DNA of 64,000 nucleotides, taken from Streptosporangium brasiliense (lineage in GTDB: Bacteria > Actinomycetota > Actinomycetes > Streptosporangiales > Streptosporangiaceae). The notes under the pieces were generated by a model, which searched no databases, had not been told where the DNA came from, and saw only the letters and a program-made list of their open reading frames with translations. The translations under genes and the position numbers were made by a program. Positions 1 to 64,000 of the stretch are shown piece by piece (the stretch's first letter is position 1; the number at the start of each line of letters is the position of its first letter). The stretch lies in NCBI RefSeq assembly GCF_030811595.1, contig NZ_JAUSRB010000002.1, positions 6,448,001-6,512,000 of the forward strand, in the 5' to 3' direction.

Positions 1-1
1 G

Positions 2-520
2 CGCAACGGTCGCCAGGACATCGTCGCCGGCAACGCGCTGGCCCGCGCCCTGCACGCACCGGTCTTCGACAGCCCCACCACCGCGCAGCACGGCCGTGCC
101 AACATCGCCCGCTACATCTTCCTCGACCCGGGCTCCAAGCAGTTCTTCGTCGACTGGGACGAGGCCGCCGTCGCCACTGCCGCACTGCTGCGCGCCGAGG
201 CCGGACGCGAGCCCCACGACCGGGCCCTGCGCGAACTCGTCGGCGAACTGTCCACACTCAGCACCGAGTTCCGCGGCCGGTGGGCCGCCCACGACGTCCG
301 CATCCGCCACGACGGCACCAAGCGGCTATGGCACCCAGAGGTCGGCGGCCTGGAGCTGACCTACCAGTCCCTCGACCTGCCCGTGTCCAACCGGACGGTG
401 TACGACCTCACCATCTACACCGCCGAACCGGGCACCGCCTTCGAAGACCGCCTCACACTCCTCGCCAGCCTGGCAGCCACCCAGCCCGAGGAGACACACT
501 CCACCGACCAGCCGCGCTGA
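2..520 (+). CDS. XRE-family regulator, C-terminal MmyB-like ligand-binding domain (5' end cut off)
   Basis: The open frame enters from the window edge and runs 172 residues to a TGA. The visible part resembles the MmyB-like C-terminal domain of actinobacterial XRE regulators, with blocks such as NALARALH, ARYIFLDPG, RIRHDGTKRLWHPEVG and LTIYTAEPGT. In this family an N-terminal HTH binds DNA and this PAS-like domain is thought to bind a small, possibly fatty-acid-like, ligand. The HTH is outside the window, so the start and full length are unknown. The next gene lies on the other strand after a 245-nt gap in which I see nothing notable. Confidence 0.85.
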   Translation, partial: RNGRQDIVAGNALARALHAPVFDSPTTAQHGRANIARYIFLDPGSKQFFVDWDEAAVATAALLRAEAGREPHDRALRELVGELSTLSTEFRGRWAAHDVRIRHDGTKRLWHPEVGGLELTYQSLDLPVSNRTVYDLTIYTAEPGTAFEDRLTLLASLAATQPEETHSTDQPR

Positions 521-765
521 AGCGCCGACCTTCAACCGGTGCTCTCCGGGATCACGGGCGGGCTCCGTCGAGGTCGTCACGGTTCAGCTGGATACGCGAG
601 GAGACCAGGCGCTGAGTGCCGGCCACATGAGGGGAGGGGCATCACGACCGGCGGGGAAATGCCGGTCCACGACGCCGTTGCCTCCGTGATCACGCTCGTT
701 CGGGGCTCATGACATGTTTCTTGCCGGCCCCCAGCCAGGCCGGCGGGCATCCGGGCATCGAGCCG

Positions 766-1533
766 CTACCGCTTGTGGCGCCGGCGCGCGACATGGACGG
801 TGATGTCGGCGGCAAGCTCGACCGTCTCAGGCAGGACCTGCATGATCCGGCTGAACACCTGCTCCTGCTCCAAGGCCGGCAGTACGAGATAAGCCGAGAC
901 GGTCGAGAGATGGCCGATGTAGTCGCGGGCACTCAGGGTCAAGCGCCGCTCGACCACGGACTGCTGGACATCGGTGAACCACCGCGAGCGCTGGAGTTCC
1001 GTCCCCGGCCACTGCATGTCGTTCTCCGGAGGCGTCCCGTCGGGAGAGGGGACCTCGTCGCTCGCCAGGAACGGCGACCGCGCCGCGCGGACAGCTTCCT
1101 GCACAGCCGGGTCAGCCAGTTGGATCGGCCCGCCGAACGAGGCGAACACGCCACCCGGCTCAAGTAGCGCGGCCATGCGTGACCACCGATCCTGCGGGTC
1201 GGTCCAATGCAACGCCGCTGCCGCATAGACCAGCCCGTACCTCTCGCCCGGTCGCAGGTCCTCGAACGCGGCTTGCACGGTTGTGACGTCTGCCGGCACG
1301 TGCTTGCGCAGCTCGGCGAGCATGGCCCCATCGGGCTCGGTCGCGGTGACCGTGACCCCTCGTTGAGCGAACAGGCGGGTTGCTTTGCCGGTCCCGGCGC
1401 CGATTTCGAGGGCAGTCCGCACCGGCTGTGCCGCGTACGCCATCACCATGTCGAAAAGCTCCACGGGATACCCCGGCCGGAACCGTTCGTACGCTTCGGC
1501 CATCACTCCGAAACTCAGTGCGCGATCAGACAT
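766..1533 (-). CDS. class I SAM-dependent methyltransferase
   Basis: A 255-residue protein with a Rossmann-fold methyltransferase core. Motif I, the SAM-binding loop EIGAGTGKA, lies near residue 45, followed by the acidic strand end TATEPDGAM and a later block AAALHWTD typical of Methyltransf_11 enzymes. The substrate cannot be told from sequence. I prefer the ATG at 1533 to the one at 1542 because an AGGAT stretch sits about 8 nt upstream of 1533, while 1542 has no ribosome site. It is transcribed away from the HxlR gene behind it, with about 100 nt between, and may or may not be co-transcribed with it. Confidence 0.85.
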   Translation of the reverse strand: MSDRALSFGVMAEAYERFRPGYPVELFDMVMAYAAQPVRTALEIGAGTGKATRLFAQRGVTVTATEPDGAMLAELRKHVPADVTTVQAAFEDLRPGERYGLVYAAAALHWTDPQDRWSRMAALLEPGGVFASFGGPIQLADPAVQEAVRAARSPFLASDEVPSPDGTPPENDMQWPGTELQRSRWFTDVQQSVVERRLTLSARDYIGHLSTVSAYLVLPALEQEQVFSRIMQVLPETVELAADITVHVARRRHKR

Positions 1534-1636
1534 GCCGATCATCCTGACTCATCGACCGCGGCGGCGGACGCGGGGCTTGAGCGGCAACCGAACGGCAGTC
1601 ACGTTAAGACAAAGGTCAGGGCGGGGGCCGTTGCGG

Positions 1637-2140
1637 TCACCGTTGATCGGCGTTTTCTTGCTCGGCGGCCGCGGCGTAGGCGGCGTCGAGGCGCTCGAAC
1701 GGGCCTGGACCGTCGTGCGGCTTCGGCGGGGCGCCGAGGTGACGGACGCGAAGCTCGTCCATGAGCTCCTCGACGAACGCCGGACCCTCATCACGCATGA
1801 GCTGCTGCCGGCTCCGGAGCTCCTCGCTGCCCGGGCGCCAGTCGAGGCCCCAGTTGCCGAGGGCGTAGATGATCGGAAGAGTCTGGATGCCGGCTTCAGT
1901 GAGGCTGTAGCGAGCGCGCTGCCCCCGCGCGGCGGTGCCGCGGGTGAGGATCCCGGCCTCGACGAGCCGCACGAGGCGGTCGGCGAGGATGTTCGAGGCG
2001 ATGCCCTCGATCGACCCGGTGAGCAGCGCCCGAAAGTGGCGGCGGTCGCCGAAGATGACGTCGCGCAGCACGAGCAACGACCAGCGATCTCCGAGCACCT
2101 CGACGGCGGCGTTGATCGGACACCCGGACCGTGGTTCCAC
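1637..2140 (-). CDS. HxlR-family winged-helix regulator
   Basis: This 167-residue protein has the HxlR pattern: a cysteine near the N-terminus (SGCPINAAVEVLGDRWSL), the recognition region FRALLTGSIEGIASNILADR, then the wing GQRARYSLTEAG. HxlR proteins are dimeric, often redox- or aldehyde-responsive, and act on divergent neighbours. The GTG start at 2140 follows a strong AAGGAGG site. It is transcribed divergently from the RibD/DHFR-like gene at 2214, and a near-perfect dyad lies between the two, so autoregulation plus control of the neighbour is the likely role. The C-terminal tail beyond about residue 115 is longer than in minimal HxlR proteins. Confidence 0.9.
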   Translation of the reverse strand: MEPRSGCPINAAVEVLGDRWSLLVLRDVIFGDRRHFRALLTGSIEGIASNILADRLVRLVEAGILTRGTAARGQRARYSLTEAGIQTLPIIYALGNWGLDWRPGSEELRSRQQLMRDEGPAFVEELMDELRVRHLGAPPKPHDGPGPFERLDAAYAAAAEQENADQR

Positions 2141-2175
2141 GATTCCTCCTTGACAGGTATTTTGCTCTCAATATA

Positions 2176-2196
2176 GTGGTTGCAGAATGCAATCAC
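2176..2196. promoter_or_regulatory. dyad operator between the HxlR gene and the reductase gene
   Basis: A 21-nt inverted repeat with arms GTGgTTGCA and TGCAAtCAC around a GAA centre; only one position per arm breaks the symmetry. It sits in the 73-nt divergent intergenic region, close to the start of the reductase gene at 2214. Position and symmetry match an HxlR operator. That HxlR binds here is inference. Confidence 0.7.
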
Positions 2197-2213
2197 TTTT
2201 GGAAGAGGAGTTG

Positions 2214-2810
2214 ATGGGCCGCTTCGTCTACTCGATGCAGGTATCCCTCGACCTGCGCATCGAGCAAGTCCCGGGGGACAACGGTGCCGGCGAGTGGCTG
2301 CGCATCGGCAAGGAACTGCACCGCGAGGCCAACGCGCAGACGCAGGCGCTCGCCCTCATGGTCCACGGCCGGGTCTACTACGAGGCCATGGAGGAATACT
2401 GGCCACGGGCGCGCGAGGACGCGTCGCTGCCGGATGTCATGCGTGAGTACGGCGAGATCTGGACCGCCAAGCCCAAGGTGCTCATCTCCCGCACGCGCCG
2501 CAGCGCCGATCACAACACCCGGATCATCGGTGGAGACGACGCGATCGAGCAGCTCGCCGCCCTGCGGGCCGAGACCGACGGCAGCACCAGTGTGGGCGGC
2601 GCGGCGCTCGCGACGCAGCTGCTCCGGGCGGGGCTTCTTGACGAGTTGCTGCTCTTCACCCATCCCGCGATCCTCGGCTTCGGCAGGCCGCTGTTCGACG
2701 ACTACGACCTGCCGATCGATCTCGACCTGCTGGAGCAGCGATCGTTCGAGCAGGGCGTCACGATGCATCGCTACGCCATCCGGGACGCAAAGGAGGCGAG
2801 CTCGTGCTGA
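2214..2810 (+). CDS. dihydrofolate-reductase-like (RibD C-terminal) family protein
   Basis: A 198-residue protein of the RibD C-terminal/DHFR-like fold, widespread in actinomycetes as a stand-alone reductase of unknown substrate. Family marks are the N-terminal FVYSMQVSLD, the VHGRVYYEAME block, and the nucleotide-loop region VGGAALATQLLRAGLLDEL with LGFGRPLF following. The first ATG in frame (2187) lies within the operator region, so I start at 2214, where a GGAAGAGGAG site lies 3 nt upstream. The last codons overlap the metallo-hydrolase start by 7 nt, which implies translational coupling. True dihydrofolate reductase activity should not be assumed. Confidence 0.85.
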   Translation: MGRFVYSMQVSLDLRIEQVPGDNGAGEWLRIGKELHREANAQTQALALMVHGRVYYEAMEEYWPRAREDASLPDVMREYGEIWTAKPKVLISRTRRSADHNTRIIGGDDAIEQLAALRAETDGSTSVGGAALATQLLRAGLLDELLLFTHPAILGFGRPLFDDYDLPIDLDLLEQRSFEQGVTMHRYAIRDAKEASSC

Positions 2811-3640
2811 GGCAGGTCGCGGAGGGTGTGTGGGTCCACGAGAGCGAGTTCGTGCAGAGCAACGCCGTTGCGGTGCTGGGCCGGGCCGGTGTGCTGCTCA
2901 TCGACCCCGGGGTGACCGGCTCCGAGATCGGCTGCCTCGCGAACGACCTTCGCGAGTTGGGTCAGCCCGTTGTGGCAGGGTTTTCCACGCATCCGGACTG
3001 GGATCACCTGCTCTGGCACGCCCGGCTCGGTGAGGTGCCCCGTTACGGTACGGCGCGCTGCGCGGCCACTGTCCGAGATCAGCTGTCGGACGCAGGTGCG
3101 AAGGCCCGCATCGCCGCCCACCTGCTGGAGACGGAAATCGCCGGGCAGGTACCGCTGGACCTGCTCGGCCTCATCACCGGCCTGCCCGCCGAAACCGCGC
3201 AGATTCCTTGGGACGGCCCCGGGGTCCGGATCATCGAGCATCAAGCGCATGCCCCGGGCCATGCGGCGCTGTTGATCGAGGAACGCGGGGTTCTCGTCGC
3301 CGGCGACATGCTTTCTGATGTCTTGATCCCGATGCTCGACCTGGACGGCACCGCTGACCCGATCGAGGACCACCTCGCCGCCCTGCGGCTGCTGGAGGGC
3401 GTGGCGGGCGGCGTTGATGTCGTCGTCCCGGGCCACGGTTCCGTCGGCGGATCCGACCAGATACAGGCACGGATCGAACAGGATCGGGCGTACGTACTCG
3501 CGTTGCGGAACGGCCAAGTCCCCGCCGACTCACGGGTCGGCCCATCGGCCAAGCCTGGCTGGGAGTGGGTGAGCGACGTGCACGAAGGGCAACTCCAACG
3601 CCTCGCCCAGAGAAGCGAGCACGACGGGGCGCCCCGCTAG
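2804..3640 (+). CDS. MBL-fold metallo-hydrolase
   Basis: A 278-residue metallo-beta-lactamase-fold protein. The zinc motif appears as THPDWDH near residue 60 (H-x-D-x-D-H), with a further ligand region HAPGHAALL, the bridging aspartate in VLVAGDM, and the C-terminal VVPGHGSVGG. These cover the ligands expected for a dinuclear site. The substrate is unknown; relatives include lactonases, glyoxalase-II-like thioesterases and SARP-cluster hydrolases. The GTG start overlaps the stop of the reductase gene, so the two form an operon controlled from the HxlR operator. Confidence 0.88.
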   Translation: MLRQVAEGVWVHESEFVQSNAVAVLGRAGVLLIDPGVTGSEIGCLANDLRELGQPVVAGFSTHPDWDHLLWHARLGEVPRYGTARCAATVRDQLSDAGAKARIAAHLLETEIAGQVPLDLLGLITGLPAETAQIPWDGPGVRIIEHQAHAPGHAALLIEERGVLVAGDMLSDVLIPMLDLDGTADPIEDHLAALRLLEGVAGGVDVVVPGHGSVGGSDQIQARIEQDRAYVLALRNGQVPADSRVGPSAKPGWEWVSDVHEGQLQRLAQRSEHDGAPR

Positions 3641-3762
3641 CGATCGGTGTGCGACACAGCCGGTGCGCGCGGGTCGCCGGCCGGGATCCGGGGCAGCGGC
3701 ACGACGTTCTCCAGGGTGGTCGGGCTGGTCAGCGGGGGTTGCCCCCTCTGTGGCGGCGAGCT

Positions 3763-4042
3763 GGGCGTCCGCGGGGGGCCTGTGGACGACGCCGACGGAG
3801 ACCTTGACGCCGGCGGCGATGGTGCGGATGGATTCCCCGCGCTTGCGGCGGGCCAGGATCGCGGCGCGTTCGTCGTCGCCGACCACGGGTCGGCGGCCAC
3901 CGACCCGGCCGCGGCGGCGGGCCGCCTCCAGGCCGTCCTCGGTCTTGCGGACGATATGGCGGGTGCCGGAGATGGCCTCGTGGTACGCGACGGCTTCGGG
4001 GCTCGTGATGGTGCTGACCGAGGTGATCGAGTTCGGCGCCAA
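3763..4042 (-). pseudogene. relic of a serine recombinase/resolvase C-terminal region
   Basis: The reverse strand encodes KTEDGLEAARRRGRVGGRRP followed by a helix-turn-helix region RGESIRTIAAGVKVSVGVVHR. This is the junction helix and DNA-binding end of small serine recombinases (resolvase/invertase type). The catalytic N-terminal domain with its active serine is missing: upstream residues (up to position 4042) do not match it. Downstream the frame runs into the converging hydrolase gene. I read it as a decayed end of a mobile element, not a working gene. No flanking inverted repeats could be assigned. Confidence 0.6.
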
Positions 4043-4171
4043 CCCTGAGGGCGGACGCGTCCGGGCGGGACGGGTCTCGCTCAGCTCACACCCCGCTGGT
4101 GACCGCTACCTTGCCAGATAACGAAGGCTGTTCCGCAACGGGGCATGGGCGCCGCTCGCTCGCTGCGCCGT

Positions 4172-4783
4172 TCACACCTCATTGGACCAGCAGGGTTGGG
4201 TCGGCTCATCCACCCGGCGGTGGAGCCCGTCGAACATGACGGCCAGAAGCTGATCACGATGTGCGGGGGTCCGCTCCGCCGCCCAGGCGACTGAAGCGAT
4301 CAGAGAAAAAAGGGCGGAAGCGTCAATATCGGGTCGGATCGTCCCTGTGTGCTGGGCTCTGGCCAGTAGTTGCGCCCCGGCGGCCTTGACGGCTTGGCAG
4401 GTGGCGTGGAGTTCGGATGTGGGGTCGGCGAGGCTGTCGACGAGGGCGTCGACCAGGCCGCGATAGGCCATGGCGTGCTCGACCGCGGCCGTCATCCAGG
4501 TGGCCAGGGCCTGGCGCGGGGAGGGGGAGGCGAGCAGCTCGTCTGAGCGGGCTTGCAGGCCGCGCAGGCTTTCGCCCAGCAATGCCTCCAGTAGTGCCTG
4601 GCGGGTCGGGAAGTGCCGGTAGAGGGTCACGTTGCCGACGCCGGCGGTGCGCGCGATGTCGTTCAAGGAGGCGCCAACGCCGTGCTCGGCGAAAGCCGTC
4701 CGGGCGGTCGTCAAGAGCCGCTCGTAATTGCGTCGCGCATCTTTGCGCCCTACGGGCCGGGCCTGCGTTGATCGATCCACCAC
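4172..4783 (-). CDS. TetR-family regulator
   Basis: A 203-residue TetR protein with the N-terminal HTH TAFAEHGVGASLNDIARTAG-VGNVTLYRHFPTRQALLEALL and a helical C-terminal ligand domain. An ATG at 4825 would extend the protein by 14 residues, but it lies inside the operator dyad. The GTG at 4783 has GGAGG 6 nt upstream, so I use that. It is divergent from the 14-TM MFS gene at 4888, and two copies of a CGAGGA-N3-TCCTCG dyad lie between. This is the standard arrangement of a drug-responsive repressor controlling an efflux pump and itself. Confidence 0.9.
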   Translation of the reverse strand: MVDRSTQARPVGRKDARRNYERLLTTARTAFAEHGVGASLNDIARTAGVGNVTLYRHFPTRQALLEALLGESLRGLQARSDELLASPSPRQALATWMTAAVEHAMAYRGLVDALVDSLADPTSELHATCQAVKAAGAQLLARAQHTGTIRPDIDASALFSLIASVAWAAERTPAHRDQLLAVMFDGLHRRVDEPTQPCWSNEV

Positions 4784-4809
4784 GGAAACCCTCCACACAT
4801 TTGCCAAAA

Positions 4810-4861
4810 CGAGGAAGCTCCTCATATCTTAGCTCACCGAAAGCGAGGAGGTTCCTCGTTT
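4810..4861. promoter_or_regulatory. paired TetR operators
   Basis: Two dyads with the same core lie in the divergent gap. At 4844-4858 CGAGGA-GGT-TCCTCG is perfect and extends outward to 4841-4861 with one break. At 4810-4824 CGAGGA-AGC-TCCTCA has one mismatch. Centres are 34 bp apart. The first copy overlaps the upstream alternative ATG of the TetR gene; the second is 27 nt before the MFS start. Confidence 0.75.
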
Positions 4862-4887
4862 ATTTGGGTACCATTCTGAGGAGTGCC

Positions 4888-6366
4888 ATGACCGAGCACA
4901 GCACGCACGTGGCGAGAGCGGGATCCGGGCCCGCCGGTGCCGCCCGACAGCAGCGCCACCCCGGCTTGGTGCTCGCCATCGTGCTGATCTGTCAGACGAT
5001 GTTCATCCTGGACACCAACGTGGTGAACATCGCCCTCCCCGACATCCAGCACGACCTCGGCTTCTCTGCGGCCGGCCTGTCCTGGGTGCTCAATGCCTAC
5101 ATGCTGGCCTTCGGAGGTCTGCTGCTGCTCGGCGGTCGCGTGGGCGACATCGTCGGCCAACGGCGGGCGCTCATCGGCGGGGTGGTCATCTTCACCGTCG
5201 CCTCACTGGCCGGAGGGCTGGCCACATCGGCTGGGATGCTGCTGGCGGCCCGTGCCGGTCAGGGGATCGGCGCCGCCATTGCCGCGCCGACCGTGCTCGC
5301 CCTCATCACCGTAGGCTTTCCGGACCCTGCGCGCAGGGCGCGGGCACTGGGGGCATACGCGGCAGTCTCCGGTTCCGGCGCCGCGATCGGCCTCATCGCC
5401 GGCGGCATGCTCACCGACTGGATCTCCTGGCGGTGGGTGCTGTTCATCAACGTGCCGATCGGCATCGTCCTGCTGATCCTGGCCCCGCTGTTCATCACCG
5501 AGACCGACCGCCACCCGGGCCGCTTCGATCTGGCCGGTTCGCTGACCTCGACGCTTGGCATGACCGCGCTCGTCTACGGCTTCATCCGCGCCGCTGAGCA
5601 GGGCTTTGGCGACGTGGTCACGCTCGGCGCGCTCGGCGTGGCCGCCGTCCTGCTGGTCCTGTTCGTGGCCGTCGAGTCCCGTGCCCGGCAGCCGATCGTC
5701 CCGCTGCGGCTGTTCGCTGACCGCAACCGCGCCGGTGGCTACGTCGTGCTGCTGTTCGTTCTGGCCGCGGGCAACGGCATGTTCTTCTTTCTCACCCAGT
5801 TCCTGCAGCAGGTCCGCGGGTACAGCCCGCTGCAGGCGGGATTCGCCTTCGTGCCGCTGGCCCTCGTGATCCTGGCCTCTTCCGGTGTAGCGGCCCGGCT
5901 GCTGCCGCGCCTGGGTGCCAAGACGCTGATTGCCGTCGGCGCAGGGGCGATCAGCCTGGCTCTGCTGTGGATGACGCAGCTGACGCCCCGGACCGACTAC
6001 GCCACGGCGCTGCTCGGCCCCATGATGATCGCCGGTCTTGGCATGGGCACCTTGCTGGTAGGAGCCACCACCGTGTTGTCCTCCGGGATCCGGGCCGAGG
6101 ATGCCGGTGCCGCCTCGGGCCTGCTCAATGTCATGCAGCAGATCGGTGGTGCGCTGGGGCTGGCCATCCTCGTCACGGTGTTCGGCGCAGCCACGCGCGC
6201 TTCGCGTGGACCGGCCCACCAGGTCCTCACCGAGGGAGTCACCGCGGCCTTCACCGTCGCAGCCGTATTCACCGCCGGCGCAGTCCTCCTGGCCCTGACC
6301 ATGAAGAACCGGCCGGCTCCCACAGCCGAATCCGAATCCGCAGCCGCAGAGGAGCTCACCCGATGA
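4888..6366 (+). CDS. MFS drug-efflux transporter, DHA2 (14-TM, EmrB/QacA) family
   Basis: A 492-residue membrane protein of the proton-driven DHA2 multidrug family. Visible marks are motif D1-like LDTNVVNIALPDIQHDL after TM1, motif A GGRVGDIVGQRRAL between TM2 and TM3, and motif C-like AVSGSGAAIGLIAGG in TM5. Length and hydrophobic pattern fit 14 helices. The ATG follows GAGGAG by 4 nt. Divergent TetR and twin operators indicate substrate-induced expression. The exported compound is unknown. Confidence 0.92.
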   Translation: MTEHSTHVARAGSGPAGAARQQRHPGLVLAIVLICQTMFILDTNVVNIALPDIQHDLGFSAAGLSWVLNAYMLAFGGLLLLGGRVGDIVGQRRALIGGVVIFTVASLAGGLATSAGMLLAARAGQGIGAAIAAPTVLALITVGFPDPARRARALGAYAAVSGSGAAIGLIAGGMLTDWISWRWVLFINVPIGIVLLILAPLFITETDRHPGRFDLAGSLTSTLGMTALVYGFIRAAEQGFGDVVTLGALGVAAVLLVLFVAVESRARQPIVPLRLFADRNRAGGYVVLLFVLAAGNGMFFFLTQFLQQVRGYSPLQAGFAFVPLALVILASSGVAARLLPRLGAKTLIAVGAGAISLALLWMTQLTPRTDYATALLGPMMIAGLGMGTLLVGATTVLSSGIRAEDAGAASGLLNVMQQIGGALGLAILVTVFGAATRASRGPAHQVLTEGVTAAFTVAAVFTAGAVLLALTMKNRPAPTAESESAAAEELTR

Positions 6367-6377
6367 CGTAGGGAGCA

Positions 6378-6402
6378 ATCTCATCTGCGCCGGCGATGAG
6401 AT
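6378..6402 (+). terminator. hairpin after the MFS gene
   Basis: Perfect 8-bp arms ATCTCATC and GATGAGAT with a 9-nt loop, starting 12 nt after the MFS stop. There is no T-run, which is common for GC-rich actinomycete terminators, so its terminator role is inferred from position. Confidence 0.5.
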
Positions 6403-6530
6403 GCAGGAACGGGACCCAGCGTACGTTCTCCGTCTCGGAGGCGGGCCGGGCCGGCGCCCGCGGGCCCGGGGCCGCGGTGGGGGAGGGCCTTACCGGGGGC
6501 GCTCTTCCCCTGTGGTCCGGCCGGCCCCGG

Positions 6531-6920
6531 CTACGGCATCTTCTCGGCGGCGAGCCCCAGCGGCACGTACAGGTGGGGTTCGGCGGTGACGATCGGCCAC
6601 CCGGTCTGCACGGCGATCAGGCAGCAGTGCGCGGCGCACACGTCGCGGCGCAGCTCGGGGTGGGGGGCCACCAGGTAGGCGGCGTTCTCGAGGTCGACCC
6701 TGTCGCTGAGCGCGTGGAGCGCGATCCCGGGGGAGGTCACCAGGTCGAAGAGTGTCTGCTGGGCCGCCGGGCGCAGGGCGATGGTCACCTGGTAGGCCGA
6801 GGCGGGGACCGCCAGGGTGGCACCGTCGCGCGTGGCGACGTTCAGCAGCGTCCGCCGGTAGACCTCGGGAGCGGCCGAGTATTGCAGCAGCGCGGAATGG
6901 TCGAAGATCTTGCCGTTCAC
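6531..6920 (-). CDS. PIN-domain-like protein (toxin candidate)
   Basis: A 129-residue protein with the outline of a PIN-fold nuclease: an early acidic residue in KIFDHSALL, a mid-protein DLENAAYLVA, then DVCAAHCCLIAVQTGWPIVT ending in AEPHLY, comparable to the usual AxxxGxxIVTxD block. The last acidic residue is E where PIN domains usually have D. Its GTG start overlaps the stop of the small gene before it (GTGA, 4 nt), the usual architecture of a VapBC-type pair with the antitoxin first. Ribonuclease activity is not proven by the sequence. Confidence 0.6.
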   Translation of the reverse strand: MNGKIFDHSALLQYSAAPEVYRRTLLNVATRDGATLAVPASAYQVTIALRPAAQQTLFDLVTSPGIALHALSDRVDLENAAYLVAPHPELRRDVCAAHCCLIAVQTGWPIVTAEPHLYVPLGLAAEKMP

Positions 6921-7132
6921 GCGCTGGCCCGTGCCGGGTCCTCGTCGCCGTGCCAGAACTGCTCCATGCGGGAAACGAGCGAGGGGTCGTGTCTGCGGAT
7001 CTCCTCGACCGCCCGGCCGGCCTCGGCGATCTGGCCGGGGGTGGCGATGCGCACGGCCGAGACGAAGGTGCCGTACAGCCTCGCCCTGAGCTCATCGGGT
7101 CCGGGGGTCCGTGACTGCGCCTGATCACTCAT
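6917..7132 (-). CDS. small acidic protein preceding the PIN-like gene (antitoxin candidate)
   Basis: About 71 residues, helical and charged, with the core FVSAVRIATPGQIAEAGRAV and RRHDPSLVSRMEQFW. I do not recognise a DNA-binding motif or a named antitoxin family. Its place as first gene, its size and the 4-nt overlap with the PIN-like gene suggest an antitoxin. The start is uncertain between ATG 7132 and ATG 7144; neither has a well-spaced ribosome site. The upstream stretch at about 7185-7275 is markedly AT-rich for this genome and probably carries the promoter. Confidence 0.5.
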   Translation of the reverse strand: MSDQAQSRTPGPDELRARLYGTFVSAVRIATPGQIAEAGRAVEEIRRHDPSLVSRMEQFWHGDEDPARASA

Positions 7133-7359
7133 GCCCTTCACCATAGCGTGGCAGGTTCTTTCCCTCGCGGTTAACGCCTCTCCGACTCCAGAATTATTGA
7201 TCTACATTGTAAAGGCGCTCGGCCGGTTTCAAGATCATTTACAGCGGACTAAAGACTCAATCCCCGAAAAACAGGAGCTTTCGCGGGCCTGAGGGGAGCG
7301 GGGTGGGTCCGGCCCGGCGGGTGGGTGAGGGGCCGTACGGCCGCGCCCGCCGGGCCTTC

Positions 7360-8529
7360 TCAGGAGAGGGTGCGGGTGCGGGGGCGCAGGGCACCGGCCG
7401 AGGCGGCCATGAAGGCGGCCAGCAGGGTGGGGATGGCCAGGGCGCCGGGCAGGCCGATGATCTCGGCGGCGCCGCCGATGATGGCGGGCCCGGCGACGAG
7501 TCCGGCGTAGCCGACGGTGGCGACCTGGGCGATGGCCTCTCCCGCGCGGGCGGGGTCGTGGTTTCCGGCGGCGGAGAAGACCTGGGGGACGATGGTGGCC
7601 AGGCCGAGGCCGAACAGGGCGAAGCCGGTGATGGCGACGGGGATCTGGCCGATGAGCAGGGCGGTGGCCAGGCCGAGGGCGGCGATGAGGCCGGAGTAGC
7701 GGACCAGGCGGACGGGGCCGAGGTGGAGGGCGAGGCGGTCTCCGGCGAAGCGGCCGACGGTCATGGCGGTGGAGAAGACGGCGAAGCCGAGGGCGGCGAT
7801 GCCTTGGGGGGCGTGGAGGTCTTCGAAGAGGTAGACGGCGGTCCAGTCGACGGCTGCGCCTTCGCCGACGAGTCCGGCGAAGGCGACGACGCCCATGAGG
7901 ACGATCCAGCCTGACCAGCGGGCGCGGGTGGGGGGTGTGGTGGGTCGGGTGGTGGGGTGGGGGGTGGGCAGGAGGTGGCGTCGGGCGTAGAGGGAGATGA
8001 GGGCGAGGGGGATGCCGGTGGCGGCCAGGGTGGTGCCGGCGCTGAGGTCGAGCCAGGCGAACAGTCCGCCGATGCCTGCGCCGATGAGGCCGCCGACGCT
8101 GTACATGCCGTGGAAGGAAGACATGATGGGGCGGCGGTAGGCGCGTTCGACTTCGACGCCGTGGGCGTTCATGGCGACGTCGAGGGAGGCGTTGATGAGG
8201 CCGTACAGGAACAGGGCGGTGATGAGGAGGGGGAGGGTGGGGGCGTAGCCGGGGGGGATGAGGGCGAGGGAGGTGGCGACGGCGGCGGGGGTGAGGAGGC
8301 GGGCGCTGCCGAGGCGGTCGGTGAGGCGTCCGGCGAAGCGCATGCCGATGACGAGGCCGGCGGCGATGGCCAGGAGGCCGTAGCTGAGTTGTCCGTCGCT
8401 GAGGCCGAGGTCGTGTTTGACGGCGGGGATGCGGGCGGCCCAGGCGCCGGAGGCGGTGCCGAGGAGGGTGAAGAAGTAGGACACGGCTCGGCGGGCGTTG
8501 GTGGCCTGCTGGGTGGGTGTGTCGCTCAC
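7360..8529 (-). CDS. MFS transporter, 12-TM
   Basis: A 389-residue MFS protein beginning with a short cytosolic tail and TM1 (SYFFTLLGTASGAWAARIP), with motif A as MRFAGRLTDRLGSARLL. It resembles the YbjJ/fucose-permease-like branch, with long glycine/alanine-rich helices. The substrate is unknown. It lies about 50 nt downstream of the MarR gene on the same strand and is probably co-transcribed with it. Confidence 0.85.
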   Translation of the reverse strand: MSDTPTQQATNARRAVSYFFTLLGTASGAWAARIPAVKHDLGLSDGQLSYGLLAIAAGLVIGMRFAGRLTDRLGSARLLTPAAVATSLALIPPGYAPTLPLLITALFLYGLINASLDVAMNAHGVEVERAYRRPIMSSFHGMYSVGGLIGAGIGGLFAWLDLSAGTTLAATGIPLALISLYARRHLLPTPHPTTRPTTPPTRARWSGWIVLMGVVAFAGLVGEGAAVDWTAVYLFEDLHAPQGIAALGFAVFSTAMTVGRFAGDRLALHLGPVRLVRYSGLIAALGLATALLIGQIPVAITGFALFGLGLATIVPQVFSAAGNHDPARAGEAIAQVATVGYAGLVAGPAIIGGAAEIIGLPGALAIPTLLAAFMAASAGALRPRTRTLS

Positions 8530-8582
8530 GGGTGTCCCTGGGGGTGGTCGGCTCAGGGGGTCGTTCGGTCAGGTGGGCTTGG

Positions 8583-9056
8583 TCATCCTGTTTTCAGGTG
8601 GTCTTGGTTGCTGGTGAGGGTGAGGGCGGCAGCCTGGATCTTGTCCATGACGGTGGACAGGTCGTGGAGGGTGGGGGTGTCGAGGAGTTGGAGGAGGCGG
8701 CGGAAGTCGGCGAGGCCGGCGTCGGCGAGCTGTTCGGTGAGGGCGTGGCCGGCGGGGGTGAGTTCGACGCGGCGGATGCGGCGGTCGTTGGGGTCCTCGC
8801 GGCGGGTGACGAGGCCGTGGCCGATGAGGCGATCGACGATGCCGGTGACGGTGCCGAGGCCGACGCCGAGGTGGTGGGCGAGGTCCTGGCCGGAGGCGGA
8901 GTCCTGGAAGGACAGGATCATGACGACCTTGAGTTGGCGCATGGTGAGGTTGGAGTCGAACAGGGGTGAGGGGGGGCGGTGCTGGGCGAGGAGTCGTCCC
9001 AGGTCGCGTTGGATTGCGCCGATCCGGTGGATCAGCTGGTCGCGTTCGTCGTTCAC
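8583..9056 (-). CDS. MarR-family regulator
   Basis: A 157-residue winged-helix protein with LTMRQLKVVMIL, recognition helix region GQDLAHHLGVGLGTVTGIVDRL, and the wing DPNDRRIRRVELTPAG, all diagnostic of MarR. The longer reading frame begins at 9119, but the GTG at 9056 follows GAGAGG at proper spacing and gives a family-typical length. It faces the RND pump gene at 9178 and precedes an MFS gene, so it is likely the local repressor of both exporters. I found no strong dyad in the 120-nt gap. Confidence 0.88.
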   Translation of the reverse strand: MNDERDQLIHRIGAIQRDLGRLLAQHRPPSPLFDSNLTMRQLKVVMILSFQDSASGQDLAHHLGVGLGTVTGIVDRLIGHGLVTRREDPNDRRIRRVELTPAGHALTEQLADAGLADFRRLLQLLDTPTLHDLSTVMDKIQAAALTLTSNQDHLKTG

Positions 9057-9177
9057 ACTCACCTCTCGCTTCCTGAGAAGGTTATCAGGATTGCTAGAGG
9101 TCGTTAAATATTCGTGCAATGCGAAGTGTTAGTGTGGGCAAAACTTATTGTGACGTCCCCTTTAGGAGTCCGCCCCC

Positions 9178-12100
9178 ATGACCGCCTTGGCCAGGTTGAG
9201 CCTTGCCAACCGCAGCCTCGTCATAATGATCGCGGTCGTGTTGAGCGCGTTCGGCGCCTTCGCGATCCCGTCGCTGAAACAGCAGTTGCTGCCCTCGCTC
9301 TCCTTCCCCGGCGCGTTCGTGGTCGCCGCTTATCCGGGTGCCTCCCCTGAGATCGTGGAGGAGCAGGTCACCGAGCCGATCGAGAACAGCTTCCAGGGGG
9401 TGGAGGGTGTCACGGAGGTGACGTCCACCTCGGCTGAGGGGGTGTCGCAGGTTCAGGTGGCGTTCGAGTACGGCACCGACATCGACGCGGCGGTCGGGGA
9501 GATGCAGCAGGCGGTGTCGCGGATCGGCGCCCAGCTGCCGGACGGGGTGGATCCGCAGGTGCTGGCGGGCGGGACCGATGACATCCCGGTGCTGGTGCTG
9601 GCGGTGGAGGCCGGCGGTGACGAGCGGGCGATGGCTGATCGGCTTGAGCGGATCATGGTGCCGGAGCTGCAGGGCATCGAGGGTGTCCGTGAGGCCACGG
9701 TGACCGGTACGCGGGAGGAGACCGTGGTGGTCACTCCGGATGCCAAGAAGCTGGCGGCGCGGGGGTTGGCGCCGACGGCGGTGACCGATGCGCTGCGGGG
9801 CAACGGTCAGCCGGTCCCGGCGGGGAGTCTGGTGGAGGACAAGGCGTCGCTGACGGTTCAGGTGGGCCGGCGGATCGCCTCGGTGGAGGATCTGCGCAAT
9901 CTCTATCTGGTGCCTGCGGCTCCGGTGCAGGCGCAGGTGCCGCAGCAGGCGCAGCTTCAGCAGCTTCAGCAGGGGCGTCAGGCGCCGGGTCAGGGTGCGG
10001 CGCGGGTGCCGCAGCAGGTGCGGCGTCCGGCGGCGCCGCAGCCGGTGAAGCTGGGGGAGGTGGCCGATGTCGAGCGGTCGCCTGCGCAGCGTACTTCGTT
10101 GACGCGTACCAATGGTGAGCCGAGCCTCGGGGTCTCGGTGACGATGACGCCTGACGGCAACGCGGTGGCGATCTCTCATGCGGTGCGGGAGAAGTTGCCG
10201 GAGATCGTGCGGGCGATCGGTGATTCCTCCGAGGTGACGGTGGTCTTCGACCAGGCGCCGTATGTGGAGCGTTCGATCGAGGATCTGACGACCGAGGGAC
10301 TGCTGGGGCTGGCCTTCGCGGTGCTGGTCATTTTGGTCTTCTTGTTGTCGGTGCGTTCGACGCTGGTGACGGCGGTGTCGATCCCGCTGTCGGTGGTGAT
10401 CGCGTTGATGGCGCTGTGGCTGGGGGATTACTCCCTCAACATGCTGACGCTGGGGGCGCTGACGATCGCGGTGGGCCGGGTGGTGGACGACTCGATCGTG
10501 GTGTTGGAGAACATCAAGCGGCATCTGGGGTACGGCGAGGCCAAGCGTGACGCCGTTGTGGCGGGTGTGCGTGAGGTGAGCGGGGCGGTGACGGCCTCGA
10601 CGCTGACGACGGTGGCGGTGTTCCTGCCGATCGCGGTGGTCGGCGGCATGGTGGGGCAGCTGTTCGCGCCGTTCGCGATCACGGTGACGGTGGCGCTGCT
10701 GGCGTCGTTGCTGGTGTCGTTGACGGTGATCCCGGTGCTGGCCTACTGGTTCTTGAAGGCGCCGGTGCTCGGTGCGGAGCAGGCGCGTGTGGTGCGTGAG
10801 GAGGCCGAGGCCAAGGAGCTGCGTAGTCCGTTGCAGCGGGCTTATCTGCCGGTTCTGCGGTTCGCGACGCGGCGGCGGCTGGTCACGGTCCTGGTCGGTG
10901 TTGTGGTCTTCGTGGGGACGATGGGGCTGGCCGGGCGGTTGGAGACCAACTTCCTGGACTCCTCGGGTCAGAACACGGTCTCCATCAGTCAGCGGATGCC
11001 GGCCGGTACGGATCTGGCGACCACGGACGCGGCGGCCAAGAAGGTGGAGGAGGTGCTGTCGTCTTTCGAGGAGGTGGAGGATTACCAGGTCAACGTGGGC
11101 TCCGGTGGCGGGTTCATGGGGGCGGCCAGTGGGGGTGGCGGTGATCGGGCCTCTTATTCGGTGACGGTGGCCGAGGGGGTCGACACCGCTGTGCTGGAGG
11201 GGGAGCTGCGTGATCGGCTCAAGGGGCTGGCGGATGCCGGTGAGATCACTGTGGGCGGCGCCCAGGGGGGTCCGGGGGGTGGTTCGACCAACCAGCTTCA
11301 GGTGATCGTGCAGGCTCCGGACGATGCGACGCTGCGCAGCGCCGCCGAGGCGGTGCGCGGTGCGATGGCCGCCCTGGGCGGACTGCGGGATGTCTCCTCA
11401 AACCTGGAGGCCAGCGCTGAGCGTGTCGAGGTCCGGGTGGATCGCAGGAAGGCCGCGGCCAAGGGGCTGACCGAGACGCAGATCGGTCAGTTGGTGGCGC
11501 AGCGCTTCCGCGGTGCGCCGCTGGGCCAGGTGACCGTGGACGGGCGGGCCAGTGATCTGATCGTGCGGACCGGTGAGGCGCCGCAGGATGTGAAGGCGAT
11601 CGGTGCTCTGAAGCTGCCCAGCGCGGCTGGGGAGGTCGAGCTGGCGGATGTGGCGAAGGTGGCCAAGGTCGAGGGTCCGACGCAGGTGACGCGGATCGAC
11701 GGTGAGCGCAGCGCGACGGTCTCGGGTACGGCCACCGGCAGCGACCTGGGCAGTGTGACGTCGGCTCTGACGGCGAAGCTGGAGGCTCTGGCGTTGCCGG
11801 CGGGGGCGAGCTTCACCATCGGCGGTGTCAGCGCCGACCAGGCGGAGGCGTTCGGTCAGCTGGGGCTGGCGATGCTGGCGGCCATCGCGATCGTCTTCAT
11901 GATCATGGTGGCGACGTTCCGGAGTTTCGTGCAGCCGTTGGTGCTGCTGGTGTCGGTGCCGTTCGCGGCGACGGGTGCGATCGGTCTGCTGCTGGCCACG
12001 GGCACTCCGATGGGTGTCCCGGCGCTGATCGGCATGTTGATGCTGATCGGCATCGTGGTGACCAACGCCATCGTGCTGATCGACCTGATCAACCAGTACC

Positions 12101-12429
12101 GGCAGCAGGGGCTGGGCGTGGTGGAGGCGGTGATGGAGGGCGGCCGGCGGCGTCTGCGGCCGATCCTGATGACCGCGGTGGCGACGATCTTCGCGTTGAT
12201 CCCGATGGCGCTGGGTCTGACGGGGTCGGGCGGGTTCATCTCCCAGCCGCTTGCGATCGTGGTGATCGGTGGTCTGCTGTCGTCGACGCTGCTGACGCTG
12301 GTGCTGGTGCCGACGCTGTATGTGATGGTGGAGCGGACCAAGGAGCGGTTCGGCCGGCGTTCGGCGGGGGGCAGGCACGGGGCCGAGGTGAAGGTCTACG
12401 ACGCCGGTGAGCTGACCGCGACGCGGTAG
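9178..12429 (+). CDS. RND-family efflux permease (AcrB/SwrC-like)
   Basis: A 1083-residue protein with the AcrB-type plan: TM1 near residues 12-30, a first large external loop with YPGASPEIVEEQVTEPIE, six helices with the proton-relay motif region VGRVVDDSIVVLENI, a second external loop, and a final helical bundle with NAIVLIDLIN. Actinomycetes lack the outer-membrane channel and no membrane-fusion gene is adjacent, so it probably works alone, as SwrC-type proteins do. An unusual feature is a Gln/Pro/Ala-rich insert at about residues 248-290 in the first external loop. A MarR gene is divergent. Confidence 0.92.
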   Translation: MTALARLSLANRSLVIMIAVVLSAFGAFAIPSLKQQLLPSLSFPGAFVVAAYPGASPEIVEEQVTEPIENSFQGVEGVTEVTSTSAEGVSQVQVAFEYGTDIDAAVGEMQQAVSRIGAQLPDGVDPQVLAGGTDDIPVLVLAVEAGGDERAMADRLERIMVPELQGIEGVREATVTGTREETVVVTPDAKKLAARGLAPTAVTDALRGNGQPVPAGSLVEDKASLTVQVGRRIASVEDLRNLYLVPAAPVQAQVPQQAQLQQLQQGRQAPGQGAARVPQQVRRPAAPQPVKLGEVADVERSPAQRTSLTRTNGEPSLGVSVTMTPDGNAVAISHAVREKLPEIVRAIGDSSEVTVVFDQAPYVERSIEDLTTEGLLGLAFAVLVILVFLLSVRSTLVTAVSIPLSVVIALMALWLGDYSLNMLTLGALTIAVGRVVDDSIVVLENIKRHLGYGEAKRDAVVAGVREVSGAVTASTLTTVAVFLPIAVVGGMVGQLFAPFAITVTVALLASLLVSLTVIPVLAYWFLKAPVLGAEQARVVREEAEAKELRSPLQRAYLPVLRFATRRRLVTVLVGVVVFVGTMGLAGRLETNFLDSSGQNTVSISQRMPAGTDLATTDAAAKKVEEVLSSFEEVEDYQVNVGSGGGFMGAASGGGGDRASYSVTVAEGVDTAVLEGELRDRLKGLADAGEITVGGAQGGPGGGSTNQLQVIVQAPDDATLRSAAEAVRGAMAALGGLRDVSSNLEASAERVEVRVDRRKAAAKGLTETQIGQLVAQRFRGAPLGQVTVDGRASDLIVRTGEAPQDVKAIGALKLPSAAGEVELADVAKVAKVEGPTQVTRIDGERSATVSGTATGSDLGSVTSALTAKLEALALPAGASFTIGGVSADQAEAFGQLGLAMLAAIAIVFMIMVATFRSFVQPLVLLVSVPFAATGAIGLLLATGTPMGVPALIGMLMLIGIVVTNAIVLIDLINQYRQQGLGVVEAVMEGGRRRLRPILMTAVATIFALIPMALGLTGSGGFISQPLAIVVIGGLLSSTLLTLVLVPTLYVMVERTKERFGRRSAGGRHGAEVKVYDAGELTATR

Positions 12430-12460
12430 CGGGCTCTGCCGGGCGCCGGTGAAGGGGTGT

Positions 12461-12507
12461 GCCGGTCGCCGCGTGGTGGTCTTTGCGCCGCGCGGCGACC
12501 GGCTTTT
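12461..12507 (+). terminator. Rho-independent terminator after the RND gene
   Basis: Arms GCCGGTCGCCGCG (12461-12473) and CGCGGCGACCGGC (12491-12503) form a 13-bp perfect stem with a 17-nt loop, followed directly by TTTT. It lies 31 nt after the RND stop. Confidence 0.85.
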
Positions 12508-12591
12508 CCGGTTCGGGGCGGGGTGGTGTCGGGTGGGTGGGGGTGACCCTGTGCGGGGCGTGGTGGCGGGGCGGCAATAGACTGACGCAAC

Positions 12592-14022
12592 GTGAGTGCC
12601 AAGCCGCGTATCCCCAATGTCCTGGCCGCCCGCTACGCCTCGGCGGAGCTGGCCCGTCTGTGGTCTCCTGAGTACAAGGTGGTGGCCGAGCGCCGCCTGT
12701 GGCTGGCGGTGCTGGCCGCGCAGGCGGAGCTCGGGGTGTCGGTGCCCGCTCAGGCGGTGGCCGACTACGAGAAGGTCGTCGAGCAGGTGGATCTGGCCTC
12801 CATCGCCGAGCGGGAGCGGGTGACCCGTCATGATGTGAAGGCCCGTATCGAGGAGTTCAACGCCCTGGCCGGGCATGAGCACGTGCACAAGGGGATGACC
12901 TCGCGTGATCTGACGGAGAATGTCGAGCAGCTGCAGATCCGCGACAGCCTGCTGGTGGTGCGGGATCGGTGTGTGGCGTTGCTGGCGCGGCTGGGGGCGC
13001 TGGCGGCCGAGCATTCGGGCACGGTGATGGCGGGGCGTTCGCACAATGTGGCGGCGCAGTCGACCACGCTGGGCAAGCGTTTCGCGTCGGCGGCCGATGA
13101 GCTGCTGGTGGCTTTCGCCCGGTTGGAGGAGTTGATCGGCCGTTATCCGCTGCGGGGTGTGAAGGGCCCGGTAGGCACCGCTCAGGACATGCTGGATCTG
13201 CTGGGCGGTGACCGGGGCAGGCTGGCGGAGCTGGAGGACCGGGTGGCGGCGCATCTGGGGTTCGCGCACCGGCTGACCAGTGTGGGACAGGTCTATCCTC
13301 GTTCGCTGGACTACGAGGTGGTCACGGCGCTGGTGCAGCTGGCCGCGGCCCCTTCCTCGCTGGCCAAGACGGTCCGGTTGATGGCCGGGCACGAGCTGGT
13401 CACCGAGGGTTTCGCCGAGGGTCAGGTCGGCTCTTCGGCGATGCCGCACAAGATGAACACCCGTTCGTGTGAACGGGTCAACGGCCTGACGGTGGTCTTG
13501 CGCGGGTATGCCTCCATGACCGGTGAGCTGGCGGGTGACCAGTGGAACGAGGGGGATGTGTCCTGCTCGGTGGTGCGGCGGGTGGCGCTGCCGGATGCGT
13601 TCTTCGCCTTCGACGGGCTGGTGGAGACGATGTTGACGGTGCTTTCGGAGTTCGGGGCGTTCCCGGCGGTCATCGCCGCCGAGCTGGACCGGTATCTGCC
13701 GTTCCTGGCGACGACGAAGATGCTGATGGCCGCGGTGCGGGCGGGGGTGGGCCGGGAGAGCGCCCATGAGCTGATCAAGGAGCACGCGGTCGCTTCGGCG
13801 CTGGCGATGCGTGAGCGGGGCGCCGGTAACGAGCTGCTGGACCGGCTGGCGGCCGATGAGCGTTTCCCGCTGGACGCCGCGGGGCTGGCCGGGCTGCTGG
13901 AGCAGCGGATCGCCTTCACCGGGGCGGCGGCCGAGCAGGTGGAGTCGGTGGTGGCGCGGATCGGGGAGATCACCGCCCGTTATCCGGCGGCGGCCGCTTA
14001 CACCCCTGGGGCGATCCTCTGA
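12592..14022 (+). CDS. purB: adenylosuccinate lyase
   Basis: A 476-residue enzyme of the fumarase/aspartase superfamily that releases fumarate from SAICAR and adenylosuccinate in purine synthesis. The superfamily signature GSSAMPHKMN lies at about residues 280-289, with the substrate regions KGMTSRDLTENVEQ, GRSHNVAAQSTTLGKR and HKMNTRSCERV. Length and alignment look complete. The start is GTG. Upstream is a terminator, so purB probably heads its own unit with the GNAT gene, which begins 5 nt after its stop. Confidence 0.95.
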   Translation: MSAKPRIPNVLAARYASAELARLWSPEYKVVAERRLWLAVLAAQAELGVSVPAQAVADYEKVVEQVDLASIAERERVTRHDVKARIEEFNALAGHEHVHKGMTSRDLTENVEQLQIRDSLLVVRDRCVALLARLGALAAEHSGTVMAGRSHNVAAQSTTLGKRFASAADELLVAFARLEELIGRYPLRGVKGPVGTAQDMLDLLGGDRGRLAELEDRVAAHLGFAHRLTSVGQVYPRSLDYEVVTALVQLAAAPSSLAKTVRLMAGHELVTEGFAEGQVGSSAMPHKMNTRSCERVNGLTVVLRGYASMTGELAGDQWNEGDVSCSVVRRVALPDAFFAFDGLVETMLTVLSEFGAFPAVIAAELDRYLPFLATTKMLMAAVRAGVGRESAHELIKEHAVASALAMRERGAGNELLDRLAADERFPLDAAGLAGLLEQRIAFTGAAAEQVESVVARIGEITARYPAAAAYTPGAIL

Positions 14023-14027
14023 ACGCT

Positions 14028-14759
14028 GTGGAGCTGAGGGCCGCCGCCGAGGTGGCGGCGGCCTGCGATGACGACACGCTGGTGGTGTGGGCGGCGCAGG
14101 GCATGCGCGGCGGGGTGCGGGCGTGGGCGCTGGGGGAGGCCGTGGCGGTGGCGAGCCCGGATCTGAACCGGCGTGACCGTCTGACGGTGCGCGGCGGGGC
14201 GGGCGAGGTGGCCGCCGTGCTGCGGCTGGCGCTGCCGGAGCTGGGGCCGTCGTATCGGCTGCTGGGGGAGCGGGCGCTGGTGGCGGAGCTGTCGGAGCGG
14301 CTGCCCTGGGTGGGGCAGATGTGGTCGTTCGAGTGGATGGACGCCGGCCCGGTGGCGGCTGCGCGGGCCGCGGCGGGGCCGGCGGGGTGGCTGCGGGACG
14401 CCGATGCGGAGGTGGGCGCGCTGCTGGCGGAGGCGTCGCCGTCGTCGTGGGCGGTGCCGGGGCTGGCGGGGGTCCGCCGCTGGGCGGGGCTGCGCGCCGA
14501 CGGCGGGGCGTTGGTGGCCGCGGCGGCTGATGCCTGGTCCTGTCCTGAGGTGGGGTTCGTCGCCGGGGTGGCCACCGCCGCCGCCCATCGCGGCCGAGGG
14601 TACGGCCGGCAGGTGTGCGGGTTCGTCTTCGCCGCGCTGGCGGCCGAGCACGGGCGGGTGGCGTTGATGGTCGACAGTGACAACCGGGCGGCGATCGGCC
14701 TGTACGAGGGGCTGGGGTTGCGGGGCCGGACGGTGGCGGCGGCGACGTTGGGAGGGTGA
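14028..14759 (+). CDS. GNAT-family acetyltransferase
   Basis: A 243-residue protein whose C-terminal half carries the GNAT core: VGFVAGVATAAAHRGRGYGR, where RGRGYGR is the acetyl-CoA-binding loop, then VALMVDSDNRAAIGLYEGLG. The N-terminal half is Ala/Gly-rich and unassigned. The acceptor is unknown. A GTG start 5 nt after purB implies co-transcription, but the family gives no reason to link it to purine synthesis. Confidence 0.8.
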   Translation: MELRAAAEVAAACDDDTLVVWAAQGMRGGVRAWALGEAVAVASPDLNRRDRLTVRGGAGEVAAVLRLALPELGPSYRLLGERALVAELSERLPWVGQMWSFEWMDAGPVAAARAAAGPAGWLRDADAEVGALLAEASPSSWAVPGLAGVRRWAGLRADGGALVAAAADAWSCPEVGFVAGVATAAAHRGRGYGRQVCGFVFAALAAEHGRVALMVDSDNRAAIGLYEGLGLRGRTVAAATLGG

Positions 14760-14851
14760 GCCGGAGCGCGGGGGCGGCGGTTTCCGCGGGGTGGGGGAGC
14801 GGGGGGGAAAACCTGGTGCGTCGGGCGGTCACGCCCGGCAAAGTGGACGGA

Positions 14852-15895
14852 ATGATGTCCAGTTTTGTGCCTGGTCTGGAGCTTTCGCGTACCTTCTATG
14901 CGCAGGTCGTGCGGCCGTTGGTCGCCGACGTTCCCCACAGTGCGGCGTTGGTCGGGCCCGGCTCGGAGGTGCTGGCGTTCGACACCGAGCGCTCCACCGA
15001 CCATGACTGGGGGCCGCGGGTGGTGCTGTTCGTGGCCCCCGAGGTCGTCGGGCCGGTGCGGGAGTCGGTCACCGCGGCGCTGCCGCCGCTCTTCGGCGGC
15101 TATCCCACCGCCTTCGGCGCCGGGCACGGCGTGGAGGTCACCGGCGCCGCCGCCTGGCTGCGCGGGCGGCTGGGGTTCGATCCGCTGGAGGGGGTCGGGG
15201 CGCTGGACTGGCTGGCCACGCCCTGGCAGCGGCTGGCGGAGGTCACCTGCGGGGAGGTCTTCCACGACGGGTTGGAGGTGCTGGAAGGCGCCCGTGCCGC
15301 GCTGCGCTGGTATCCCGGTGACCTGTGGCGGTATGTGCTGGCCTGTCAGTGGCGGCGCCTGGCCCAGCGGGAGGCCTTCCCCGGCCGGTGCGGGGAGGTC
15401 GGTGACGATCTCGGTTCGGCCGTGCTGACCGCGGGCCTGGCCGATGACCTGATGCGGCTGGTGCTGCTGATGCGCCGCCGCTACCCGCCGTACGGCAAAT
15501 GGCTCGGCAGCGCCTTCGCCCGCCTGCCGGGTACGGCCGAGCTCGGTGACGCGCTGTCGGGTGCGCTGGGCGCCGGGGACTGGCGGAGCCGGCAGCGGCA
15601 TCTGGGCCGCGCTTATGAGCGGGTGGCCCAGATGCACAACCGGCTGGGCCTGGGCGAGATCCTGGAGACCACGACGCGGGCCTATCACCGGCGGCCGTTC
15701 GAGGTCATCGACGCCCAGCGGTTCGCCGACGCGCTCACCGCCTCGGTCGCCGACCCGTGGGTGCGGGCGCTGCCGCCGACCGGTTCGGTCGACCAGTTCG
15801 GCGGCTCCACCGATCTGCTGATGTGCCCGCGGCGGTGCCGGGCGGTGACGCGTGCCGTACTGGAAGGCGGTGAGGGGGGTGAGGGGGGGCTTTAG
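14852..15895 (+). CDS. DUF4037 protein (nucleotidyltransferase-like)
   Basis: About 347 residues after ATG 14852 (a second ATG follows at once). The block GPGSEVLAFDTERSTDHDWG resembles the metal-binding GS-x-A/DxD pattern of nucleotidyltransferase-fold proteins, and the rest (YPGDLWRYVLACQWRRLAQ, RYPPYGKWLGSAFARLP) matches DUF4037, a family of unknown substrate often found in actinomycetes. The reading frame extends back to 14756 but that part looks non-coding. Its stop overlaps the stop of the converging DUF3817 gene by a few bases. Confidence 0.8.
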   Translation: MMSSFVPGLELSRTFYAQVVRPLVADVPHSAALVGPGSEVLAFDTERSTDHDWGPRVVLFVAPEVVGPVRESVTAALPPLFGGYPTAFGAGHGVEVTGAAAWLRGRLGFDPLEGVGALDWLATPWQRLAEVTCGEVFHDGLEVLEGARAALRWYPGDLWRYVLACQWRRLAQREAFPGRCGEVGDDLGSAVLTAGLADDLMRLVLLMRRRYPPYGKWLGSAFARLPGTAELGDALSGALGAGDWRSRQRHLGRAYERVAQMHNRLGLGEILETTTRAYHRRPFEVIDAQRFADALTASVADPWVRALPPTGSVDQFGGSTDLLMCPRRCRAVTRAVLEGGEGGEGGL

Positions 15896-16206
15896 GCGGC
15901 GACCGGCTCGCGGGCGGCGGCCAGCATGCGCCGCTCGAACCACAGCGAGGTGAACGGGGGCACCGCGCACGCCAGGCCCAGCACGACCGTGCCGGCACTC
16001 CAGCGGGCCTCGCGGGCGGCGGCCAGCACCCCGGCGACGTACAGCACGAACAGCGCGCCGTGGATCGGGCCGAAGATCTTCACCCCGAGGTCGCCCGAGT
16101 CCACGATGTATTTGAAGAACATGCCGACGAGCAACCCCGCCCACGAACACGCCTCGGCGATCGCCACATAACGGAACAGACGCAGTGCGGTCGGCACAGC
16201 GGACAC
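15892..16206 (-). CDS. DUF3817 small membrane protein
   Basis: A 104-residue protein with three predicted membrane helices and the family block FRYVAIAEACSWAGLLVGMFFKY near the N-terminus, then GPIHGALFVLYV. DUF3817 proteins are integral membrane proteins common in actinomycetes, without a settled role. It converges tail to tail on the DUF4037 gene. Confidence 0.85.
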   Translation of the reverse strand: MSAVPTALRLFRYVAIAEACSWAGLLVGMFFKYIVDSGDLGVKIFGPIHGALFVLYVAGVLAAAREARWSAGTVVLGLACAVPPFTSLWFERRMLAAAREPVAA

Positions 16207-16301
16207 CTCTCCTCAGGTCGGGAACGCCCCCAGCTTAGGGGGAGGGGGGACAGGTCCCGCCGCCGGTGCCGGCGATCACCGCCGGCCGGAGGGGTGAGCG
16301 T

Positions 16302-16337
16302 CCTGCCCCGCCCGTGCCATGGCACGGGCGGGGCAGG
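16302..16337. terminator. 36-nt perfect palindrome downstream of the TipA-like gene
   Basis: Fully symmetric about CCATGG, with arms reading CCTGCCCCGCCCGTGCCA and its complement. It begins 10 nt beyond the stop of the minus-strand TipA-like gene, so a terminator is the likely role. There is no T-run. Confidence 0.7.
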
Positions 16338-16346
16338 GGAGGGGGG

Positions 16347-17117
16347 TCAGCTCCGGGCGCGGTCGGCGTTGGCGTGGACGGCCTGGCGGATGTAGGCGCT
16401 CAGCCCGGCCGCCACCTGCTCGTAGCCGGCCGCGAAGCGGGGGTCGGCCACATACATGTCGGCCAGGCCGCGGTGGATGTCGTAGGAGCAGTCGTAGCAC
16501 CAGCGGGTGATGTGCGCCCGGTGCCGTTCGGCCAGCTCCATCGCCCGCTCGCCGTCGGCCGGCAGGCCGACGGCGAGGGCCTCGGCGAATTCCGCCACCG
16601 TCTGGGCGGCCTCGGCCTTGAAACGCGTCCAGTCGTCCTTGGTCATCGCGGCCATGCGCCGCCGCGACTGCGTGTAGGGCTCGGTGCCGCCCCAGCGCTC
16701 ACGCGCCTCAGCGTCATACTTTTCCGGGACGAAATCCCCGAAAACGGTGAAGCGTTCCTCGGGGGTCAACGAGATGTCCATGCTGTGCGCCTCCATGGCG
16801 TGTTCCACGGCCGCGGCCATCGCCCGCAGCCGGCCGATGCGCCGGGTGAGCAGCTCGTGCTGGCGCCGCAGATGCGTCAGTGTGTCGGCGCCGGATTCGC
16901 CGAGGATGACGGCGATCTCCTCCAGGGGGAAGCCGAGCTCACGGTAGAACAGCACGTGCTGCAGCCGCTGCAGGTCCGCCTGGCTGTAGCGGCGGTAGCC
17001 GGCGGCGGTGCGCCGCCCGGGCGGCATCAAACCGATGTCGTCGTAGTGGTGCAGCGTGCGCACGCTCACCCCGGCGAGCCGGGCCACCTGCCCGACCGAG
17101 TAGTCCATGGAGTCCAC
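16347..17117 (-). CDS. MerR-family regulator with TipAS-like drug-sensing domain
   Basis: About 256 residues. The N-terminal MerR HTH (YSVGQVARLAGVSVRTLHHY, then GLMPPGRRTAAGYRRYS) is followed by a coiled dimer helix and a C-terminal TipAS-type domain with FVPEKYDAEARERWGGTEPY and the WCYDCSYDIHRGL block. In the family prototype TipAL this domain binds thiopeptide antibiotics, and the YDC cysteine region takes part. I start at GTG 17117 after AAGGGG; ATG 17108 is possible. A MerR-type promoter lies just upstream, which indicates autoactivation. Which drug it senses is unknown. Confidence 0.9.
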   Translation of the reverse strand: MDSMDYSVGQVARLAGVSVRTLHHYDDIGLMPPGRRTAAGYRRYSQADLQRLQHVLFYRELGFPLEEIAVILGESGADTLTHLRRQHELLTRRIGRLRAMAAAVEHAMEAHSMDISLTPEERFTVFGDFVPEKYDAEARERWGGTEPYTQSRRRMAAMTKDDWTRFKAEAAQTVAEFAEALAVGLPADGERAMELAERHRAHITRWCYDCSYDIHRGLADMYVADPRFAAGYEQVAAGLSAYIRQAVHANADRARS

Positions 17118-17160
17118 GGCGCCCCTTCGCTGTCGTCTCCTGCCGGGGTGACCCTGACCC

Positions 17161-17191
17161 AGCATGAACCCTCCCGTTACGGGAGGGTCAA
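17161..17191 (-). promoter_or_regulatory. MerR-type promoter with 19-bp spacer and internal dyad
   Basis: On the minus strand a -35 TTGACC (17191-17186) and a -10 CATGCT (17166-17161) are separated by 19 bp. The spacer region holds a perfect dyad, arms ACCCTCCCGT and ACGGGAGGGT around a single T (17168-17188). An over-long spacer with a centred dyad is the defining layout of MerR-activated promoters. Confidence 0.85.
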
Positions 17192-17233
17192 CCCGCCTCG
17201 GGTGAGCCGGCGCGCCGGCTCACCCGAGGCGGG
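17192..17233. terminator. 42-nt perfect palindrome ending the truncated aminopeptidase gene
   Basis: Symmetric over 42 nt with arms beginning CCCGCCTCGGGTGAGCCGGC. It overlaps the stop codon of the minus-strand methionine-aminopeptidase remnant and directly precedes the MerR-type promoter. It would isolate the TipA-like gene from upstream transcription. No T-run. Confidence 0.7.
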
Positions 17234-17645
17234 GGCCCTCGGACGGAGGCGGCGGGTCATGACCACCCTTGGCGGCGTGCCGTACCCGCCCGACGACGGA
17301 GCTGATCGCCGAGTCTGCCGCCCAACCGTCCAGGTAGGCGCCGCAGTCGACGCTCAGCAGGTCCCCGGCGCGCGGCCGGTAGCCGTCAGGGACGCCGTGC
17401 ACGATCACCTCGTTGACCGAGGCGCAGATCACCGCGGGGAACGGCGTCGGCGCGAAGGCGGGCTTGTGGCGCAGGAACGCCGACCGGGCACTCGCCTGGG
17501 CGATCACCGTCCGGGCGACCTCGTCCGGCTCCAGCAGGCTGCCCCCCGGCGCCCCGTGCCCGCGCACCGCCTCCAGCGCGCGGGCCACCCCCCGGTCCGC
17601 CTCGCGCATCGCGTCCACCTCGGCCGCGGACCTGGTCTCCACCAT
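17220..17645 (-). pseudogene. methionine aminopeptidase (type I), N-terminal half only
   Basis: A 141-residue frame beginning MVETRSAAEVDAMREADRGV and running through the substrate and first metal region (FPAVICASVNEVIVHGVPDG; then SVDCGAYLDGWAADSAIS with both aspartate ligands). Type I enzymes are around 255-285 residues and need a later His and two Glu ligands; these are absent. The match stops after SSVVGRV and about 22 unrelated residues follow, ending inside a 42-nt palindrome. The missing half is not in another frame nearby. I infer a 3' deletion, leaving an inactive enzyme. It faces an XRE gene, an arrangement I associate with actinomycetes. Confidence 0.75.
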
Positions 17646-17665
17646 GTGCCGCACTCCCGGTTGCC

Positions 17666-17685
17666 CAATACATATACCGGTATTG
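17666..17685. promoter_or_regulatory. dyad between the aminopeptidase remnant and the XRE gene
   Basis: CAATAC and GTATTG separated by 8 nt, with the inner decamer ATACCGGTAT itself palindromic. The stretch is AT-rich against its surroundings and lies in the 66-nt divergent gap, so it is a candidate operator for the XRE regulator and may overlap both promoters. Confidence 0.55.
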
Positions 17686-17711
17686 TTATCGCGGTTGCTA
17701 GGGTGGTCGGC

Positions 17712-17966
17712 ATGGTGCGACCTCCACTGACCCAGCTCGACCACGAACGCGGCCACCGCCTGGGCGCGATCCTGCGCCAGGCACGCGGCCCCCGCAGCAT
17801 GGCCGAGGTGGCCGCCGCCGCGGGACTGTCGGCCGAGACCCTCCGCAAGATCGAGACCGGCCGGGTGCCGACCCCGGCCTTCTTCACCATCGCCGCACTC
17901 GCCCACGCCCTGGGCATCTCCCTGGACGTCCTGGCCGAGGTGGCCGCCGCCGAACACGCCGCCTGA
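17712..17966 (+). CDS. XRE-family HTH regulator
   Basis: An 84-residue protein made almost entirely of one HTH_XRE domain: LGAILRQARGPRSMAEVAAA, LSAETLRKIETGRVPTPAFF, IAALAHALGISLDVLAE. It starts at ATG 17712 and is divergent from the aminopeptidase remnant. With no separate sensor domain it is likely a simple repressor acting at the dyad in the gap. Confidence 0.88.
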   Translation: MVRPPLTQLDHERGHRLGAILRQARGPRSMAEVAAAAGLSAETLRKIETGRVPTPAFFTIAALAHALGISLDVLAEVAAAEHAA

Positions 17967-18055
17967 GCGGCCCCCGGACGGCGGTGAACTGGCCTACATC
18001 CGTGACGGGCGTCCCGCACCCCGGCCGGGATGACCAGCGCGCTGGAGAGGGCCGC

Positions 18056-18076
18056 GCCGCGGGCGAGGCCCGCGGC
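18056..18076. terminator. hairpin between convergent XRE and recombinase genes
   Basis: Arms CCGCGGGC and GCCCGCGG (9 bp with the flanking G-C pair) around a GAG loop, between two convergent genes. It could stop transcription from both sides. Confidence 0.5.
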
Positions 18077-18114
18077 CGCACGGCCTCACCCGCGCGGCCG
18101 CCTCACCGGCCACC

Positions 18115-19233
18115 TCACCGGCCGCCCGAGGGCCTCCGCAGCAGCGGATGCGACCGCATCGCCACCTCCAGCTCACCGGGCAGCTCGTCACGGTAACGGC
18201 CCAGCGTCGCCAGGTCGCTGTGGCCCAGCACCCGGCGTACGGCGTCCATGTCCACCGCGTCGGCCAGCAGATGGGTGGCGGTGGTGTGGCGCAGGCCGTG
18301 CGGGGTCACCGAACGCCGCCGGTCGGGATCCACCAGCCGCTGCACCCGGTCGATCACCGCCTGCACGTCCCCCCGCGCCAGGCGCTTGCCCCGCCACGAC
18401 AGCAGCAGCGCCTTGTCCGGCGACTCGGCCCGGCCCCGCGCCAGGTAGACCTCCAGCACCTGCGCGACGTCATCGGGCAGCGGCACATCACGCGTCTTGC
18501 CGCCCTTGCCGAAGATCCGCCAGTAACGCACCCCGTCGTTGGTGTAGAAATCCTCCACATTCGCCCGCACCAGCTCCGAGACGCGCGGCCCCATCGTCGA
18601 CAGCAGCAGCACGATCAGCGCATCCCGCAACTCGGTGCGCTGGTCACGCCGACGGCTCCGGCCGTCGGCGGCCGGCCCCTCAGTGATAGGCGGCCCCTCA
18701 ACGGCCGGCTCCTCGGTGGCGGGCGCCTGCCCCCGCGGCACCACCCGGCCGTCAACCGCCCGGCCGTCACCGGCGCTGAGATCACGGGCCGCGCCGATCA
18801 GCCCCTGGGCCTGCTCACGCGTCAGCGCCCGCCGCTCCGGACGCAACCCCCCACGCTCCCGGGCCGTGATCGTCGCCAGCGCCATCGGATTGACCTGCAC
18901 CCAGCCCGCCAGCATCGCATGCTTGAACAGCGCCGACACCGACCGCCGGAAGCGCGCCTGCGAGGAGGCCGACTGCAGCCCGGCACCCGGCTCGGCCCGC
19001 CGGCCGTCGGGCTTACGGGCGAAGGCCAGCAAAATCGCGTCCACGTCCTCGCCGGTCAGATCATCAAGGACCTGCCCCTCACCCGCCAGCCGTACGAACG
19101 TGGCCACATCCCGCGCGTAGACCTCCGCCGTCGCCGCCGACAGCGCACCCGTCAGCGTCTTGGCGCGGATCAGCTCCACATAACGATCGGCCGACTCCTG
19201 CACGGTGAGGCGATTCAGATCCACTGGCCGCAT
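18115..19233 (-). CDS. tyrosine recombinase (XerC/integrase type)
   Basis: About 372 residues from ATG 19233. An N-terminal SAM-like core-binding domain (about 10-125) is followed by the catalytic domain. All six catalytic positions are present: R217 (MGPRVSELV), K246 (GKGGKTR), H312 and R315 (PHGLRHTTATHL), H338 (LGHSDLATLGRY) and Y347. A low-complexity insert of about 45 residues (152-198, rich in A, E, G, P, R) separates the two domains. No excisionase, phage or plasmid genes and no obvious att repeat accompany it. It may be a stand-alone recombinase or an integrase left behind by a lost element. Confidence 0.85.
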   Translation of the reverse strand: MRPVDLNRLTVQESADRYVELIRAKTLTGALSAATAEVYARDVATFVRLAGEGQVLDDLTGEDVDAILLAFARKPDGRRAEPGAGLQSASSQARFRRSVSALFKHAMLAGWVQVNPMALATITARERGGLRPERRALTREQAQGLIGAARDLSAGDGRAVDGRVVPRGQAPATEEPAVEGPPITEGPAADGRSRRRDQRTELRDALIVLLLSTMGPRVSELVRANVEDFYTNDGVRYWRIFGKGGKTRDVPLPDDVAQVLEVYLARGRAESPDKALLLSWRGKRLARGDVQAVIDRVQRLVDPDRRRSVTPHGLRHTTATHLLADAVDMDAVRRVLGHSDLATLGRYRDELPGELEVAMRSHPLLRRPSGGR

Positions 19234-19596
19234 GGTCTCAACGACACCCTTCTCCTCCAACGCGCCGAGTCGTCGTGCCGACCGTAGCGGCCGGCACCGA
19301 CAACACCCGCCCCGGGGCCCATGACGTGCCGGGGGAGCGGGCCCTCACCGCCTGCCCGCAACCTGCCCGGCCTCACCCCCGCCCACCCGCGGGAAAACCG
19401 CACCCAGACCACACCCCACCCCTACGCAGACGATCACACATGACCGCCCCCGCAGCGCCTATACGGAAGTCTCACCCTTCTCGGAAACCTCACCCCTCTC
19501 AAGGGCGATCACGGAAGGCATGGTTCCGGCGGACTCCCACGCATCCAGGGAGACCGAGCGGGCCCGATCCGCTTGCCGCGACCGTAGGATCACCCC
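19234..19596. other. intergenic stretch between recombinase and L7/L12-like gene
   Basis: No convincing gene. From about 19465 there are near-repeats of CTCACCC followed by TCTC, and pyrimidine-rich sequence. Promoters of both divergent neighbours must lie here, but I cannot place them with confidence. Confidence 0.5.
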
Positions 19597-20064
19597 ATGC
19601 CGAATCTCGGACCCGTGGAGCTGCTGGTGCTGCTGGTGGTCATGGCAGCCCTGGCCGCCTTACTGATCACCACGCTGATACGGCTCTCCACGCGCGGGCG
19701 ACCCCCCACCGCGCAAACGCGGCAACAGCTCAGCGCCCCGCAGCTCCAACAGCAGGCCGGCGAGCTGATCGACGCCGGCAAACCCATCGCCGCGGTCAAA
19801 CTCGTCCGCGAGCAGACCGGCCTCGACCTCAAAGACGCCAAGCGATACGTCGACGACCTGCGCGCCGGCCGGGCGCCCCGGCCGCCCCAGCCCCGCTACG
19901 GCGCAGCCCCGCCGCTGCCACCCGGTCCCGGCGCCGACCTGGCCACCCGGGTGCGCCTGCTCAGCGCCGACGGCCGCGGCGAGCAGGCCGTCCTGCTGGT
20001 ACGGGGCGAGACCGGCATGAGCGAGTCCGAAGCCCGGCGCTTCGTCGAGTCCATCCAGGCCTGA
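19597..20064 (+). CDS. membrane-anchored protein with two ribosomal L7/L12 C-terminal-like repeats
   Basis: A 155-residue protein with an N-terminal membrane helix (residues about 6-28) and two copies of a short motif like the C-terminal fold of ribosomal protein L7/L12: KPIAAVKLVREQTGLDLKDA near residue 70 and GEQAVLLVRGETGMSESEAR near 130. A Pro-rich linker joins them. The ATG follows AGGAT. It is not a ribosomal protein; the family is common in actinomycetes with no known role. A shorter paralogue is encoded at 30739-31011. Confidence 0.75.
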   Translation: MPNLGPVELLVLLVVMAALAALLITTLIRLSTRGRPPTAQTRQQLSAPQLQQQAGELIDAGKPIAAVKLVREQTGLDLKDAKRYVDDLRAGRAPRPPQPRYGAAPPLPPGPGADLATRVRLLSADGRGEQAVLLVRGETGMSESEARRFVESIQA

Positions 20065-20225
20065 ACCCCGGCACGCCCCCAGGCGCGGCCACCCCTGAGA
20101 CCGCCTCTCCGGGGCGCTGCGCCCGCACAGCCGTCCGCCCGCGGCGGCCCTGCCGGACTGGGGGACGGGGAAGCAGCCCACCCGGACGGCACGGTGCCGT
20201 CACCCGGGTACCCGGCACCCGGCGG

Positions 20226-20693
20226 CTACATGTAGGGGCGGGCGACCGCGACCAGCTCGGCGACGGCGTCAGCGGTCCTGACCGGCAGCGCCGACGGGGG
20301 AGTGCGTTCACGCACGTCCTCGGTCCTGATCGCCATCACCGCCGGGGGACTGCCCAGGTCGCCGTAGCGGCCGGCGACCGCCTCGGTGATCACCTCGCGC
20401 ACGCCGGCGACCACCTCCTTGGGCGAGTGCCGCACCCCCGAGATCGACAGGTAACCGATCAGCGCCGCGAAGCGCAGCTCCTCTGCCATCGACACGGCCG
20501 ACCCGCCGTCATGCGCCGGCGGGCCCGGCCGATCCAGCCAGAACACCCCGCCGTGCAGGAAGCCCGAATAGGACGCCTCACCATCCCCGAGCGTCCGCAC
20601 CGTGTCAGCCAGCAGGGACCCGAACTCGGCCAGATCCGCATCCGGCGGCAGATCGGTGGTGACCAGCAGCGGCACTATCAGCGAATCCAGCAT
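20226..20693 (-). CDS. hypothetical protein
   Basis: A 155-residue acidic protein that I do not recognise. It begins MLDSLIVPLLVTTDLPPDAD and contains GFLHGGVFWLDRPGP, EELRFAALIGYLSISGVRHS and a C-terminal VRTADAVAELVAVARPYM. The ATG at 20693 lies 9 nt after GGAGGG, which excludes the ATG at 20702 directly abutting that site. No membrane helix or signal peptide. Neighbours give no functional hint. Confidence 0.6.
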   Translation of the reverse strand: MLDSLIVPLLVTTDLPPDADLAEFGSLLADTVRTLGDGEASYSGFLHGGVFWLDRPGPPAHDGGSAVSMAEELRFAALIGYLSISGVRHSPKEVVAGVREVITEAVAGRYGDLGSPPAVMAIRTEDVRERTPPSALPVRTADAVAELVAVARPYM

Positions 20694-21165
20694 CGGCAGC
20701 ATCCCTCCACGAGTCGGCCCATCGTAGGATGCCGCACCGACAATCTCGGCGAGCCCGTCGCCCCCGGCGCGTCGGCACCCCAATCCGCCCCGCGCCGTGC
20801 CGTGCTGGGCTGGGCTGGGTCACGCGGCGCGGGCCGGGCCATGGCCACCCCCGGGCCGTGCAAGGCCCCGGTAGCCCTCGCCCTATGCCCTGTGTCCCGG
20901 GAGCCGGAACGGCGGAGACGCGGAGACAGGGGGCCAGGGCAAGAGGACGGAGCCGTGAGCCGTGGAAGGGCCGGAGCCCCGCGGCGACCTCACATTCATC
21001 CGCCCCCACGCGTTGACCAGATATGAGCAGACGCCACCGGCCGGACGCCCGCCGCAACGGGCCGGCCGTTCCCCGCACCCACCCGGCCCGGACCGGCGAG
21101 AACACCGAGAGCACCAAAACCGCCCGGACCACCGACACCGACACCAGCACCGGCAGGACAGCGCC
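20694..21165. other. 472-nt stretch without a gene before ogt
   Basis: Open frames here are shadows of composition. There is a short iteration of GGGCT units near 20808. Promoters for the hypothetical gene (minus) and the alkylation-repair operon (plus) must lie here; I could not place them. Confidence 0.4.
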
Positions 21166-21663
21166 ATGAGAACACACACGACGATCGACTCACCGATGGG
21201 GACCCTCACCCTCGTCGCCACCGACGGCGTCCTCAGCGGCACCTACATGCAAGACCACCGCCACATGCCCGACCCCGCCACCTTCGGCCCGAAAGTCATC
21301 TCCGGCTTCGAGGAGGCCACCGAACAGCTCACCCAGTACTTCGCCGGACAGCGCAAGACCTTCACCCTCCGCACCCACCTGACCGGCAGCCACTTCCAGC
21401 GCCGCATCTGGCAGGCGCTCACCACCATCCCCTACGGACACACCGTCACCTACGCCGAACTCGCCGCCGAGATCGGCAGCCCCGAGGCGGTCCGCGCCGT
21501 GGGCGCCGCCAACGGCGCCAACCCCATCGCCGTCGTGGTGCCCTGCCACCGCGTCATCGGCGCCGACGGCAACCTCACCGGATTCTCCGGCGGCCTGGCC
21601 CGCAAACAGTTCCTGCTCGACCTCGAACGCCCCGCACCCTGGCGACAAGGACAACTCTTTTGA
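21166..21663 (+). CDS. ogt: methylated-DNA-protein cysteine methyltransferase (first copy)
   Basis: A 165-residue O6-alkylguanine-DNA alkyltransferase. It removes alkyl groups from guanine O6 by transferring them irreversibly to its own cysteine. The active site is VVVPCHRVIG near residue 125, preceded by FQRRIWQALTTIPYGHTVTY (arginine finger and winged-helix region) and VRAVGAANGANPIA. The N-terminal domain is the short form. It is followed after 43 nt by an ECF sigma gene that overlaps a second alkyltransferase, so the three look like one damage-response unit. Confidence 0.93.
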   Translation: MRTHTTIDSPMGTLTLVATDGVLSGTYMQDHRHMPDPATFGPKVISGFEEATEQLTQYFAGQRKTFTLRTHLTGSHFQRRIWQALTTIPYGHTVTYAELAAEIGSPEAVRAVGAANGANPIAVVVPCHRVIGADGNLTGFSGGLARKQFLLDLERPAPWRQGQLF

Positions 21664-21706
21664 CACCACCACCTCACATCCGACCCGCCCGCGACGTTTA
21701 CCCAAC

Positions 21707-22192
21707 GTGAGACAGCATCCCTTCGAAACGATCGTGGCCGAGCACGGGCCGGCCGTGCTACGCGTGTGCCGCGCCGTCCTGGGCCCCACCACCGCCGCCG
21801 AAGACGCCTGGTCGGAGACGTTCCTGTCGGCGATGCAGGCATACCCCACCCTGCGGGCCGACAGCAACATCGAAGCGTGGCTGGTCACCATCGCCCACCG
21901 CAAAGCCATCGACCAGCTCCGCGCCGAGAAGCGACGGGCCGTCCCCACCGAGCACCTGCCGGAGACACCCGCCAAGGACGGCGTGCCCGGCGAGGGGGAG
22001 CCGGAGCTGTGGAAGGCCCTGCACGCCCTGCCGCTCAAACAGCGCCAGACCATCGCCTACCACTACCTGGCCGGCCTGCCGTACGCCGAAGTCGCCCACG
22101 TCCTGGGCGGCAGCCCGCAGGCCGCCAGGCGAGCGGCCGCCGACGGCATCGCCAAACTACGCAAGAGCTACCTCGAAGGAGAGGACCGATGA
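21707..22192 (+). CDS. ECF-type RNA polymerase sigma factor
   Basis: A 161-residue sigma factor with only regions 2 and 4. Region 2 reads GPAVLRVCRAVLGPTTAAEDAW and NIEAWLVTIAHRKAIDQLRA; region 4 reads LPLKQRQTIAYHYLAGLPYAEVAHVLGG. No anti-sigma gene is adjacent. It lies between two alkyltransferase genes and its stop overlaps the ATG of the second (ATGA), so its job is probably to drive this repair operon, with activity controlled in an unknown way. GTG start. Confidence 0.88.
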   Translation: MRQHPFETIVAEHGPAVLRVCRAVLGPTTAAEDAWSETFLSAMQAYPTLRADSNIEAWLVTIAHRKAIDQLRAEKRRAVPTEHLPETPAKDGVPGEGEPELWKALHALPLKQRQTIAYHYLAGLPYAEVAHVLGGSPQAARRAAADGIAKLRKSYLEGEDR

Positions 22193-22815
22193 CGACCACA
22201 CCCGCGACGCCGGCCGGCGACGGCGAGCTGCTGGCCCGCCTGACCGAGACCGACCAGGCCACCCAGGAGCGCCTGCACGCCCGCCTGGCCGCGGCCGCCG
22301 AACGCGCCGGGATCCTCGACGTCGCCTACCGCACCCTCGACACCCCCGTCGGGCCGCTGCTGCTGGCCGCCACCGAACGCGGCCTGGTCCGCGTCGCCTA
22401 CGCCCGCGAGGACCACGACAAGGTCCTGCAGCAGCTGGCCGGCAGCCTCAGCCCCCGCCTGCTGCGCGCCCCCGCCCGCCTGGAGAACGCCACCCGGCAG
22501 ATCGAGGAGTACTTCACCGGCCGGCGCAACCTGTTCGACCTGCCGCTGGACCTGTGCCTGGCCCATGGCTTCCGCCGTACCGTCCTGACGCACCTGAGCG
22601 AGATCGGCTACGGCGCGACCGCCAGCTACGCAGCCGTGGCCGCCGCCGCGGGCAGCCCGAAAGCCGTACGCGCCGTCGGAACCGCCTGCGCCACCAACCC
22701 CCTGCCGGTCATCGTCCCCTGCCACCGCGTCGTACGCAGCGACGGCACCCTCGGCCAGTACGTCGGCGGCACCGACGCCAAGAAAGTCCTGCTGGCCCTG
22801 GAGGCCACCCCATGA
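22189..22815 (+). CDS. ogt: methylated-DNA-protein cysteine methyltransferase (second copy)
   Basis: A 208-residue alkyltransferase with the active site VIVPCHRVVR and YVGGTDAKKVLLALEA at the end. It differs from the first copy in a roughly 45-residue acidic/helical N-terminal extension (ELLARLTETDQATQERLHAR) and in having FRRTVLTHLSEIGYG before the active site. Translation is coupled to the ECF sigma gene by a 4-nt overlap. The extension is a candidate contact surface for the sigma factor, which is inference. Confidence 0.92.
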   Translation: MTTTPATPAGDGELLARLTETDQATQERLHARLAAAAERAGILDVAYRTLDTPVGPLLLAATERGLVRVAYAREDHDKVLQQLAGSLSPRLLRAPARLENATRQIEEYFTGRRNLFDLPLDLCLAHGFRRTVLTHLSEIGYGATASYAAVAAAAGSPKAVRAVGTACATNPLPVIVPCHRVVRSDGTLGQYVGGTDAKKVLLALEATP

Positions 22816-22920
22816 ACGCCGCACCCCGCCGGCCGGCGTCCGGACGGGCGGCGCGGACGCCTCACCCCGGCAGGGGCAGCAACCACTCGGCCTGACGAAG
22901 GCACTCCCACCGCGCCCGGA

Positions 22921-22968
22921 GCATCCGACATCGACGGGCCCGGAGCATCCGACATCGACGGGCCCGGC
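22921..22968. repeat. 24-nt tandem repeat in the gap after ogt
   Basis: The unit GCATCCGACATCGACGGGCC plus CGGA occurs twice in a row (last base differs) and its end is also seen just before the first copy. It lies in a 364-nt gap (22816-23179) with no gene. It may be a replication-slippage product; no function is apparent. Confidence 0.7.
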
Positions 22969-23179
22969 ACCGCCGCCGCCCCACAGACAGTCGGCCAGGT
23001 CACCCTCTCCCGTCCCGAAGACCGGCCGCACCCCCCTGCCACCCCCTGCCGCCCGAACGCTCGACCCCGGCCGGCCGACACCACGCCGGCCCCGCCCCCA
23101 GGCAGAGAACCGAGCCGCGGCGGAGCGGACGCGCCGGCCACGGTGGACGATCCGCGGCCGATACGTTGAAGTTGCCACC

Positions 23180-24664
23180 ATGAAGCAGCGGGGGAGCAGA
23201 CCCAGACACACGACGGGCGCGATCTCACTGATCGGAGGAGCGGCCGCCGGCGGCGCCGCGCTCCTGACCCGGCAGGCGGCCGCCCCCGACCTGACGGCCT
23301 ACGTGCCGCTGCCCGGCGTGCTGGGCCTGACGGCCGTGGTGCTCGCGGCCCTGGGCACCGGCCTCATCCTGAAACGCCCCGGCCCGGCCGACCACACGCG
23401 GCTGCGCGTCCTGCCGTGGTGGTGGGTCCTCATCGGCGCCGTGCTCATCACCGTGTCCATCTGGGCCACCACAGCCGCCCTGCTGTCGCTGGCCGACAGC
23501 GCGCCACAGGCCGCCAGACGCGTGGAGCTGCGGGCGGAGGCGGTGAAGACCGGCCTGACCGTGGGCGCCGGAGCCGCAGGACTGGTGGCGCTGCTGCTCG
23601 GAGCGCGCCGCCAGTGGCTGGGGGAGCGCGCCCAGGCCCACCAGGAGTACGACGCCGCCGAAAAACGCCTCACCGAGCTCTACACCAAGGCCGGCGACCA
23701 GCTCGGGCACGACAAGGCCGCCGTACGGCTGGCCGGCCTGCACGCCCTCGGACGCCTCGCCCACGACACCCCCGGGCACCGCCAGACGATCACCGATGTG
23801 ATCTGCGCCTACCTCCGCATGCCCGCCACCCCGTCCGGGACTCCAACCGGGACCCCGGACCCCGCCGGCCACGGGGAGGCGGCCACACCCCCCGCCGACC
23901 CCCAGGAACTCCAGGTCCGCGCCACCGCCCAGCGGATACTCGCCGAACACCTGCGCTGGAGCAGGGACGAGCCGCTGCCGCCCGGCACCTTCTGGCCCGG
24001 CATCGACCTCGACCTCACCGGCGCGCATCTGCTCGACCTCGACCTCAGCCGGTGCCGGATACGCCGGGCGACCTTCGACGGCGCCACCCTCGAAGGACTC
24101 ACCCGCTTCGACGGCGCCACCTTCGACGGAGAGGCGACGTTCACCGCGGCCGTCTTCACCCGCGGCGCGGATCCACGCGAGGCCAACCACAGAGCGGGAT
24201 TCGAAAAGACCCTGTTCAACGGCACAGCGACCTTCCGCGCAACCGTCTTCGCCCTCCGCGCGGACTTCACCGGCGCGACCTTCGGCGAGGCAGCGCTGTT
24301 CGGCCAGGCCGAATTCGCCGACTGGGCGGTCTTCCGGGCCGCCTCCTTCAACGCGCAGGCGTCCTTCGGCGCGGCCGCCTTCAACGGCGAGGCCGTCTTC
24401 CGGCAGGCCGCCTTCGCAGGCGGAGTCTCCTTCCAGCAGGCCGTCTTCGCAGACGCACCCGCCCTGTGGGAGGCCACGGCCCAGACCTCCTGCGCCGCCG
24501 GACGCCTGTGGCCCGAAGGCTGGAGGGAGGACCCCCTGGGCGACGGATCCGGCCGGGCCCAGCTGATCCAGCCGCCCCCGCAGAGCAGCGGACCACCCGG
24601 CGAGCCACCCGGCGTGGGATCCGCGCCGGCGCCCGACACCGACACCGATCCCGCTCTGTCCTAA
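23180..24664 (+). CDS. membrane protein with pentapeptide repeats
   Basis: A 494-residue protein. Membrane helices lie near residues 12-30, 45-63, 78-98 and 115-135. A soluble linker with a coiled part (AHQEYDAAEKRLTELYTKAG) leads to a repeat domain from about residue 275 to 430, where every fifth residue is F or L in patterns such as ATFDGATLEG, ATFRATVFALRADF and ASFGAAAFNGEAVF. These form a right-handed quadrilateral helix. Family members with this layout often carry a YjbI-like repeat and have no settled role. The tail is Pro/Asp-rich. Confidence 0.85.
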   Translation: MKQRGSRPRHTTGAISLIGGAAAGGAALLTRQAAAPDLTAYVPLPGVLGLTAVVLAALGTGLILKRPGPADHTRLRVLPWWWVLIGAVLITVSIWATTAALLSLADSAPQAARRVELRAEAVKTGLTVGAGAAGLVALLLGARRQWLGERAQAHQEYDAAEKRLTELYTKAGDQLGHDKAAVRLAGLHALGRLAHDTPGHRQTITDVICAYLRMPATPSGTPTGTPDPAGHGEAATPPADPQELQVRATAQRILAEHLRWSRDEPLPPGTFWPGIDLDLTGAHLLDLDLSRCRIRRATFDGATLEGLTRFDGATFDGEATFTAAVFTRGADPREANHRAGFEKTLFNGTATFRATVFALRADFTGATFGEAALFGQAEFADWAVFRAASFNAQASFGAAAFNGEAVFRQAAFAGGVSFQQAVFADAPALWEATAQTSCAAGRLWPEGWREDPLGDGSGRAQLIQPPPQSSGPPGEPPGVGSAPAPDTDTDPALS

Positions 24665-24703
24665 GGCGGGGCGGTGGGCGATGCCTCGAATATGGTCATT
24701 TTT

Positions 24704-24735
24704 ATACCAAACAGAATTCACCTTCTGTCTGGTAT
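24704..24735. promoter_or_regulatory. long dyad in a gene-free region
   Basis: Arms ATACCAAACAGAA (24704-24716) and TTCTGTCTGGTAT (24723-24735) pair at 12 of 13 positions around a 6-nt loop. The sequence is AT-rich in a GC-rich setting and no T-run follows on the plus strand. It lies 40 nt after the pentapeptide gene and looks more like an operator than a terminator, yet no gene starts nearby. Confidence 0.5.
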
Positions 24736-25467
24736 GAGATTGATGGGCGCCGATAGGGGGGCCGGGATGGACTGTCCCGTCCCGTCCGAACTGATCCGGT
24801 TGACCTCTCCCATAGGGCCGCCCTGGTTTCCGCGTACGGTCTTGCGCGATCCGTCCGGTGGGCGCCGCGGGCGGGCCTGCCGTACGGGGCGAGAAAAATG
24901 ATCTTCGATCCGTGGTCGGCGGAACGATGATCTTCCGGTCCGCGCCCGGCGGGATCCGGTCCGTCTTCCTCTGTTCCGTTCTTCCACGGTAAGCCGGAGC
25001 AATCTGCAAGTTTCCCGCAGCAAGTCCGATTCGTACTGTTTTCGGGCTGGAGGCCGTGTGGCCGCGTTCCCTGAGGCGGGATCGCCGCGCTCGGTCGTCG
25101 CCGTTCCCGTGGCCGGGGCGCGTGCCGCCGGCGTAGGCGCAGGGCGCTTGCGGGCGTCGGGGTCGGTTGCCGGGGGCCGCTCCGTGGTGTGGTTTCGGGT
25201 ATGCGGGGTGGCCTGCCTCTGCCGCTGTCTCTTGCTGCCGGACTTGGCCTACTCCCCCGCGATACCGTGTCGGGGCATTTGACGCTATGTGTCCAATATG
25301 TGACAGTGTGTGTCGGGTTCTGTGGTGCCAGACAGGGGCAGGCGGGCCGGGGCCGGCCGTCGATGCCGCCTGCGCGGTCAAGCTGCCGCCGCTCCCCCGG
25401 TCTGCGCAACCGGGTCGGTGGCTCGACGGGTGGCGCCGCCCGTGACGTCCCGGACGTGGGCGGCTCG
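24736..25467. other. 730-nt region with no convincing gene
   Basis: Frames here have skewed composition and no recognisable domain. ATGATCTTC recurs near 24897 and 24926. The region ends at the stop of the minus-strand SnoaL-like gene. I see no tRNA or structured RNA. Confidence 0.5.
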
Positions 25468-25908
25468 TCAGGGCTGCAGGTCGGTCACTCCTTTGCCGCT
25501 CGGTATGTCGAGCGGTACGGAGACCTGGTCGTGCCCGATCAGCCAGTTGCCGTCGATCTTCCGGAAGCAGAAAGTGGCCCGGACCCACATGCCGTCCGTC
25601 GCCGTCCTGTTCTTCAGTGTGCCGCTCAGCCGGCCGAAGCAGTGGCCGAACGCCACGTCGTCGCCCACGGTGAGGGTCAGGTCGCGGACCTCGTAGTTCA
25701 CGTCCTGGAAGAGCGTGAAGACGTTGTTCCAGTTCTTCAGTTTCGCCTCTGTCCCTACGTGCTGCAGTGGCGGTTCGATGTCGAAGGAGACGACGTCGGG
25801 TGTGTAAAGCAGCTTGAGGCCCTCGAGGTCCTTGGTCCGGAGTCCTTCGACTATCTTGTCGATCTGCCGGCGGATCTCGGCCTGGTCCATCTCGTGTTGC
25901 GTAGGCAT
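25468..25908 (-). CDS. SnoaL-like / NTF2-fold protein
   Basis: A 146-residue cone-shaped NTF2-like protein with IRRQIDKIVEGLRTKDLEGL, LLYTPDVVSFDIEPPLQ, FGHCFGRLSGTL and the C-terminal strand WLIGHDQVSVPL, similar to proteins annotated as SnoaL-like or SgcJ/EcaC oxidoreductase. Its ligand and reaction are unknown. It is downstream of the LysR gene on the same strand with a 70-nt gap, possibly the same transcript. Confidence 0.8.
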   Translation of the reverse strand: MPTQHEMDQAEIRRQIDKIVEGLRTKDLEGLKLLYTPDVVSFDIEPPLQHVGTEAKLKNWNNVFTLFQDVNYEVRDLTLTVGDDVAFGHCFGRLSGTLKNRTATDGMWVRATFCFRKIDGNWLIGHDQVSVPLDIPSGKGVTDLQP

Positions 25909-25980
25909 CGCTGCCCGTCCTTTCCGTCCGGTGTGGAGTCTTGGCTTCTCACCGGTACGACGACGCAGCGCCCCGGGATG

Positions 25981-26934
25981 TCAGGCCTGCGGCTGCCGTG
26001 CCGGCTCCGGAGTTGTTCGAGGTCGTTGCGTTTGGGGTCCGTCGGTGTTCCAGTCCCAGTTGGTGATCGTGGTGCGCATCAGGCGGGCGGCGGTCGGCAG
26101 GTGGCTGTCGGCGCCCCAGTACAGGGTGACTCTGCGGCGGCAGTCGGGGTTGTCGACGGCGATCCAGGTGAGCGGGGCGCGTGTGGTGCTGTGGCGGGCG
26201 AAGGCGAAGTGGCGGGCGAAGCTTGGGACGAGGCCGATGCCGAGTCCCGCGCCGATCAGGCCGGCGATGGCGGTGAGCTCGTCGACTTCGCAGACGATCT
26301 TCGGTGTGAGGTCTCTGGCGGCGAAGAGCCGATCAAGCAGGCGGCGTAGCCAGTGGCCTTCGCGGGCGGTGACGAAGGGTTGGTCGGCGAGTTCGTCGAT
26401 GCTCACCGATGTGCGGTCCGCGAGGGGGTGGTCGAGTGGTGTGCCCACTCCCACCGCTTCGTCGAACAGGGGTGTCGATTTCAGGCCTTCGGCGTGGATC
26501 GGTTGTGAGGCGACGCACAGGTCGACGTCCTGGGCTCGTAGGAGGCGGGTCATGTCTTCGGCCAGGGACCAGTGGAGTTCGATCTCGATGGAGGGGTGGG
26601 CTTGTTTGTAGGCCGCCAGTGGGCCGGTGAGGGTGAGGAAGGTCTCCGATGCCAGTCTCACGGTGCCCGGGCCCTGGTTGCCGGCCTCGGCGACGGCGCG
26701 TCGTCCGGCTTCGAGTTCGCCGAGGGAGCGTTCGACGTGATCGCGGAAGAGTTTGCCGGCGTCGTTGAGTCGGAGCCGGCCGCTGCGGTTGAACAGTGGT
26801 GTGCCCAGTTCGCTCTCCAGGCGGGCGATGGTGCGGCTCAGTGAGGGCTGGGCGATGTGGAGTTCGTCGGCTGCCCGGCTGAGGTGTTCCAGCCGTGCGA
26901 CCACCATGAACTGCTTGAGCGTGTTCAGGTCCAT
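25981..26934 (-). CDS. LysR-family regulator
   Basis: A 317-residue LysR protein. The N-terminal HTH reads LNTLKQFMVVARLEHLSRAA and IAQPSLSRTIARLESELGTP; the effector domain follows from about residue 90 (GTVRLASETFLTLTGPLAAY). Two ATG codons are adjacent (26937, 26934); the second is 5 nt from the GGGAG site and is preferred. It is divergent from a membrane protein and multicopper oxidase unit, its probable target, and the gap holds overlapping inverted repeats. Confidence 0.9.
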   Translation of the reverse strand: MDLNTLKQFMVVARLEHLSRAADELHIAQPSLSRTIARLESELGTPLFNRSGRLRLNDAGKLFRDHVERSLGELEAGRRAVAEAGNQGPGTVRLASETFLTLTGPLAAYKQAHPSIEIELHWSLAEDMTRLLRAQDVDLCVASQPIHAEGLKSTPLFDEAVGVGTPLDHPLADRTSVSIDELADQPFVTAREGHWLRRLLDRLFAARDLTPKIVCEVDELTAIAGLIGAGLGIGLVPSFARHFAFARHSTTRAPLTWIAVDNPDCRRRVTLYWGADSHLPTAARLMRTTITNWDWNTDGPQTQRPRTTPEPARQPQA

Positions 26935-26969
26935 CATGACTCCCGGGACATAACAGCATAGCAATATTG

Positions 26970-26990
26970 ATCTTAGACAAGATAACTTGT
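26970..26990. promoter_or_regulatory. overlapping dyads in the LysR divergent gap
   Basis: ATCTT-AGAC-AAGAT (26970-26983) and ACAAG-ATAA-CTTGT (26977-26990) overlap. Both are perfect and lie in an AT-rich patch between the LysR start and the gene at 27046. They are candidates for LysR recognition and activation subsites. Confidence 0.55.
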
Positions 26991-27045
26991 GAGCCATATC
27001 GTCGGGGTCGTTCACGGATCGGGAACGGAGTGAGGAGGGATTCAC

Positions 27046-27453
27046 ATGCTCACCGTGGCCTCGCCCCGGACGGCTCTGACGGGATGGATGCTGCGGGCCG
27101 TCGTCAGCGCGCACGTGGTGGCGATCGCGGGCCAGCCGGTGTTCGCCGGGATGTATCTGACCGGTGACTACGGCGCGCTGAGCCTGCATGCGGTCGGCGC
27201 CGACGCCGTCACCTCCATCGGGTACCTGCAGGCGGTCGTCGCGGTCGCGGTCTGGGTCCGGTTGCGTCAGGTCTGGCCGTTCCTCACCGCGATGGCGGTG
27301 GTGGCGGCCGAGACGGTGCAGTACTTCGCCGGGTTGGACGGCGCGCTGTGGTTGCACCTGCCGTTGGGGGTGATGACCGTCGTCGCGGTCGTGGTGCAGT
27401 TCATCGATGTGTGGCGGCGGCCTGTCCTGCGTGAGGGGGCCGAGGGTGCGTGA
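27046..27453 (+). CDS. small membrane protein (four helices)
   Basis: A 135-residue hydrophobic protein with four predicted helices (about 12-33, 50-70, 78-98, 105-122). It contains VVAIAGQPVFAGMYLTGDYG between the first two, a block common in actinobacterial proteins of unknown function. It directly precedes the multicopper oxidase gene and probably shares its transcript, so a role with it in the envelope is possible. Confidence 0.75.
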   Translation: MLTVASPRTALTGWMLRAVVSAHVVAIAGQPVFAGMYLTGDYGALSLHAVGADAVTSIGYLQAVVAVAVWVRLRQVWPFLTAMAVVAAETVQYFAGLDGALWLHLPLGVMTVVAVVVQFIDVWRRPVLREGAEGA

Positions 27454-27463
27454 GGGCGGTGGT

Positions 27464-29053
27464 GTGAGCAGGCGGCGGGTGCTGGGCATCGGCGGGGCGC
27501 TCGGGGTGGTGGCGGCCGGCGGGCTGTCGGTCTCGGCCGCGCTGGCCCGGCGGCCGCCGGTCACCGGTGCCGAGCTGCGCAGCGCCGTGCCGCTGCCGGC
27601 GCCCTTCCGGGTGCCGTTGCCGATTCCCGCCGTGCTGAGGCCGGTCAGCACCTCGGGTGGCGTCGACCGTTACGAGATCACCCAGCGTGAGGCGAGTGCG
27701 GAGATCCTGCCCGGGGTGAAGACGCCGTTGTGGACGTATGAGGGCACCTTCCCGGGGCCGACGATCGAGTCGCGTCGCGGCCGGCCGGTCACCGTGTCGC
27801 ACCGTAACACCCTGCCTGTGCCGACCGTCGTGCATCTGCACGGCGGGCGGACCCCGGCGGCCTCCGACGGATATCCGACCGACCTGGTCGTGCCCGAGGG
27901 CTGGCACGGCGCCGCCGTGGGCATGGGGCACGGCTCCTCGCACGGCTCCTCGCACGGCATGCAGGATCCGCGGGCGGTGCTGACCACGCTGACGCGGGAC
28001 TACACCTTCCCGCTGGAGCAGCGGCCGGCGCTGCTGTGGTATCACGATCACCGGATGGACTTCACCGCTCCGGCGATCTGGCGGGGGCTGGCCGGGTTGC
28101 ATCTCGTGCGTGACGACGCCGAGGACTCGCTCGGCCTGCCGGCGGGGCCGCGTGAGCTGCCCCTCATGATCACCGACCGGGCGTTCGCCGCCGACGGCAG
28201 TCTCGACTACCCCGCTGTCGACCCCACGCTGCGAGAGCGGCCGGGCGTCGGCGGGTCTTATCTCGCCGGGGTCCTCGGCGACGTCATCTTGGTCAACGGC
28301 GCCCCGTGGCCGGTGCACGAGGTCGACGCGGCCCGCTACCGGCTGCGTGTCCTGAACGCCTCCAACGCCCGGCACTACGAGCTGGAAGCGGTTCTCGACG
28401 ACGGGCGCCGGCTCGACCTCGTCCAGGTCGGCGCCGATCAGGGACTGCTCGCCGCGCCGGTCGTCCACCGGTTCCTGCCGATCGCACCGGCCGAACGCTA
28501 CGACCTGGTCGTCGATTTCTCGCATGTGCCGGTCGGCGGCCGCGTCACGGTCGTCAACCGGTTGGGTTCGGGGCGTACCCGCGACGTGATGGCCTTCCGT
28601 GTCGTCCGCAGGGCCGCCGACGGCAGCCGTATCCCCCGCGTCCTGTCTGCCGACCTGCCGCTCTGGCGGCGTTCGGAGGCCGTCAGGGTGCGCCAGTTCG
28701 CCTTCCGCGCGGGGCGGATGCGTGCGGGTCACGGCTGGCTCATCGGCGGTCTGCCGTTCGATCCCGCCCGCACCGATGTCACCGTCCGGCTCGGCGACGT
28801 CGAGGTCTGGCGGTTCGTCGCCGACGTCCATCATCCCGTCCATCTGCATCTGGTCGGTTTCCGGGTGCTCTCGCGCAGTGGCGGGCCGCCGCTGGCCCAT
28901 GACGCGGGGCTGAAGGACACCGTCTCGTTGCGTCCCGGTGAATCCGTGGAGATCATCTCCCGGTTCGACGGTTATCGAGGCCGTTATCTGTTCCACTGCC
29001 ACAACGCCGAGCACGAGGACATGGGCATGATGGCCAACCTTGAGATCGTCTAG
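27464..29053 (+). CDS. Tat-exported multicopper oxidase
   Basis: About 529 residues. A twin-arginine signal (SRRRVLGIGGALG) and hydrophobic stretch at the N-terminus direct folded export. Copper ligand blocks are present in order: VVHLHGG near 125, LLWYHDHRMD near 190, HPVHLHLVGF near 460, and the type-1 site YLFHCHNAEHEDMGMM near 510. It most resembles the bilirubin-oxidase/CotA/phenoxazinone-synthase group. A His/Ser/Gly repeat, GMGHGSSHGSSHGM, lies between the first two copper blocks. I choose GTG 27464 (GAGGG upstream) over GTG 27446, which overlaps the previous stop. Confidence 0.92.
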   Translation: MSRRRVLGIGGALGVVAAGGLSVSAALARRPPVTGAELRSAVPLPAPFRVPLPIPAVLRPVSTSGGVDRYEITQREASAEILPGVKTPLWTYEGTFPGPTIESRRGRPVTVSHRNTLPVPTVVHLHGGRTPAASDGYPTDLVVPEGWHGAAVGMGHGSSHGSSHGMQDPRAVLTTLTRDYTFPLEQRPALLWYHDHRMDFTAPAIWRGLAGLHLVRDDAEDSLGLPAGPRELPLMITDRAFAADGSLDYPAVDPTLRERPGVGGSYLAGVLGDVILVNGAPWPVHEVDAARYRLRVLNASNARHYELEAVLDDGRRLDLVQVGADQGLLAAPVVHRFLPIAPAERYDLVVDFSHVPVGGRVTVVNRLGSGRTRDVMAFRVVRRAADGSRIPRVLSADLPLWRRSEAVRVRQFAFRAGRMRAGHGWLIGGLPFDPARTDVTVRLGDVEVWRFVADVHHPVHLHLVGFRVLSRSGGPPLAHDAGLKDTVSLRPGESVEIISRFDGYRGRYLFHCHNAEHEDMGMMANLEIV

Positions 29054-29122
29054 GCGTCGTGTGCTGTGCCTGGCGGTCCGGGCGTCGTCGGAGCGGGTCT
29101 CGCCGGCGTGGGGTGTCGCGGG

Positions 29123-30130
29123 TCAGGGGTGCAGGATGAGGCGTCCGCGTACTGTGCCGGATTCGATCCGCCGGTGGGCGTCGGCCGTGGCCGACAGGGG
29201 CAGGTGCCCGGCGATCCGGGGGGTGAGGGTGCCGGTCCGGAGCATCCGGTTGATCAGTTTGGCGGCGTCGGCGAGGTCGTCGGCGCGGGCTCTGCTGATG
29301 ACGAAGCCGAGCAGGCTCTGGTCGCGGGTGTAGAAGGGGCGGGCCGGTAGGCGGGGTGTGTTGTCGGCCGCCGCGGTCAGCAGGATCTTCCCTCCGGGGG
29401 CGGTGACCTGTACGGCCAGGTCCAGGTCGTGGTGTCCGGAGGTGTTCCAGAAGATGTCGATGCCTTGTGGGGCCAGTTCGGTGAGTCGGCGGGCGAGGTC
29501 GGTGTCTCGGTGGTCGACGGTTGCCTCGGCGCCGTTGGTGAGGCAGTCGGTGTGGTCGGCGGGGCGGGCGGCGGCGATGACTCGGGCTCCTGCGGCGGCG
29601 GCGATCTGGGTGGCGGCGCGGCCGACGTTGCCGGCGGCGCCGGCGATGTAGACGGTCTGGCCGGGGCGTAGCCGGGCGTGGACGAACCAGCCGAGGTAGG
29701 CGGTGGCGGCCGGGTGGGCGACTGCGACGGCGGTGGCTGGGTCCGCCTGTGCCGGCAGGTGGTAGAGGCGGTCGGCCGGGACGAGGGCGAATCTGGCGAA
29801 GGAGCCTTGTCGGCCGTCGTGGCCGAGGCTGTTGCACCAGACTCTGTCGCCTGGCCGGAAGGGCACTGTGGGTGAGCCGGTGAGGCGTACGGTGCCGGCC
29901 AGGTCGCGTCCGAGGATGAAGGGGAAGGGGGTCGGGGTGGGGTAGCGCCCTGATCGGATCAGGGTGTCGACGGGGTTGACGGTGAGGGCTTCGACTTCGA
30001 CCAGTGCGTCGTTGGGGCCCGGTGTGGGGGTCGGTAGTTCGCCGTAGGTGATGAGGTCTGCTCCGCCCAGGGCGTTGATGTGGGCGGTGGGCATGGTGTC
30101 GGGCAGGTGGGGCGGGGTGTCGGTGCTCAT
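29123..30130 (-). CDS. zinc-type alcohol dehydrogenase/quinone oxidoreductase family protein
   Basis: A 335-residue medium-chain reductase. The GroES-like N-terminal domain includes VNPVDTLIRSGRYP and FILGRDLAGTV, and the NADPH-binding fold has VYIAGAAGNVGRAATQIAAA. The structural-zinc cysteines of true alcohol dehydrogenases are absent, which fits the quinone reductase (QOR) branch. The start could be GTG 30136 or ATG 30130. The substrate is unknown. It stands between convergent neighbours and is probably monocistronic. Confidence 0.85.
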   Translation of the reverse strand: MSTDTPPHLPDTMPTAHINALGGADLITYGELPTPTPGPNDALVEVEALTVNPVDTLIRSGRYPTPTPFPFILGRDLAGTVRLTGSPTVPFRPGDRVWCNSLGHDGRQGSFARFALVPADRLYHLPAQADPATAVAVAHPAATAYLGWFVHARLRPGQTVYIAGAAGNVGRAATQIAAAAGARVIAAARPADHTDCLTNGAEATVDHRDTDLARRLTELAPQGIDIFWNTSGHHDLDLAVQVTAPGGKILLTAAADNTPRLPARPFYTRDQSLLGFVISRARADDLADAAKLINRMLRTGTLTPRIAGHLPLSATADAHRRIESGTVRGRLILHP

Positions 30131-30238
30131 GGTCACCAGTATTGGCAGGTGGGTGCCGGTCGGCGTCTTGCCCGGGGGTGGCTGTGGTCGGTGTCGCGGG
30201 GGTCTGTGGCGGGGTGGGGGGAGGTTGGTCCGGTGGGG

Positions 30239-30646
30239 TCAGCCGGTGGAGGTGTGCGGGCGTACTTCGTCGGCCAGGCGCTGGAGGCTGTCGTCGAGGG
30301 TGTGGTCGATGTCGTCGTCGGGTGGGGCGTGTTCGTCGTCGAAGAAGGACAGGTGGATGGTGACCTCGCTGGCTCCGGTGCCGCTGTCGGCGACCTGGAG
30401 CCAGCCCGCGTAGCGGCCGTCGTCGCGGGTGCCCCATTCGATGCGGAGCTGGTCGGGGTCGGCGTGCATGAGGGCGTGGGCGTCTTGTCCGGTGCTGTCT
30501 TCGTGGACGGTGACGGCGGGCAGGATGTCGGGCCGTACGTGCAGGTCCTGTGGGAGCCAGTGGTCGAGGCGGTCGAGGTCGCGTGCGTGGTCGAAGACCG
30601 TCTGTGCCGGTGCGGGCATGGTGCGGGAGCGTTCGTGTTCGCTCAT
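30239..30646 (-). CDS. SRPBCC (START-like) family protein
   Basis: A 135-residue protein with the layout of a polyketide-cyclase/SRPBCC hydrophobic-cavity fold: RTMPAPAQTVFDHARDLDRL at the N-terminus, DQLRIEWGTRDDGRYAGWLQ in the middle, SEVTIHLSFF near the end and a C-terminal helix. The ATG follows GAGGAG by 8 nt. It is acidic and short. Function unknown. Confidence 0.75.
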   Translation of the reverse strand: MSEHERSRTMPAPAQTVFDHARDLDRLDHWLPQDLHVRPDILPAVTVHEDSTGQDAHALMHADPDQLRIEWGTRDDGRYAGWLQVADSGTGASEVTIHLSFFDDEHAPPDDDIDHTLDDSLQRLADEVRPHTSTG

Positions 30647-30738
30647 GGGTCTCACTCCTCGGTGTGGGTGCCGTTGAGTGAGCGCTTACCCGTTGGGGGC
30701 GGGTCCATCCGTGGGGTGCGGGCCGGGGGTGGCGGGGG

Positions 30739-31011
30739 TCATGCCGGTGGTGGGGTGGGGCGGATTTTCCTGACGAGGCGTGCGGCGGCGCGGTGGCTCA
30801 TTCCGGTCTCGCCGCGGACGAGGAAGACGGCTTGGTCGAATTGGCCGGTGGCTTTGAGGTGGAGGACCTGCTGGAGGAGTTCGGGGCCGATGCCGCCGCC
30901 GACGAGGGTGTTGCGGGGGCGTTGGGCGATCCGTACGGCGAGCACGATGAGGCCGATGATCACTAGTGCGAGGACCGCCGTCAGAAGGAGGATGACGATC
31001 AGGTTCGACAT
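30739..31011 (-). CDS. small membrane-anchored L7/L12-like protein
   Basis: A 90-residue protein: an N-terminal membrane helix (about 4-28), then one L7/L12 C-terminal-like unit (LKATGQFDQAVFLVRGETGM, followed by SHRAAARLVRKI). Its motif AVxLVRGETGMS is shared nearly word for word with the second repeat of the protein at 19597-20064, so the two are paralogues, one with one repeat and one with two. No function is known to me. Confidence 0.75.
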   Translation of the reverse strand: MSNLIVILLLTAVLALVIIGLIVLAVRIAQRPRNTLVGGGIGPELLQQVLHLKATGQFDQAVFLVRGETGMSHRAAARLVRKIRPTPPPA

Positions 31012-31081
31012 GGGGTGAGCGTACCCGGCGGGGGGTGGGGTGGGGCGGTGTCGGCGGGATTGTTGTCGGGTGGGGTGCGGT

Positions 31082-31630
31082 TCATCGCGGGGTGTGGAGC
31101 AGGAGCAGGGTGTAGGCGGCGATGGAGCAGCTGTCGGTGATGACGCCGTTGATGATCATCTGTTCGAGGTCGGTGCGGGGGAACCAGCCGTGGCGCATGT
31201 CTTGTTCGGTGTGTTCGCGGTTGGGGGTGCCGGGGGTGAGGGCGGTGGCCAGGAAGGCGTCGAAGCGCTGGCCGGTGTTGCCGTGGGCGGTGTCGAGGCG
31301 GCCGAGGTGGGTCATTGAGGCGGCGGTGAGGCCGGTCTCCTCGGTGAGTTCGGTGTGGGCGGTGTCGAGGGGTGAGGGGCTGTGGGGGACGCTGCCCTGG
31401 GGGAAGCTCCAGCTGCGGCGGCCGATGGGGTAGCGGTATTCCTCCACGAGGTGGAAGCCGTCGTTCTCCATGGGGATGACGAGGGCGAAGTCGGGTCTGT
31501 CCAGGACGCTGTAGATGCCGTGGGTGCCGTCGGGGTGTTGGATGCGGTCTTCGCGCAGGGTGATCCAGGGGTTGGTGTAGACGACGGTGGAGTCGAGGGT
31601 GCGGATGGTGGGTTCCGGTGGGGTGGTCAT
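31082..31630 (-). CDS. Nudix hydrolase-like protein with a degenerate Nudix box
   Basis: A 182-residue protein similar to ADP-ribose pyrophosphatase-type Nudix enzymes (VYTNPWITLREDRI; GFHLVEEYRYPIGRRSWSFP). The Nudix box from G79 to L101 keeps the core ELTEETGL, including both metal-binding glutamates E97 and E98, but has Pro where the first Glu is expected (85) and Thr in place of Arg (93). Activity may be altered. Substrate unknown. Confidence 0.8.
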   Translation of the reverse strand: MTTPPEPTIRTLDSTVVYTNPWITLREDRIQHPDGTHGIYSVLDRPDFALVIPMENDGFHLVEEYRYPIGRRSWSFPQGSVPHSPSPLDTAHTELTEETGLTAASMTHLGRLDTAHGNTGQRFDAFLATALTPGTPNREHTEQDMRHGWFPRTDLEQMIINGVITDSCSIAAYTLLLLHTPR

Positions 31631-31712
31631 GGTGCAGGAGCCTACTGGCGGGGCCGGGGTGGGGTTTCGGGAAGGGTTGTGGCCGGTCCGGGGGGTTGCC
31701 CGGCCGCCGGGG

Positions 31713-31813
31713 CGGCGGCCGGACAGGCGGCGGGGCGGGCGGCGGGGCGGGGTTCTGGCGGGCCGTCCCCTTCGGCGACCGCCCGGCGGCCGGACAGGCG
31801 GCGGGGCGGGCGG
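31713..31813. repeat. 30-nt direct repeat in an intergenic region
   Basis: The same 30-nt GC-rich sequence beginning CGGCGGCCGGACAGGCGGCG occurs at 31713-31742 and 31784-31813 with 41 nt between. It fills the gap between the Nudix gene start and the DUF952 gene end. The function is unclear; it may be a duplicated terminator. Confidence 0.7.
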
Positions 31814-31819
31814 TCGCGG

Positions 31820-32137
31820 TCAGGCGGGGGTGTAGGCGGTCGCGGAGACGACGGCGGTGACGGGGAGCGGCTGGTAGATGTGGGGGAAGGCCTCCGGGGC
31901 GTCGCCGGGGACCTCCATGCGGACGTCGAGGCCGGTGGGGTCGATGGTCAGCAGGGTGAGCGGGTCGGTGACGTCGCGGTAGAAGCGCTGGATGACGCCG
32001 TGCAGCTGGGCGTGGTCGGCGCAGGCGTGGATGAAGCCCTCCTGTTCGAGGGTGCGGCCGAGGGTGGAGTGGCGGTACTCCCCCGTCTTCTGGGCGGCCT
32101 CCCAGTCGGTGGTCAGGGCCAGGTGCAGGATGGTCAT
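31820..32137 (-). CDS. DUF952 protein
   Basis: A 105-residue protein matching DUF952: ILHLALTTDWEAAQKTGEYR, LEQEGFIHACADHAQLHGVI, and DVRMEVPGD followed by FPHIYQPLP. The fold is ADP-ribosyltransferase-like, and members are of unknown activity. The ATG overlaps the stop of the upstream aminotransferase gene by 4 nt, so translation is coupled. Confidence 0.85.
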   Translation of the reverse strand: MTILHLALTTDWEAAQKTGEYRHSTLGRTLEQEGFIHACADHAQLHGVIQRFYRDVTDPLTLLTIDPTGLDVRMEVPGDAPEAFPHIYQPLPVTAVVSATAYTPA

Positions 32138-33159
32138 CGGGTGAGGGCCTCCACGGCTCGGTCGACGTCGTCGTCGGTGGTGTACAGGTGGAAGGACGCG
32201 CGGACCTTTCCGGCGCGTACGGCGGCGCGGATCCCGGCGGCCTCCAGCCGTTCGTGGGCGTCGGGAACGTCGACGGTGACGATCGCGCTGCCGGTGGCGG
32301 GCCGGCCGAGGGCGGTGAGGAAGCGGCCGGCCAGCGCGGTGTTGTGGGCGTGGACGGCGGGGACGCCGATCCGGTTGAGCAGGTCGATGGCGGGGGCGGC
32401 GCCGACCTGGCTGAACCAGGCGGGTGACAGGTCGTAGGCGTGGGCGCCGTCGGCCAGGCGCAGGGGCGGCCCGTAGTAGGAGCCGCCGGGGTCGGCGCCG
32501 GCGTACCAGTTGGCGGCGACGGGGCGCATGTGCCGGCGGGCGCGGGGTGACAGGTAGGCGTAGGTGGCGCCGCGGGGGGCCATGAGCCATTTGTAGGCGG
32601 CGCAGACGAGCACGTCGAAGCGGGTGGCCTCGACGGGCAGCCAGCCGCAGGCCTGGCTGGCGTCGGTCACGACGAGGGCGTCGTGGGCGCGGGCGGCGGT
32701 GATGATGTCCTCGGCGGGGGCCAGGCGGCCGTCGGCCGACTGCACGAGGCTGAAGGCGACCAGGTGGGTGCGGTCGTCGACGGCCTCGGCCAGGTGGGCC
32801 ATGGGGACGGTGCGCAGGTCGGCCGAGACAGCCCAGGGGAACAGGTTGGAGGTGAACTCCTCGGTGGGGGCCAGGACGTGCGCGCCGGGTGGGAGGGTGG
32901 TGGCCAGCGGGGAGAGCATCTGGGAGACGGTGGCGCCTATGGCGATGTCGCCGGGGTCGGCGCCGACGAGGGTGGCGAAGGCGGTGCGGGCGCGGCCGGT
33001 GGCGGCGTCCCAGGGTTTCCAGTCGCTGCGGCCGCTCTGCCAGTCGGCCAGGACGTGTTGCAGGTCTTCGAAGGCGGTGCGCGGGGGCAGGCCGTAGCTG
33101 GCGGTGTTGAGCCAGCCGGGGTCGGGGTTCCACAGTGTCCGCGCCTGGGCCAGGTCCAT
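32134..33159 (-). CDS. class V aminotransferase (cysteine-desulfurase-like fold)
   Basis: A 341-residue PLP enzyme. The PLP lysine is in DVLVCAAYKWLMAPRG, the cofactor aspartate region in DALVVTDASQACGWLPVE, and the N-terminus WLNTASYGLPP is typical. There is no conserved cysteine loop of IscS/SufS type, so sulfur transfer is unlikely; relatives include isopenicillin-N-epimerase-like proteins. It is coupled to the DUF952 gene. Reaction unknown. Confidence 0.85.
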   Translation of the reverse strand: MDLAQARTLWNPDPGWLNTASYGLPPRTAFEDLQHVLADWQSGRSDWKPWDAATGRARTAFATLVGADPGDIAIGATVSQMLSPLATTLPPGAHVLAPTEEFTSNLFPWAVSADLRTVPMAHLAEAVDDRTHLVAFSLVQSADGRLAPAEDIITAARAHDALVVTDASQACGWLPVEATRFDVLVCAAYKWLMAPRGATYAYLSPRARRHMRPVAANWYAGADPGGSYYGPPLRLADGAHAYDLSPAWFSQVGAAPAIDLLNRIGVPAVHAHNTALAGRFLTALGRPATGSAIVTVDVPDAHERLEAAGIRAAVRAGKVRASFHLYTTDDDVDRAVEALTR

Positions 33160-33410
33160 GTCCGGTACTTTACGGGTCCGGCCGTCGGGTGGTGGTGCGC
33201 CGGTGGGGTGGTGGCTGAGGGGTTCGGGGGCGCCGGTGACCGTCGTGGCCGGGGGCGGGGCCTTCCAGGGGGCGTGGGTGATCGTGTCCGCCGGGGTGTC
33301 GCAGTGGCGGATCGCCGGGCTCGCCGTGGCCCCGCGCCGTGCCCTGGCCGGCTGAGGTCGTCCCGGCCGGTCAGGGCGGCCGCCCCGCCGCCGCGGGTCG
33401 AGGGGCGGGC

Positions 33411-33971
33411 TCAGCGGCGGGCGCGCCACTCCCGCTGCAGGATCGCGTAGATCACTTCGTCGGTCCACTCCCCCTTGACCATCTCGTTCTCCACCAGGTG
33501 CGCCTCGCGGCGCATTCCGGCGCGTTCCAGCACCCGGGCCGAGGCGGTGTTGCGTCCGTCGAGGCGGCCGGTGATGCGGTGCAGGTCCAGGCCGTCGAAG
33601 CCCAGCTCCAGCAGGGCCTGGGCCGCTTCGGTGGCGTATCCCCTGCCGTGGTGGTCGGGGTGGAAGAGGTAGCCGATCTCTCCGCTGCGGTGCAGGCGGC
33701 TGTGCCAGAACAGCACCGCGTCGCCGATCAGTTCGCCGGTGGCGGTCAGTTCCACCGCCAGGGCCAGTGCCTGGCCCTCCTCCAGCAGCGCCGACTGGGT
33801 GATCTTGGTTTCCAGGGCCTGTCTGACCTGCTCGAGGTCGCGGGGTTCCCAGTAGAGGTAGCGGGCGACCTCGGGCAGTGACTGGAAGGCGTGCAGGGGG
33901 TCGAGGTCTGCGGGGGTGAAGGGGCGCAGGGTCAGCCGCTGGGTGCGGATCGGGTGGTGGGGCTTCAGCAT
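33411..33971 (-). CDS. GNAT acetyltransferase, RimJ/RimL-like
   Basis: A 186-residue acetyltransferase with RTQRLTLRPFTPADLDPLHA at the start, the acetyl-CoA loop DHHGRGYATEAAQALLEL, and the end motif LDGRNTASARVLERAGMRRE. This is the pattern of acetyltransferases of the RimJ/RimL type, which act on protein N-termini or small molecules. It stands alone. A GC-rich inverted-repeat stretch at about 34033-34079 separates it from the DJ-1 gene end. Confidence 0.88.
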   Translation of the reverse strand: MLKPHHPIRTQRLTLRPFTPADLDPLHAFQSLPEVARYLYWEPRDLEQVRQALETKITQSALLEEGQALALAVELTATGELIGDAVLFWHSRLHRSGEIGYLFHPDHHGRGYATEAAQALLELGFDGLDLHRITGRLDGRNTASARVLERAGMRREAHLVENEMVKGEWTDEVIYAILQREWRARR

Positions 33972-34082
33972 CCGGTCAGGTTAGGGCGGCCGGCAGGCGG
34001 TCGGCCACGTATTTAGCCCGCCCGCCTCAGCCCGCCCCCGCCCGTGCCGGAGCGAGTGCGAGTGCGGGCGGGCGGGCGGCGT

Positions 34083-34769
34083 TTACCGGGTGAGGCGTTC
34101 CAGCAGCCGTGGATGGTCCGACAGCGCGGCCGACAGCGTGTCGGTGATCAGCGGCGCGTAGGCGGCGCGGTCCACGGCCGCCCAGTCGATGGGGCCGTGC
34201 GGCGGCTGCGGATCGTATTCGATCATGAGCTGGACCTGGCGGGCGGTCTCCTCCCCCGCCAGGCGCCCGACCAGGTGCAGCGCCATGTCGATGCCCGCCG
34301 CGACCCCGGCGGCGGTGACGTACGGGCCGTCGTGCACGACGCGCTCGCCGACCGGGACCGCGCCGAGCTTGGCCAGCAGGTGCAGGGCCGCCCAGTGGCT
34401 GGTGGCGCGGCGGCCCTGGAGCAGGCCGGCGGCGGCCAGCAGCAGCGACCCGGTGCACACCGAGCCGACCACCTCGGCGGTCGCGGCGGCGGCGCGGATG
34501 CGCTCCAGCAGCCCGTCGTCGGCCATCGCGGCGAAGGTCGGCCCGTTGCCGCCCGGGACGATCACCGCGTACGGGCGGTCGAGCTGGTCGAAGGTGTGGC
34601 TGGGGGCCAGCCGTAGCGGGGTGTCGGTCTGCAGGGGTTGGAGGGTCTCGGCGGCCACCACCACCTCGTAGGAGGGGTCGAAGAAGGCGAGCACCGACAT
34701 CACCTGCAGGGGGCCGACCAGGTCAAGGGGGGTGATCCCGGGGTAGAGCACGAACGCGACGGTCTTCAC
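34083..34769 (-). CDS. DJ-1/PfpI-family protein
   Basis: A 228-residue glutamine-amidotransferase-like protein. The nucleophile elbow is VGSVCTGSLLLAAAGLLQGR, followed by ATSHW, with PGGNGPTF before it; this is the pattern of isonitrile-hydratase-like and GlxA-type sensor domains. The GTG start is 6 nt after GGAAGG. It is divergent from an AraC-type gene whose N-terminal domain has the same fold, suggesting a regulator/effector pair. Confidence 0.85.
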   Translation of the reverse strand: MKTVAFVLYPGITPLDLVGPLQVMSVLAFFDPSYEVVVAAETLQPLQTDTPLRLAPSHTFDQLDRPYAVIVPGGNGPTFAAMADDGLLERIRAAAATAEVVGSVCTGSLLLAAAGLLQGRRATSHWAALHLLAKLGAVPVGERVVHDGPYVTAAGVAAGIDMALHLVGRLAGEETARQVQLMIEYDPQPPHGPIDWAAVDRAAYAPLITDTLSAALSDHPRLLERLTR

Positions 34770-34971
34770 ATCTGTCCTTCCGGCTGCGGGTTGTGGCGGG
34801 TCGGTGTGGACACCGGTGCGGCGCCCGCGCCGGGGCCGGCGCCGGTGTCGGCGCCGGTGTCCGGGTCCGGCCGTATTCACCCTCGCCCGCTCCGGCGCGG
34901 GCGCCAAGCCGCCCGCGCCGGCATGTCTGTTTTCCTGTGGTCCCTGTCTTTCGGACAGGTAGGGTCGGGGC

Positions 34972-35935
34972 GTGGAGGAGCGGCTGTTCGTGATCGTGGC
35001 CTATGCCGGCGCCGAGCTGCTGGACATCGCCTGCGTCTCCGACGCCCTGGACGTGGCCAACCGGCTCGGCGCCGGTCCGCCGTACCTGATCCGGATGGCC
35101 AGCCCGGGCGGCCGGGACGTCGCCTGCGGCTCCGGGCTGGTCCTGCGCGGGCAGCAGGCGCTGGAGCGGCTTTCCGGGCCGCTGGACACGCTGCTGGTCG
35201 CCGGCGGCCAGGGGTATGAGGCGGCCGCCGCCGACGTCCGCCTGGTGGGGCATGTGCGGAGGCTGGCGCGGGAGAGCCGCCGGGTGGCCTCGGTGTGCAC
35301 CGGGGCCGGTGTGCTGGCGGCGACCGGGCTGCTGGACGGCCGCCGCGCCACCACGCACTGGGCCTACGCCGGCGCGATCGCCGGACGGTATCCGAGGGTG
35401 CGGGTGGATCCGGCGCCGATCTACATCCGTGACGGGCGTTTCTGCACCGCGGCCGGGGTGACCAGCGCGCTGGACCTGACGCTGGCGCTGATCGAGGACG
35501 ACCACGGCGCGGAGCTGGCCCGCCGTGCGGCGCGCGGGCTGGTGACCTACCTGCAGCGGCCCGGCGACCAGCGGCAGATGAGCATGTTCGTGGCCGCGCC
35601 GCCGCCCGACCACGATCTGGTGCGGGCTCTGGTCGGGTATGTCGGCGCTCATCTGGACGCCGACCTGTCGGCGGCGGCGCTGGCCCGGCGGGCGGGGGTC
35701 AGCGGCCGTCATCTGGCCGGCTGTTCGCCGGCCGGTTGGGGCAGAGCCCGGCGCGGTACGTGCGCGGCGCGCGCGCCGAGGCGGCGGCGCAGCTGCTGGC
35801 CTCGACCTCGCTGCGGTGGCGGCGGTGGCGCGCCGGTGCGGGTTCGGCTCGGCCGAGACGCTGCGGCAGGCTTTCACCGACCGCTACGGCGTGCCGCCGG
35901 CCCGCTACCGTCAGGCCGCCGGCGCGGGCCGCTGA
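34972..35935 (+). pseudogene. GlxA-type AraC regulator, frameshifted in the DNA-binding domain
   Basis: The first 245 residues form an intact DJ-1-like sensor domain (VASVCTGAGVLAATGLLDGR, then ATTHWAY) and the beginning of the AraC HTH (ALARRAGVSGRHLA). The frame is then lost near 35715-35735. The expected continuation GQSPARYVRGARAEAAAQLL is in frame 3, and after a second shift near 35805 RRCGFGSAETLRQAFTDRYG appears in frame 2, ending at 35935. Two single-base deletions would explain it. It is either an early pseudogene or a sequence error; the shifted segments are otherwise well conserved. Confidence 0.75.
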
Positions 35936-35994
35936 GCAGCGCCGCAGCGGGTCCCCCTTGCGGGCGGTGTCGAAAACGTGTTCCACTGATCGGC

Positions 35995-36952
35995 ATGCGA
36001 TGGGAGGCGCTGCCTGCTCGCCGGGCCGTCGGAGGCCCGGCGCGGATCGAGCGCACCGCGGTGACCCGGGTTCACGGTGGGCTGACCTGTTACGAGGTGC
36101 AGGCCCGTGGCGCGCTGGAGCGCACCGCCGAGGGATGGGCGCTGAGCCCCTACCGGGGGTGCGCGCAGGCCTGCCGTTTACTGCGCGGTCCGGCGCGGCC
36201 ACCGTTACTGGGGCTGGACACCGGCACCGGCTTCGACTCGCGGATCGTGGTGCGCACCAACATCGTGCGGCGGCTGCGGGCCGAGCTGGCCTCCGCCTGG
36301 GACGGCGAGCACGTCCGCGTGGGCATGGCCGGTGACTGCTACCAGGGTGCCGAGGAGATCTACCGGCTGATGCCCGGTGTGGTGGCCGCCCTGCGCGAGG
36401 CCGGGGCGCCGTTCACCGTGCACACCAAGAGCACGCTCATCCTGCGCGACGCCGGGTTGCTGGCCGCCGCTCCGGGGCGGGTGTGGTGGTCTCGATCGCC
36501 TTCGTCGACGATCAGATCCGCCGCACCGTGGAGCCCGGCGCGCCGGGCGCGCAGAAACGTCTGGAGCTGGTGGCGGAGCTCAACGAGCGTGGTGTGCCGT
36601 GCGGGGTGGTGATGGCGCCCATCCTGCCGTTGCTGACCGACTCCCCCGACCAGCTGGCCGCCACGGTGCGCCGGGCCGCGACGCGGGGGCCGTCAGTCTC
36701 ACCCCGCAGGTGTTGCGCCTGCCGCCCGGTGCCCGGGAGTGGTATCTGGCCTGGCTCGATGAGCACCATCCGGCGCTGGCCGGGCGTTACGGCGAGCTGT
36801 ACGCCAGGGGGGCCGAGGCCGATCCGGGCTATGTCGGCCGTGTCACCGGGCAGGTCCTGCAGCTGGCCGCCCGTTACGGCATGAGCCCGACCCGTCCTGA
36901 GCAGCCGCTGCCGCTGGCCCTGTCGGCCCATCGGCAGCTCACTTTGCTGTGA
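35995..36952 (+). pseudogene. Rv2578c-type radical SAM protein, multiply frameshifted
   Basis: The start region reads ALSPYRGCAQAC, and the later blocks LGLDTGTGFDSRIVV, EIYRLMPGVVAALREAGAPF and VHTKSTLILRDAG match Rv2578c-family radical SAM proteins. The cluster motif CxxxCxxC is broken: near 36180-36212 the frame reads CRLLRGPARPPLLGLD, while one base less then one more would give CRYC and a normal context. Further shifts lie near 36475 and 36685, after which conserved text continues in frames 3 and 2 to a TGA at 36952. Four one-base indels in all, so decay or sequencing error. Confidence 0.75.
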
Positions 36953-36986
36953 GGCCCACCCGTCACCTTGCTGTGAGGCCCACCCG
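36939..36986. repeat. 24-nt tandem duplication across the radical SAM stop codon
   Basis: Two consecutive 24-nt copies differ at one base; each includes TTGCTGTGAGGCCCACCCG and therefore a TGA. The stop of the radical SAM frame is in the first copy. It is a recent slippage duplication. Confidence 0.7.
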
Positions 36987-37081
36987 CCGGGTCCGTCCCC
37001 AGTGGGGCCGCCTCCGGTGCGGGTGGCCTCTTCGGGGGCGGTCCGGCCGGCGGGTGCCGGTGGGGCCGCCCCGAAGGGGGG

Positions 37082-38278
37082 TCAGGCCAGGGCGCTGCCC
37101 TTGGCCCACTGCTTGAACGACAGCTGCCAGAAGCCCCAGCCGTTGTTCCACTCCATCTTCCGGTCGGTGCCGGTGATGGTGATCACGTCGCCGCGCTGGA
37201 CCTGGTTGTAGTACCACCGGGCCTGGTCGGGGCGGGAGTTGATGCAGCCGTGGCTGACGTTCTGGCGGCCCTGGGCCCAGACGTTGTTCAGCGCGTGGAC
37301 GTATTCGCCGCTGTTGGAGAAACGCACCGCGTGGTTGATCATCAGGTCGTAGTAGCCGGGGTCGCCCTTCTTGCGGCCCGGTGAGATCATCCGCTCGGGG
37401 TTGGCCTTGCCCATCGCCAGGTGCACGCCGCTGGTGGTGGTGTATTCGCGGGTGCTGGCGTTGCCGGCGCTGATCAGCATGGTCTGCACGACCTTGCCGT
37501 CCCGCTTGACGATCATCTTGTGCTTGCGGGTGTCGATGGTGGCGATCTGGGCCGCGCCGATCCGGATGCTCTTGGTGAAGTCCTTGACCCCGTACATGTC
37601 CTTGCCGCCCTGTACGCCGTTGAGGCGGGCGGTGAAGGTCACCTTCTGGTGGGGCTGCCAGAACTTGGCGGTCCGGTAGATCACGGTGGTGTCGTTGATC
37701 CACCGCCACGCGCCCTGGGAGGGCTTCTCCGAGGTCACCTCCAATGCCTGTTCCACTGCGGCCTTCTGACTGACCGGCTGGTTGAAGGTGACGATGATCG
37801 GCGCCCCCACGCCGACCTTCTCCCCCTTCAGTGCCGGGGTCACATCGGCCACCGCCAGTTCGACCTTCGGTTTGAGTGTCGTGAAGGAGCTGCTGGCGGT
37901 GGTTCCGCCCACGGCGCGTGCCGAGACGGTGTATTCGCTGGAGGGTTTCAACGGGGCCTTGGAGACCCATTTGGTCCGGCCGGCGTCGAAGGAGCCGGCC
38001 AGCGGCTTGCCGCCGCTCTCCACGGTTACCTGCTCAAGTGACCCGTTGGCGGCGGTGACGACGACCTTCTTGTCCGGTCGCACGGTCGCGCTGCCCTGGG
38101 CCGGGCTGATCTTTATCACCGGCGCGGCCGGTGTGGTGGCCGCCGCGGCGCGCTGGCCGTCGGTGGCAGGGGCCGTCGGGGCCGACCCGCCGGAGCAGGA
38201 GGTGGCAAGTACGGCCGCCGCCGCCACCGCCAGTCCGGCCAGCGGTGTCCTCAGACCACGACGTTCCACGTTTAACAC
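37082..38278 (-). CDS. L,D-transpeptidase lipoprotein (Ig-like domain plus YkuD)
   Basis: A 398-residue lipoprotein that should make 3-3 cross-links in peptidoglycan. The signal peptide ends in a lipobox with Cys28 (VLATSC). Two Ig-like domains (about 50-250) precede the YkuD domain, with the catalytic motif NVSHGCINSRPDQARW near 355 and GVHLAMGKANPERMISPG upstream. The layout matches actinobacterial LdtMt2-type enzymes. GTG 38278 is 6 nt after GGAG; the frame's earlier start at 38293 overlaps that site. Confidence 0.92.
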   Translation of the reverse strand: MLNVERRGLRTPLAGLAVAAAAVLATSCSGGSAPTAPATDGQRAAAATTPAAPVIKISPAQGSATVRPDKKVVVTAANGSLEQVTVESGGKPLAGSFDAGRTKWVSKAPLKPSSEYTVSARAVGGTTASSSFTTLKPKVELAVADVTPALKGEKVGVGAPIIVTFNQPVSQKAAVEQALEVTSEKPSQGAWRWINDTTVIYRTAKFWQPHQKVTFTARLNGVQGGKDMYGVKDFTKSIRIGAAQIATIDTRKHKMIVKRDGKVVQTMLISAGNASTREYTTTSGVHLAMGKANPERMISPGRKKGDPGYYDLMINHAVRFSNSGEYVHALNNVWAQGRQNVSHGCINSRPDQARWYYNQVQRGDVITITGTDRKMEWNNGWGFWQLSFKQWAKGSALA

Positions 38279-38594
38279 AACTTTCTCCCCCACTACAGCA
38301 AACTGCGTTTAAAGACCCTAATAGGAGATGCGCAGGTAGTACACCTGGTTGAGGAGAGTTCGGTCACATTTAGGTCACTTTGCGGTGTGAATAACATGCC
38401 GCCCGGGACTTCGGGGAACACGAGGGGCCGCACCGGGGCGCCCGGTGCGGTCATCGCTGCCTTCACCTGGGCCGATGCCGCCTCCCCGGCGTGGGCCCGC
38501 GCCCCGGCGGACGCCGGGCGGGGATCGGGGGCGGGGCCCGGGCGGGTGGCGCCGCCGGCCGCGGCGGCCGCCGACCGGCCCGCCCCGTCCCGGG

Positions 38595-38626
38595 GCCGGA
38601 AAGCTAGGCTGCCGGAAAGCTAGGCT
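38595..38626 (+). promoter_or_regulatory. tandem 16-nt repeat carrying two TAGGCT -10-like hexamers
   Basis: GCCGGAAAGCTAGGCT occurs twice head to tail (38595-38610, 38611-38626), ending 32 nt before the phosphatase start. Each copy holds TAGGCT, a common actinomycete -10 form. No fitting -35 is evident. The rest of the 380-nt gap (38279-38658) shows only GGTCAC direct repeats near 38363 and 38374. Confidence 0.5.
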
Positions 38627-38658
38627 GACGTGATCGACCCGGAACGGAAGGCGTGGTG

Positions 38659-40281
38659 ATGACCGCAGTACGGCCGGTCGGTGACATCGATCGCACGCAC
38701 CAGGACCCGTCCCGGGCGCCGGGCGAGGAGCTGCTGCGCGCCATCGTGGAGGCCTCGGCCGAGGGTGTGGTGCTGTGCGGCGCCGACGGCGCCGTCGTCA
38801 TGGTCAACGCCGCGGCGGCGCGGATGGCGCCGGAGGTCTCACCCGGCCGCCCCGCCGCCTCGGGCGCGGCCGCCGGGCTGTTCGACCACGACCACCCCGA
38901 GGGCCAGGACCGGGAGGTCGGCCACGGGCAGCGGCTCCTGCGGGTGCGCCGGGAGGCCTTCGGCATCGCCCATCACGCCTGGTACCTGCGTGACGTCACC
39001 GCCGAGTCGGCCAGGACCGGCGCGCTGCTGGCCGAGCGCCGGCGCACCGAGTTCCTGATGGAGGCCGGCCGCAGGCTGTCGGCCTCGCTCAACACGCGCC
39101 GCTGCGCCCGCACCACGGTCGAGTTGGCCGTCTCCTTCCTGGCAGACGTCGCCATGGTGGTGCTGCCGCCGGCCGGGCGCCGCCAGGCGAGCTGGCTGCG
39201 TTCGGCCGGCGGGCGCCAGGCCCTGCAGGAGGGCACGGTCACCACCGCCTCCACCGCGCAGGTGCCAGGCCTGGCCGAGGCGCTGGCGGGCTTCCCGCCC
39301 GTGCCCAGCCGGTGGCTGGACCCCGCCCAGGTGCCCGGATGGCTGCTGCCCGAGGAGTTCGGCCAGGCCCAGCACCTGCTCGTCACCCCGCTGCCCGGCA
39401 ACGGCGTCCCGGCCGGGGCGCTGGTGCTGGCCCGCCGCGAGGGCGGCCCGGCCTTCGAGGAGGAGGCCGAGACCCTGGTGCGGATCTTCGCCGCCCGCGC
39501 GGGCGCGGCCATCTCGGCCGCCGCCCTGTATCAGGAGCAGAGCGCCACCAACGCGATCTTGACCAGGGACCTGCTGCCGCCGGCCCTGCCGACGCTGCCC
39601 GGCCTGGAGCTGGCGGGCTCGCTGCGCGCCGCCCAGCAGGCCGCCCTGATCGGCGGCGACTTCTACGACGTCTTCCTTCCCGCCCCCGGCGAGCCGCTGG
39701 TGGTCCTGGGCGACATCTGCGGCAAGGGCGCGCACGCCGCCGTCCTGGCCGGGCAGGTCCGCCAGTCGCTGCGCGCGCTGCTGCTGACCGAGACCGACCC
39801 CGGGCGGCTGGCGTCACTGCTCAACCGCTCCCTACTGGCCTCCCCCGTCCCCAACTCCTATCTCACCCTCGTCCTGGGCGCGCTGCGGGCCGGCGCCGAC
39901 GGCCGGGTGCGCATGGACCTGGCCGTGGCCGGGCATCCGGCGCCGCTCATCCTGCGCCGCGACGGCACCGTGCGGGAGGTCGCCGCCGGCGGCCCGCTGC
40001 TGGGCGCGCTGGAGACCGTCACCGTGACCCCCCTCACCGTCGAGCTGGCCCCCGGCGAGGTGTGCCTGTTCTACAGCGACGGCATCACCGAGGCCTTCGG
40101 CGGCCCCAGCGGCCGTGAGATGTACGGCGGGCGGCGGCTCAAGGACGCCCTGTCCACCTGCGCGGGCATGCCGGTGGCGGCGGTGGTGGAACGGCTGGAG
40201 CAGCTCAGCACCGACTGGCTGGGCGGCGACGTCCAAGACGACCGGGCGCTGCTGGCCGTACAGGCCAGGCCCGCGCGGTGA
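38659..40281 (+). CDS. SpoIIE/RsbU-type PP2C phosphatase with PAS and GAF regions
   Basis: About 540 residues. A PAS-like sensor (about 25-110, EASAEGVVLCGADGAVVMVN) and a GAF-like region (about 130-290) precede a PP2C phosphatase of the SpoIIE type (about 310-540), with metal-binding aspartates in LIGGDFYDVF, VLGDICGKGAHAAVLAG and FYSDGITEAFGG. Such enzymes dephosphorylate STAS anti-sigma antagonists, and a STAS gene is third in this operon. I choose ATG 38659, about 8 nt after GGAAGG, over GTG 38653. The stop overlaps the next start. Confidence 0.92.
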   Translation: MTAVRPVGDIDRTHQDPSRAPGEELLRAIVEASAEGVVLCGADGAVVMVNAAAARMAPEVSPGRPAASGAAAGLFDHDHPEGQDREVGHGQRLLRVRREAFGIAHHAWYLRDVTAESARTGALLAERRRTEFLMEAGRRLSASLNTRRCARTTVELAVSFLADVAMVVLPPAGRRQASWLRSAGGRQALQEGTVTTASTAQVPGLAEALAGFPPVPSRWLDPAQVPGWLLPEEFGQAQHLLVTPLPGNGVPAGALVLARREGGPAFEEEAETLVRIFAARAGAAISAAALYQEQSATNAILTRDLLPPALPTLPGLELAGSLRAAQQAALIGGDFYDVFLPAPGEPLVVLGDICGKGAHAAVLAGQVRQSLRALLLTETDPGRLASLLNRSLLASPVPNSYLTLVLGALRAGADGRVRMDLAVAGHPAPLILRRDGTVREVAAGGPLLGALETVTVTPLTVELAPGEVCLFYSDGITEAFGGPSGREMYGGRRLKDALSTCAGMPVAAVVERLEQLSTDWLGGDVQDDRALLAVQARPAR

Positions 40282-41333
40282 GCGCCACCGGCCTGTCCCC
40301 CGGGGATCTGCGCACCGCCGGGGAGCACTACCTGGAGCGCATCGGCCGGGCCGACGAGTTCGGCGCCGTCGACCTGGTGCTCGGCCTGCTGGGCGAGGGC
40401 GTGCCGGCCGAGAGCCTGCTGCTGGAGCTCATCGCGCCCGCCCAGCGGCGCGTCGGCGAGCTGTGGGCGGCCAACCGCTGGTCGGTCGCCCGCGAGCACG
40501 GGGCCACGGCCGTCAGCGAGCGCGCCGTAGCCGCGATCACCGCCCGCATCCGGCCCGAGCCCACCCTCGGCCGCGTCACCGTCGCCTGCACCGACGGCGA
40601 ATACCACGCGCTGCCCACCCGGCTGCTGGCCGAGGTGCTGCGCCTGCGCGGCTGGCGGGTCGACTTCCTGGGCGCCAGCGTGCCCGGCCCGCACCTGATC
40701 ACCCACCTGCACCAGACCGGGCCCGACGCGGTCGCGCTGGGCTGCGCCCTGCCCACCCGCCTGCCCCGGGCCCACGCCACGCTCACCGCCTGCCAGGCCG
40801 TCGGCGTGCCCGTCCTGGCCGGCGGATCCGGTTTCGGCGCCGACGGCCGCTCGGCCCGGCTGCTGGGCGCCGACGGCTGGGCCCCCACCGCCGATGCCGC
40901 CGCCGACGTGCTGGCCGGCGGCCTGCCGGACTTCCCCGCGCCGCCGCACGCGCCGGCCCACCTGGCCGACGAGGAGTACACCCACCTGACGCGGCGCCGC
41001 GGCGAGCTGCTCACCGGCGCGATGAGCGCCCTGGCCGGCGCCTACCCGCCGATGGCCGCCTACAGCGCCCACCAGCTCGACTCCACCGCCGAAGACCTCG
41101 GTCACATCCTCGACTTCCTGGCCGCCGCCCTCTACGTCGACGACGCCGCGGTGTTCACCGGCTTCATCACCTGGACCGGCGGCGTGCTGCGGGCACGCGG
41201 GGTCCCGGCCAGGGCGATAGAGGTGGGATTGCGTATTTTCCACGATGAGCTGCGAGACTTTCCCCGTGCCCGCCGCATGCTGGTCCAGGGGATCGAGGCG
41301 GCACACGACCCCGGCGCCGATTTGGAGATCTGA
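40278..41333 (+). CDS. B12-binding-domain protein
   Basis: A 351-residue protein. The N-terminal helical cap (about 10-95, with LELIAPAQRRVGELWAANRW) and a Rossmann-like B12-binding domain (about 96-215) match methionine-synthase-like and CarH/LitR-like cobalamin modules. The DxHxxG lower-ligand motif appears as GEYHALP, keeping His but with Glu and Pro substitutions; the GG end is VPVLAGGSGFG. A C-terminal helical region (235-350, HILDFLAAALYVDDAAVFTG) is of unknown role. It is translationally coupled to the phosphatase. A B12-dependent light or redox input to partner switching is inference. Confidence 0.85.
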   Translation: MSATGLSPGDLRTAGEHYLERIGRADEFGAVDLVLGLLGEGVPAESLLLELIAPAQRRVGELWAANRWSVAREHGATAVSERAVAAITARIRPEPTLGRVTVACTDGEYHALPTRLLAEVLRLRGWRVDFLGASVPGPHLITHLHQTGPDAVALGCALPTRLPRAHATLTACQAVGVPVLAGGSGFGADGRSARLLGADGWAPTADAAADVLAGGLPDFPAPPHAPAHLADEEYTHLTRRRGELLTGAMSALAGAYPPMAAYSAHQLDSTAEDLGHILDFLAAALYVDDAAVFTGFITWTGGVLRARGVPARAIEVGLRIFHDELRDFPRARRMLVQGIEAAHDPGADLEI

Positions 41334-41339
41334 CGATAG

Positions 41340-41672
41340 ATGCTCGAGAAGACCCCGCTCCGTACCGAGGTGCAGAGCACCGACGCGGGCACCACGCTGC
41401 TGGTGCTCGCCGGTGATCTGGACTACGACACGGCCGCCGAGCTCTTCCCCCTGGCCCAGGAGCTGCTGGCCGGGCAGCCGCGCCGTCTGGAGCTGGACCT
41501 GTCGGGCCTGGAGTTCGTCGACTCCTCCGGGGTGGCGGCCCTGATCAACGTCTACAACACCGCCCGCGAGCACGGCGGCACCATGCGGATCGTCGCCCTG
41601 ACCTCCTACCTGCGCCACCTGTTCAAGGTGACCGCCCTGGACCAGGTCTTCGACCTGCCGCCCGTCCAGTAG
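41340..41672 (+). CDS. STAS-domain anti-sigma factor antagonist
   Basis: A 110-residue RsbV/SpoIIAA-like protein. The phosphorylatable serine is in LEFVDSSGVAALINVY. In the non-phosphorylated form these proteins bind anti-sigma kinases and free the sigma factor. It begins 6 nt after the B12 gene, and the upstream SpoIIE-type phosphatase is its natural activator. No anti-sigma kinase or sigma gene is nearby, so those partners are encoded elsewhere. Confidence 0.92.
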   Translation: MLEKTPLRTEVQSTDAGTTLLVLAGDLDYDTAAELFPLAQELLAGQPRRLELDLSGLEFVDSSGVAALINVYNTAREHGGTMRIVALTSYLRHLFKVTALDQVFDLPPVQ

Positions 41673-41748
41673 CGCCCCGGCCCGGGCCCGTCCCGCCCGC
41701 GGGCGGCGGCCGCGGCCCGGCTCCGCACGGGGGCGTGGGTGATTGCCG

Positions 41749-41820
41749 GCGACACACCGCGGCAGAAGCCGATCTCGCCGATCCTTACCGCTTAACCTGC
41801 GAAAACAGGATCACGCGCAG
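41749..41820 (+). promoter_or_regulatory. 72-nt conserved element, copy 1 (upstream of DUF4394 gene)
   Basis: Compared with 50166-50237 on the other strand, 63 of 72 positions are identical with no gap: the first 12 (GCGACACACCGC) fully and the last 36 at 35 positions, including TTACCGCTTAACC and the hairpin CCTG-CGAAAA-CAGG. It ends 73 nt before the ATG at 41894. A possible 18-codon leader frame (GTG 41739, stop TAA 41793-41795) ends just before the hairpin; the other copy also has a frame ending at this TAA with a related C-terminus (DTP, P, SP, LTA). I do not recognise a known riboswitch. Confidence 0.7.
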
Positions 41821-41893
41821 GCCGGTCCGCCCACCATGCCGTGGCCGTGGCCGGTCCGGGCGCGCCGGCGCCCGGTCGCAGAGGAGAAGGCAC

Positions 41894-42757
41894 ATGCGAA
41901 AGACACTCATCGCCGCCCTGGTGGTGCTGAGCGCGGCGGCGGGCACCACCGCGCCGGCGCTGGCCGGCAGCCGGCCCCGCCTGGCGGTCGTCGGGCTGAC
42001 CGACGGCCAGCGCCTGGTGCTCTTCCAGGCCAGCTCCCCCGAGAAGGTCCACGACCTGGGCGCGGTCCGCGGGCTCCAGGGCGACAGCGCCCTGGTCGGC
42101 ATCGACTACCGCGTGCAGAACGGCAGGCTGTACGGCGTCGGCGACCAGGGCGGCGTCTACGTCCTGAACCGCTCGGCCGTGGCGACCAAGGTCTCCCAGC
42201 TGACCGTGGCGCTGAGCGGCACCGGTTTCGGCGTCGACTTCAACCCCGCCGCCAACCGGCTGCGCGTGATCAGTGACACCGGGCAGAACCTGCGGCACAA
42301 CATCGACGATCCGGCCGGCACCCCCGCCGCGGGACAGACCGTGGCCGACGGCCCGCTGACCAATCCGCCCGTCCCGCCGGCCACCACCGGCGCCACCGCG
42401 CTCGGCGTCTCGGGGGCCGCCTACACCAACAACGACCTCAGCCCGGCCACCGCCACCACGCTGTTCGACCTCGACACCGGCGCCGACCGGGTGAGCCTGC
42501 AGTCTCCCGCCAACGCGGGCACCCTGGCGCCGGTCGGCGCCCTGGGCGTGGCCGCGACCGGCGGCGCGGGCTTCGACGTCTACAGCTCGGTGCGCGGTGA
42601 GGTCACCGTCTCCAACAGCGCCTTCGCCACCTTGAGGGTCGGCGACGGCTACCGCTTCTACGGCGTGGACCTGCTCACCGGCGCGGCCGACCTCTACGGC
42701 TCCTTCCCGCGCCACCGCCAGGTCGTCGACATCGCCCTGCCGCTCGACCGGAACTGA
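41894..42757 (+). CDS. exported DUF4394 protein
   Basis: A 287-residue protein with a Sec signal (RKTLIAALVVLSAAAGTTAP, then ALAG). The mature part matches DUF4394: FQASSPEKVHDLGAVRGLQG, VGIDYRVQNGRLYGVGDQGG and GFGVDFNPAANRLRVISDTG, a beta-propeller-like repeat family of unknown function. The ATG follows GAGGAGAAGG. It may be controlled by the conserved element upstream. Confidence 0.85.
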   Translation: MRKTLIAALVVLSAAAGTTAPALAGSRPRLAVVGLTDGQRLVLFQASSPEKVHDLGAVRGLQGDSALVGIDYRVQNGRLYGVGDQGGVYVLNRSAVATKVSQLTVALSGTGFGVDFNPAANRLRVISDTGQNLRHNIDDPAGTPAAGQTVADGPLTNPPVPPATTGATALGVSGAAYTNNDLSPATATTLFDLDTGADRVSLQSPANAGTLAPVGALGVAATGGAGFDVYSSVRGEVTVSNSAFATLRVGDGYRFYGVDLLTGAADLYGSFPRHRQVVDIALPLDRN

Positions 42758-42797
42758 CCGGCTCCACCCCTCTCACCGGGGGGGCGGGGCCGCGGCC

Positions 42798-43598
42798 TCA
42801 GCGCGGCTCCGGCCGCCACAGCCGCTGGACCTGCCCGTAGGAGGGCACGTCGTCGGCGACCGGGCCGCCGGCGGCCACCTCCAGCGCGGTGGTGACGGCC
42901 GCCCGCAGCGCGGTGCGGAACAGCAGGGAGCCGTAGCTGATCCGCCGCACGCCCAGGGCCGCCAGTCGCGCCGGCGGCACCTGCGGTTGGATGAGCACGT
43001 TCAGCGGCACCGCGGCGGCGGCGACCAGCGCCTGCACCTCCCGTTCCCGGGCCGCCCCCGGGACGAACACCCCGTCGGCCCCCGCGCCGGCGTAGGCCTG
43101 GACCCGCCGCACGGCTGTGGCCAGGGCGTCGGGCGCGCCCAGCCAGAACGGGTCGGTGCGGGCGTTGACGAACAGCCGCGGCACCCGTTGCTTGATCGCG
43201 CCGATCAGCGCGACCTGCTCCGACACCTCCGCCAGGCCGCGGCCGCGGCCGTCCTCGATGTTGATCCCGGCGACCCCGGCGTCGGCCAGTTCCTCGGCCA
43301 GGTCGGCCACCTGGGCGGGTGAGCCGCCGAAGCCCGCCTCGATGTCGACCGTGACCGGCACCTGCAGCCTGGCGATCCCGCGTGCCAGCGCCACGGTCTC
43401 GGCCCGGGTGGCCTGCTCGGCGTCCGGCTTGCCCGCGGCCGCGGCCACTCCCAGGCTCGTCGTCCCCACCGCCGCGAACCCGGCCGCCGCCAGCGCCGCC
43501 GCCGAGGCGTGGTCCCAGGCGTTGGGCAGCAGCAGGGGCTGGTGGCCGTGGTGCAACGCCCTGAACCGCTCGGACATCGTCGGCCCGGCCGCCGTCAC
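42798..43598 (-). CDS. isocitrate lyase/PEP-mutase family protein
   Basis: A 266-residue TIM-barrel enzyme: LLLPNAWDHASAAALAAAGF, the substrate/metal region VTVDIEAGFGGSP, GINIEDGRGRG and LFVNARTDPFWLG. It belongs to the PEP mutase / 2-methylisocitrate-lyase-like branch that acts on C-C or C-P bonds, with reaction unassigned here. The GTG start overlaps the stop of the P450 gene (GTGA), so both are made together. Confidence 0.88.
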   Translation of the reverse strand: MTAAGPTMSERFRALHHGHQPLLLPNAWDHASAAALAAAGFAAVGTTSLGVAAAAGKPDAEQATRAETVALARGIARLQVPVTVDIEAGFGGSPAQVADLAEELADAGVAGINIEDGRGRGLAEVSEQVALIGAIKQRVPRLFVNARTDPFWLGAPDALATAVRRVQAYAGAGADGVFVPGAAREREVQALVAAAAVPLNVLIQPQVPPARLAALGVRRISYGSLLFRTALRAAVTTALEVAAGGPVADDVPSYGQVQRLWRPEPR

Positions 43599-44548
43599 CG
43601 CCGCACCGCCTCGATCACCCCGGCCGCCAGCGCCAGCGCGATCTCCCGCCCCGGGCAGGGGCGCGGCCCCGCTCCGAAGGTCAGGTGCTCCTGTGTGCGG
43701 CCGGGCCGGAAGCGGCCGGGGTCGTCGAACACCTCCGGATCCCGGTTGGCCGCCGCCACATCCAGCAGTACGGGTGTGCCGGGCTCCGCGCCGCCCGCCG
43801 CCCGGCCCGGCCCTGTCACGACGCGGCGCAGCACCCGCACCGGTGGGTCGTGGCGCAGCGTCTCGGCCAGCAGGTCCTCCACCGGGCAGGCCGCGGTGCC
43901 GGCCGCCAGCGCGTTGCGGATCAGGGTGGCCGTGGAGTCGCAGGCCTGGGCCAGCAGTCCGGCCAGTACGGCCAGCCGCTCCGGCTCGGGGTCGCCCAGC
44001 AGCCTCGACAGCCGGGCCAGGCCCGCGTCGGCCGCCGCCGTGTCACCGGCGGCGTCTGCGGCGGGGTGGGCGGCGCCCGCGGTGGCGGCGTGCCCGGTGC
44101 CTGCGACCTCGGTGCTTGCCGGGGCGGTGCCTGCGACCTGGGCGCTTGCGGAGGCGGGGGCCGGGGCGGGCAGGTAGGCCGGGGCGAACCGTGCTACCGC
44201 CCGCGCCGCCTGCCCGCCCTCTTGCGCCCGGACGCCGAGCGCGACGGCCAGCACCTCGACCGGGATCAGCTCGATCGGGACCGCCCCGGCCTCCCGCGGG
44301 GCCGAGGAGGCCCGCCGGAAGGCCGCGGCGCGCAGCGCCGGCGCCCGCAGCCCGGCGAGCACCTCCTCGGCCGCGGCCCGGCGCCGGGCGTGCAGGGGGC
44401 CGTCGGCGAAGCGGCTGACCGCGCCGCGCAGCCAGGCCACGGTCAGGGCGGAGGGCGGGCGGGGCGCGGGCACGACGGACAGGCCGGGGTCGGTCAGGAG
44501 CGCGCGCACCTCGTCGTAGCGGCTGACGACCAGCGGGTGTGAAGTCAT
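43595..44548 (-). CDS. cytochrome P450, compact form
   Basis: A 317-residue P450. The heme loop is FGAGPRPCPGREIALAL with the cysteine near residue 298; the K-helix ExxR is LAETLRHDPPVRVLRR; the I-helix region is LLAQACDSTATLIRNAL, keeping the threonine. Actinomycete P450s are usually about 400 residues; this one lacks about 50 residues at the N-terminus and has an Ala-rich insert at about 130-175 (APASASAQVAG and similar). It could be functional but atypical. It is co-translated with the PEP-mutase-like gene and divergent from an ArsR-like gene. Confidence 0.85.
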   Translation of the reverse strand: MTSHPLVVSRYDEVRALLTDPGLSVVPAPRPPSALTVAWLRGAVSRFADGPLHARRRAAAEEVLAGLRAPALRAAAFRRASSAPREAGAVPIELIPVEVLAVALGVRAQEGGQAARAVARFAPAYLPAPAPASASAQVAGTAPASTEVAGTGHAATAGAAHPAADAAGDTAAADAGLARLSRLLGDPEPERLAVLAGLLAQACDSTATLIRNALAAGTAACPVEDLLAETLRHDPPVRVLRRVVTGPGRAAGGAEPGTPVLLDVAAANRDPEVFDDPGRFRPGRTQEHLTFGAGPRPCPGREIALALAAGVIEAVRR

Positions 44549-44612
44549 GTCCCGACGCTAGGGGTGGGAGGCTTCGGCGCCCGCCGAAGTGTCGGCCGGT
44601 CATGATGGACAG

Positions 44613-45359
44613 ATGACATCTACGACGCCGATCCCTCTTGCCGTACTGGCCGGGCTGCTGGCCGACACCACCCGGGCGCGTTTCTGCCTGGCGCTGCTGG
44701 ACGGGCGTGCCTGGACCGCCGGTGAGCTGGCCCGGCACGCCGGGGTCGCGGCCTCCACGGCCAGCGAGCACCTGTCACAGCTGGTGGAGGGCGGCCTGCT
44801 GGCCGAGGAACGTCAGGGACGCCACCGGTATCTACGGCTCGCCGGGCCGCAGGTGGCCCAGCTCATCGAGGACCTGACGGCCCACGCCGAACGCGCCGAG
44901 AGCGCCGCCAGGCCGCCGACGCTGCGCGCGGCGAGCGCGGCCAAGGCGATGGCCGCCGCGCGGACCTGCTACGACCACCTGGCCGGAAGGCTCGGTGTGA
45001 CCATCACCGACGCGCTCACCGCCCGGGGGCTGCTGCGCCAGGACACCGGCTTCGCGCTCAGCGACGAGGGGCTGGCCTGGTTCGAGGGGGAGCTGCGGGT
45101 GCCGCTGCCGCCGCCCACCGGCAGGCGCCCCCTGGCCCGGCCCTGCCTGGACTGGACCGAACGCCGCCATCACCTGGCCGGCTCCGCCGGGGCCGCGCTC
45201 TGCGCGACCGCGCTGGAGCGCGGATGGGTGAGCCGGATCGGCTCCGGACGGGCGCTGCGCGTCACCGGGGCCGGACAGGAGGCTCTGGGCGCGCTGCTGG
45301 GCCTGGACGGGCTCACCGGTGAGGCCGCCCAGGTCACGGCGAGCGCAGCCGGTGGGTGA
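44613..45359 (+). CDS. ArsR-type winged-helix regulator, long form
   Basis: A 248-residue protein whose N-terminal HTH reads LADTTRARFCLALLDGRAWT, AGELARHAGVAASTASEHLS and a wing ERQGRHRYLRLAG. The C-terminal half (WFEGELRVPLPPPTGRRPLA, CLDWTERRHHLAG) matches the extended ArsR proteins common in actinomycetes and has no metal-site cysteine cluster. It is divergent from the P450 unit, its likely target. The last 26 nt overlap the converging recD2 gene. Confidence 0.88.
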   Translation: MTSTTPIPLAVLAGLLADTTRARFCLALLDGRAWTAGELARHAGVAASTASEHLSQLVEGGLLAEERQGRHRYLRLAGPQVAQLIEDLTAHAERAESAARPPTLRAASAAKAMAAARTCYDHLAGRLGVTITDALTARGLLRQDTGFALSDEGLAWFEGELRVPLPPPTGRRPLARPCLDWTERRHHLAGSAGAALCATALERGWVSRIGSGRALRVTGAGQEALGALLGLDGLTGEAAQVTASAAGG

Positions 45360-47550
45360 GGCTGGTGTGGCGCCGTCCCGCGCCCCGGGTCCGCACCGCC
45401 TGGGCCAGGGCCCGGCGTGAGCCGACGATGACGACGAGTTTCTTGGCCCGGGTGATGGCGGTGTAGAGCAGGTTGCGCTGCAGCATCATCCACGCGCTGG
45501 TGGCCAGCGGGATGACCACCGCCGGATACTCGCTGCCCTGGGAGCGGTGGATGGAGACCGCGTAGGCGTGCGCCAGCTCGTCCAGCTCGTCGAAGGCGTA
45601 CTCGACGTGCTCGTCCTCGTCGGTCAGCACGGTCAGCTTGTGGTCGTCGGGCTTGATGTCGACCACCATGCCCACGGTCCCGTTGAACACCCCCGCCGCG
45701 CCCTTGTCGTAGTTGTTGCGCAGCTGGGTCACCTTGTCGCCGACCCGGAAGACCCGGCCGCCGTAGCGGCGCTCGGGCATGCCCTCCCGGGAGGGGGTCA
45801 GCGCCTCCTGCAGCGAGGTGTTGAGGTTGCCCGCCCCCGCCGCGCCCCGGTGCATCGGCGCCAGCACCTGCACGTCCCGGCGCGGGTTGAGGCCGAACTT
45901 GCGCGGGATCCGGTTGGCCACCACGTCCACCGTCAGCGCCGCGATCTCCTCCGGCTCCTCGCACGGGAACAGGAAGAAGTCGTTCATGCCCTCCAGTGCC
46001 GGCGGCAGGCCGGTGTTGACCCGGTGGGCGTTGGTGACCACGCCCGACTCCTGCGCCTGGCGGAAGATGTGGGTCAGCCGGACCCGGGGGATCTCCTCCT
46101 CGGCGGCCAGCAGGTCCCGCAGCACCTCGCCGGCGCCGACCGACGGCAGCTGGTCCACATCCCCCACGAACAACAGGTGCGTGCCCGGCGCGACGGCCTT
46201 GACCAGCTTGTTGGCCAGCAGCAGGTCCAGCATCGAGGCCTCGTCGACCACGACCAGGTCGGCGTCCAGGGGGTTGTCGCGGTCGAAGGTGGCATCCCCG
46301 CCGGGGCGCAGCTGCAGCAGCCGGTGCACGGTGGTGGCCTCGTGGCCGGTCAGCTCCGCCAGCCTCTTGGCCGCCCGGCCGGTGGGCGCGGCCAAGATCA
46401 CCTTGGCCTTCTTGGCGCGGGCCAGGGTGACGATGGAGCGTACGGTGAAGCTCTTGCCGCAGCCGGGGCCGCCGGTCAGCACCGCGACCTTCTCGCACAG
46501 TGCCAGCCGTACGGCGTGGGCCTGCTCGGGGGCGAGGTCGGCGCCGGTCCGCTGCTGCAGCCACTGCAGGGCCGCCTCCCAGTCCACCGACCCGAAGACG
46601 CCCAGCCGGTCGTGGCCGGAGGCCAGCAGGGCGCGCAGCGAACCGGCCAGCGACAGCTCGGCGCGGTGGAAGGGGACCAGGTAGACCGCCGGGACGGTGC
46701 CGTCGCCGACGGGGACCTCCTCGCGGACCACGCCCTCCTCGGTGACCAACTCCTCCAGGCACCGGACGGTCAGTTCGGCGGGGACCTCCAGGATCTTCAC
46801 CGCGTCGCCGACGAGGTTGGGCGCCGGCAGGTAGCAGTGGCCGTCGTCGGCGGCCTGCGACAGGGTGTAGCGCAGCCCCGCCTTGACCCGCTCGGGGCTG
46901 TCGTGCGGGATGCCGACGGCCTGGGCGATGGCGTCGGCGGTCTTGAAGCCGATCCCCCACACGTCGTCGGCCAGCCGGTAGGGCTCGCTCTTGACGACCG
47001 TGATGGAGGCGTCGCCGTACTGTTTGAAGATCCGTACCGCGATGGAGGTCGACACGCCGACCCCCTGCAGGAAGATCATCACTTCTTTGATGATCTTCTG
47101 TTCCTCCCAGGCGACGCCGATCATCTTGGTCCGCTTGGGCCCGAGGCCGGGGACCTCGACCAGGCGCTCGGGAGCGGTCTCGATGATCTGGAGGGTGTCG
47201 GCGCCGAAGTGGTCGACGATCCGCTCGGCCATCTTCGGCCCGATGCCCTTGATCAGTCCGGAGCCCAGATAGCGCTGGATGCCCTGGACGGTGGCGGGCA
47301 GCACGGTGGTGTAGGACCACACCTCGAACTGCTTGCCGTACTTCGGGTGGGAGGTCCAGCGCCCGGTCAGCCGTAGCGACTCGCCGGGCTGGGCGCCCAG
47401 CAGCGGCCCGACCACGGTCAGCAGGTCACTGCCCGAGCGTTCGGTGGCCACCCGGGCGATGGTGTAGCCGGTCTCCTCGTTGGCGTAGGTGATGCGTTCG
47501 AGGACGGCGTCGATGGATGCCGTAGGGGGACCACCCGATCCAGGCTTCAC
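45334..47550 (-). CDS. recD2: RecD2-type ATP-dependent DNA helicase
   Basis: A 738-residue superfamily-1B helicase. The N-terminal OB and helix-hairpin-helix region (YLGSGLIKGIGPKMAERIV; VPGLGPKRTKMIG) precedes the motor with Walker A LTGGPGCGKSFTV (360-367), Walker B VVDEASMLD, motif III VGDVDQLPSVGAGEVLRDL, and the C-terminal motif HRSQGSEYPAVVIPL. This long N-terminus marks the RecD2 branch, which acts without RecBC in repair. GTG start 7 nt after AGAGG. Confidence 0.95.
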   Translation of the reverse strand: MKPGSGGPPTASIDAVLERITYANEETGYTIARVATERSGSDLLTVVGPLLGAQPGESLRLTGRWTSHPKYGKQFEVWSYTTVLPATVQGIQRYLGSGLIKGIGPKMAERIVDHFGADTLQIIETAPERLVEVPGLGPKRTKMIGVAWEEQKIIKEVMIFLQGVGVSTSIAVRIFKQYGDASITVVKSEPYRLADDVWGIGFKTADAIAQAVGIPHDSPERVKAGLRYTLSQAADDGHCYLPAPNLVGDAVKILEVPAELTVRCLEELVTEEGVVREEVPVGDGTVPAVYLVPFHRAELSLAGSLRALLASGHDRLGVFGSVDWEAALQWLQQRTGADLAPEQAHAVRLALCEKVAVLTGGPGCGKSFTVRSIVTLARAKKAKVILAAPTGRAAKRLAELTGHEATTVHRLLQLRPGGDATFDRDNPLDADLVVVDEASMLDLLLANKLVKAVAPGTHLLFVGDVDQLPSVGAGEVLRDLLAAEEEIPRVRLTHIFRQAQESGVVTNAHRVNTGLPPALEGMNDFFLFPCEEPEEIAALTVDVVANRIPRKFGLNPRRDVQVLAPMHRGAAGAGNLNTSLQEALTPSREGMPERRYGGRVFRVGDKVTQLRNNYDKGAAGVFNGTVGMVVDIKPDDHKLTVLTDEDEHVEYAFDELDELAHAYAVSIHRSQGSEYPAVVIPLATSAWMMLQRNLLYTAITRAKKLVVIVGSRRALAQAVRTRGAGRRHTSLTHRLRSP

Positions 47551-47819
47551 GGAAAACCTCTCTCTAACCTTCCCGGGCCAGGGTAGAAGGGTAGAGCAGT
47601 GGCCGGCGACCGCGATGGGCCGCCGGGGACCGGAGCCCGGCTCCCCCGGGGCGCGCTCCGGTCCCGGCCTTCCCGCAGTCCAGGGGAGATTTCCACCGGA
47701 CCTGCCTGACCCGCACTGATGCGGGCCTGTTCCGTTTGTCGATCACTTCCGCGCAGGACGCCGTGGGTACGCCCCCACCTGATCGACCCTGCTCGCTGGG
47801 AAGGCCGCCCTGACGTAGG

Positions 47820-48287
47820 TCACCTACGTGTGCGGAGGGCCTGGACGGCGGCGGTGATTCCCTTCTTGTCGTAGCTGCCGGTGGGCATGGTGGAGCCGTG
47901 GGCGTGACGGATGACGCCCTGGGAGTCGACGAGGATGCTGCCTGACTGCTGCATCGAGCCGAAGACCTTCCTGCTCAGGCCGATCATCTCGTGCGGGGTG
48001 CCGTGGCGGCCGGTGAGGACGGGGAAGGGGATCTGACGCTTGGCCTTCCACTCGGCCGCGGCCTGGCGGTCCTCGGGGACCGCGACAAGCACTCGCACGT
48101 TGTCGGCGGCGAGCTCGTCGCGGCGCCGGATGAGGTCCTGGACGTGCCGGTAGCAGACCGGGCACGACGTCGACCGCATGAAGTAGACGAGCACAGCGTG
48201 ATTGCCCTGGTAGTCGGACAGGCGGACGGCCTGGCCGTCGGTGTCTTCCAGCACGACGTCGGGCGCGGGCGATCCAGTTTCAAGCAT
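47820..48287 (-). CDS. peroxiredoxin (AhpC/TSA family)
   Basis: A 155-residue thioredoxin-fold peroxidase: VLEDTDGQAVRLSDYQGNHA, then the peroxidatic site MRSTSCPVCYRHV with a CxxC arrangement, as in BCP/AhpE-like single-domain forms. It reduces peroxides using thiols. The ATG at 48287 is 8 nt after GAGGA; the frame extends to 48305. A perfect dyad ACGTAGGT-C-ACCTACGT (47813-47829) spans its stop codon. Confidence 0.88.
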   Translation of the reverse strand: MLETGSPAPDVVLEDTDGQAVRLSDYQGNHAVLVYFMRSTSCPVCYRHVQDLIRRRDELAADNVRVLVAVPEDRQAAAEWKAKRQIPFPVLTGRHGTPHEMIGLSRKVFGSMQQSGSILVDSQGVIRHAHGSTMPTGSYDKKGITAAVQALRTRR

Positions 48288-48371
48288 GGCGGAAATCCTC
48301 TTCAACTCGGGTTGTGAAATACGGTCTGCTCGGGTCAGGCGCCAGTGGGCTCCGGGGTCGTGCGGCCGCGG

Positions 48372-48452
48372 TCAGCCACGTCCGCGCCCTTGCCGTCGGA
48401 ACGAGGTCGTGAACAGTGCCTGCCGCACGGCCGGCATCACGACGTCACTCAT
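48372..48452 (-). CDS. short ORF (26 codons) with a strong ribosome site
   Basis: The frame begins MSDVVMPAVRQALFTTSFRR and ends in an Arg/Gly run before TGA. GGAAGGAG sits 7 nt upstream of the ATG. It lies 84 nt before the peroxiredoxin gene on the same strand. It may be a leader peptide, a truncated gene start or chance; I recognise no family. Confidence 0.35.
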   Translation of the reverse strand: MSDVVMPAVRQALFTTSFRRQGRGRG

Positions 48453-48499
48453 CCGAATCTCCTTCCCAGCGTGACCGTCATCCCATAAGAGGCCTCCAC

Positions 48500-49255
48500 G
48501 CCGCGAAAGGATTCACCGTCTCGGGATCGATCTCGCTCGGCGCACCCCCGAGCCGTACGTCGGCAATCGGGCCGGCGCCCTCCTCGTGCTGGGCACCTCG
48601 GCGTTGACCGCGGCGTCGGCTGTCGGCTCGACCGGCGACGGCACCGCAATGATCATGTCGTGTGTCGGGCTGGTGGCCTTCTCCATGCACACGCGGCCGA
48701 GCCCACTGGTGATCATTACGATGACGGGTGCGACGGTCATGGCGGCCACCTCGTCGTGCGTGTTCTCGGAGCGATCGGCCGGTGACGCGTTCGGCAACGC
48801 CGCGGTGATGGTGGTCGTCGTGGTGCCGGGACTCAGCCGGCGGCAGTACCGCGCCCAGGCCGAGCACGCCCACCGGCTGCTGGAACAGACTCAGCGCGCC
48901 CAGGCGGGGCACGCGCGAGCCGCCGCGTTGGACGAACGGACCAGGATCGCCCGTGAACTCCACGATGTCCTCGCGCACTCCCTCGGTGCCCTGGGCGTGC
49001 AACTGGAGCTGGCCGACGCGCTGCTGAGCGACAAGCACGATCTGAACGGTGGGTTGGAACAAGTACGGCGGGCCCGTCGGCTGGCCGCCGAGGGCCTGTC
49101 CGAGGCACGACACGCGGTGGCAGATCGCCACGTCGCTGTTCATCGGCGAGTCGACGGTCAAGACGCACATCAACAACGCCTTCGCCAAGATCGGAGCCCG
49201 TAGCCGCAGCGACGCGACACGCTACGCCTACCGGCAGGGGTTGGCGGAAGGCTGA
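48500..49255 (+). pseudogene. NarL-type two-component locus: sensor kinase joined by deletion to the end of its LuxR regulator
   Basis: Frame 1 (from about 48500) encodes a membrane part (TMTGATVMAATSSCVF; AAVMVVVVVPG) and a HisKA_3 dimerisation helix with the phospho-site DERTRIARELHDVLAHSLG. It ends after GLSEARHAV near 49110. Directly after, in frame 2, WQIATSLFIGESTVKTHINN and FAKIGARSRSDATRYAYRQG are the recognition half of a LuxR-type HTH. The kinase ATPase domain, the receiver domain and half of the HTH are missing, as expected from one internal deletion with a frame change. The kinase N-terminus is also short. Confidence 0.75.
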
Positions 49256-49261
49256 AAACGG

Positions 49262-49969
49262 TCAGAGCAGCCGGATCGTCCTGCCGATCCGGTCGAACAG
49301 GGCCTGCTTGCCGTCCTGGTCGGTGCTGAGCGTGACGGTGCAGGTCCTGCCCTGGGCGGGCAGGTAGAACTGGGTGCCCTTGACCTGCATGCCGCCGGCC
49401 GGGAAGACGTAGACCATCCGCGCCGCCTCCGTGCCGCCGACGGGCACCTTGGTCGCTTCGATGATCTTGGCTCTGATCTGTTGCAGCTCGCCGGTGGCCG
49501 CGCTGATCAGCTGGTCGGTCGAGGCGTCCGAGCTGGGCTGGCAGTAGCCGTTGAGGTTGGTGGTGAAGCCGTTGGGCGATCTGTGCCTCGATCCGGGGTC
49601 GAAGGCCCAGACGGCCTTGTTGGTCACCAGCGGCTGCAGGTCCCGCTGGGCCCGCTCCAGCGCCTTGCCCGACAGGCCGCTGCGCTTGAGCCCCTGCTGG
49701 AGGTCGTCCTTGGTCAGGTCGAGCGCGACCCAGGAGTCGGGGACCGCGACGGCGAGCCCGTTGGCGGTGCTGCCGACCAGTTCGAAACCGCCGGGCACGG
49801 TGGCGGCCCCGCCGCCGCCCGTCGGATGCCCCGGGCTCCCCGTGGGAGCCGCCGTGGGGGTCCCCGTCGGGGCCTGCGCCAGGTTGACGGGGCCGCCGCC
49901 TGCGCAGGCGGCGGCCAGCGCCAGGCACAGCGCGCCCGTGGCCGCCACGATGGGATAGCGCTTACGCAC
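49262..49969 (-). CDS. lipoprotein of unknown function
   Basis: A 235-residue lipoprotein. The signal peptide (RKRYPIVAATGALCLALAAA) ends at Cys22, followed by a Pro/Thr/Gly linker of about 45 residues. The mature domain starts with GFELVGSTANGLAVAVPDSW and continues through LVTNKAVWAFDPGSRH to GTQFYLPAQGRTCTVTLSTD. I do not recognise the fold. The GTG start is 7 nt after GGAGGG. The second copy of the 72-nt conserved element lies about 200 nt upstream on the same strand. Confidence 0.75.
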   Translation of the reverse strand: MRKRYPIVAATGALCLALAAACAGGGPVNLAQAPTGTPTAAPTGSPGHPTGGGGAATVPGGFELVGSTANGLAVAVPDSWVALDLTKDDLQQGLKRSGLSGKALERAQRDLQPLVTNKAVWAFDPGSRHRSPNGFTTNLNGYCQPSSDASTDQLISAATGELQQIRAKIIEATKVPVGGTEAARMVYVFPAGGMQVKGTQFYLPAQGRTCTVTLSTDQDGKQALFDRIGRTIRLL

Positions 49970-50165
49970 CAGACTGCCCTCCTCGCGGGCCTCGCGGGGA
50001 GGCCCGATGCCGATCGACCGGTGAAACCGCAAGGTGAATCGCCACAGGGGGACCTCCCGCACCGGAACCGCCTCGTCCCGGCCGGTAGGGGCAGCCCAAC
50101 CAATGACAGGCGGCGCCTGTGCTCACTCGTCGCTGCTTGACGTGTCGCAGGAGCGCGCAGCGGAG

Positions 50166-50237
50166 CTGCGCGTGTTCCTGTTTTCGCAGGTTAAGCGGTA
50201 AGTGTCGGTGAGGCCGGGTTCCGCTGCGGTGTGTCGC
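50166..50237 (-). promoter_or_regulatory. 72-nt conserved element, copy 2 (upstream of lipoprotein gene)
   Basis: Reverse-strand partner of 41749-41820 (63 of 72 identical, no gaps). It contains the same GCGACACACCGC block, the TTACCGCTTAACC core and the CCTG-CGAAAA-CAGG hairpin. It lies 197 nt upstream of the lipoprotein start. The remaining bases of the 50-50.4 kb gap show no gene. Confidence 0.7.
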
Positions 50238-50395
50238 GAGGGATTGGGGGGCGGCGGGGCGGGCGGAGGGCCGCCGCATCGCCGCAGCCGAACATTACGG
50301 GTCTTCCCAGCGTCGTGACAGGGCGGTAGGACAGGGATACGCCGGAGACGTCGGGGGCGGCGCCGGACATCGGCAGCCATGACGGGGAGACCAGC

Positions 50396-51946
50396 ATGAC
50401 CGTACGGGTGATCATCGAGGAAGTCGGCCGTCCGGGGCTCTCGGCCGAACGGGTGCGGCAGGTGGCGGGGGCGCATCCCGCCGTGCTCGCGCACCTGCGC
50501 ACCACCGAGGTCCACCGGCTGATCGTGGGGGCCGCGGCCGCGCTCGGGCACGATCCGGACGGGCGGGCGCCGTTCCGGGCGAGTGTGTTCGACCCGGTCT
50601 CCAACCGGGGCGTCGAGCTGCGCGGCACCGTGGACCGGCCCGAGCAGGCGCAGGTCCTGCCCAGCTCCTACCGTCCCAACCCGCGGCCGCAGGAGCTCAG
50701 GGCGGCCGCGGCGATCCTGCGGGCCGACGGGCGCTTCCCCGCCGGGGACGACGTGCTGATCTATCAGCCGATGCCGCCGCTGGCCGACCTGGACAACCCC
50801 GACGGCACCACCACCCGCCGCCCCACCCTGGGCGTCTATGACCCTTCCGGCGCGGTCAGGCACCGGATCGTCGCCGTCGACGTCGCCGCGGGCAGCGTCG
50901 ACTGGTCCCCGGCCGGGGTCTCCGTCGCGATGCATCCGGGCGACTGCGAGTCGCACCTGCCCGAGGGCGTGGAGAGCCTGCGCGACCGAGGCGGCCCCAA
51001 CCAGGTGCGGCTGCGCGTGTTCGACGGTGACACCGAACTGTGGAACATGATCGTGGTACGGCCCCGCGCGTCGGCGCCCAGCGGCCCCGGTGACGGTTCC
51101 GGGGTGGAGCTGCGGCAGGTGCGCTACCGGGGCAGGATCGTGCTGCGCCAGGCGCACGTGCCGATCCTCAACGTCCAGTACGAGGAGGACGGCGTCACCT
51201 TCCGCGACTGGCAGAACCAGGAGACCCGCTTCTCGGCCACCGGCAGCGACCCGGTGGGCTGGGGCTGGCGGATCTGCACCCAGCCGCCCAGGACCATCCT
51301 GGAGCGGCCCGACAACGACGCCGGCAACTTCCAGGGGGTGGCCTTCCACTACGCCGACGGCGAGCTGAGGATCGTCAGCGAGCTGGCCGCCGGCTGGTAC
51401 CGGTATGTGTCAGAGTGGCGCCTGGCCGACGACGGCGTGATCAGGCCGCGGTTCGGCTTCGCCGGGGTGCGCAACCCGCGCACCTGCATGCGCCACCGCC
51501 ACCACGTCTACTGGCGCTTCGACTTCGACGTCGAAGGCGCGGCCAACGACGTGATCGAGCAGTTCGACGACACCGGCTCGGTCATCCCTGAGCCGGTGCC
51601 CATCGTGCAGGAGGTCATGCGCAAGCGGCGTCATCCCGCCCGGTTCTGGCGGATCACCGACGGTGCCGGCGGCCGTGGCTACCAGATCCACCCCGGCGAG
51701 CACGACAACACCGCCGACCCCTACGGCGTCGGTGACCTGTGGTTCCTGCGCCACCACCCGGCCGAGCTGTACGACGGCAACCCCGGTGCCGACAACCGGG
51801 CGATGCTGAACCGGTTCGTCAACGGGGAGAGTCTCAGCGGCGTCAACGTCGTCGTCTGGTACGCCGGGCACTTCCGGCACGACCAGAACGCCCCCGAGCC
51901 GCATCAGGGTCACGTCGTCGGCCCCGACCTGGTCCCCGTCACCTGA
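50396..51946 (+). CDS. copper-amine-oxidase-like protein with altered cofactor motif
   Basis: A 516-residue protein resembling the catalytic domain of copper amine oxidases: YRGRIVLRQAHVPILNVQYE, DDGVIRPRFGFAGV, the copper pair HRH in MRHRHHVYWRFDFDVEG, and a C-terminal VNGESLSGVNVVVWYAGHFR. In true enzymes the topaquinone precursor is in NY(D/E)Y before the DGxIRP block; here that site reads WYRY. The tyrosine and probable copper histidines remain, but the flanking Asn and acid are gone. It has no signal peptide. ATG 6 nt after GGGGAG. Activity is doubtful. Confidence 0.75.
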   Translation: MTVRVIIEEVGRPGLSAERVRQVAGAHPAVLAHLRTTEVHRLIVGAAAALGHDPDGRAPFRASVFDPVSNRGVELRGTVDRPEQAQVLPSSYRPNPRPQELRAAAAILRADGRFPAGDDVLIYQPMPPLADLDNPDGTTTRRPTLGVYDPSGAVRHRIVAVDVAAGSVDWSPAGVSVAMHPGDCESHLPEGVESLRDRGGPNQVRLRVFDGDTELWNMIVVRPRASAPSGPGDGSGVELRQVRYRGRIVLRQAHVPILNVQYEEDGVTFRDWQNQETRFSATGSDPVGWGWRICTQPPRTILERPDNDAGNFQGVAFHYADGELRIVSELAAGWYRYVSEWRLADDGVIRPRFGFAGVRNPRTCMRHRHHVYWRFDFDVEGAANDVIEQFDDTGSVIPEPVPIVQEVMRKRRHPARFWRITDGAGGRGYQIHPGEHDNTADPYGVGDLWFLRHHPAELYDGNPGADNRAMLNRFVNGESLSGVNVVVWYAGHFRHDQNAPEPHQGHVVGPDLVPVT

Positions 51947-52003
51947 CGGGGGCGGGTGGCCGGGGCCCCGCCAAAGACGGAGGACCCACCGGAGGCCGAC
52001 CGG

Positions 52004-52816
52004 TCAGGTCATGTCCCAGAGCAGGCGGTAGTAGGCGATGCGCTCGGGGTCCGGGGTGATCCCGTAGGCGTCGTACATGACGCCGTCGTATCCCGGGCCG
52101 TAGTTCCACTCCATGCTCCACGCCGCGACGGCCAGGTCGGCCCATCGGTCGGCCACCCCGAGCGAACCGAGATCGACGTGCGCGGCGAACGTGCCGTCGT
52201 CGTGCAGCAGCGTGTTGGGGACGCACGCGTCCCCGTGGCAGACGACCAGGCGGTCGATCGAGGGCGGCTCCCCGATGCGCGCCCGGGCCTGCGCGAGTTC
52301 GAGGTGACGGTGCTCAGGGAACCAGTCGGCCGGCCCCTTGCCGTCGGCGATGCGCTCGTCGGCGCGTGCGAGCCGTCGAGCGACGCTCCATTCGAACGGG
52401 CACCGCTCCACGGGCAGGGCGTCGTGGAGCAGGCGCAGTCCTCGGCCGATCGCGGCCGCCGCGGTCGCCGGGTCGGCGATCCATCGGGGGTCCACCGCCG
52501 ACAGGCCCGGGAGCGCCGCGGTGACCAGCCACGCGCCGTCGGCGTCGGCGCCGTGCTCGATGACTCGCGGGACGTTCACCCACTGCTGCGCCCAGGCCAG
52601 GCGCTCGGCCTCGCCGGGGAGGTCGATCTCCGGGGTGCCGGCGGCGACCCACTTGGCGTATCTGGTGCTGTCGTGCCCGTTTCCGAGGCGGAAGGTCAGG
52701 CCACCGAGCTCGTTGCGCCACACCGGAGTGATGGTGTCGCCGCCGGCGAGCGCCGCGATGACGTCGGGGACGGCCACGGGGCCGGTCGGGATCTCGGAGA
52801 TGACAGGGTGGCTCAT
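52004..52816 (-). CDS. aminoglycoside phosphotransferase, APH(3')-like
   Basis: A 270-residue kinase-fold protein close to APH(3') in length and layout. The catalytic loop is LVVCHGDACVPNTLL (HGDxxxPN) and the metal-binding block HVDLGSLGVADRWADLAVA follows; the N-terminal lobe includes GLTFRLGNGHDSTRYAKWV. APH(3') enzymes phosphorylate the 3'-hydroxyl of kanamycin-type drugs with ATP. The frame extends upstream to 53248, but homology begins at ATG 52816. Drug specificity cannot be told from sequence. Confidence 0.88.
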   Translation of the reverse strand: MSHPVISEIPTGPVAVPDVIAALAGGDTITPVWRNELGGLTFRLGNGHDSTRYAKWVAAGTPEIDLPGEAERLAWAQQWVNVPRVIEHGADADGAWLVTAALPGLSAVDPRWIADPATAAAAIGRGLRLLHDALPVERCPFEWSVARRLARADERIADGKGPADWFPEHRHLELAQARARIGEPPSIDRLVVCHGDACVPNTLLHDDGTFAAHVDLGSLGVADRWADLAVAAWSMEWNYGPGYDGVMYDAYGITPDPERIAYYRLLWDMT

Positions 52817-52941
52817 GGAGACAGGATCCTTCCCGGGGGCGGTGCCGGTGACAACTGGTTTTCGGGGGGAAGGGCCCGCCGGTGGGAGTGGGCGGCGCTG
52901 TCCCGGTGCCGGCGCCGGGTCCGGCGAGCGTGTCCGTCCGC

Positions 52942-53059
52942 GCGGCCGGGGCCGGGCCGCCTGCCGCCTGCGCTTGGCGGAGTACACCTCCACGACCGCG
53001 GTCGGATCGGGTACGGAGCCCAGGCAGTCCACCAGCGTCGCCACGTCCTCGAGCGCCTG
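52942..53059 (-). pseudogene. C-terminal scrap of a FAD-dependent monooxygenase
   Basis: The reverse strand reads QALEDVATLVDCLGSVPDPT, then VVEVYSAKRRRQA. This matches the end of the FAD domain in class A flavin monooxygenases (the usual NQALEDAxxLAxxL followed by YExxRRPR). Nothing of the rest of the enzyme is present. It stops abruptly at a palindrome (53062), suggesting a rearrangement join. Confidence 0.6.
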
Positions 53060-53061
53060 GG

Positions 53062-53107
53062 AAGTAGTACTACTTCTTGTAGAGGATCGGTGCCGCCGTC
53101 TACAAGA
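53062..53107. repeat. palindrome and adjoining inverted repeat at the relic boundary
   Basis: GAAGTAGTACTACTTC is a perfect 16-nt palindrome (53062-53077). Directly overlapping its end, CTTGTAGA (53077-53084) pairs with TCTACAAG (53100-53107). GATCGGTGCCGCC is echoed as GATCCGTGCCGCC at 53110-53122. It lies 246 nt upstream of the phosphotransferase start; operator, terminator or recombination scar are all possible. Confidence 0.5.
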
Positions 53108-53207
53108 TCCCGATCCGTGCCGCCCGCCGGGTCCGGCCCCGGTGGTCCTCAGCCCCGGCTCCTGCCGGTCGACGGGGTAGGGGCCGATGGCCTCGTCCGG
53201 CGCGGGG

Positions 53208-53915
53208 TCATTCCTCGACGGCTCCGCCCACGGCCCGCAGATGATCACGGAAGCTCAGGGAAGGCTCCTGCCGGCGCCGGGCGAGATAGGTGTCGAACCG
53301 CAGCTGAGCGCGTAGGGAGACACCTTCGCGGATCCGTTCGGCCTGGTGCCGTTCGGTGTCGCGGATCGTCTCGGCGAGCGTGAGGAGGTCCGCGGCGCGA
53401 GTGGCCGGCACGAAGAGCACACCGTCGTCATCGCCCAGGACCACGTCCTCGCCGCTGACCGTCAGATCTCCCACGCCGGCCGATCCCAGAGCGTCGTGGG
53501 GGCGGGCGTCCAGGCGTAGCGGGCCGGTCGGGATCGCCCCCAGGCTGAAGACCGGCAGCCCGATCGCCCGTATGTCGGCTGTGTCGCGGTGCAGCCCCCA
53601 GATCACGATTCCGTCCAGCCCGGCAGCCTGAGCCTCCAGGACCACCAGATCGCCGACGCACGCCTCGTCGAGCCGCCCGCCGTTGTCGACCACCAGCACA
53701 TCGCCGGGCGCGGCCCCTTCGAAGGCCTCCAGGAAGACGTCGACGCTGCCGACGTGCCGAGCAGGGCACACGCGCCCGGCCAGGCGGCTCCCGGGCGCTA
53801 CGCTCCGCAGGTGCGCCGGGGCGCACCGCACCGGGACCCGGGCGCGGATGCACGCGTCCGCCAGATGGGCGGTGGTCAGAGTCGCGAACCGTCGCCGAAG
53901 CTCGTGGCGATCCAT
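53208..53915 (-). CDS. RraA-like / 4-hydroxy-4-methyl-2-oxoglutarate aldolase family protein
   Basis: A 235-residue protein with the RraA fold: TLTTAHLADACIRARVPVRC, GDVLVVDNGGRLDEACVGDL, and the aldolase-type Arg-Asp pair in GIVIWGLHRDTADI, followed by LPVFSLGAIPTGP. Members are either divalent-metal aldolases/decarboxylases or RNase E inhibitors; in an actinomycete the former is more likely. ATG 53915 is 9 nt after GGAGG. Substrate unknown. Confidence 0.85.
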   Translation of the reverse strand: MDRHELRRRFATLTTAHLADACIRARVPVRCAPAHLRSVAPGSRLAGRVCPARHVGSVDVFLEAFEGAAPGDVLVVDNGGRLDEACVGDLVVLEAQAAGLDGIVIWGLHRDTADIRAIGLPVFSLGAIPTGPLRLDARPHDALGSAGVGDLTVSGEDVVLGDDDGVLFVPATRAADLLTLAETIRDTERHQAERIREGVSLRAQLRFDTYLARRRQEPSLSFRDHLRAVGGAVEE

Positions 53916-54067
53916 ACCGTGCTTCCTCCCGCCGTCCGCCCGAGGTGTCGTCGTCCTCGAGGCTCGCATGTCGAGGACGCGACATCAATCGGCGGGGTGC
54001 CGGATACGGCACGGGCCGGGATCCGCGCCTTCCGGCTGCGGGTCCCGGCCCGTGGCGGGTGCTGAGG

Positions 54068-54271
54068 TCAGGCCGGGACGATGTTCTCGGCCTGCGGGCC
54101 CTTCTGGCCCTGCGTGACGTCGAATGACACCTTCTGGCCTTCCTGCAGCTCGCGGTAGCCCTGGCCGGCGATGTTCGAGAAGTGAGCGAAGACGTCAGCG
54201 CCGCCGCCGTCCTGCTCGATGAAGCCGAAGCCCTTTTCCGCGTTGAACCACTTCACGGTGCCGGTAGCCAT
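54068..54271 (-). CDS. cold-shock protein (CspA family)
   Basis: A 67-residue single cold-shock domain with both RNA-binding motifs, [11 protein letters not shown] and DVFAHFSNI. It starts [17 protein letters not shown]. These proteins act as RNA chaperones. The ATG follows AGAAGGAGATCG. Upstream on the same strand is a long untranslated leader with a perfect hairpin (54299-54323) and a terminator-like stem with T-run (54364-54399), suggesting control at the leader RNA. Confidence 0.95.
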
Positions 54272-54298
54272 GTCGATCTCCTTCTGTAGGGGCAGAGC

Positions 54299-54323
54299 CG
54301 GAATCCGCACTGCACGGATTCCG
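54299..54323 (-). promoter_or_regulatory. leader hairpin upstream of the cold-shock gene
   Basis: CGGAATCCG and CGGATTCCG form a perfect 9-bp stem with a 7-nt loop, 27 nt upstream of the start codon. It is close to the ribosome site and may influence translation or transcript stability. Confidence 0.6.
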
Positions 54324-54363
54324 TGTCGCCGTGATGAGCCCATCCGGAGATGACCGGCAGAAC

Positions 54364-54399
54364 AAAAATGCACCTGAGGGTCACATCCCGTCAGGTGCA
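54364..54399 (-). terminator. Rho-independent terminator-like stem in or before the cold-shock leader
   Basis: On the minus strand TGCACCTGA and TCAGGTGCA form a perfect 9-bp stem; the internal CGGG/CCC adds pairing. ATTTTTG follows at once. It lies 92 nt upstream of the cold-shock ATG. It either ends a transcript from the DUF1266 side or attenuates the cold-shock gene. The 299 nt beyond it (54400-54698) show no gene. Confidence 0.75.
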
Positions 54400-54698
54400 C
54401 ACAGAGTTTCATGGGTACCACAACCGCAACTGGGTTCACCGTAGCACCTGCGCGGGCCGGTGTACGAGCAGGTCCGGTCACGGTCCCGGGCCACGTGCGC
54501 GTACCGGGCGGCGAGGCGGGGCGCCTGCTCGGGGGGCTGGCCGGCCGGCAGCTTCTCCAGGCCGTCCGCGACTACGCGCGCGACCAGCGCCTACCGCCCG
54601 GCCGGCCGTACCGGGGCTCGGGCGGTGCCGGCGGCCGCGGCGGCTGCGACGGGCCGGACGGGCGGCGCGGGGAAGCCGGTGCGGGGCGGCCCGGAGGC

Positions 54699-55949
54699 TC
54701 AGTGCAGGGTGATCGCCGCCCAGGGACTCTCCGGGTCGCTCATCAGCGCCCGGTGGGCCTGCAGCACCGTTGTGTACCACTCCCCGAACGTATCCTCGTC
54801 GAAGTGGAGGCAGCGGCCCAGGACGTATCCGGCCGAGAACTCCGCCCATGAGCCGTAGACGCTCTGGACGCTCTTGCCCGCCCTCTCGATCGCGGCGTGC
54901 ATCTCCTGCTCGGTCGCGTACCGGGCACCCCGCCCCCAGCGGGCCATCATCGTGGCGCGGCCCAGGTCCCAGGCGGCGACGGACCGCACATACCCGTCAG
55001 GTGGCAGCAGTCCGTCGGCCCTGAACCGTGCCTCGTAGCGTGTCACCTCGCCCACCAGCCCGCGTAGCCGGGCGACGAACCCGTCGAGCTCGTCAGGGTC
55101 GGTGCCCTCCTCCGCCTGCCGGCGTATGGAGGTCTCGACGAGGTCGCGCCACGCCACGGGATCGACGCGCTCGCCTCCCGACCCGTGGGCGAGCCGGACC
55201 CGCGTCCCGAGCACGAAGTCCCAGACCCAGGGGCTGACCTCGCAGGTGAGCAGCCGCTCCTGCGTGCTGTGCCAGTCGTCGCGGGTGAAGACGTTCCAGG
55301 ACTCCGCCAGCCGCTCGACCTCGTTGCTGTAGCCGGCGCCGTGCCAGTGGAGCGTGTTCCAGGCGTCTCCGTTGGAGTAGCACAGGTGCGCCCCGCAGGC
55401 CAGGCCGCGCAGCATCGCCTCGTCCGCGGGGGCGCCGGTCCGGCGCGTCTCGACGCGGTCGCACAGCTCATCGGGGCGGAACAGCTCCTCGTGGAGCTCG
55501 CCCCAGATCTCCCGCTCCTCCTCGTCGGCGAGGATCCACTGGGCACACGGCGTCTCGGCGTTGACGGCCAGGATCTCCACGCCGTCGGGCCAGATGGCCG
55601 CCAGGCCGCCGAGGGTGACGAATTCGTACACCACCTCGGGATGCGGCCGGGGCAGCACGCCCACCGTGTACGTGAGCACGACCCGGCGCCCGTCGTCCAG
55701 CGCCGCAAGCGTCACCGGCCGCCGCCCTCGCTCGTCGGCGGCGGCCTCCAAGGACACGGGCCGGTAGAGCCCTTCGGCGGCGACGGATCGCAGGTATTCG
55801 TACCCCGCGCGGTCGTCTCCCGCCTCGTCCTCCCGGCACAGCTCATACAGCCGCTGCTCGCGGGCGGCGGGAGCGCGCCATGGACTCCCGTCCTGAGGAT
55901 CTTGCAGGGAAGGGAGTATTTCCTCGTGCATCTCGTCACCGGTGAGCAT
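54699..55949 (-). CDS. DUF1266-domain protein
   Basis: About 416 residues. The C-terminal quarter matches DUF1266: VAAWDLGRATMMARWGRGAR, then SWAEFSAGYVLGRCLHFDED and SPWAAITLH. The N-terminal part (YELCREDEAGDDRAGYEYLR, EFVTLGGLAAIWPDGVEILA) is unassigned. DUF1266 proteins occur near polymorphic toxin loci in some bacteria, but nothing here points to that. The start could be ATG 55949 or 55931. Confidence 0.75.
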   Translation of the reverse strand: MLTGDEMHEEILPSLQDPQDGSPWRAPAAREQRLYELCREDEAGDDRAGYEYLRSVAAEGLYRPVSLEAAADERGRRPVTLAALDDGRRVVLTYTVGVLPRPHPEVVYEFVTLGGLAAIWPDGVEILAVNAETPCAQWILADEEEREIWGELHEELFRPDELCDRVETRRTGAPADEAMLRGLACGAHLCYSNGDAWNTLHWHGAGYSNEVERLAESWNVFTRDDWHSTQERLLTCEVSPWVWDFVLGTRVRLAHGSGGERVDPVAWRDLVETSIRRQAEEGTDPDELDGFVARLRGLVGEVTRYEARFRADGLLPPDGYVRSVAAWDLGRATMMARWGRGARYATEQEMHAAIERAGKSVQSVYGSWAEFSAGYVLGRCLHFDEDTFGEWYTTVLQAHRALMSDPESPWAAITLH

Positions 55950-56035
55950 GAGCGAAAATATAGCGAGACTCCGCTCGGCCGTTTCCGGCCTCGGCCGGGA
56001 CGTCGGCCGTCCCTCGTCGGCAGCCGGTGGGGGGC

Positions 56036-57283
56036 CTAGCCGGCGCGCCAGAGCGCTCCGCGGGACTGTTCCGCCGAGGCGACCGAGCCCAGCGCGTAGA
56101 TTCCGTGGTCGGTGGCCACCAGGTCGGTGACGTGCGGCTCCGTGCCCTGGTCGGCGGGCGGGCGCTCCCTGGTCCAGCGCCCGCCGCTGAGGTGCCACAG
56201 CGTCGACTCCGTCGTCACCGTCCACAGCCCGCCGTCCCCGTCCGGCACCGCGTCCACGAACGCGCCGTCGAAGTTCTCCCGGTGGAAGGGGCCCCACGTG
56301 CAGCTCCACCTGCCCTGCGCGTGGCGCAGCGCCACCAGCCGTCCGGCGTTGGTGTCCTCGCCCTCCTCCAGGTAGTGGGTGCCGAACGCCGCCGCCCCGA
56401 GCACCCATGTCTCGTCCGCGCCGACGACCGCGACGGCCTGCGGGTAGAAGGCGCCGCCCTGAGTGTCATGGATGGCCTCCTCCGCGTTGATCCGCAGCGC
56501 GAACTCCACCACCTGCGGGGTGCCCTCGCGCAACCGCACGGCCTTGGACCCCGCGGCGGGCACGGCCCAGACCTCCTTGCCCTCCTCCGAGCCGAACAGC
56601 CGATATTCGGCGGATGCCCCCTCGGCGCCCTGGTCGGCGGGCAGGTCCATCCGCTCCCAGCCCGTGCCGTCCCAGTGGACGGCGGTGGCGCCGGAGCTCA
56701 CCCAGCCGCCGTGCGCGTCGGCGGGGCGGTCCTCTCCCCCCTGATCCGGCACGGTCCTGTCCTGGTCCGGCACGGTCACCGTCAGCTCCCGCCACCCGTC
56801 GCCCTCACGCACGCCCCCCTTCCACGCCTCCGCCCCCGGGCTGACCGCCCAGATCCCGCCGTCGGGACTCGTCGCCAGGGCCTTGACGCCTTTCATGCCG
56901 GGCGGCACGGCCATCGTCTCCCAGCGGCCGTCCTTCCACCGGACCGGCGTCGCGGGGTTCTCCCCCGTGTCGCGCAGCGCCCACAGCGTGCCGGCCGAGG
57001 CCGCCGCGCCGCCGCGGAGGGCGCCCTCCTCGGTCACCGAGAGCAGCTCCCAGCCCGGCCGGACGGAGGCCACCTGGAACCCGTCGGCGGTGCGGGCCGG
57101 CTCCGGGCAGTCCGTCCGCGAGACGATCACCGCCTGCGCGCTCCCGCCGACGGGCGAGGCCATCGGCACGGCCACGGGCGCGGCCGCCCCGGTGGGCGTG
57201 CTCGCCGGTTCTTCCGCCCCTGACGCGCACCCGCCTGAGACCAGCGCGAGCGACACCGCCACCACCGCACCCACCCGCCGCAT
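56036..57283 (-). CDS. lipoprotein with propeller-like repeats
   Basis: A 415-residue lipoprotein. Signal peptide MRRVGAVVAVSLALVSGGC with a clear lipobox at Cys19. The mature part has repeating WALRDTG, IWAVSPG, VHWDGTGWERM, VWAVPA, LWTVTTESTLWHLSGGRW and IYALGSV segments, in the manner of a Tyr/Trp-rich beta-propeller. ATG 57283 is 4 nt after GGCGGAGG. Role unknown; probably an extracytoplasmic binding or sensing protein. Confidence 0.8.
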   Translation of the reverse strand: MRRVGAVVAVSLALVSGGCASGAEEPASTPTGAAAPVAVPMASPVGGSAQAVIVSRTDCPEPARTADGFQVASVRPGWELLSVTEEGALRGGAAASAGTLWALRDTGENPATPVRWKDGRWETMAVPPGMKGVKALATSPDGGIWAVSPGAEAWKGGVREGDGWRELTVTVPDQDRTVPDQGGEDRPADAHGGWVSSGATAVHWDGTGWERMDLPADQGAEGASAEYRLFGSEEGKEVWAVPAAGSKAVRLREGTPQVVEFALRINAEEAIHDTQGGAFYPQAVAVVGADETWVLGAAAFGTHYLEEGEDTNAGRLVALRHAQGRWSCTWGPFHRENFDGAFVDAVPDGDGGLWTVTTESTLWHLSGGRWTRERPPADQGTEPHVTDLVATDHGIYALGSVASAEQSRGALWRAG

Positions 57284-57378
57284 GAAGCCTCCGCCCTCGT
57301 CCATGTCGGTCTGAGGAGACTGCTGACGCCTGTCCTCAGAAGTCGATCATGACTCTCGGTCGCGCTGATCCATCGTAC

Positions 57379-57927
57379 TTACCGGTCGGAGCCCTGGGGT
57401 GGTTCCTCGGTCGGGAACAGGATCAGGCTCATCAGGCGGGGTACGCGGCCGGGGCCGGGCTGGTTGGCCGCCCGGGCGGCGAAGACGGCGCGTAGCTCGT
57501 CGGCCATCTCCGTGATCTCGTCATGGCTGAGCCAGACGACGCCCTGCCGGTAGCCCACGGAGTCGGCGGCCGGGTCGGCGCCGTCCCGGTCGAGGTAGGC
57601 GTTGAACTCGGCGAGCAGGGCGGCCATGGCCGCGGCGAAGCCCCGGCGGTGTTCCTCCAGCGTCATCGACGCGCCCGCGCGGGCGTCGATCGCGGTCCGC
57701 TCGCCGCGTAGCCGGTAGTGGCGTTCCACGGCGCCGCGCACGCGCTGCTCGTCGGCGACCTCCAGCACTCCCCCCTCGGCCAGCAGGCCGACGTGCCGGT
57801 AGACGGTGGTCTTGGGGACGTCGGACAGGCGGGCGCACAGCTCGGATGTGGTGCGGGCGCGCCCTCCGGACATGGCGTGCACGATGCGCAGCCGCACCGG
57901 GTGCAGGAGCAGGTCAAGCGTATCCAC
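57379..57927 (-). CDS. winged-helix (ArsR/HTH_20-like) repressor of the esterase gene
   Basis: About 182 residues: DLLLHPVRLRIVHAMSGGRA, TSELCARLSDVPKTTVYRHV and LLAEGGVLEVADEQRVRGAV form the HTH and wing; a helical C-terminal part follows (EEHRRGFAAAMAALLAEFNA). An ATG at 57975 is in frame, but its codons run through the operator palindrome, so I prefer the GTG at 57927, although AGGAG is only 1 nt before it. It is divergent from the erythromycin-esterase-like gene and probably represses it. Confidence 0.8.
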   Translation of the reverse strand: MDTLDLLLHPVRLRIVHAMSGGRARTTSELCARLSDVPKTTVYRHVGLLAEGGVLEVADEQRVRGAVERHYRLRGERTAIDARAGASMTLEEHRRGFAAAMAALLAEFNAYLDRDGADPAADSVGYRQGVVWLSHDEITEMADELRAVFAARAANQPGPGRVPRLMSLILFPTEEPPQGSDR

Positions 57928-57952
57928 GCTCCTAAGGTCCCATATCTGGTAC

Positions 57953-57972
57953 CGTTCCCAAAATTGGGAACG
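57953..57972. promoter_or_regulatory. perfect operator palindrome upstream of the esterase gene
   Basis: CGTTCCCAA and TTGGGAACG, 9-bp perfect arms around AA. It ends 18 nt before the esterase ATG, next to its AAGGAG site, and lies between the two divergent genes. A bound repressor would block both. Confidence 0.8.
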
Positions 57973-57990
57973 CATGAGAAGGAGTCCGCG

Positions 57991-59319
57991 ATGACCATGG
58001 AAACCTCGGCGGCCCGGCTGAACAGCCGGGCGGTGCTGCCGCTGCGCACGCTGGACCCGGCCCGGCCGTTGGACGACCTCGAATGGCTGGACGAGGCCGT
58101 CGGTGACGCACGGGTGGTGGCGATCGGCGAGAGCGCGCACTACAACCGCGAGTTCTTCCAGCTCCGCCACCGCCTGCTGCGCTATCTGGTGGAGCGGCAC
58201 GGGTTCAGCGCCTACGCGATGGAGACCGGATCCGTCGAAGGACGGCTGGTCGACGGCTGGGTCCGAGGCGGCGGTGAGGACCGGCTCGGCCGGGTCATGG
58301 CGGACGGCCTGACGTCGCTGATGGGACTGTGGACGCCGATGCGCGCCCACCTGGAGTGGATGCGGCGGCACAACAGCGGCGCCGCGCGCCCGGTCGGCTT
58401 CCACGGGATCGACCTGCCCGGCTCGATGGTCTCCCTGCTGCCCGGCCTGGACGCCGTGATCGCCTACCTCGCGCGGGCCGACCCTGAATTCCGGATCGAC
58501 CCGGGCATCCGGGAGACGGCCGCCGCCTTCGCGGCGCCGTCCGCGTTCTCCGCGCCCGCGGCCATCGCCGCCTACGGGAAGCTCACACCCCAGGCCAGGG
58601 ACGCACTCACCGCGGGCCTGGCCGACCTCGCCGCGCGCATGACGGGCCGGCGTCTGGACTACCTCCGACGGACCACCCTCGACGCCTACGAGCGCGCGCT
58701 CCACGCACTGCGCGTCACGGTGACCCTCGACGCGATCATCCGCGCGATGGCCCGCGGCGACCAGCAGACCGTGATGTTCGACCGCGACGCCGCGATCGCG
58801 GACACGGTCGAATGGATCCTGCGCGGCGAGGAGCGGATCGTCCTCGCCGCCCACAACGGCCACGTCCAACGCTGGCCCTGCGCCATTCCCGGCACACCCG
58901 CGGCGACGTCGATGGGCATGCATCTCGCCGATCGATTGGGTGAGGACTATCTCGTCATCGGCACGACCTCGGGGACCGGCCAGACCCTCAACGTGACCGC
59001 CGACTTCTTCACCGGCACGCTCTTCACCGCGATGGAGGCGCCCCGGCCCGGCAGCCTTGACGCGCTCATGGACGCGAGCCACGACGGCCCCTTCGCGACC
59101 GACCTCCGCCGACTGTCGCCCGCCGACGCCGACGCCGTCCGGGCCGCCTCGCGGCAGCGCGCCGGCAACGGGACGTCCTACTCCGACCTGAGCCCGCTGG
59201 ACGCCTTCGACATCGTCGTGCACCTGCCGTACGTCACGGCGGCCGAGCCCGACGCCGCCGCGCTCGCCCACTCACCCCGGGACGTGCAAGAGGCGTTCTC
59301 CCGGTGGAAGCCGGAGTAA
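57991..59319 (+). CDS. erythromycin-esterase-family protein
   Basis: A 442-residue protein of the EreA/EreB superfamily, which opens macrolide lactones by hydrolysis. The catalytic region VVAIGESAHYNREFFQLRHR (GESxH) and YAMETGSVEG lie near residues 40-85, and a later metal/acid-base region VLAAHNGHVQRWP lies near 290. The whole length fits. The family also includes enzymes for other substrates, so macrolide resistance is plausible, not shown. ATG after GAGAAGGAG. Controlled by the divergent winged-helix gene. Confidence 0.88.
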   Translation: MTMETSAARLNSRAVLPLRTLDPARPLDDLEWLDEAVGDARVVAIGESAHYNREFFQLRHRLLRYLVERHGFSAYAMETGSVEGRLVDGWVRGGGEDRLGRVMADGLTSLMGLWTPMRAHLEWMRRHNSGAARPVGFHGIDLPGSMVSLLPGLDAVIAYLARADPEFRIDPGIRETAAAFAAPSAFSAPAAIAAYGKLTPQARDALTAGLADLAARMTGRRLDYLRRTTLDAYERALHALRVTVTLDAIIRAMARGDQQTVMFDRDAAIADTVEWILRGEERIVLAAHNGHVQRWPCAIPGTPAATSMGMHLADRLGEDYLVIGTTSGTGQTLNVTADFFTGTLFTAMEAPRPGSLDALMDASHDGPFATDLRRLSPADADAVRAASRQRAGNGTSYSDLSPLDAFDIVVHLPYVTAAEPDAAALAHSPRDVQEAFSRWKPE

Positions 59320-59394
59320 CACCGGCCGGTCCCGGGCGCCGGCGCCGAGCAGGAGGTCGATGAGGGCGGCGCCGCGGGCGTGTCCCTGACGGGA

Positions 59395-60279
59395 TCAGCT
59401 CACCGTGGAGAAGAGGCTCGAGCGCAACGCCTCCGCGTTGGCGGCCAGGAACTCCCCGAACGTACGGGGCGAGCGGCCCGTGAGGTCCCGCACCGCCGTC
59501 GTCGTGGCCGCCAGGGAGCCGGTCGCCACCTGCCGGGAGAGCTCGGCCACGTCGTCGGCGAACCGCGCCGGCACCCCCTTCTCCCGCAACGCCGCGGCGA
59601 GCTCGTCAGGGGGCAGCTGGACCTGGCCCACGGTGCGGCCCAGCACGGCCGAGATCTCACGCGCGATCTCGGCGTAGGTCAGCGCCTGCGGGCCCGTCAG
59701 CACGTACGTCTCACCCAGGCCGTGCGGTCCGGTCAGCAGGGCGGCGGCGCAGGCGGCGATGTCGTCGCAGTCGACATACGACACCGGGGCGCCCCCGTAG
59801 GCGTCCACGAGCCTGCCTCCGACGGTGAAGGCGCCGGCGCCGGTGAGGAAGTTCTGCATGAACCCGCTGGGCTGCAGCATCGTCCAGGCCGGCCCGGACG
59901 CCTTGAGGTACTCCTCGATCTCCCAGTGCGCGCCCTCGGCCAGCCTGCCGCCACGGCGGGCGTGCCAGACCGACACCTTCACCACCCTCGACACCCCGGC
60001 GGCGCGTGCCGCGTCGATGGCGGCCTTCTGCTGGCGGATCATCGGCTGCGCGCCGTCCGCCGGCTGGGCTCCGCCCGCGTTGAGAAAGAGCCGGTCGACA
60101 CCTTCCATGGCGGGGACGAGCGAGGCCGGGTCGTCGAAGTCGCCCACGACGGTCGCACAGCCCAGGGCCCGCCCCTTCTCCTGGTCGCGGACCATGGCCT
60201 TGACCGGCGCCCCCCGGCTGAGGAGGGCGCGTACGAGAGGCGTGCCGATGGAACCGGTGGCTCCGGTGACCAGAATCAT
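59395..60279 (-). CDS. NmrA/SDR-type NAD(P)-binding protein
   Basis: A 294-residue atypical short-chain dehydrogenase-fold protein. The dinucleotide motif is MILVTGATGSIGTPLVRALL; GDFDDPASLVPAMEGVDRLF and VKVSVWHARRGGRLAEGAHW follow; there is no YxxxK pair. These are NmrA/QOR2-like proteins acting as redox sensors or reductases. The ATG follows GGAGGACACATC. It is divergent from a TetR gene with tandem operator repeats between. Confidence 0.88.
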   Translation of the reverse strand: MILVTGATGSIGTPLVRALLSRGAPVKAMVRDQEKGRALGCATVVGDFDDPASLVPAMEGVDRLFLNAGGAQPADGAQPMIRQQKAAIDAARAAGVSRVVKVSVWHARRGGRLAEGAHWEIEEYLKASGPAWTMLQPSGFMQNFLTGAGAFTVGGRLVDAYGGAPVSYVDCDDIAACAAALLTGPHGLGETYVLTGPQALTYAEIAREISAVLGRTVGQVQLPPDELAAALREKGVPARFADDVAELSRQVATGSLAATTTAVRDLTGRSPRTFGEFLAANAEALRSSLFSTVS

Positions 60280-60330
60280 GATGTGTCCTCCGAAAGGCGG
60301 CCGACGACGAAGAGGCAGCCGACGATAAAC

Positions 60331-60369
60331 TGAGGTTGCCTCGAGAACACTATCTTGAGGGTGCCTCGA
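60331..60369. promoter_or_regulatory. repeated TetR operator
   Basis: TGAGGTTGCCTCGA (60331-60344) and TGAGGGTGCCTCGA (60356-60369) differ at one base and repeat with a 25-bp period. Each holds the half-sites GAGG and CCTC. They lie in the 106-nt gap between the NmrA-like and TetR genes. Confidence 0.75.
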
Positions 60370-60385
60370 ATTACTGGGACCACAC

Positions 60386-61027
60386 ATGACCGACAGCCGC
60401 CGGCCCCGCGCCGACGCCCGCCGCAACTACACGCGACTCCTGGACGAGGCCGACGCGGCCTTCCGGGAGAGAGGCGTTCAGTCCAGCCTGGAGAGCATCG
60501 CCCGCCGCGCCGGCGTGGCCATCGGCACCCTCTACGGCCACTTCCCCACCCGCCGGGCCCTGGTCGGCGCGCTGCTCCGGGAGCGTCACCAGGCCCTGTT
60601 CGAGCTGGGCGACCACCTTCTGGCCCACCCCGCGCCGGACGCGCTCTCCACCTGGGTCCGCGCGGCCACCGCGCACGCCGCCGGCTACAGCGGCCTGGCC
60701 GCCATGCTCGCCGACGGCCTGGACGACGAGGCCTCGGAGTTGCACACCGCCTGCCTGCGCATGGCCGACACCGGGGAACGGCTCGTCGCCCGCGCACGCG
60801 AGGCGGGCGCCCTCCGCCCCGACGCGACGGGTGCCGACATCACCGCTCTGGTGACCGCCGCCGCCTCCCTGCACGAGCACCTGTCCGCGGCCGACTCCGA
60901 GCGCCTCGTCACTCTCACCCTGGACGGCCTCGCCCGCGACCCCGGCGCCGTCAAGGACGCGTCACCCGCCCCGGACGGGCGGACGTCCGGGACGGGCGGG
61001 CGCCGCACTGCCGCCACAACCGCATGA
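60386..61027 (+). CDS. TetR-family regulator
   Basis: A 213-residue TetR protein: ARRNYTRLLDEADAAFRERG, VQSSLESIARRAGVAIGTLY and GHFPTRRALVGALL form the HTH, similar in detail to the TetR protein at 4172-4783 (ARRNY..LL..A..AF.E.GV..SL..IAR.AGV..GTLYGHFPTR). The tail beyond about 190 is Pro/Arg/Gly-rich. It is divergent from the NmrA-like gene and likely represses it. Confidence 0.9.
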   Translation: MTDSRRPRADARRNYTRLLDEADAAFRERGVQSSLESIARRAGVAIGTLYGHFPTRRALVGALLRERHQALFELGDHLLAHPAPDALSTWVRAATAHAAGYSGLAAMLADGLDDEASELHTACLRMADTGERLVARAREAGALRPDATGADITALVTAAASLHEHLSAADSERLVTLTLDGLARDPGAVKDASPAPDGRTSGTGGRRTAATTA

Positions 61028-61046
61028 GCACCGGATCTGCGGGGTC

Positions 61047-61062
61047 GCGCCCGCGCGGGCGC
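61047..61062. terminator. palindrome after the TetR gene
   Basis: GCGCCCGCGCGGGCGC is perfect, beginning 20 nt after the TetR stop. It may form a terminator or merely reflect GC-rich composition. Confidence 0.4.
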
Positions 61063-61106
61063 AAGGCCGGGGAGAGCGTCGTCCCAACCGCGGCAGTGAT
61101 TGTTTA

Positions 61107-61142
61107 CGTTCCAGCAAAAGCTAACTTGCTTTTACGGAAACG
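61107..61142. promoter_or_regulatory. imperfect dyad in the AT-rich gap before the IS30-HTH/MarR gene
   Basis: CGTTCCAGCAAAAGC and GCTTTTACGGAAACG pair at 12 of 15 positions around TAACTT. The whole gap 61063-61326 is AT-richer than its surroundings and also holds TTGCAAT twice (near 61195 and 61242). It is probably the control region of the gene at 61327. Confidence 0.45.
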
Positions 61143-61326
61143 CCAACACGGCTGACGGCTTCATCTGTATTTTTGCAGGCGAACGCCGCCGCGTTTTGCA
61201 ATTAATGTGAAGTCGAATGCGGGGCCCGGCCCCACTTTCTTGCAATGAGGTGCCCGCGGACGCGATACTGGTCCATCCACCCCCGCGGATGCGTCGAGCG
61301 GACCAGATCAGCAGGAGGCAGCACCG

Positions 61327-62052
61327 ATGCCCGGAGGCAGGCTGACCCACCAGGAGCGCCGGCAGATCGCCGAGGGACTGGCCGAAAGGCTCACCTACAC
61401 CGAGATCGCCGGCCGCCTGGGACGACCGATCTCCACCATCACCCGGGAGGTGACCCGTAACGGCGGCCCCGGTGGCTACCGGGCCGACCAGGCGCATCGG
61501 GCGACCGAAGGGCGCGCCCGCCGGCGCAAGCCGGCCCCGGTCCCGGGACCGCCGGCCCTCACCGACGCGCACGGGCGCGACCCCGAGGCGGTCCGCGACC
61601 TGGAGGAGCGCTTCACCGCGATGATGATCGGCACGGGGCTGCCGCGCATGACCGCCCGGGTGCTCACCTGCCTCTACACCACTGACAGCGGCAGCCTGAC
61701 CGCCGCCGAGCTCGTCCAGCGCCTCCAGGTCAGCCCCGCGTCCATCTCCAAGGCCATCGGCGAACTCGAACAGCAGGAGCTGATCCGGCGTGAACGCGAC
61801 CCGCATCGGCGGCGCGACCGGTACGTCATCGACGCCGACGCCTGGTTCCGGGGCTGGATGGCCAGCGCCAGGCAGAACACCTTGCTGGCGGATTTCGCCC
61901 GCGAGGGAGCCCAGGTCCTCGGCGCCGCCACCCCCGCCGGCACCCGGCTGCAGGACATCGGCCAGTTCTTCGAACATGTCGGTCACACCATGCTCCAGGC
62001 GGCCGAGCAATGGCGGCAGGCCTATTCCGCGAGGCGCACGACAGACGGTTAG
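61327..62052 (+). CDS. regulator with an IS30-transposase-type HTH joined to a MarR-like winged helix
   Basis: A 241-residue protein. Residues 1-60 (LTHQERRQIAEGLAERLTYT, EIAGRLGRPISTITREVTRN) match the HTH_38 domain at the start of IS30 transposases, including the GGYRADQAHRAT follow-on. Residues about 75-235 form a GbsR/MarR-like winged helix (GLPRMTARVLTCLYTTDSGS, LTAAELVQRLQVSPASISKA, ERDPHRRRDRYVI). No transposase DDE catalytic domain is present. The fusion may be a domesticated transposase HTH. Confidence 0.8.
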   Translation: MPGGRLTHQERRQIAEGLAERLTYTEIAGRLGRPISTITREVTRNGGPGGYRADQAHRATEGRARRRKPAPVPGPPALTDAHGRDPEAVRDLEERFTAMMIGTGLPRMTARVLTCLYTTDSGSLTAAELVQRLQVSPASISKAIGELEQQELIRRERDPHRRRDRYVIDADAWFRGWMASARQNTLLADFAREGAQVLGAATPAGTRLQDIGQFFEHVGHTMLQAAEQWRQAYSARRTTDG

Positions 62053-62145
62053 GCGTCCTCCTCCCGGCCGTGGTCCCGGCCGCCGTCCGGCAGCTCGATC
62101 AGCCGGGTCGGCAGGGGGATCGGCCGGGCCGGTGGTGACGCGTCC

Positions 62146-62345
62146 ATGGGTGAGCACGAGGCGTTCCTCGACACCGGGCCCCTGGAGCTGACCGCGGTCG
62201 AACTGTCCCAGCGCCTGTTCGACCGGGCGAAGATCGCAGCCACTCCCATGGACGGCCGGGGCCCAGCGGAAGGCACCACCTGCGGCTCGTGCTCGCCGAC
62301 GGACCCGTCGAACGCCTCACCGGAGCGGCTCCGCGCCTGGCGTTC
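62146..62345 (+). pseudogene. C-terminal scrap of a class I/II aminotransferase
   Basis: ELTAVELSQRLFDRAKIAAT is followed by PMDG; after a frame change near 62270, LRLVLADGPVERLTGAAPRL follows. Together these resemble the end of PLP aminotransferases (the usual VAATPMxGWG..., RFVFANEPVERL). The rest of the gene is absent, and one frameshift separates the parts. It ends at the converging kinase gene. Confidence 0.5.
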
Positions 62346-63912
62346 AGGACGACTTGCAGGTGGTCCCGTCCGCCCGGGCATCCGGGTAGCCGGGGTAGGC
62401 CCAGCGGCATACGGCCGTCATGTCGACCTGCTTCCCGCCGGGGCCGTAGCACCAGTAGTAGCCCGGGCCGCCGCCGGCGGCGGCGTATCCCTGGTCCTGG
62501 CAGTAGCCGTTCATGTCGCTTCCGGACACAGTCCCGAGCACCTTCGGGCCCGCAGTGGGCTGCTCCCCTGCGTCCGATGACGGCTTCTCACTCACCCCCG
62601 GTCGTGGAGAAGACTTTTCCTCCACGGCTGGTCGTGAGGGTTTCTCCTCCGGATCTGAGCGTGGCTTCTCGCTGACGTCTGATCGTGAAGGGGACTTGTC
62701 CTTCCCGTCGGACTGTGAGGGCGGCTTCTCGGATGCCGGAGACCGCGTGCCGTCCGGGCGTCGCGGGTTCCGCGTACCGGCTGTTGGAACCGTCCGGGGC
62801 CGGGGGGACGGCGATCCGGTCCGGCCCGCCACGGTGTCGGCCGGGCTGGGTGAGACCGTGGTGGCGCCGGAGGGCGGGCTGGAGCGCGGCGCCCGTGAGG
62901 CGTCGGAGTTCTCGCCTCCCGGATCGGAGGGGATGAGGGAGTAGGCGATGCCCAGGGCCGCGAACAGGGCCAGGACCGTGGCACCGGCCAGGACGGAGCG
63001 GCGGCGCTTGACGCTGCCGGCCGGTGTCCGGTCCTGCCCGTCGCCCTGACGCGCCCCGGCGGCCTGGCCGGCCGGAGGGTTTCCGGTCAGCCAGGCCGGA
63101 CCGGGCAGGCCGCGCAAGCCGTCCACGACCTCCGCGGCGGTGGGCCGCCGGGCCGGGTCCTTGGCCAGGCAGGCGCGGACGATGGCGCAGAGCCGCCCGT
63201 CCAGCCAGGTCAGGTCCGGCTCGTCATAGAGGATCGACCGCATGACCGCGGGGATCGACTCGCCCTTGAAGGCCCTCTCCCCGGTGGCGGCGAACACCAT
63301 GGTCGCCCCCCAGGCGAACAGGTCGGCCGCGGGCCCGACCTCACCATCCGCGATCTGCTCGGGCGCCATGTAACCGGGGCTGCCCACGACCTGGCTGGTG
63401 ATGATCGACCGGCTGAGGTCCAGTGCCCGGGCGATCCCGAAGTCGATCACCACCGGGCCGTCCAGGCCGAGCAGGACGTTGCCCGGCTTGAAATCCCGGT
63501 GGACCACGTCCGCCTGGTGGATCGCGGCCAGCGCCGTCGCGGTGTTGAGCGCCAGCCGTTCCAGCGCCGCCCCGCTGCGCGGGCCCGTGCTGCGCACCGA
63601 CTCCTGCAGCGACGGTCCCTCCACGAATTCGCTGACTATGTAGGGTTGTCCGTTCACGGAACCGCTGTCGAGCACCTTCGCCGTGCAGAACAGGGCCACC
63701 CGCTTGGCGATTTCGACCTCGCTCAGGAAGCGGGCCCGGGCACTCTTGTCGACGACCAGGTGCGGGTGGAGCAGCTTTATCGCCACCCGCTGCCCCGGAA
63801 CCGCGCTACCGACATAAACCGTGCCCTGACCGCCGGTGCCGAGCCGGCCCTCAAGGCGGTACGGCCCCACCGCTTCCAGATCCGAGGGCAGCAGAGCCAT
63901 CCACTCGGGCAC
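62344..63912 (-). CDS. membrane Ser/Thr protein kinase (PknB-like) with Cys-containing external domain
   Basis: A 522-residue kinase. Cytosolic kinase domain (about 16-270): glycine loop RLGTGGQGTVYVG, K46 in VAIKLL, HRDFKPGN (138-145), DFG at 157-159, GSPGYMAPEQIA. One membrane helix follows (about 307-327, AGATVLALFAALGIAYSLI). The outside holds a long Ser/Pro/Lys-rich linker with repeated SEKP units, then a C-terminal domain of about 55 residues with four cysteines (GYCQDQGYA, YWCYGPGG, AVCRWAYPG, TTCKSS). No PASTA repeats. GTG start after GGAGG. The last 88 nt of the window hold nothing I can assign. Confidence 0.9.
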   Translation of the reverse strand: MPEWMALLPSDLEAVGPYRLEGRLGTGGQGTVYVGSAVPGQRVAIKLLHPHLVVDKSARARFLSEVEIAKRVALFCTAKVLDSGSVNGQPYIVSEFVEGPSLQESVRSTGPRSGAALERLALNTATALAAIHQADVVHRDFKPGNVLLGLDGPVVIDFGIARALDLSRSIITSQVVGSPGYMAPEQIADGEVGPAADLFAWGATMVFAATGERAFKGESIPAVMRSILYDEPDLTWLDGRLCAIVRACLAKDPARRPTAAEVVDGLRGLPGPAWLTGNPPAGQAAGARQGDGQDRTPAGSVKRRRSVLAGATVLALFAALGIAYSLIPSDPGGENSDASRAPRSSPPSGATTVSPSPADTVAGRTGSPSPRPRTVPTAGTRNPRRPDGTRSPASEKPPSQSDGKDKSPSRSDVSEKPRSDPEEKPSRPAVEEKSSPRPGVSEKPSSDAGEQPTAGPKVLGTVSGSDMNGYCQDQGYAAAGGGPGYYWCYGPGGKQVDMTAVCRWAYPGYPDARADGTTCKSS

Positions 63913-64000
63913 GTGTCCTCCAGCGTCGAATAGGCGAGATCTTGTCCGCGGCCACCCACTGGGCAGCGGTTACGCGTGACCGCCCGCTCAGCGGTGACGG

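Follow-up and report, generated by a model that had tools for sequence, protein, structure and literature searches.

Right-end relics of an IS256-family insertion sequence as probable domesticated promoters upstream of host genes in Streptosporangium brasiliense and its relatives

Solo LTR promoters of eukaryotes are domesticated transposon ends, in which a solo end serves host genes as a promoter. We propose a comparable use of a solo end here, with the difference that it is about 70 nt long and derives from a bacterial DNA transposon. Outward-reading promoters at the ends of insertion sequences (IS) are documented in bacteria (PMC7780238; PMC9330008). In the cases described there, Staphylococcus IS256 and ISCth4 carry a -35 in the right terminal repeat and depend on the other end or on the target for the -10 (PMC7780238; PMC9330008). 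Those elements share with ours an IS256/Mutator-type transposase and a right end standing before a host gene, with the outward transcription that we propose here, whereas the boxes described below lie inside of the terminal repeat, are partly coding, and outlast both repeat and transposase. ISAba1, IS1237 and others hold a complete promoter in the IS end that can drive a neighbouring gene (PMC9330008), as we likewise propose, but in those accounts activation is by elements that are present, whereas ours are relics retained across species at orthologous genes.

The window, by which we mean the whole stretch of 64,000 nt of Streptosporangium brasiliense DNA that was analysed, contains an inverted 72-nt repeat claimed in an earlier note, and this repeat is real: its two copies (Table 1) agree without gaps at 63 of 72 positions, with 28 of 36 in the first half and 35 of 36 in the second, and a blastn search of the organism's own genome with positions 41740-41830 recovers copy 2 at E = 5e-19. 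The motifs reported with it, TTACCGCTTAACC, the hairpin CCTG-CGAAAA-CAGG and CACGCGCAG, are all found in both copies. A segmental duplication that includes the flanks is disfavoured because similarity drops at the edges of the element, with 17 matches in the 40 positions before it and 13 in the 40 after it. Each copy stands on the sense strand upstream of a gene, copy 1 ending 73 nt before the ATG (41894) of a DUF4394 gene and copy 2 196 nt before the GTG (49969) of a predicted lipoprotein gene, which has no Pfam or NCBIfam match and is matched in each of 16 genomes of the genus. Judging by their N-termini, the DUF4394 product is predicted to be exported and the other to be a lipoprotein, in agreement with the earlier note; exported proteins are not a general rule, since copies also precede genes for cytochrome bd oxidase, luciferase-like, cupin and SnoaL proteins.

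Table 1. Positions of the two element copies, their boxes and the neighbouring genes in the window
Feature	Positions	Strand	Remark
Element copy 1	41749..41820	+	right (3') end relic, IS256-family; upstream of the DUF4394 gene
Box 1 GCGACACACCG, copy 1	41749..41759	+	codes DTP within the transposase
Box 2 CCGCTTAACCTGCGAAAACAGG, copy 1	41788..41809	+	includes TAA, the old transposase stop, 41793-41795
TAACCT, proposed -10 hexamer, copy 1	41793-41798	+	within box 2
Right terminal inverted repeat of the IS, faint remnant following copy 1	41816..41855	+	position-weight score
DUF4394 gene, downstream of copy 1	41894..42757	+	PF14339, E = 7.7e-73
Predicted lipoprotein gene, following copy 2	49262..49969	-	GTG start
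Element copy 2	50166..50237	-	relic like copy 1; upstream of the predicted lipoprotein gene; also in six other genomes of the genus
Box 2 CCGCTTAACCTGCGAAAACAGG, copy 2	50177..50198	-	
Box 1 GCGACACACCG, copy 2	50227..50237	-	

In sequence, the element matches an IS256-family insertion sequence at its 3' end, and it is not a riboswitch or a leader peptide: it covers the last ~15 codons of the transposase and the non-coding stretch past their TAA. A frame ending at a common TAA had been noticed in both copies, and it is there (GDTPRQKPISPILTA and RDTPQRNPASPTLTA, each followed by the stop), but as the tail of the IS256 transposase gene ("DTP...LTA"), not as a leader peptide. Copies carrying the full transposase are found in related genomes, and copy 1 shares 84% identity across 81 nt with two copies of its own genome that are linked to a transposase. 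In 83 of 148 distinct copies from sampled loci, the 1.4 kb upstream contain IS256 transposase sequence in the same orientation. These 148 are a sample and not a census, with more matches listed than analysed and one listing giving a part of its matches; filters were stricter in the searches that spanned 40 genomes. One of these upstream transposases matches NF033543 at E = 7e-100; PF00872 likewise indicates a transposase of the IS256/Mutator type. The window copies keep the C-terminal frame and the subterminal 3' sequence, arranged and spaced as in the transposase-bearing copies. A tblastn search at E <= 1e-3 finds no transposase in the 1.4 kb upstream of either, and no left- or right-end terminal repeat with up to 3 mismatches is present in the window; by these searches neither copy belongs to an intact IS256-family element, which would have a transposase and terminal inverted repeats, or to a MITE, which would have both repeats and a target duplication.

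Traces of the terminal repeat persist at some copies. The score after copy 1 exceeds that of all 228 control positions (p = 0.004), and two orthologues of copy 2, L059 and L060, have a trace at p = 0.004 each; copy 2 itself has none (p = 0.45), nor do its orthologues in genomes G005 and G170 (L085, L086), and the one in G158 reaches p = 0.066. The IS origin of copy 2 and of the copies in G005, G170 and G158 therefore rests on orthology and the boxes. Among copies without transposase or clear repeat, 14 of 44 have a trace at p <= 0.05. The copies form a decay series from the intact element through a terminal repeat without transposase to the boxes alone, and the DUF4331 loci range from a visible terminal repeat (G280, L296) down to boxes only. 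The earlier note had named a mobile element end as a finding that would overturn its reading; this holds for the origin, and the piece appears to outlive the mobile element. The IS256-family element was found in one family only, inferred from names to be the Streptosporangiaceae, and plasmid and phage collections gave nothing beyond partial matches at E >= 0.1. A role of the transposase in the solo copies is unlikely because a related transposase at E <= 1e-60 is missing from 11 of the 19 genomes with solo copies. G158 does have related transposases, and the right end differs in the one relative examined.

Two boxes, GCGACACACCG and CCGCTTAACCTGCGnAAACAGG, about 28 nt apart, are retained amid randomised flanks. 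Upstream of the lipoprotein gene, box 1 is 100% identical in 21 of 21 pairs of seven species of one genus; in the same pairs box 2 is 77-100% identical and the flank from -60 to -11 is 14-56% identical. The boxes are kept across far diverged proteins, and the distance from GACACACC to GCTTAACC is 30-32 nt in the 40 copies that have both boxes and no transposase or clear repeat. Within the transposase coding tail, the codon counts demonstrate constraint at the DNA level: ACA is used in DTP in 22 of 25 cases, compared with 5 of the 563 Thr positions of the transposase body, and GCT in LTA in 25 of 26, against 51 of 1189 in the body. In many genomes of the family the boxes are absent at these genes. 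The best reading is that selection has held boxes 1 and 2 while the IS body and terminal repeat decayed.

The orientation of the copies is biased. Among copies without transposase or clear repeat, 37 have a gene called ahead of them within 250 nt, and in 34 of these the gene is on the same strand. The 34 represent ~20 gene groups, are not independent and include a few doubtful gene calls or weak element matches (L237, L235 and L234; E from 3e-5 to 1e-3). Transposase-linked copies have such a gene in 8 of 25 cases (34 + / 3 - versus 8 + / 17 -; Fisher p = 9e-7). Genes were called by a home-made rule based on GC by codon position, and the sampling favoured divergent matches, without selection by gene orientation. 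Of the opposite-strand calls, L209 and L210 are ORFs that overlap DUF4331 genes located on the element's own strand, and the remaining one, L236, is a weak match to the element (E = 1.4e-4). The genes that follow encode cytochrome bd oxidase, pyridine nucleotide-disulphide oxidoreductase, luciferase-like, alcohol dehydrogenase, cupin, SnoaL and DUF4331 proteins, the cydA-type genes being most simply explained by two separate captures of the element. Conservation beyond the coding genes and sense-strand placement upstream of genes, both reported earlier, are borne out.

Our reading, which we consider probable, is that the right end of the IS was an outward promoter which, its transposase lost, has been domesticated by host genes at both window copies. 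In the intact element, box 1 in the last transposase codons and box 2 over and after the stop would form an outward-reading promoter region acting at the DNA level. After insertion upstream of a host gene, the right end would drive that gene, and the IS body and terminal repeat would then decay while selection retained the two boxes. We infer that TAACCT in box 2 may be the -10 hexamer; transcription would start at or near the A-run 5-7 nt past it, and box 1, ~50 nt upstream of the start, may be bound by an activator or by RNA polymerase. At 4 of 12 DUF4331 loci (four species, one genus) the ATG stands 8 nt after TAACCT, a layout that appears close to that of leaderless actinobacterial promoters, with TANNNT near the start codon; at six others the ATG comes 43-123 nt after TAAyCT. 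In published data, TANNNT at about this position is a mark of leaderless genes (PMC3160421) and of start sites (PMC3898074). Here TAACCT begins 14 nt ahead of the ATG, compared with ~12 nt in those data (PMC3160421), the preceding triplet is GCT where SRN is found in about half of TANNNT promoters (PMC3898074), and the conservation of box 1 and of the whole of box 2 far exceeds that of a lone -10 hexamer. The -35 is not conserved in the M. tuberculosis promoters described (PMC3898074), and likewise no -35-like hexamer is conserved among the aligned copies. A sigma-70 consensus scan found no promoter near copy 1. An ECF-type -35, considered in view of the consensus and of GAACC-like letters in the spacer of many copies, was dropped, being missing from several copies.

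The boxes could instead be operators, that is, IS-derived sites for a host regulator of redox or stationary phase, with the promoter elsewhere. The near-constant distance between the boxes is as expected for a bipartite site, the oxidase, oxidoreductase, luciferase-like and dehydrogenase genes downstream and the lack of a conserved -35 point the same way, and an operator beside a different promoter is consistent with most of the data. In four species, however, the ATG 8 nt past TAACCT leaves no space for a downstream promoter, and we regard this alternative as unlikely. It is improbable that the transfer ran in the reverse direction, from an original host promoter acquired by the IS256 lineage at its right end, a history compatible with promoter function. 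The cydA copies, the DUF4331 copies of genus g33 and the lipoprotein copies of G005 and G170 have no repeat trace, which favours such a history, but other carriers do, including window copy 1 and L059/L060, and the DUF4331 loci grade from visible repeat to boxes only. Functionless decaying relics that are alike through recency would account for the decay series and for the many family genomes without boxes at these genes; the invariance of box 1 in 21 pairs beside a randomised flank, the orientation bias and the 11 of 19 solo-copy genomes without related transposase make this very improbable.

Of the shared RNA or DNA control element proposed earlier, the control element is supported and the RNA form is not. 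Rfam gave no match in the window at the gathering threshold or in 41660-41910 at E up to 10. The consensus fold of 20 copies reaches -0.81 kcal/mol, and the compensatory changes that the earlier note had asked about are absent, with zero compensated pairs; the covariation in two small hairpins is reached by 160 to 166 of 500 shuffles, although the pairs in them persist more often than slid ones, as any conserved sequence would show. Among 43 copies that have neither a transposase nor a clear repeat, 10 (several of them related) have a spacer of 30 or 32 nt rather than 31 nt, a one-base change that breaks the reading frame, and this, together with the identity of the frame as the IS256 transposase tail, speaks against a leader peptide. 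A structured 5' UTR RNA (riboswitch or attenuator), possibly with a leader peptide, is very improbable: the sense-strand placement and single folds that somewhat beat shuffles (window copies, z = -2.35 and -1.76; two further copies, z = -2.35 and -1.33) are set against different folds in copies 1 and 2, the fold, covariation, Rfam and frame results above, and a start codon right behind box 2 in four species.

A broader version of the promoter reading is that one IS family spread one promoter type across its host family, wiring redox and envelope genes to a single box-1 activator; such a transposon-built regulon is possible, and we put it forward tentatively. Candidate members are the genes for cytochrome bd oxidase (most simply two captures), pyridine nucleotide-disulphide oxidoreductase, luciferase-like, DUF4331 and lipoprotein products. 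In the sources cited, outward IS promoters are discussed as activating nearby, often resistance, genes through elements that are present (PMC9330008; PMC7780238), and among the titles and abstract openings of open-licence PMC papers we found none on retained solo IS ends of this kind. Here solo ends appear to be retained across species and genus divergence at orthologous genes. If domestication of the IS right end as a promoter is the true reading, the long-term fate of an IS-borne promoter would become directly testable in bacteria, and transposase-bearing copies, repeat-bearing relics, copies reduced to boxes only and copies with a start codon near the -10 would provide a series in which to study the passage from mobile to host promoter.

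The 72-nt repeat reported in the earlier note is real, the two window copies being identical without gaps at 63 of 72 positions and at 35 of 36 in the second half (the core), and copy 1 as query recovers copy 2 in the own genome (E = 5e-19). Outside the element edges, agreement drops to 17/40 and 13/40 positions. The own genome (10.5 Mb) has five core sites at ≤3 mismatches, including the window copies, and none for the reversed core used as a control at the same limit; the remaining three lie behind the C-terminal part of a Transposase_mut-type gene, a Pfam run having covered the L004 pieces. These transposase-linked copies look broken: an IS256 C-terminal part (101 aa) adjoins what appears, from its letters, to be an opposite-strand transposase-like gene, and two right ends lie inverted relative to each other about 2.3 kb apart.

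Coordinates of the element copies and related features
Feature	Location	Strand	Remark
Copy 1	window 41749..41820	+	upstream of DUF4394 gene
Copy 2	window 50166..50237	-	upstream of predicted lipoprotein gene
205-aa ORF	window 48586-49203	+	piece resembling histidine kinase dimerisation region; possibly a broken gene
L003, L004	G000:C2:6944513-6946815		own genome, transposase-linked copies
L005	3829476		own genome, transposase-linked copy
L254	G158:C1:998900-1000750		IS256 transposase relative
L262	G000:C2:3431213-3432568		own genome, cydA-like match

At ≤3 mismatches, the core is present in 32/200 family genomes and the pattern of the element's two conserved boxes in 80/341 (17/68 genera), the reversed pattern having no match among the 341. 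A profile search matched 179/338 genomes at the loose limit of E ≤ 0.05, and all 10 of 296 genomes matching at E ≤ 1e-5 in a class-wide search were the own genome or members of the same family. For 83 of 148 distinct copies in the fetched loci, the 1.4 kb upstream contain same-strand IS256 transposase sequence. The usual order is a transposase tail (...EARRYMGLD...GDTP....LTA*), box 2, GATCACGCG and a right terminal repeat ending GGACGTGACC, with full elements mostly 1.42-1.43 kb long. One relative of the IS256 transposase (L254, 71% identical; six matches in G158) has a very different C-terminal tail and a right end without the two boxes.

Within the transposon, boxes 1 and 2 are DNA-level signals. 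Box 1 lies over the DTP codons and box 2 over the transposase stop, and we compared tail with body codons in 27 distinct long transposase ORFs. The DTP threonine is ACA in 22/25 (5/563 in the body), the alanine preceding the stop GCT in 25/26 (51/1189) and the LTA leucine CTT in 14/27 (22/992), a contrast that is still large, though kinship among the ORFs inflates its significance. The frame ending in DTP... and LTA*, which had been proposed as a leader peptide, is the transposase tail; one-base spacer changes break it, so no peptide is kept.

The other 65 copies have no transposase match, and 44 of them also have no clear terminal repeat (at least 17 of 22 letters). Some of the 21 with a repeat lie at contig ends, and for these the transposase may be missing from the assembly only. 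Of the 44 copies without a clear repeat, 14 show a weak trace of one at the expected place (p ≤ 0.05; chance alone would give about 2), among them copy 1 and two copy 2 orthologues; none was found there for copy 2 itself (p = 0.45). Columns that vary little or not at all across 20 copies lacking a transposase make up the two boxes, GCGACACRCCG and GCTTAACCTGC..AAA, and the stretch between is little conserved. The GACACACC-GCTTAACC distance is 31 in 78 of 83 transposase-linked copies. Among copies without transposase or repeat it is 31 (n = 30), 30 (n = 8) or 32 (n = 2), these ten spacer changes not being ten separate events because many of the spacing-30 copies are DUF4331 copies of one genus; among repeat-bearing ones it is 31 (n = 11) or 26, 28, 34 and 37 (n = 4). 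Box 1 is lost in three and six copies of these two classes, respectively.

Orientation was counted by one automatic gene rule for all copies. Within 250 nt, the next gene of copies without transposase or repeat is on the same strand in 34, opposite in 3 and far or absent in 7, against 8, 17 and 56 for transposase-linked copies (Fisher p = 9e-7); repeat-bearing transposase-free copies give 10, 1 and 9. With a 400-nt limit, transposase-linked copies become 16 same and 20 opposite (p = 1e-5). The 34 same-strand cases represent about 20 gene groups, judged by reading the locus listing. Pfam names obtained for some of them are cytochrome bd oxidase I, DUF4331, luciferase-like monooxygenase, cupin, SnoaL, CAP, pyridine nucleotide-disulphide oxidoreductase, zinc alcohol dehydrogenase, CBM48/alpha-amylase and DEAD helicase; 5 of 15 downstream proteins in one Pfam scan had no match.

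The lipoprotein has a match in 16/16 genomes of the genus, and the element was found upstream of the gene in the fetched locus of seven. Over the 21 pairs of these carriers, box 1 is 100% and box 2 77-100% identical, and the flank 11-60 nt upstream only 14-56%. The carriers form one side of a single branch of the lipoprotein tree (support 90/85), in which the branches to G005 and G170 are very long. Between element and lipoprotein start, L071-L075 hold more conserved blocks outside the transposon relic, such as GGCGATTC. By eye, the upstream regions of element-free genomes of the genus (L076, L078, L080, L081, L082) share another stretch, GTTTCCGRyAT ... GGGTA, as if one promoter had been swapped for another. 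DUF4394 occurs in 7/16 genomes, with the element in 2 of 8 loci scanned.

Other genes carry the element as well. It is present in 6/30 fetched cydA-like loci, and on a tree of 22 of the proteins its label takes three changes to explain, the simplest course being two gains and a loss, with G254 on a long branch and unsurely placed. L262, the cydA-like match in the own genome that is nearest to the g31 gene, holds one TGA and so may be broken or misassembled. Ten of 12 DUF4331 loci have the element (a thirteenth, a 73-aa fragment, is omitted); their proteins are 83-91% identical to that of G250 across two genera, so joint transfer of gene and element is possible.

In the ten DUF4331 loci, the end of TAAyCT lies 123, 108, 106, 95, 57 or 43 nt from the ATG, and 8 nt in four species of one genus. 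Leaderless genes of high-GC bacteria are marked by a TANNNT whose first T lies about 12 bp ahead of the start codon (PMC3160421, in excerpt), whereas in the 8-nt loci that T is at 14. Of the primary start sites in M. tuberculosis, 73% have a TANNNT centred 7-12 bp ahead of them, and no -35 is conserved (PMC3898074, in excerpt). TAACCT fits this motif; the preceding triplet is GCT and not the SRN seen there in about half. Downstream of TAACCT the bases are rich in purines and include an A-run (positions 11-13, counting from the T), and a sigma-70 consensus scan near copy 1 found none. From this layout we infer that the element would act as a promoter. IS256-type elements are described as moving by circles, whose joined ends in many cases create a promoter, its -35 lying in the right repeat and its -10 in the left (PMC7780238, in excerpt), and IS ends with complete outward promoters are known (PMC9330008, in excerpt). 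As far as excerpts of the open-licence PMC literature go, we found no report of a right end that was domesticated, had no terminal repeat left and was conserved at orthologous genes. The idea of a shared control element holds, with the amendment that it is made of DNA, not RNA, and originates from a transposon. Judged from sequence, the element is most likely a transposon-derived outward promoter kept by host genes.
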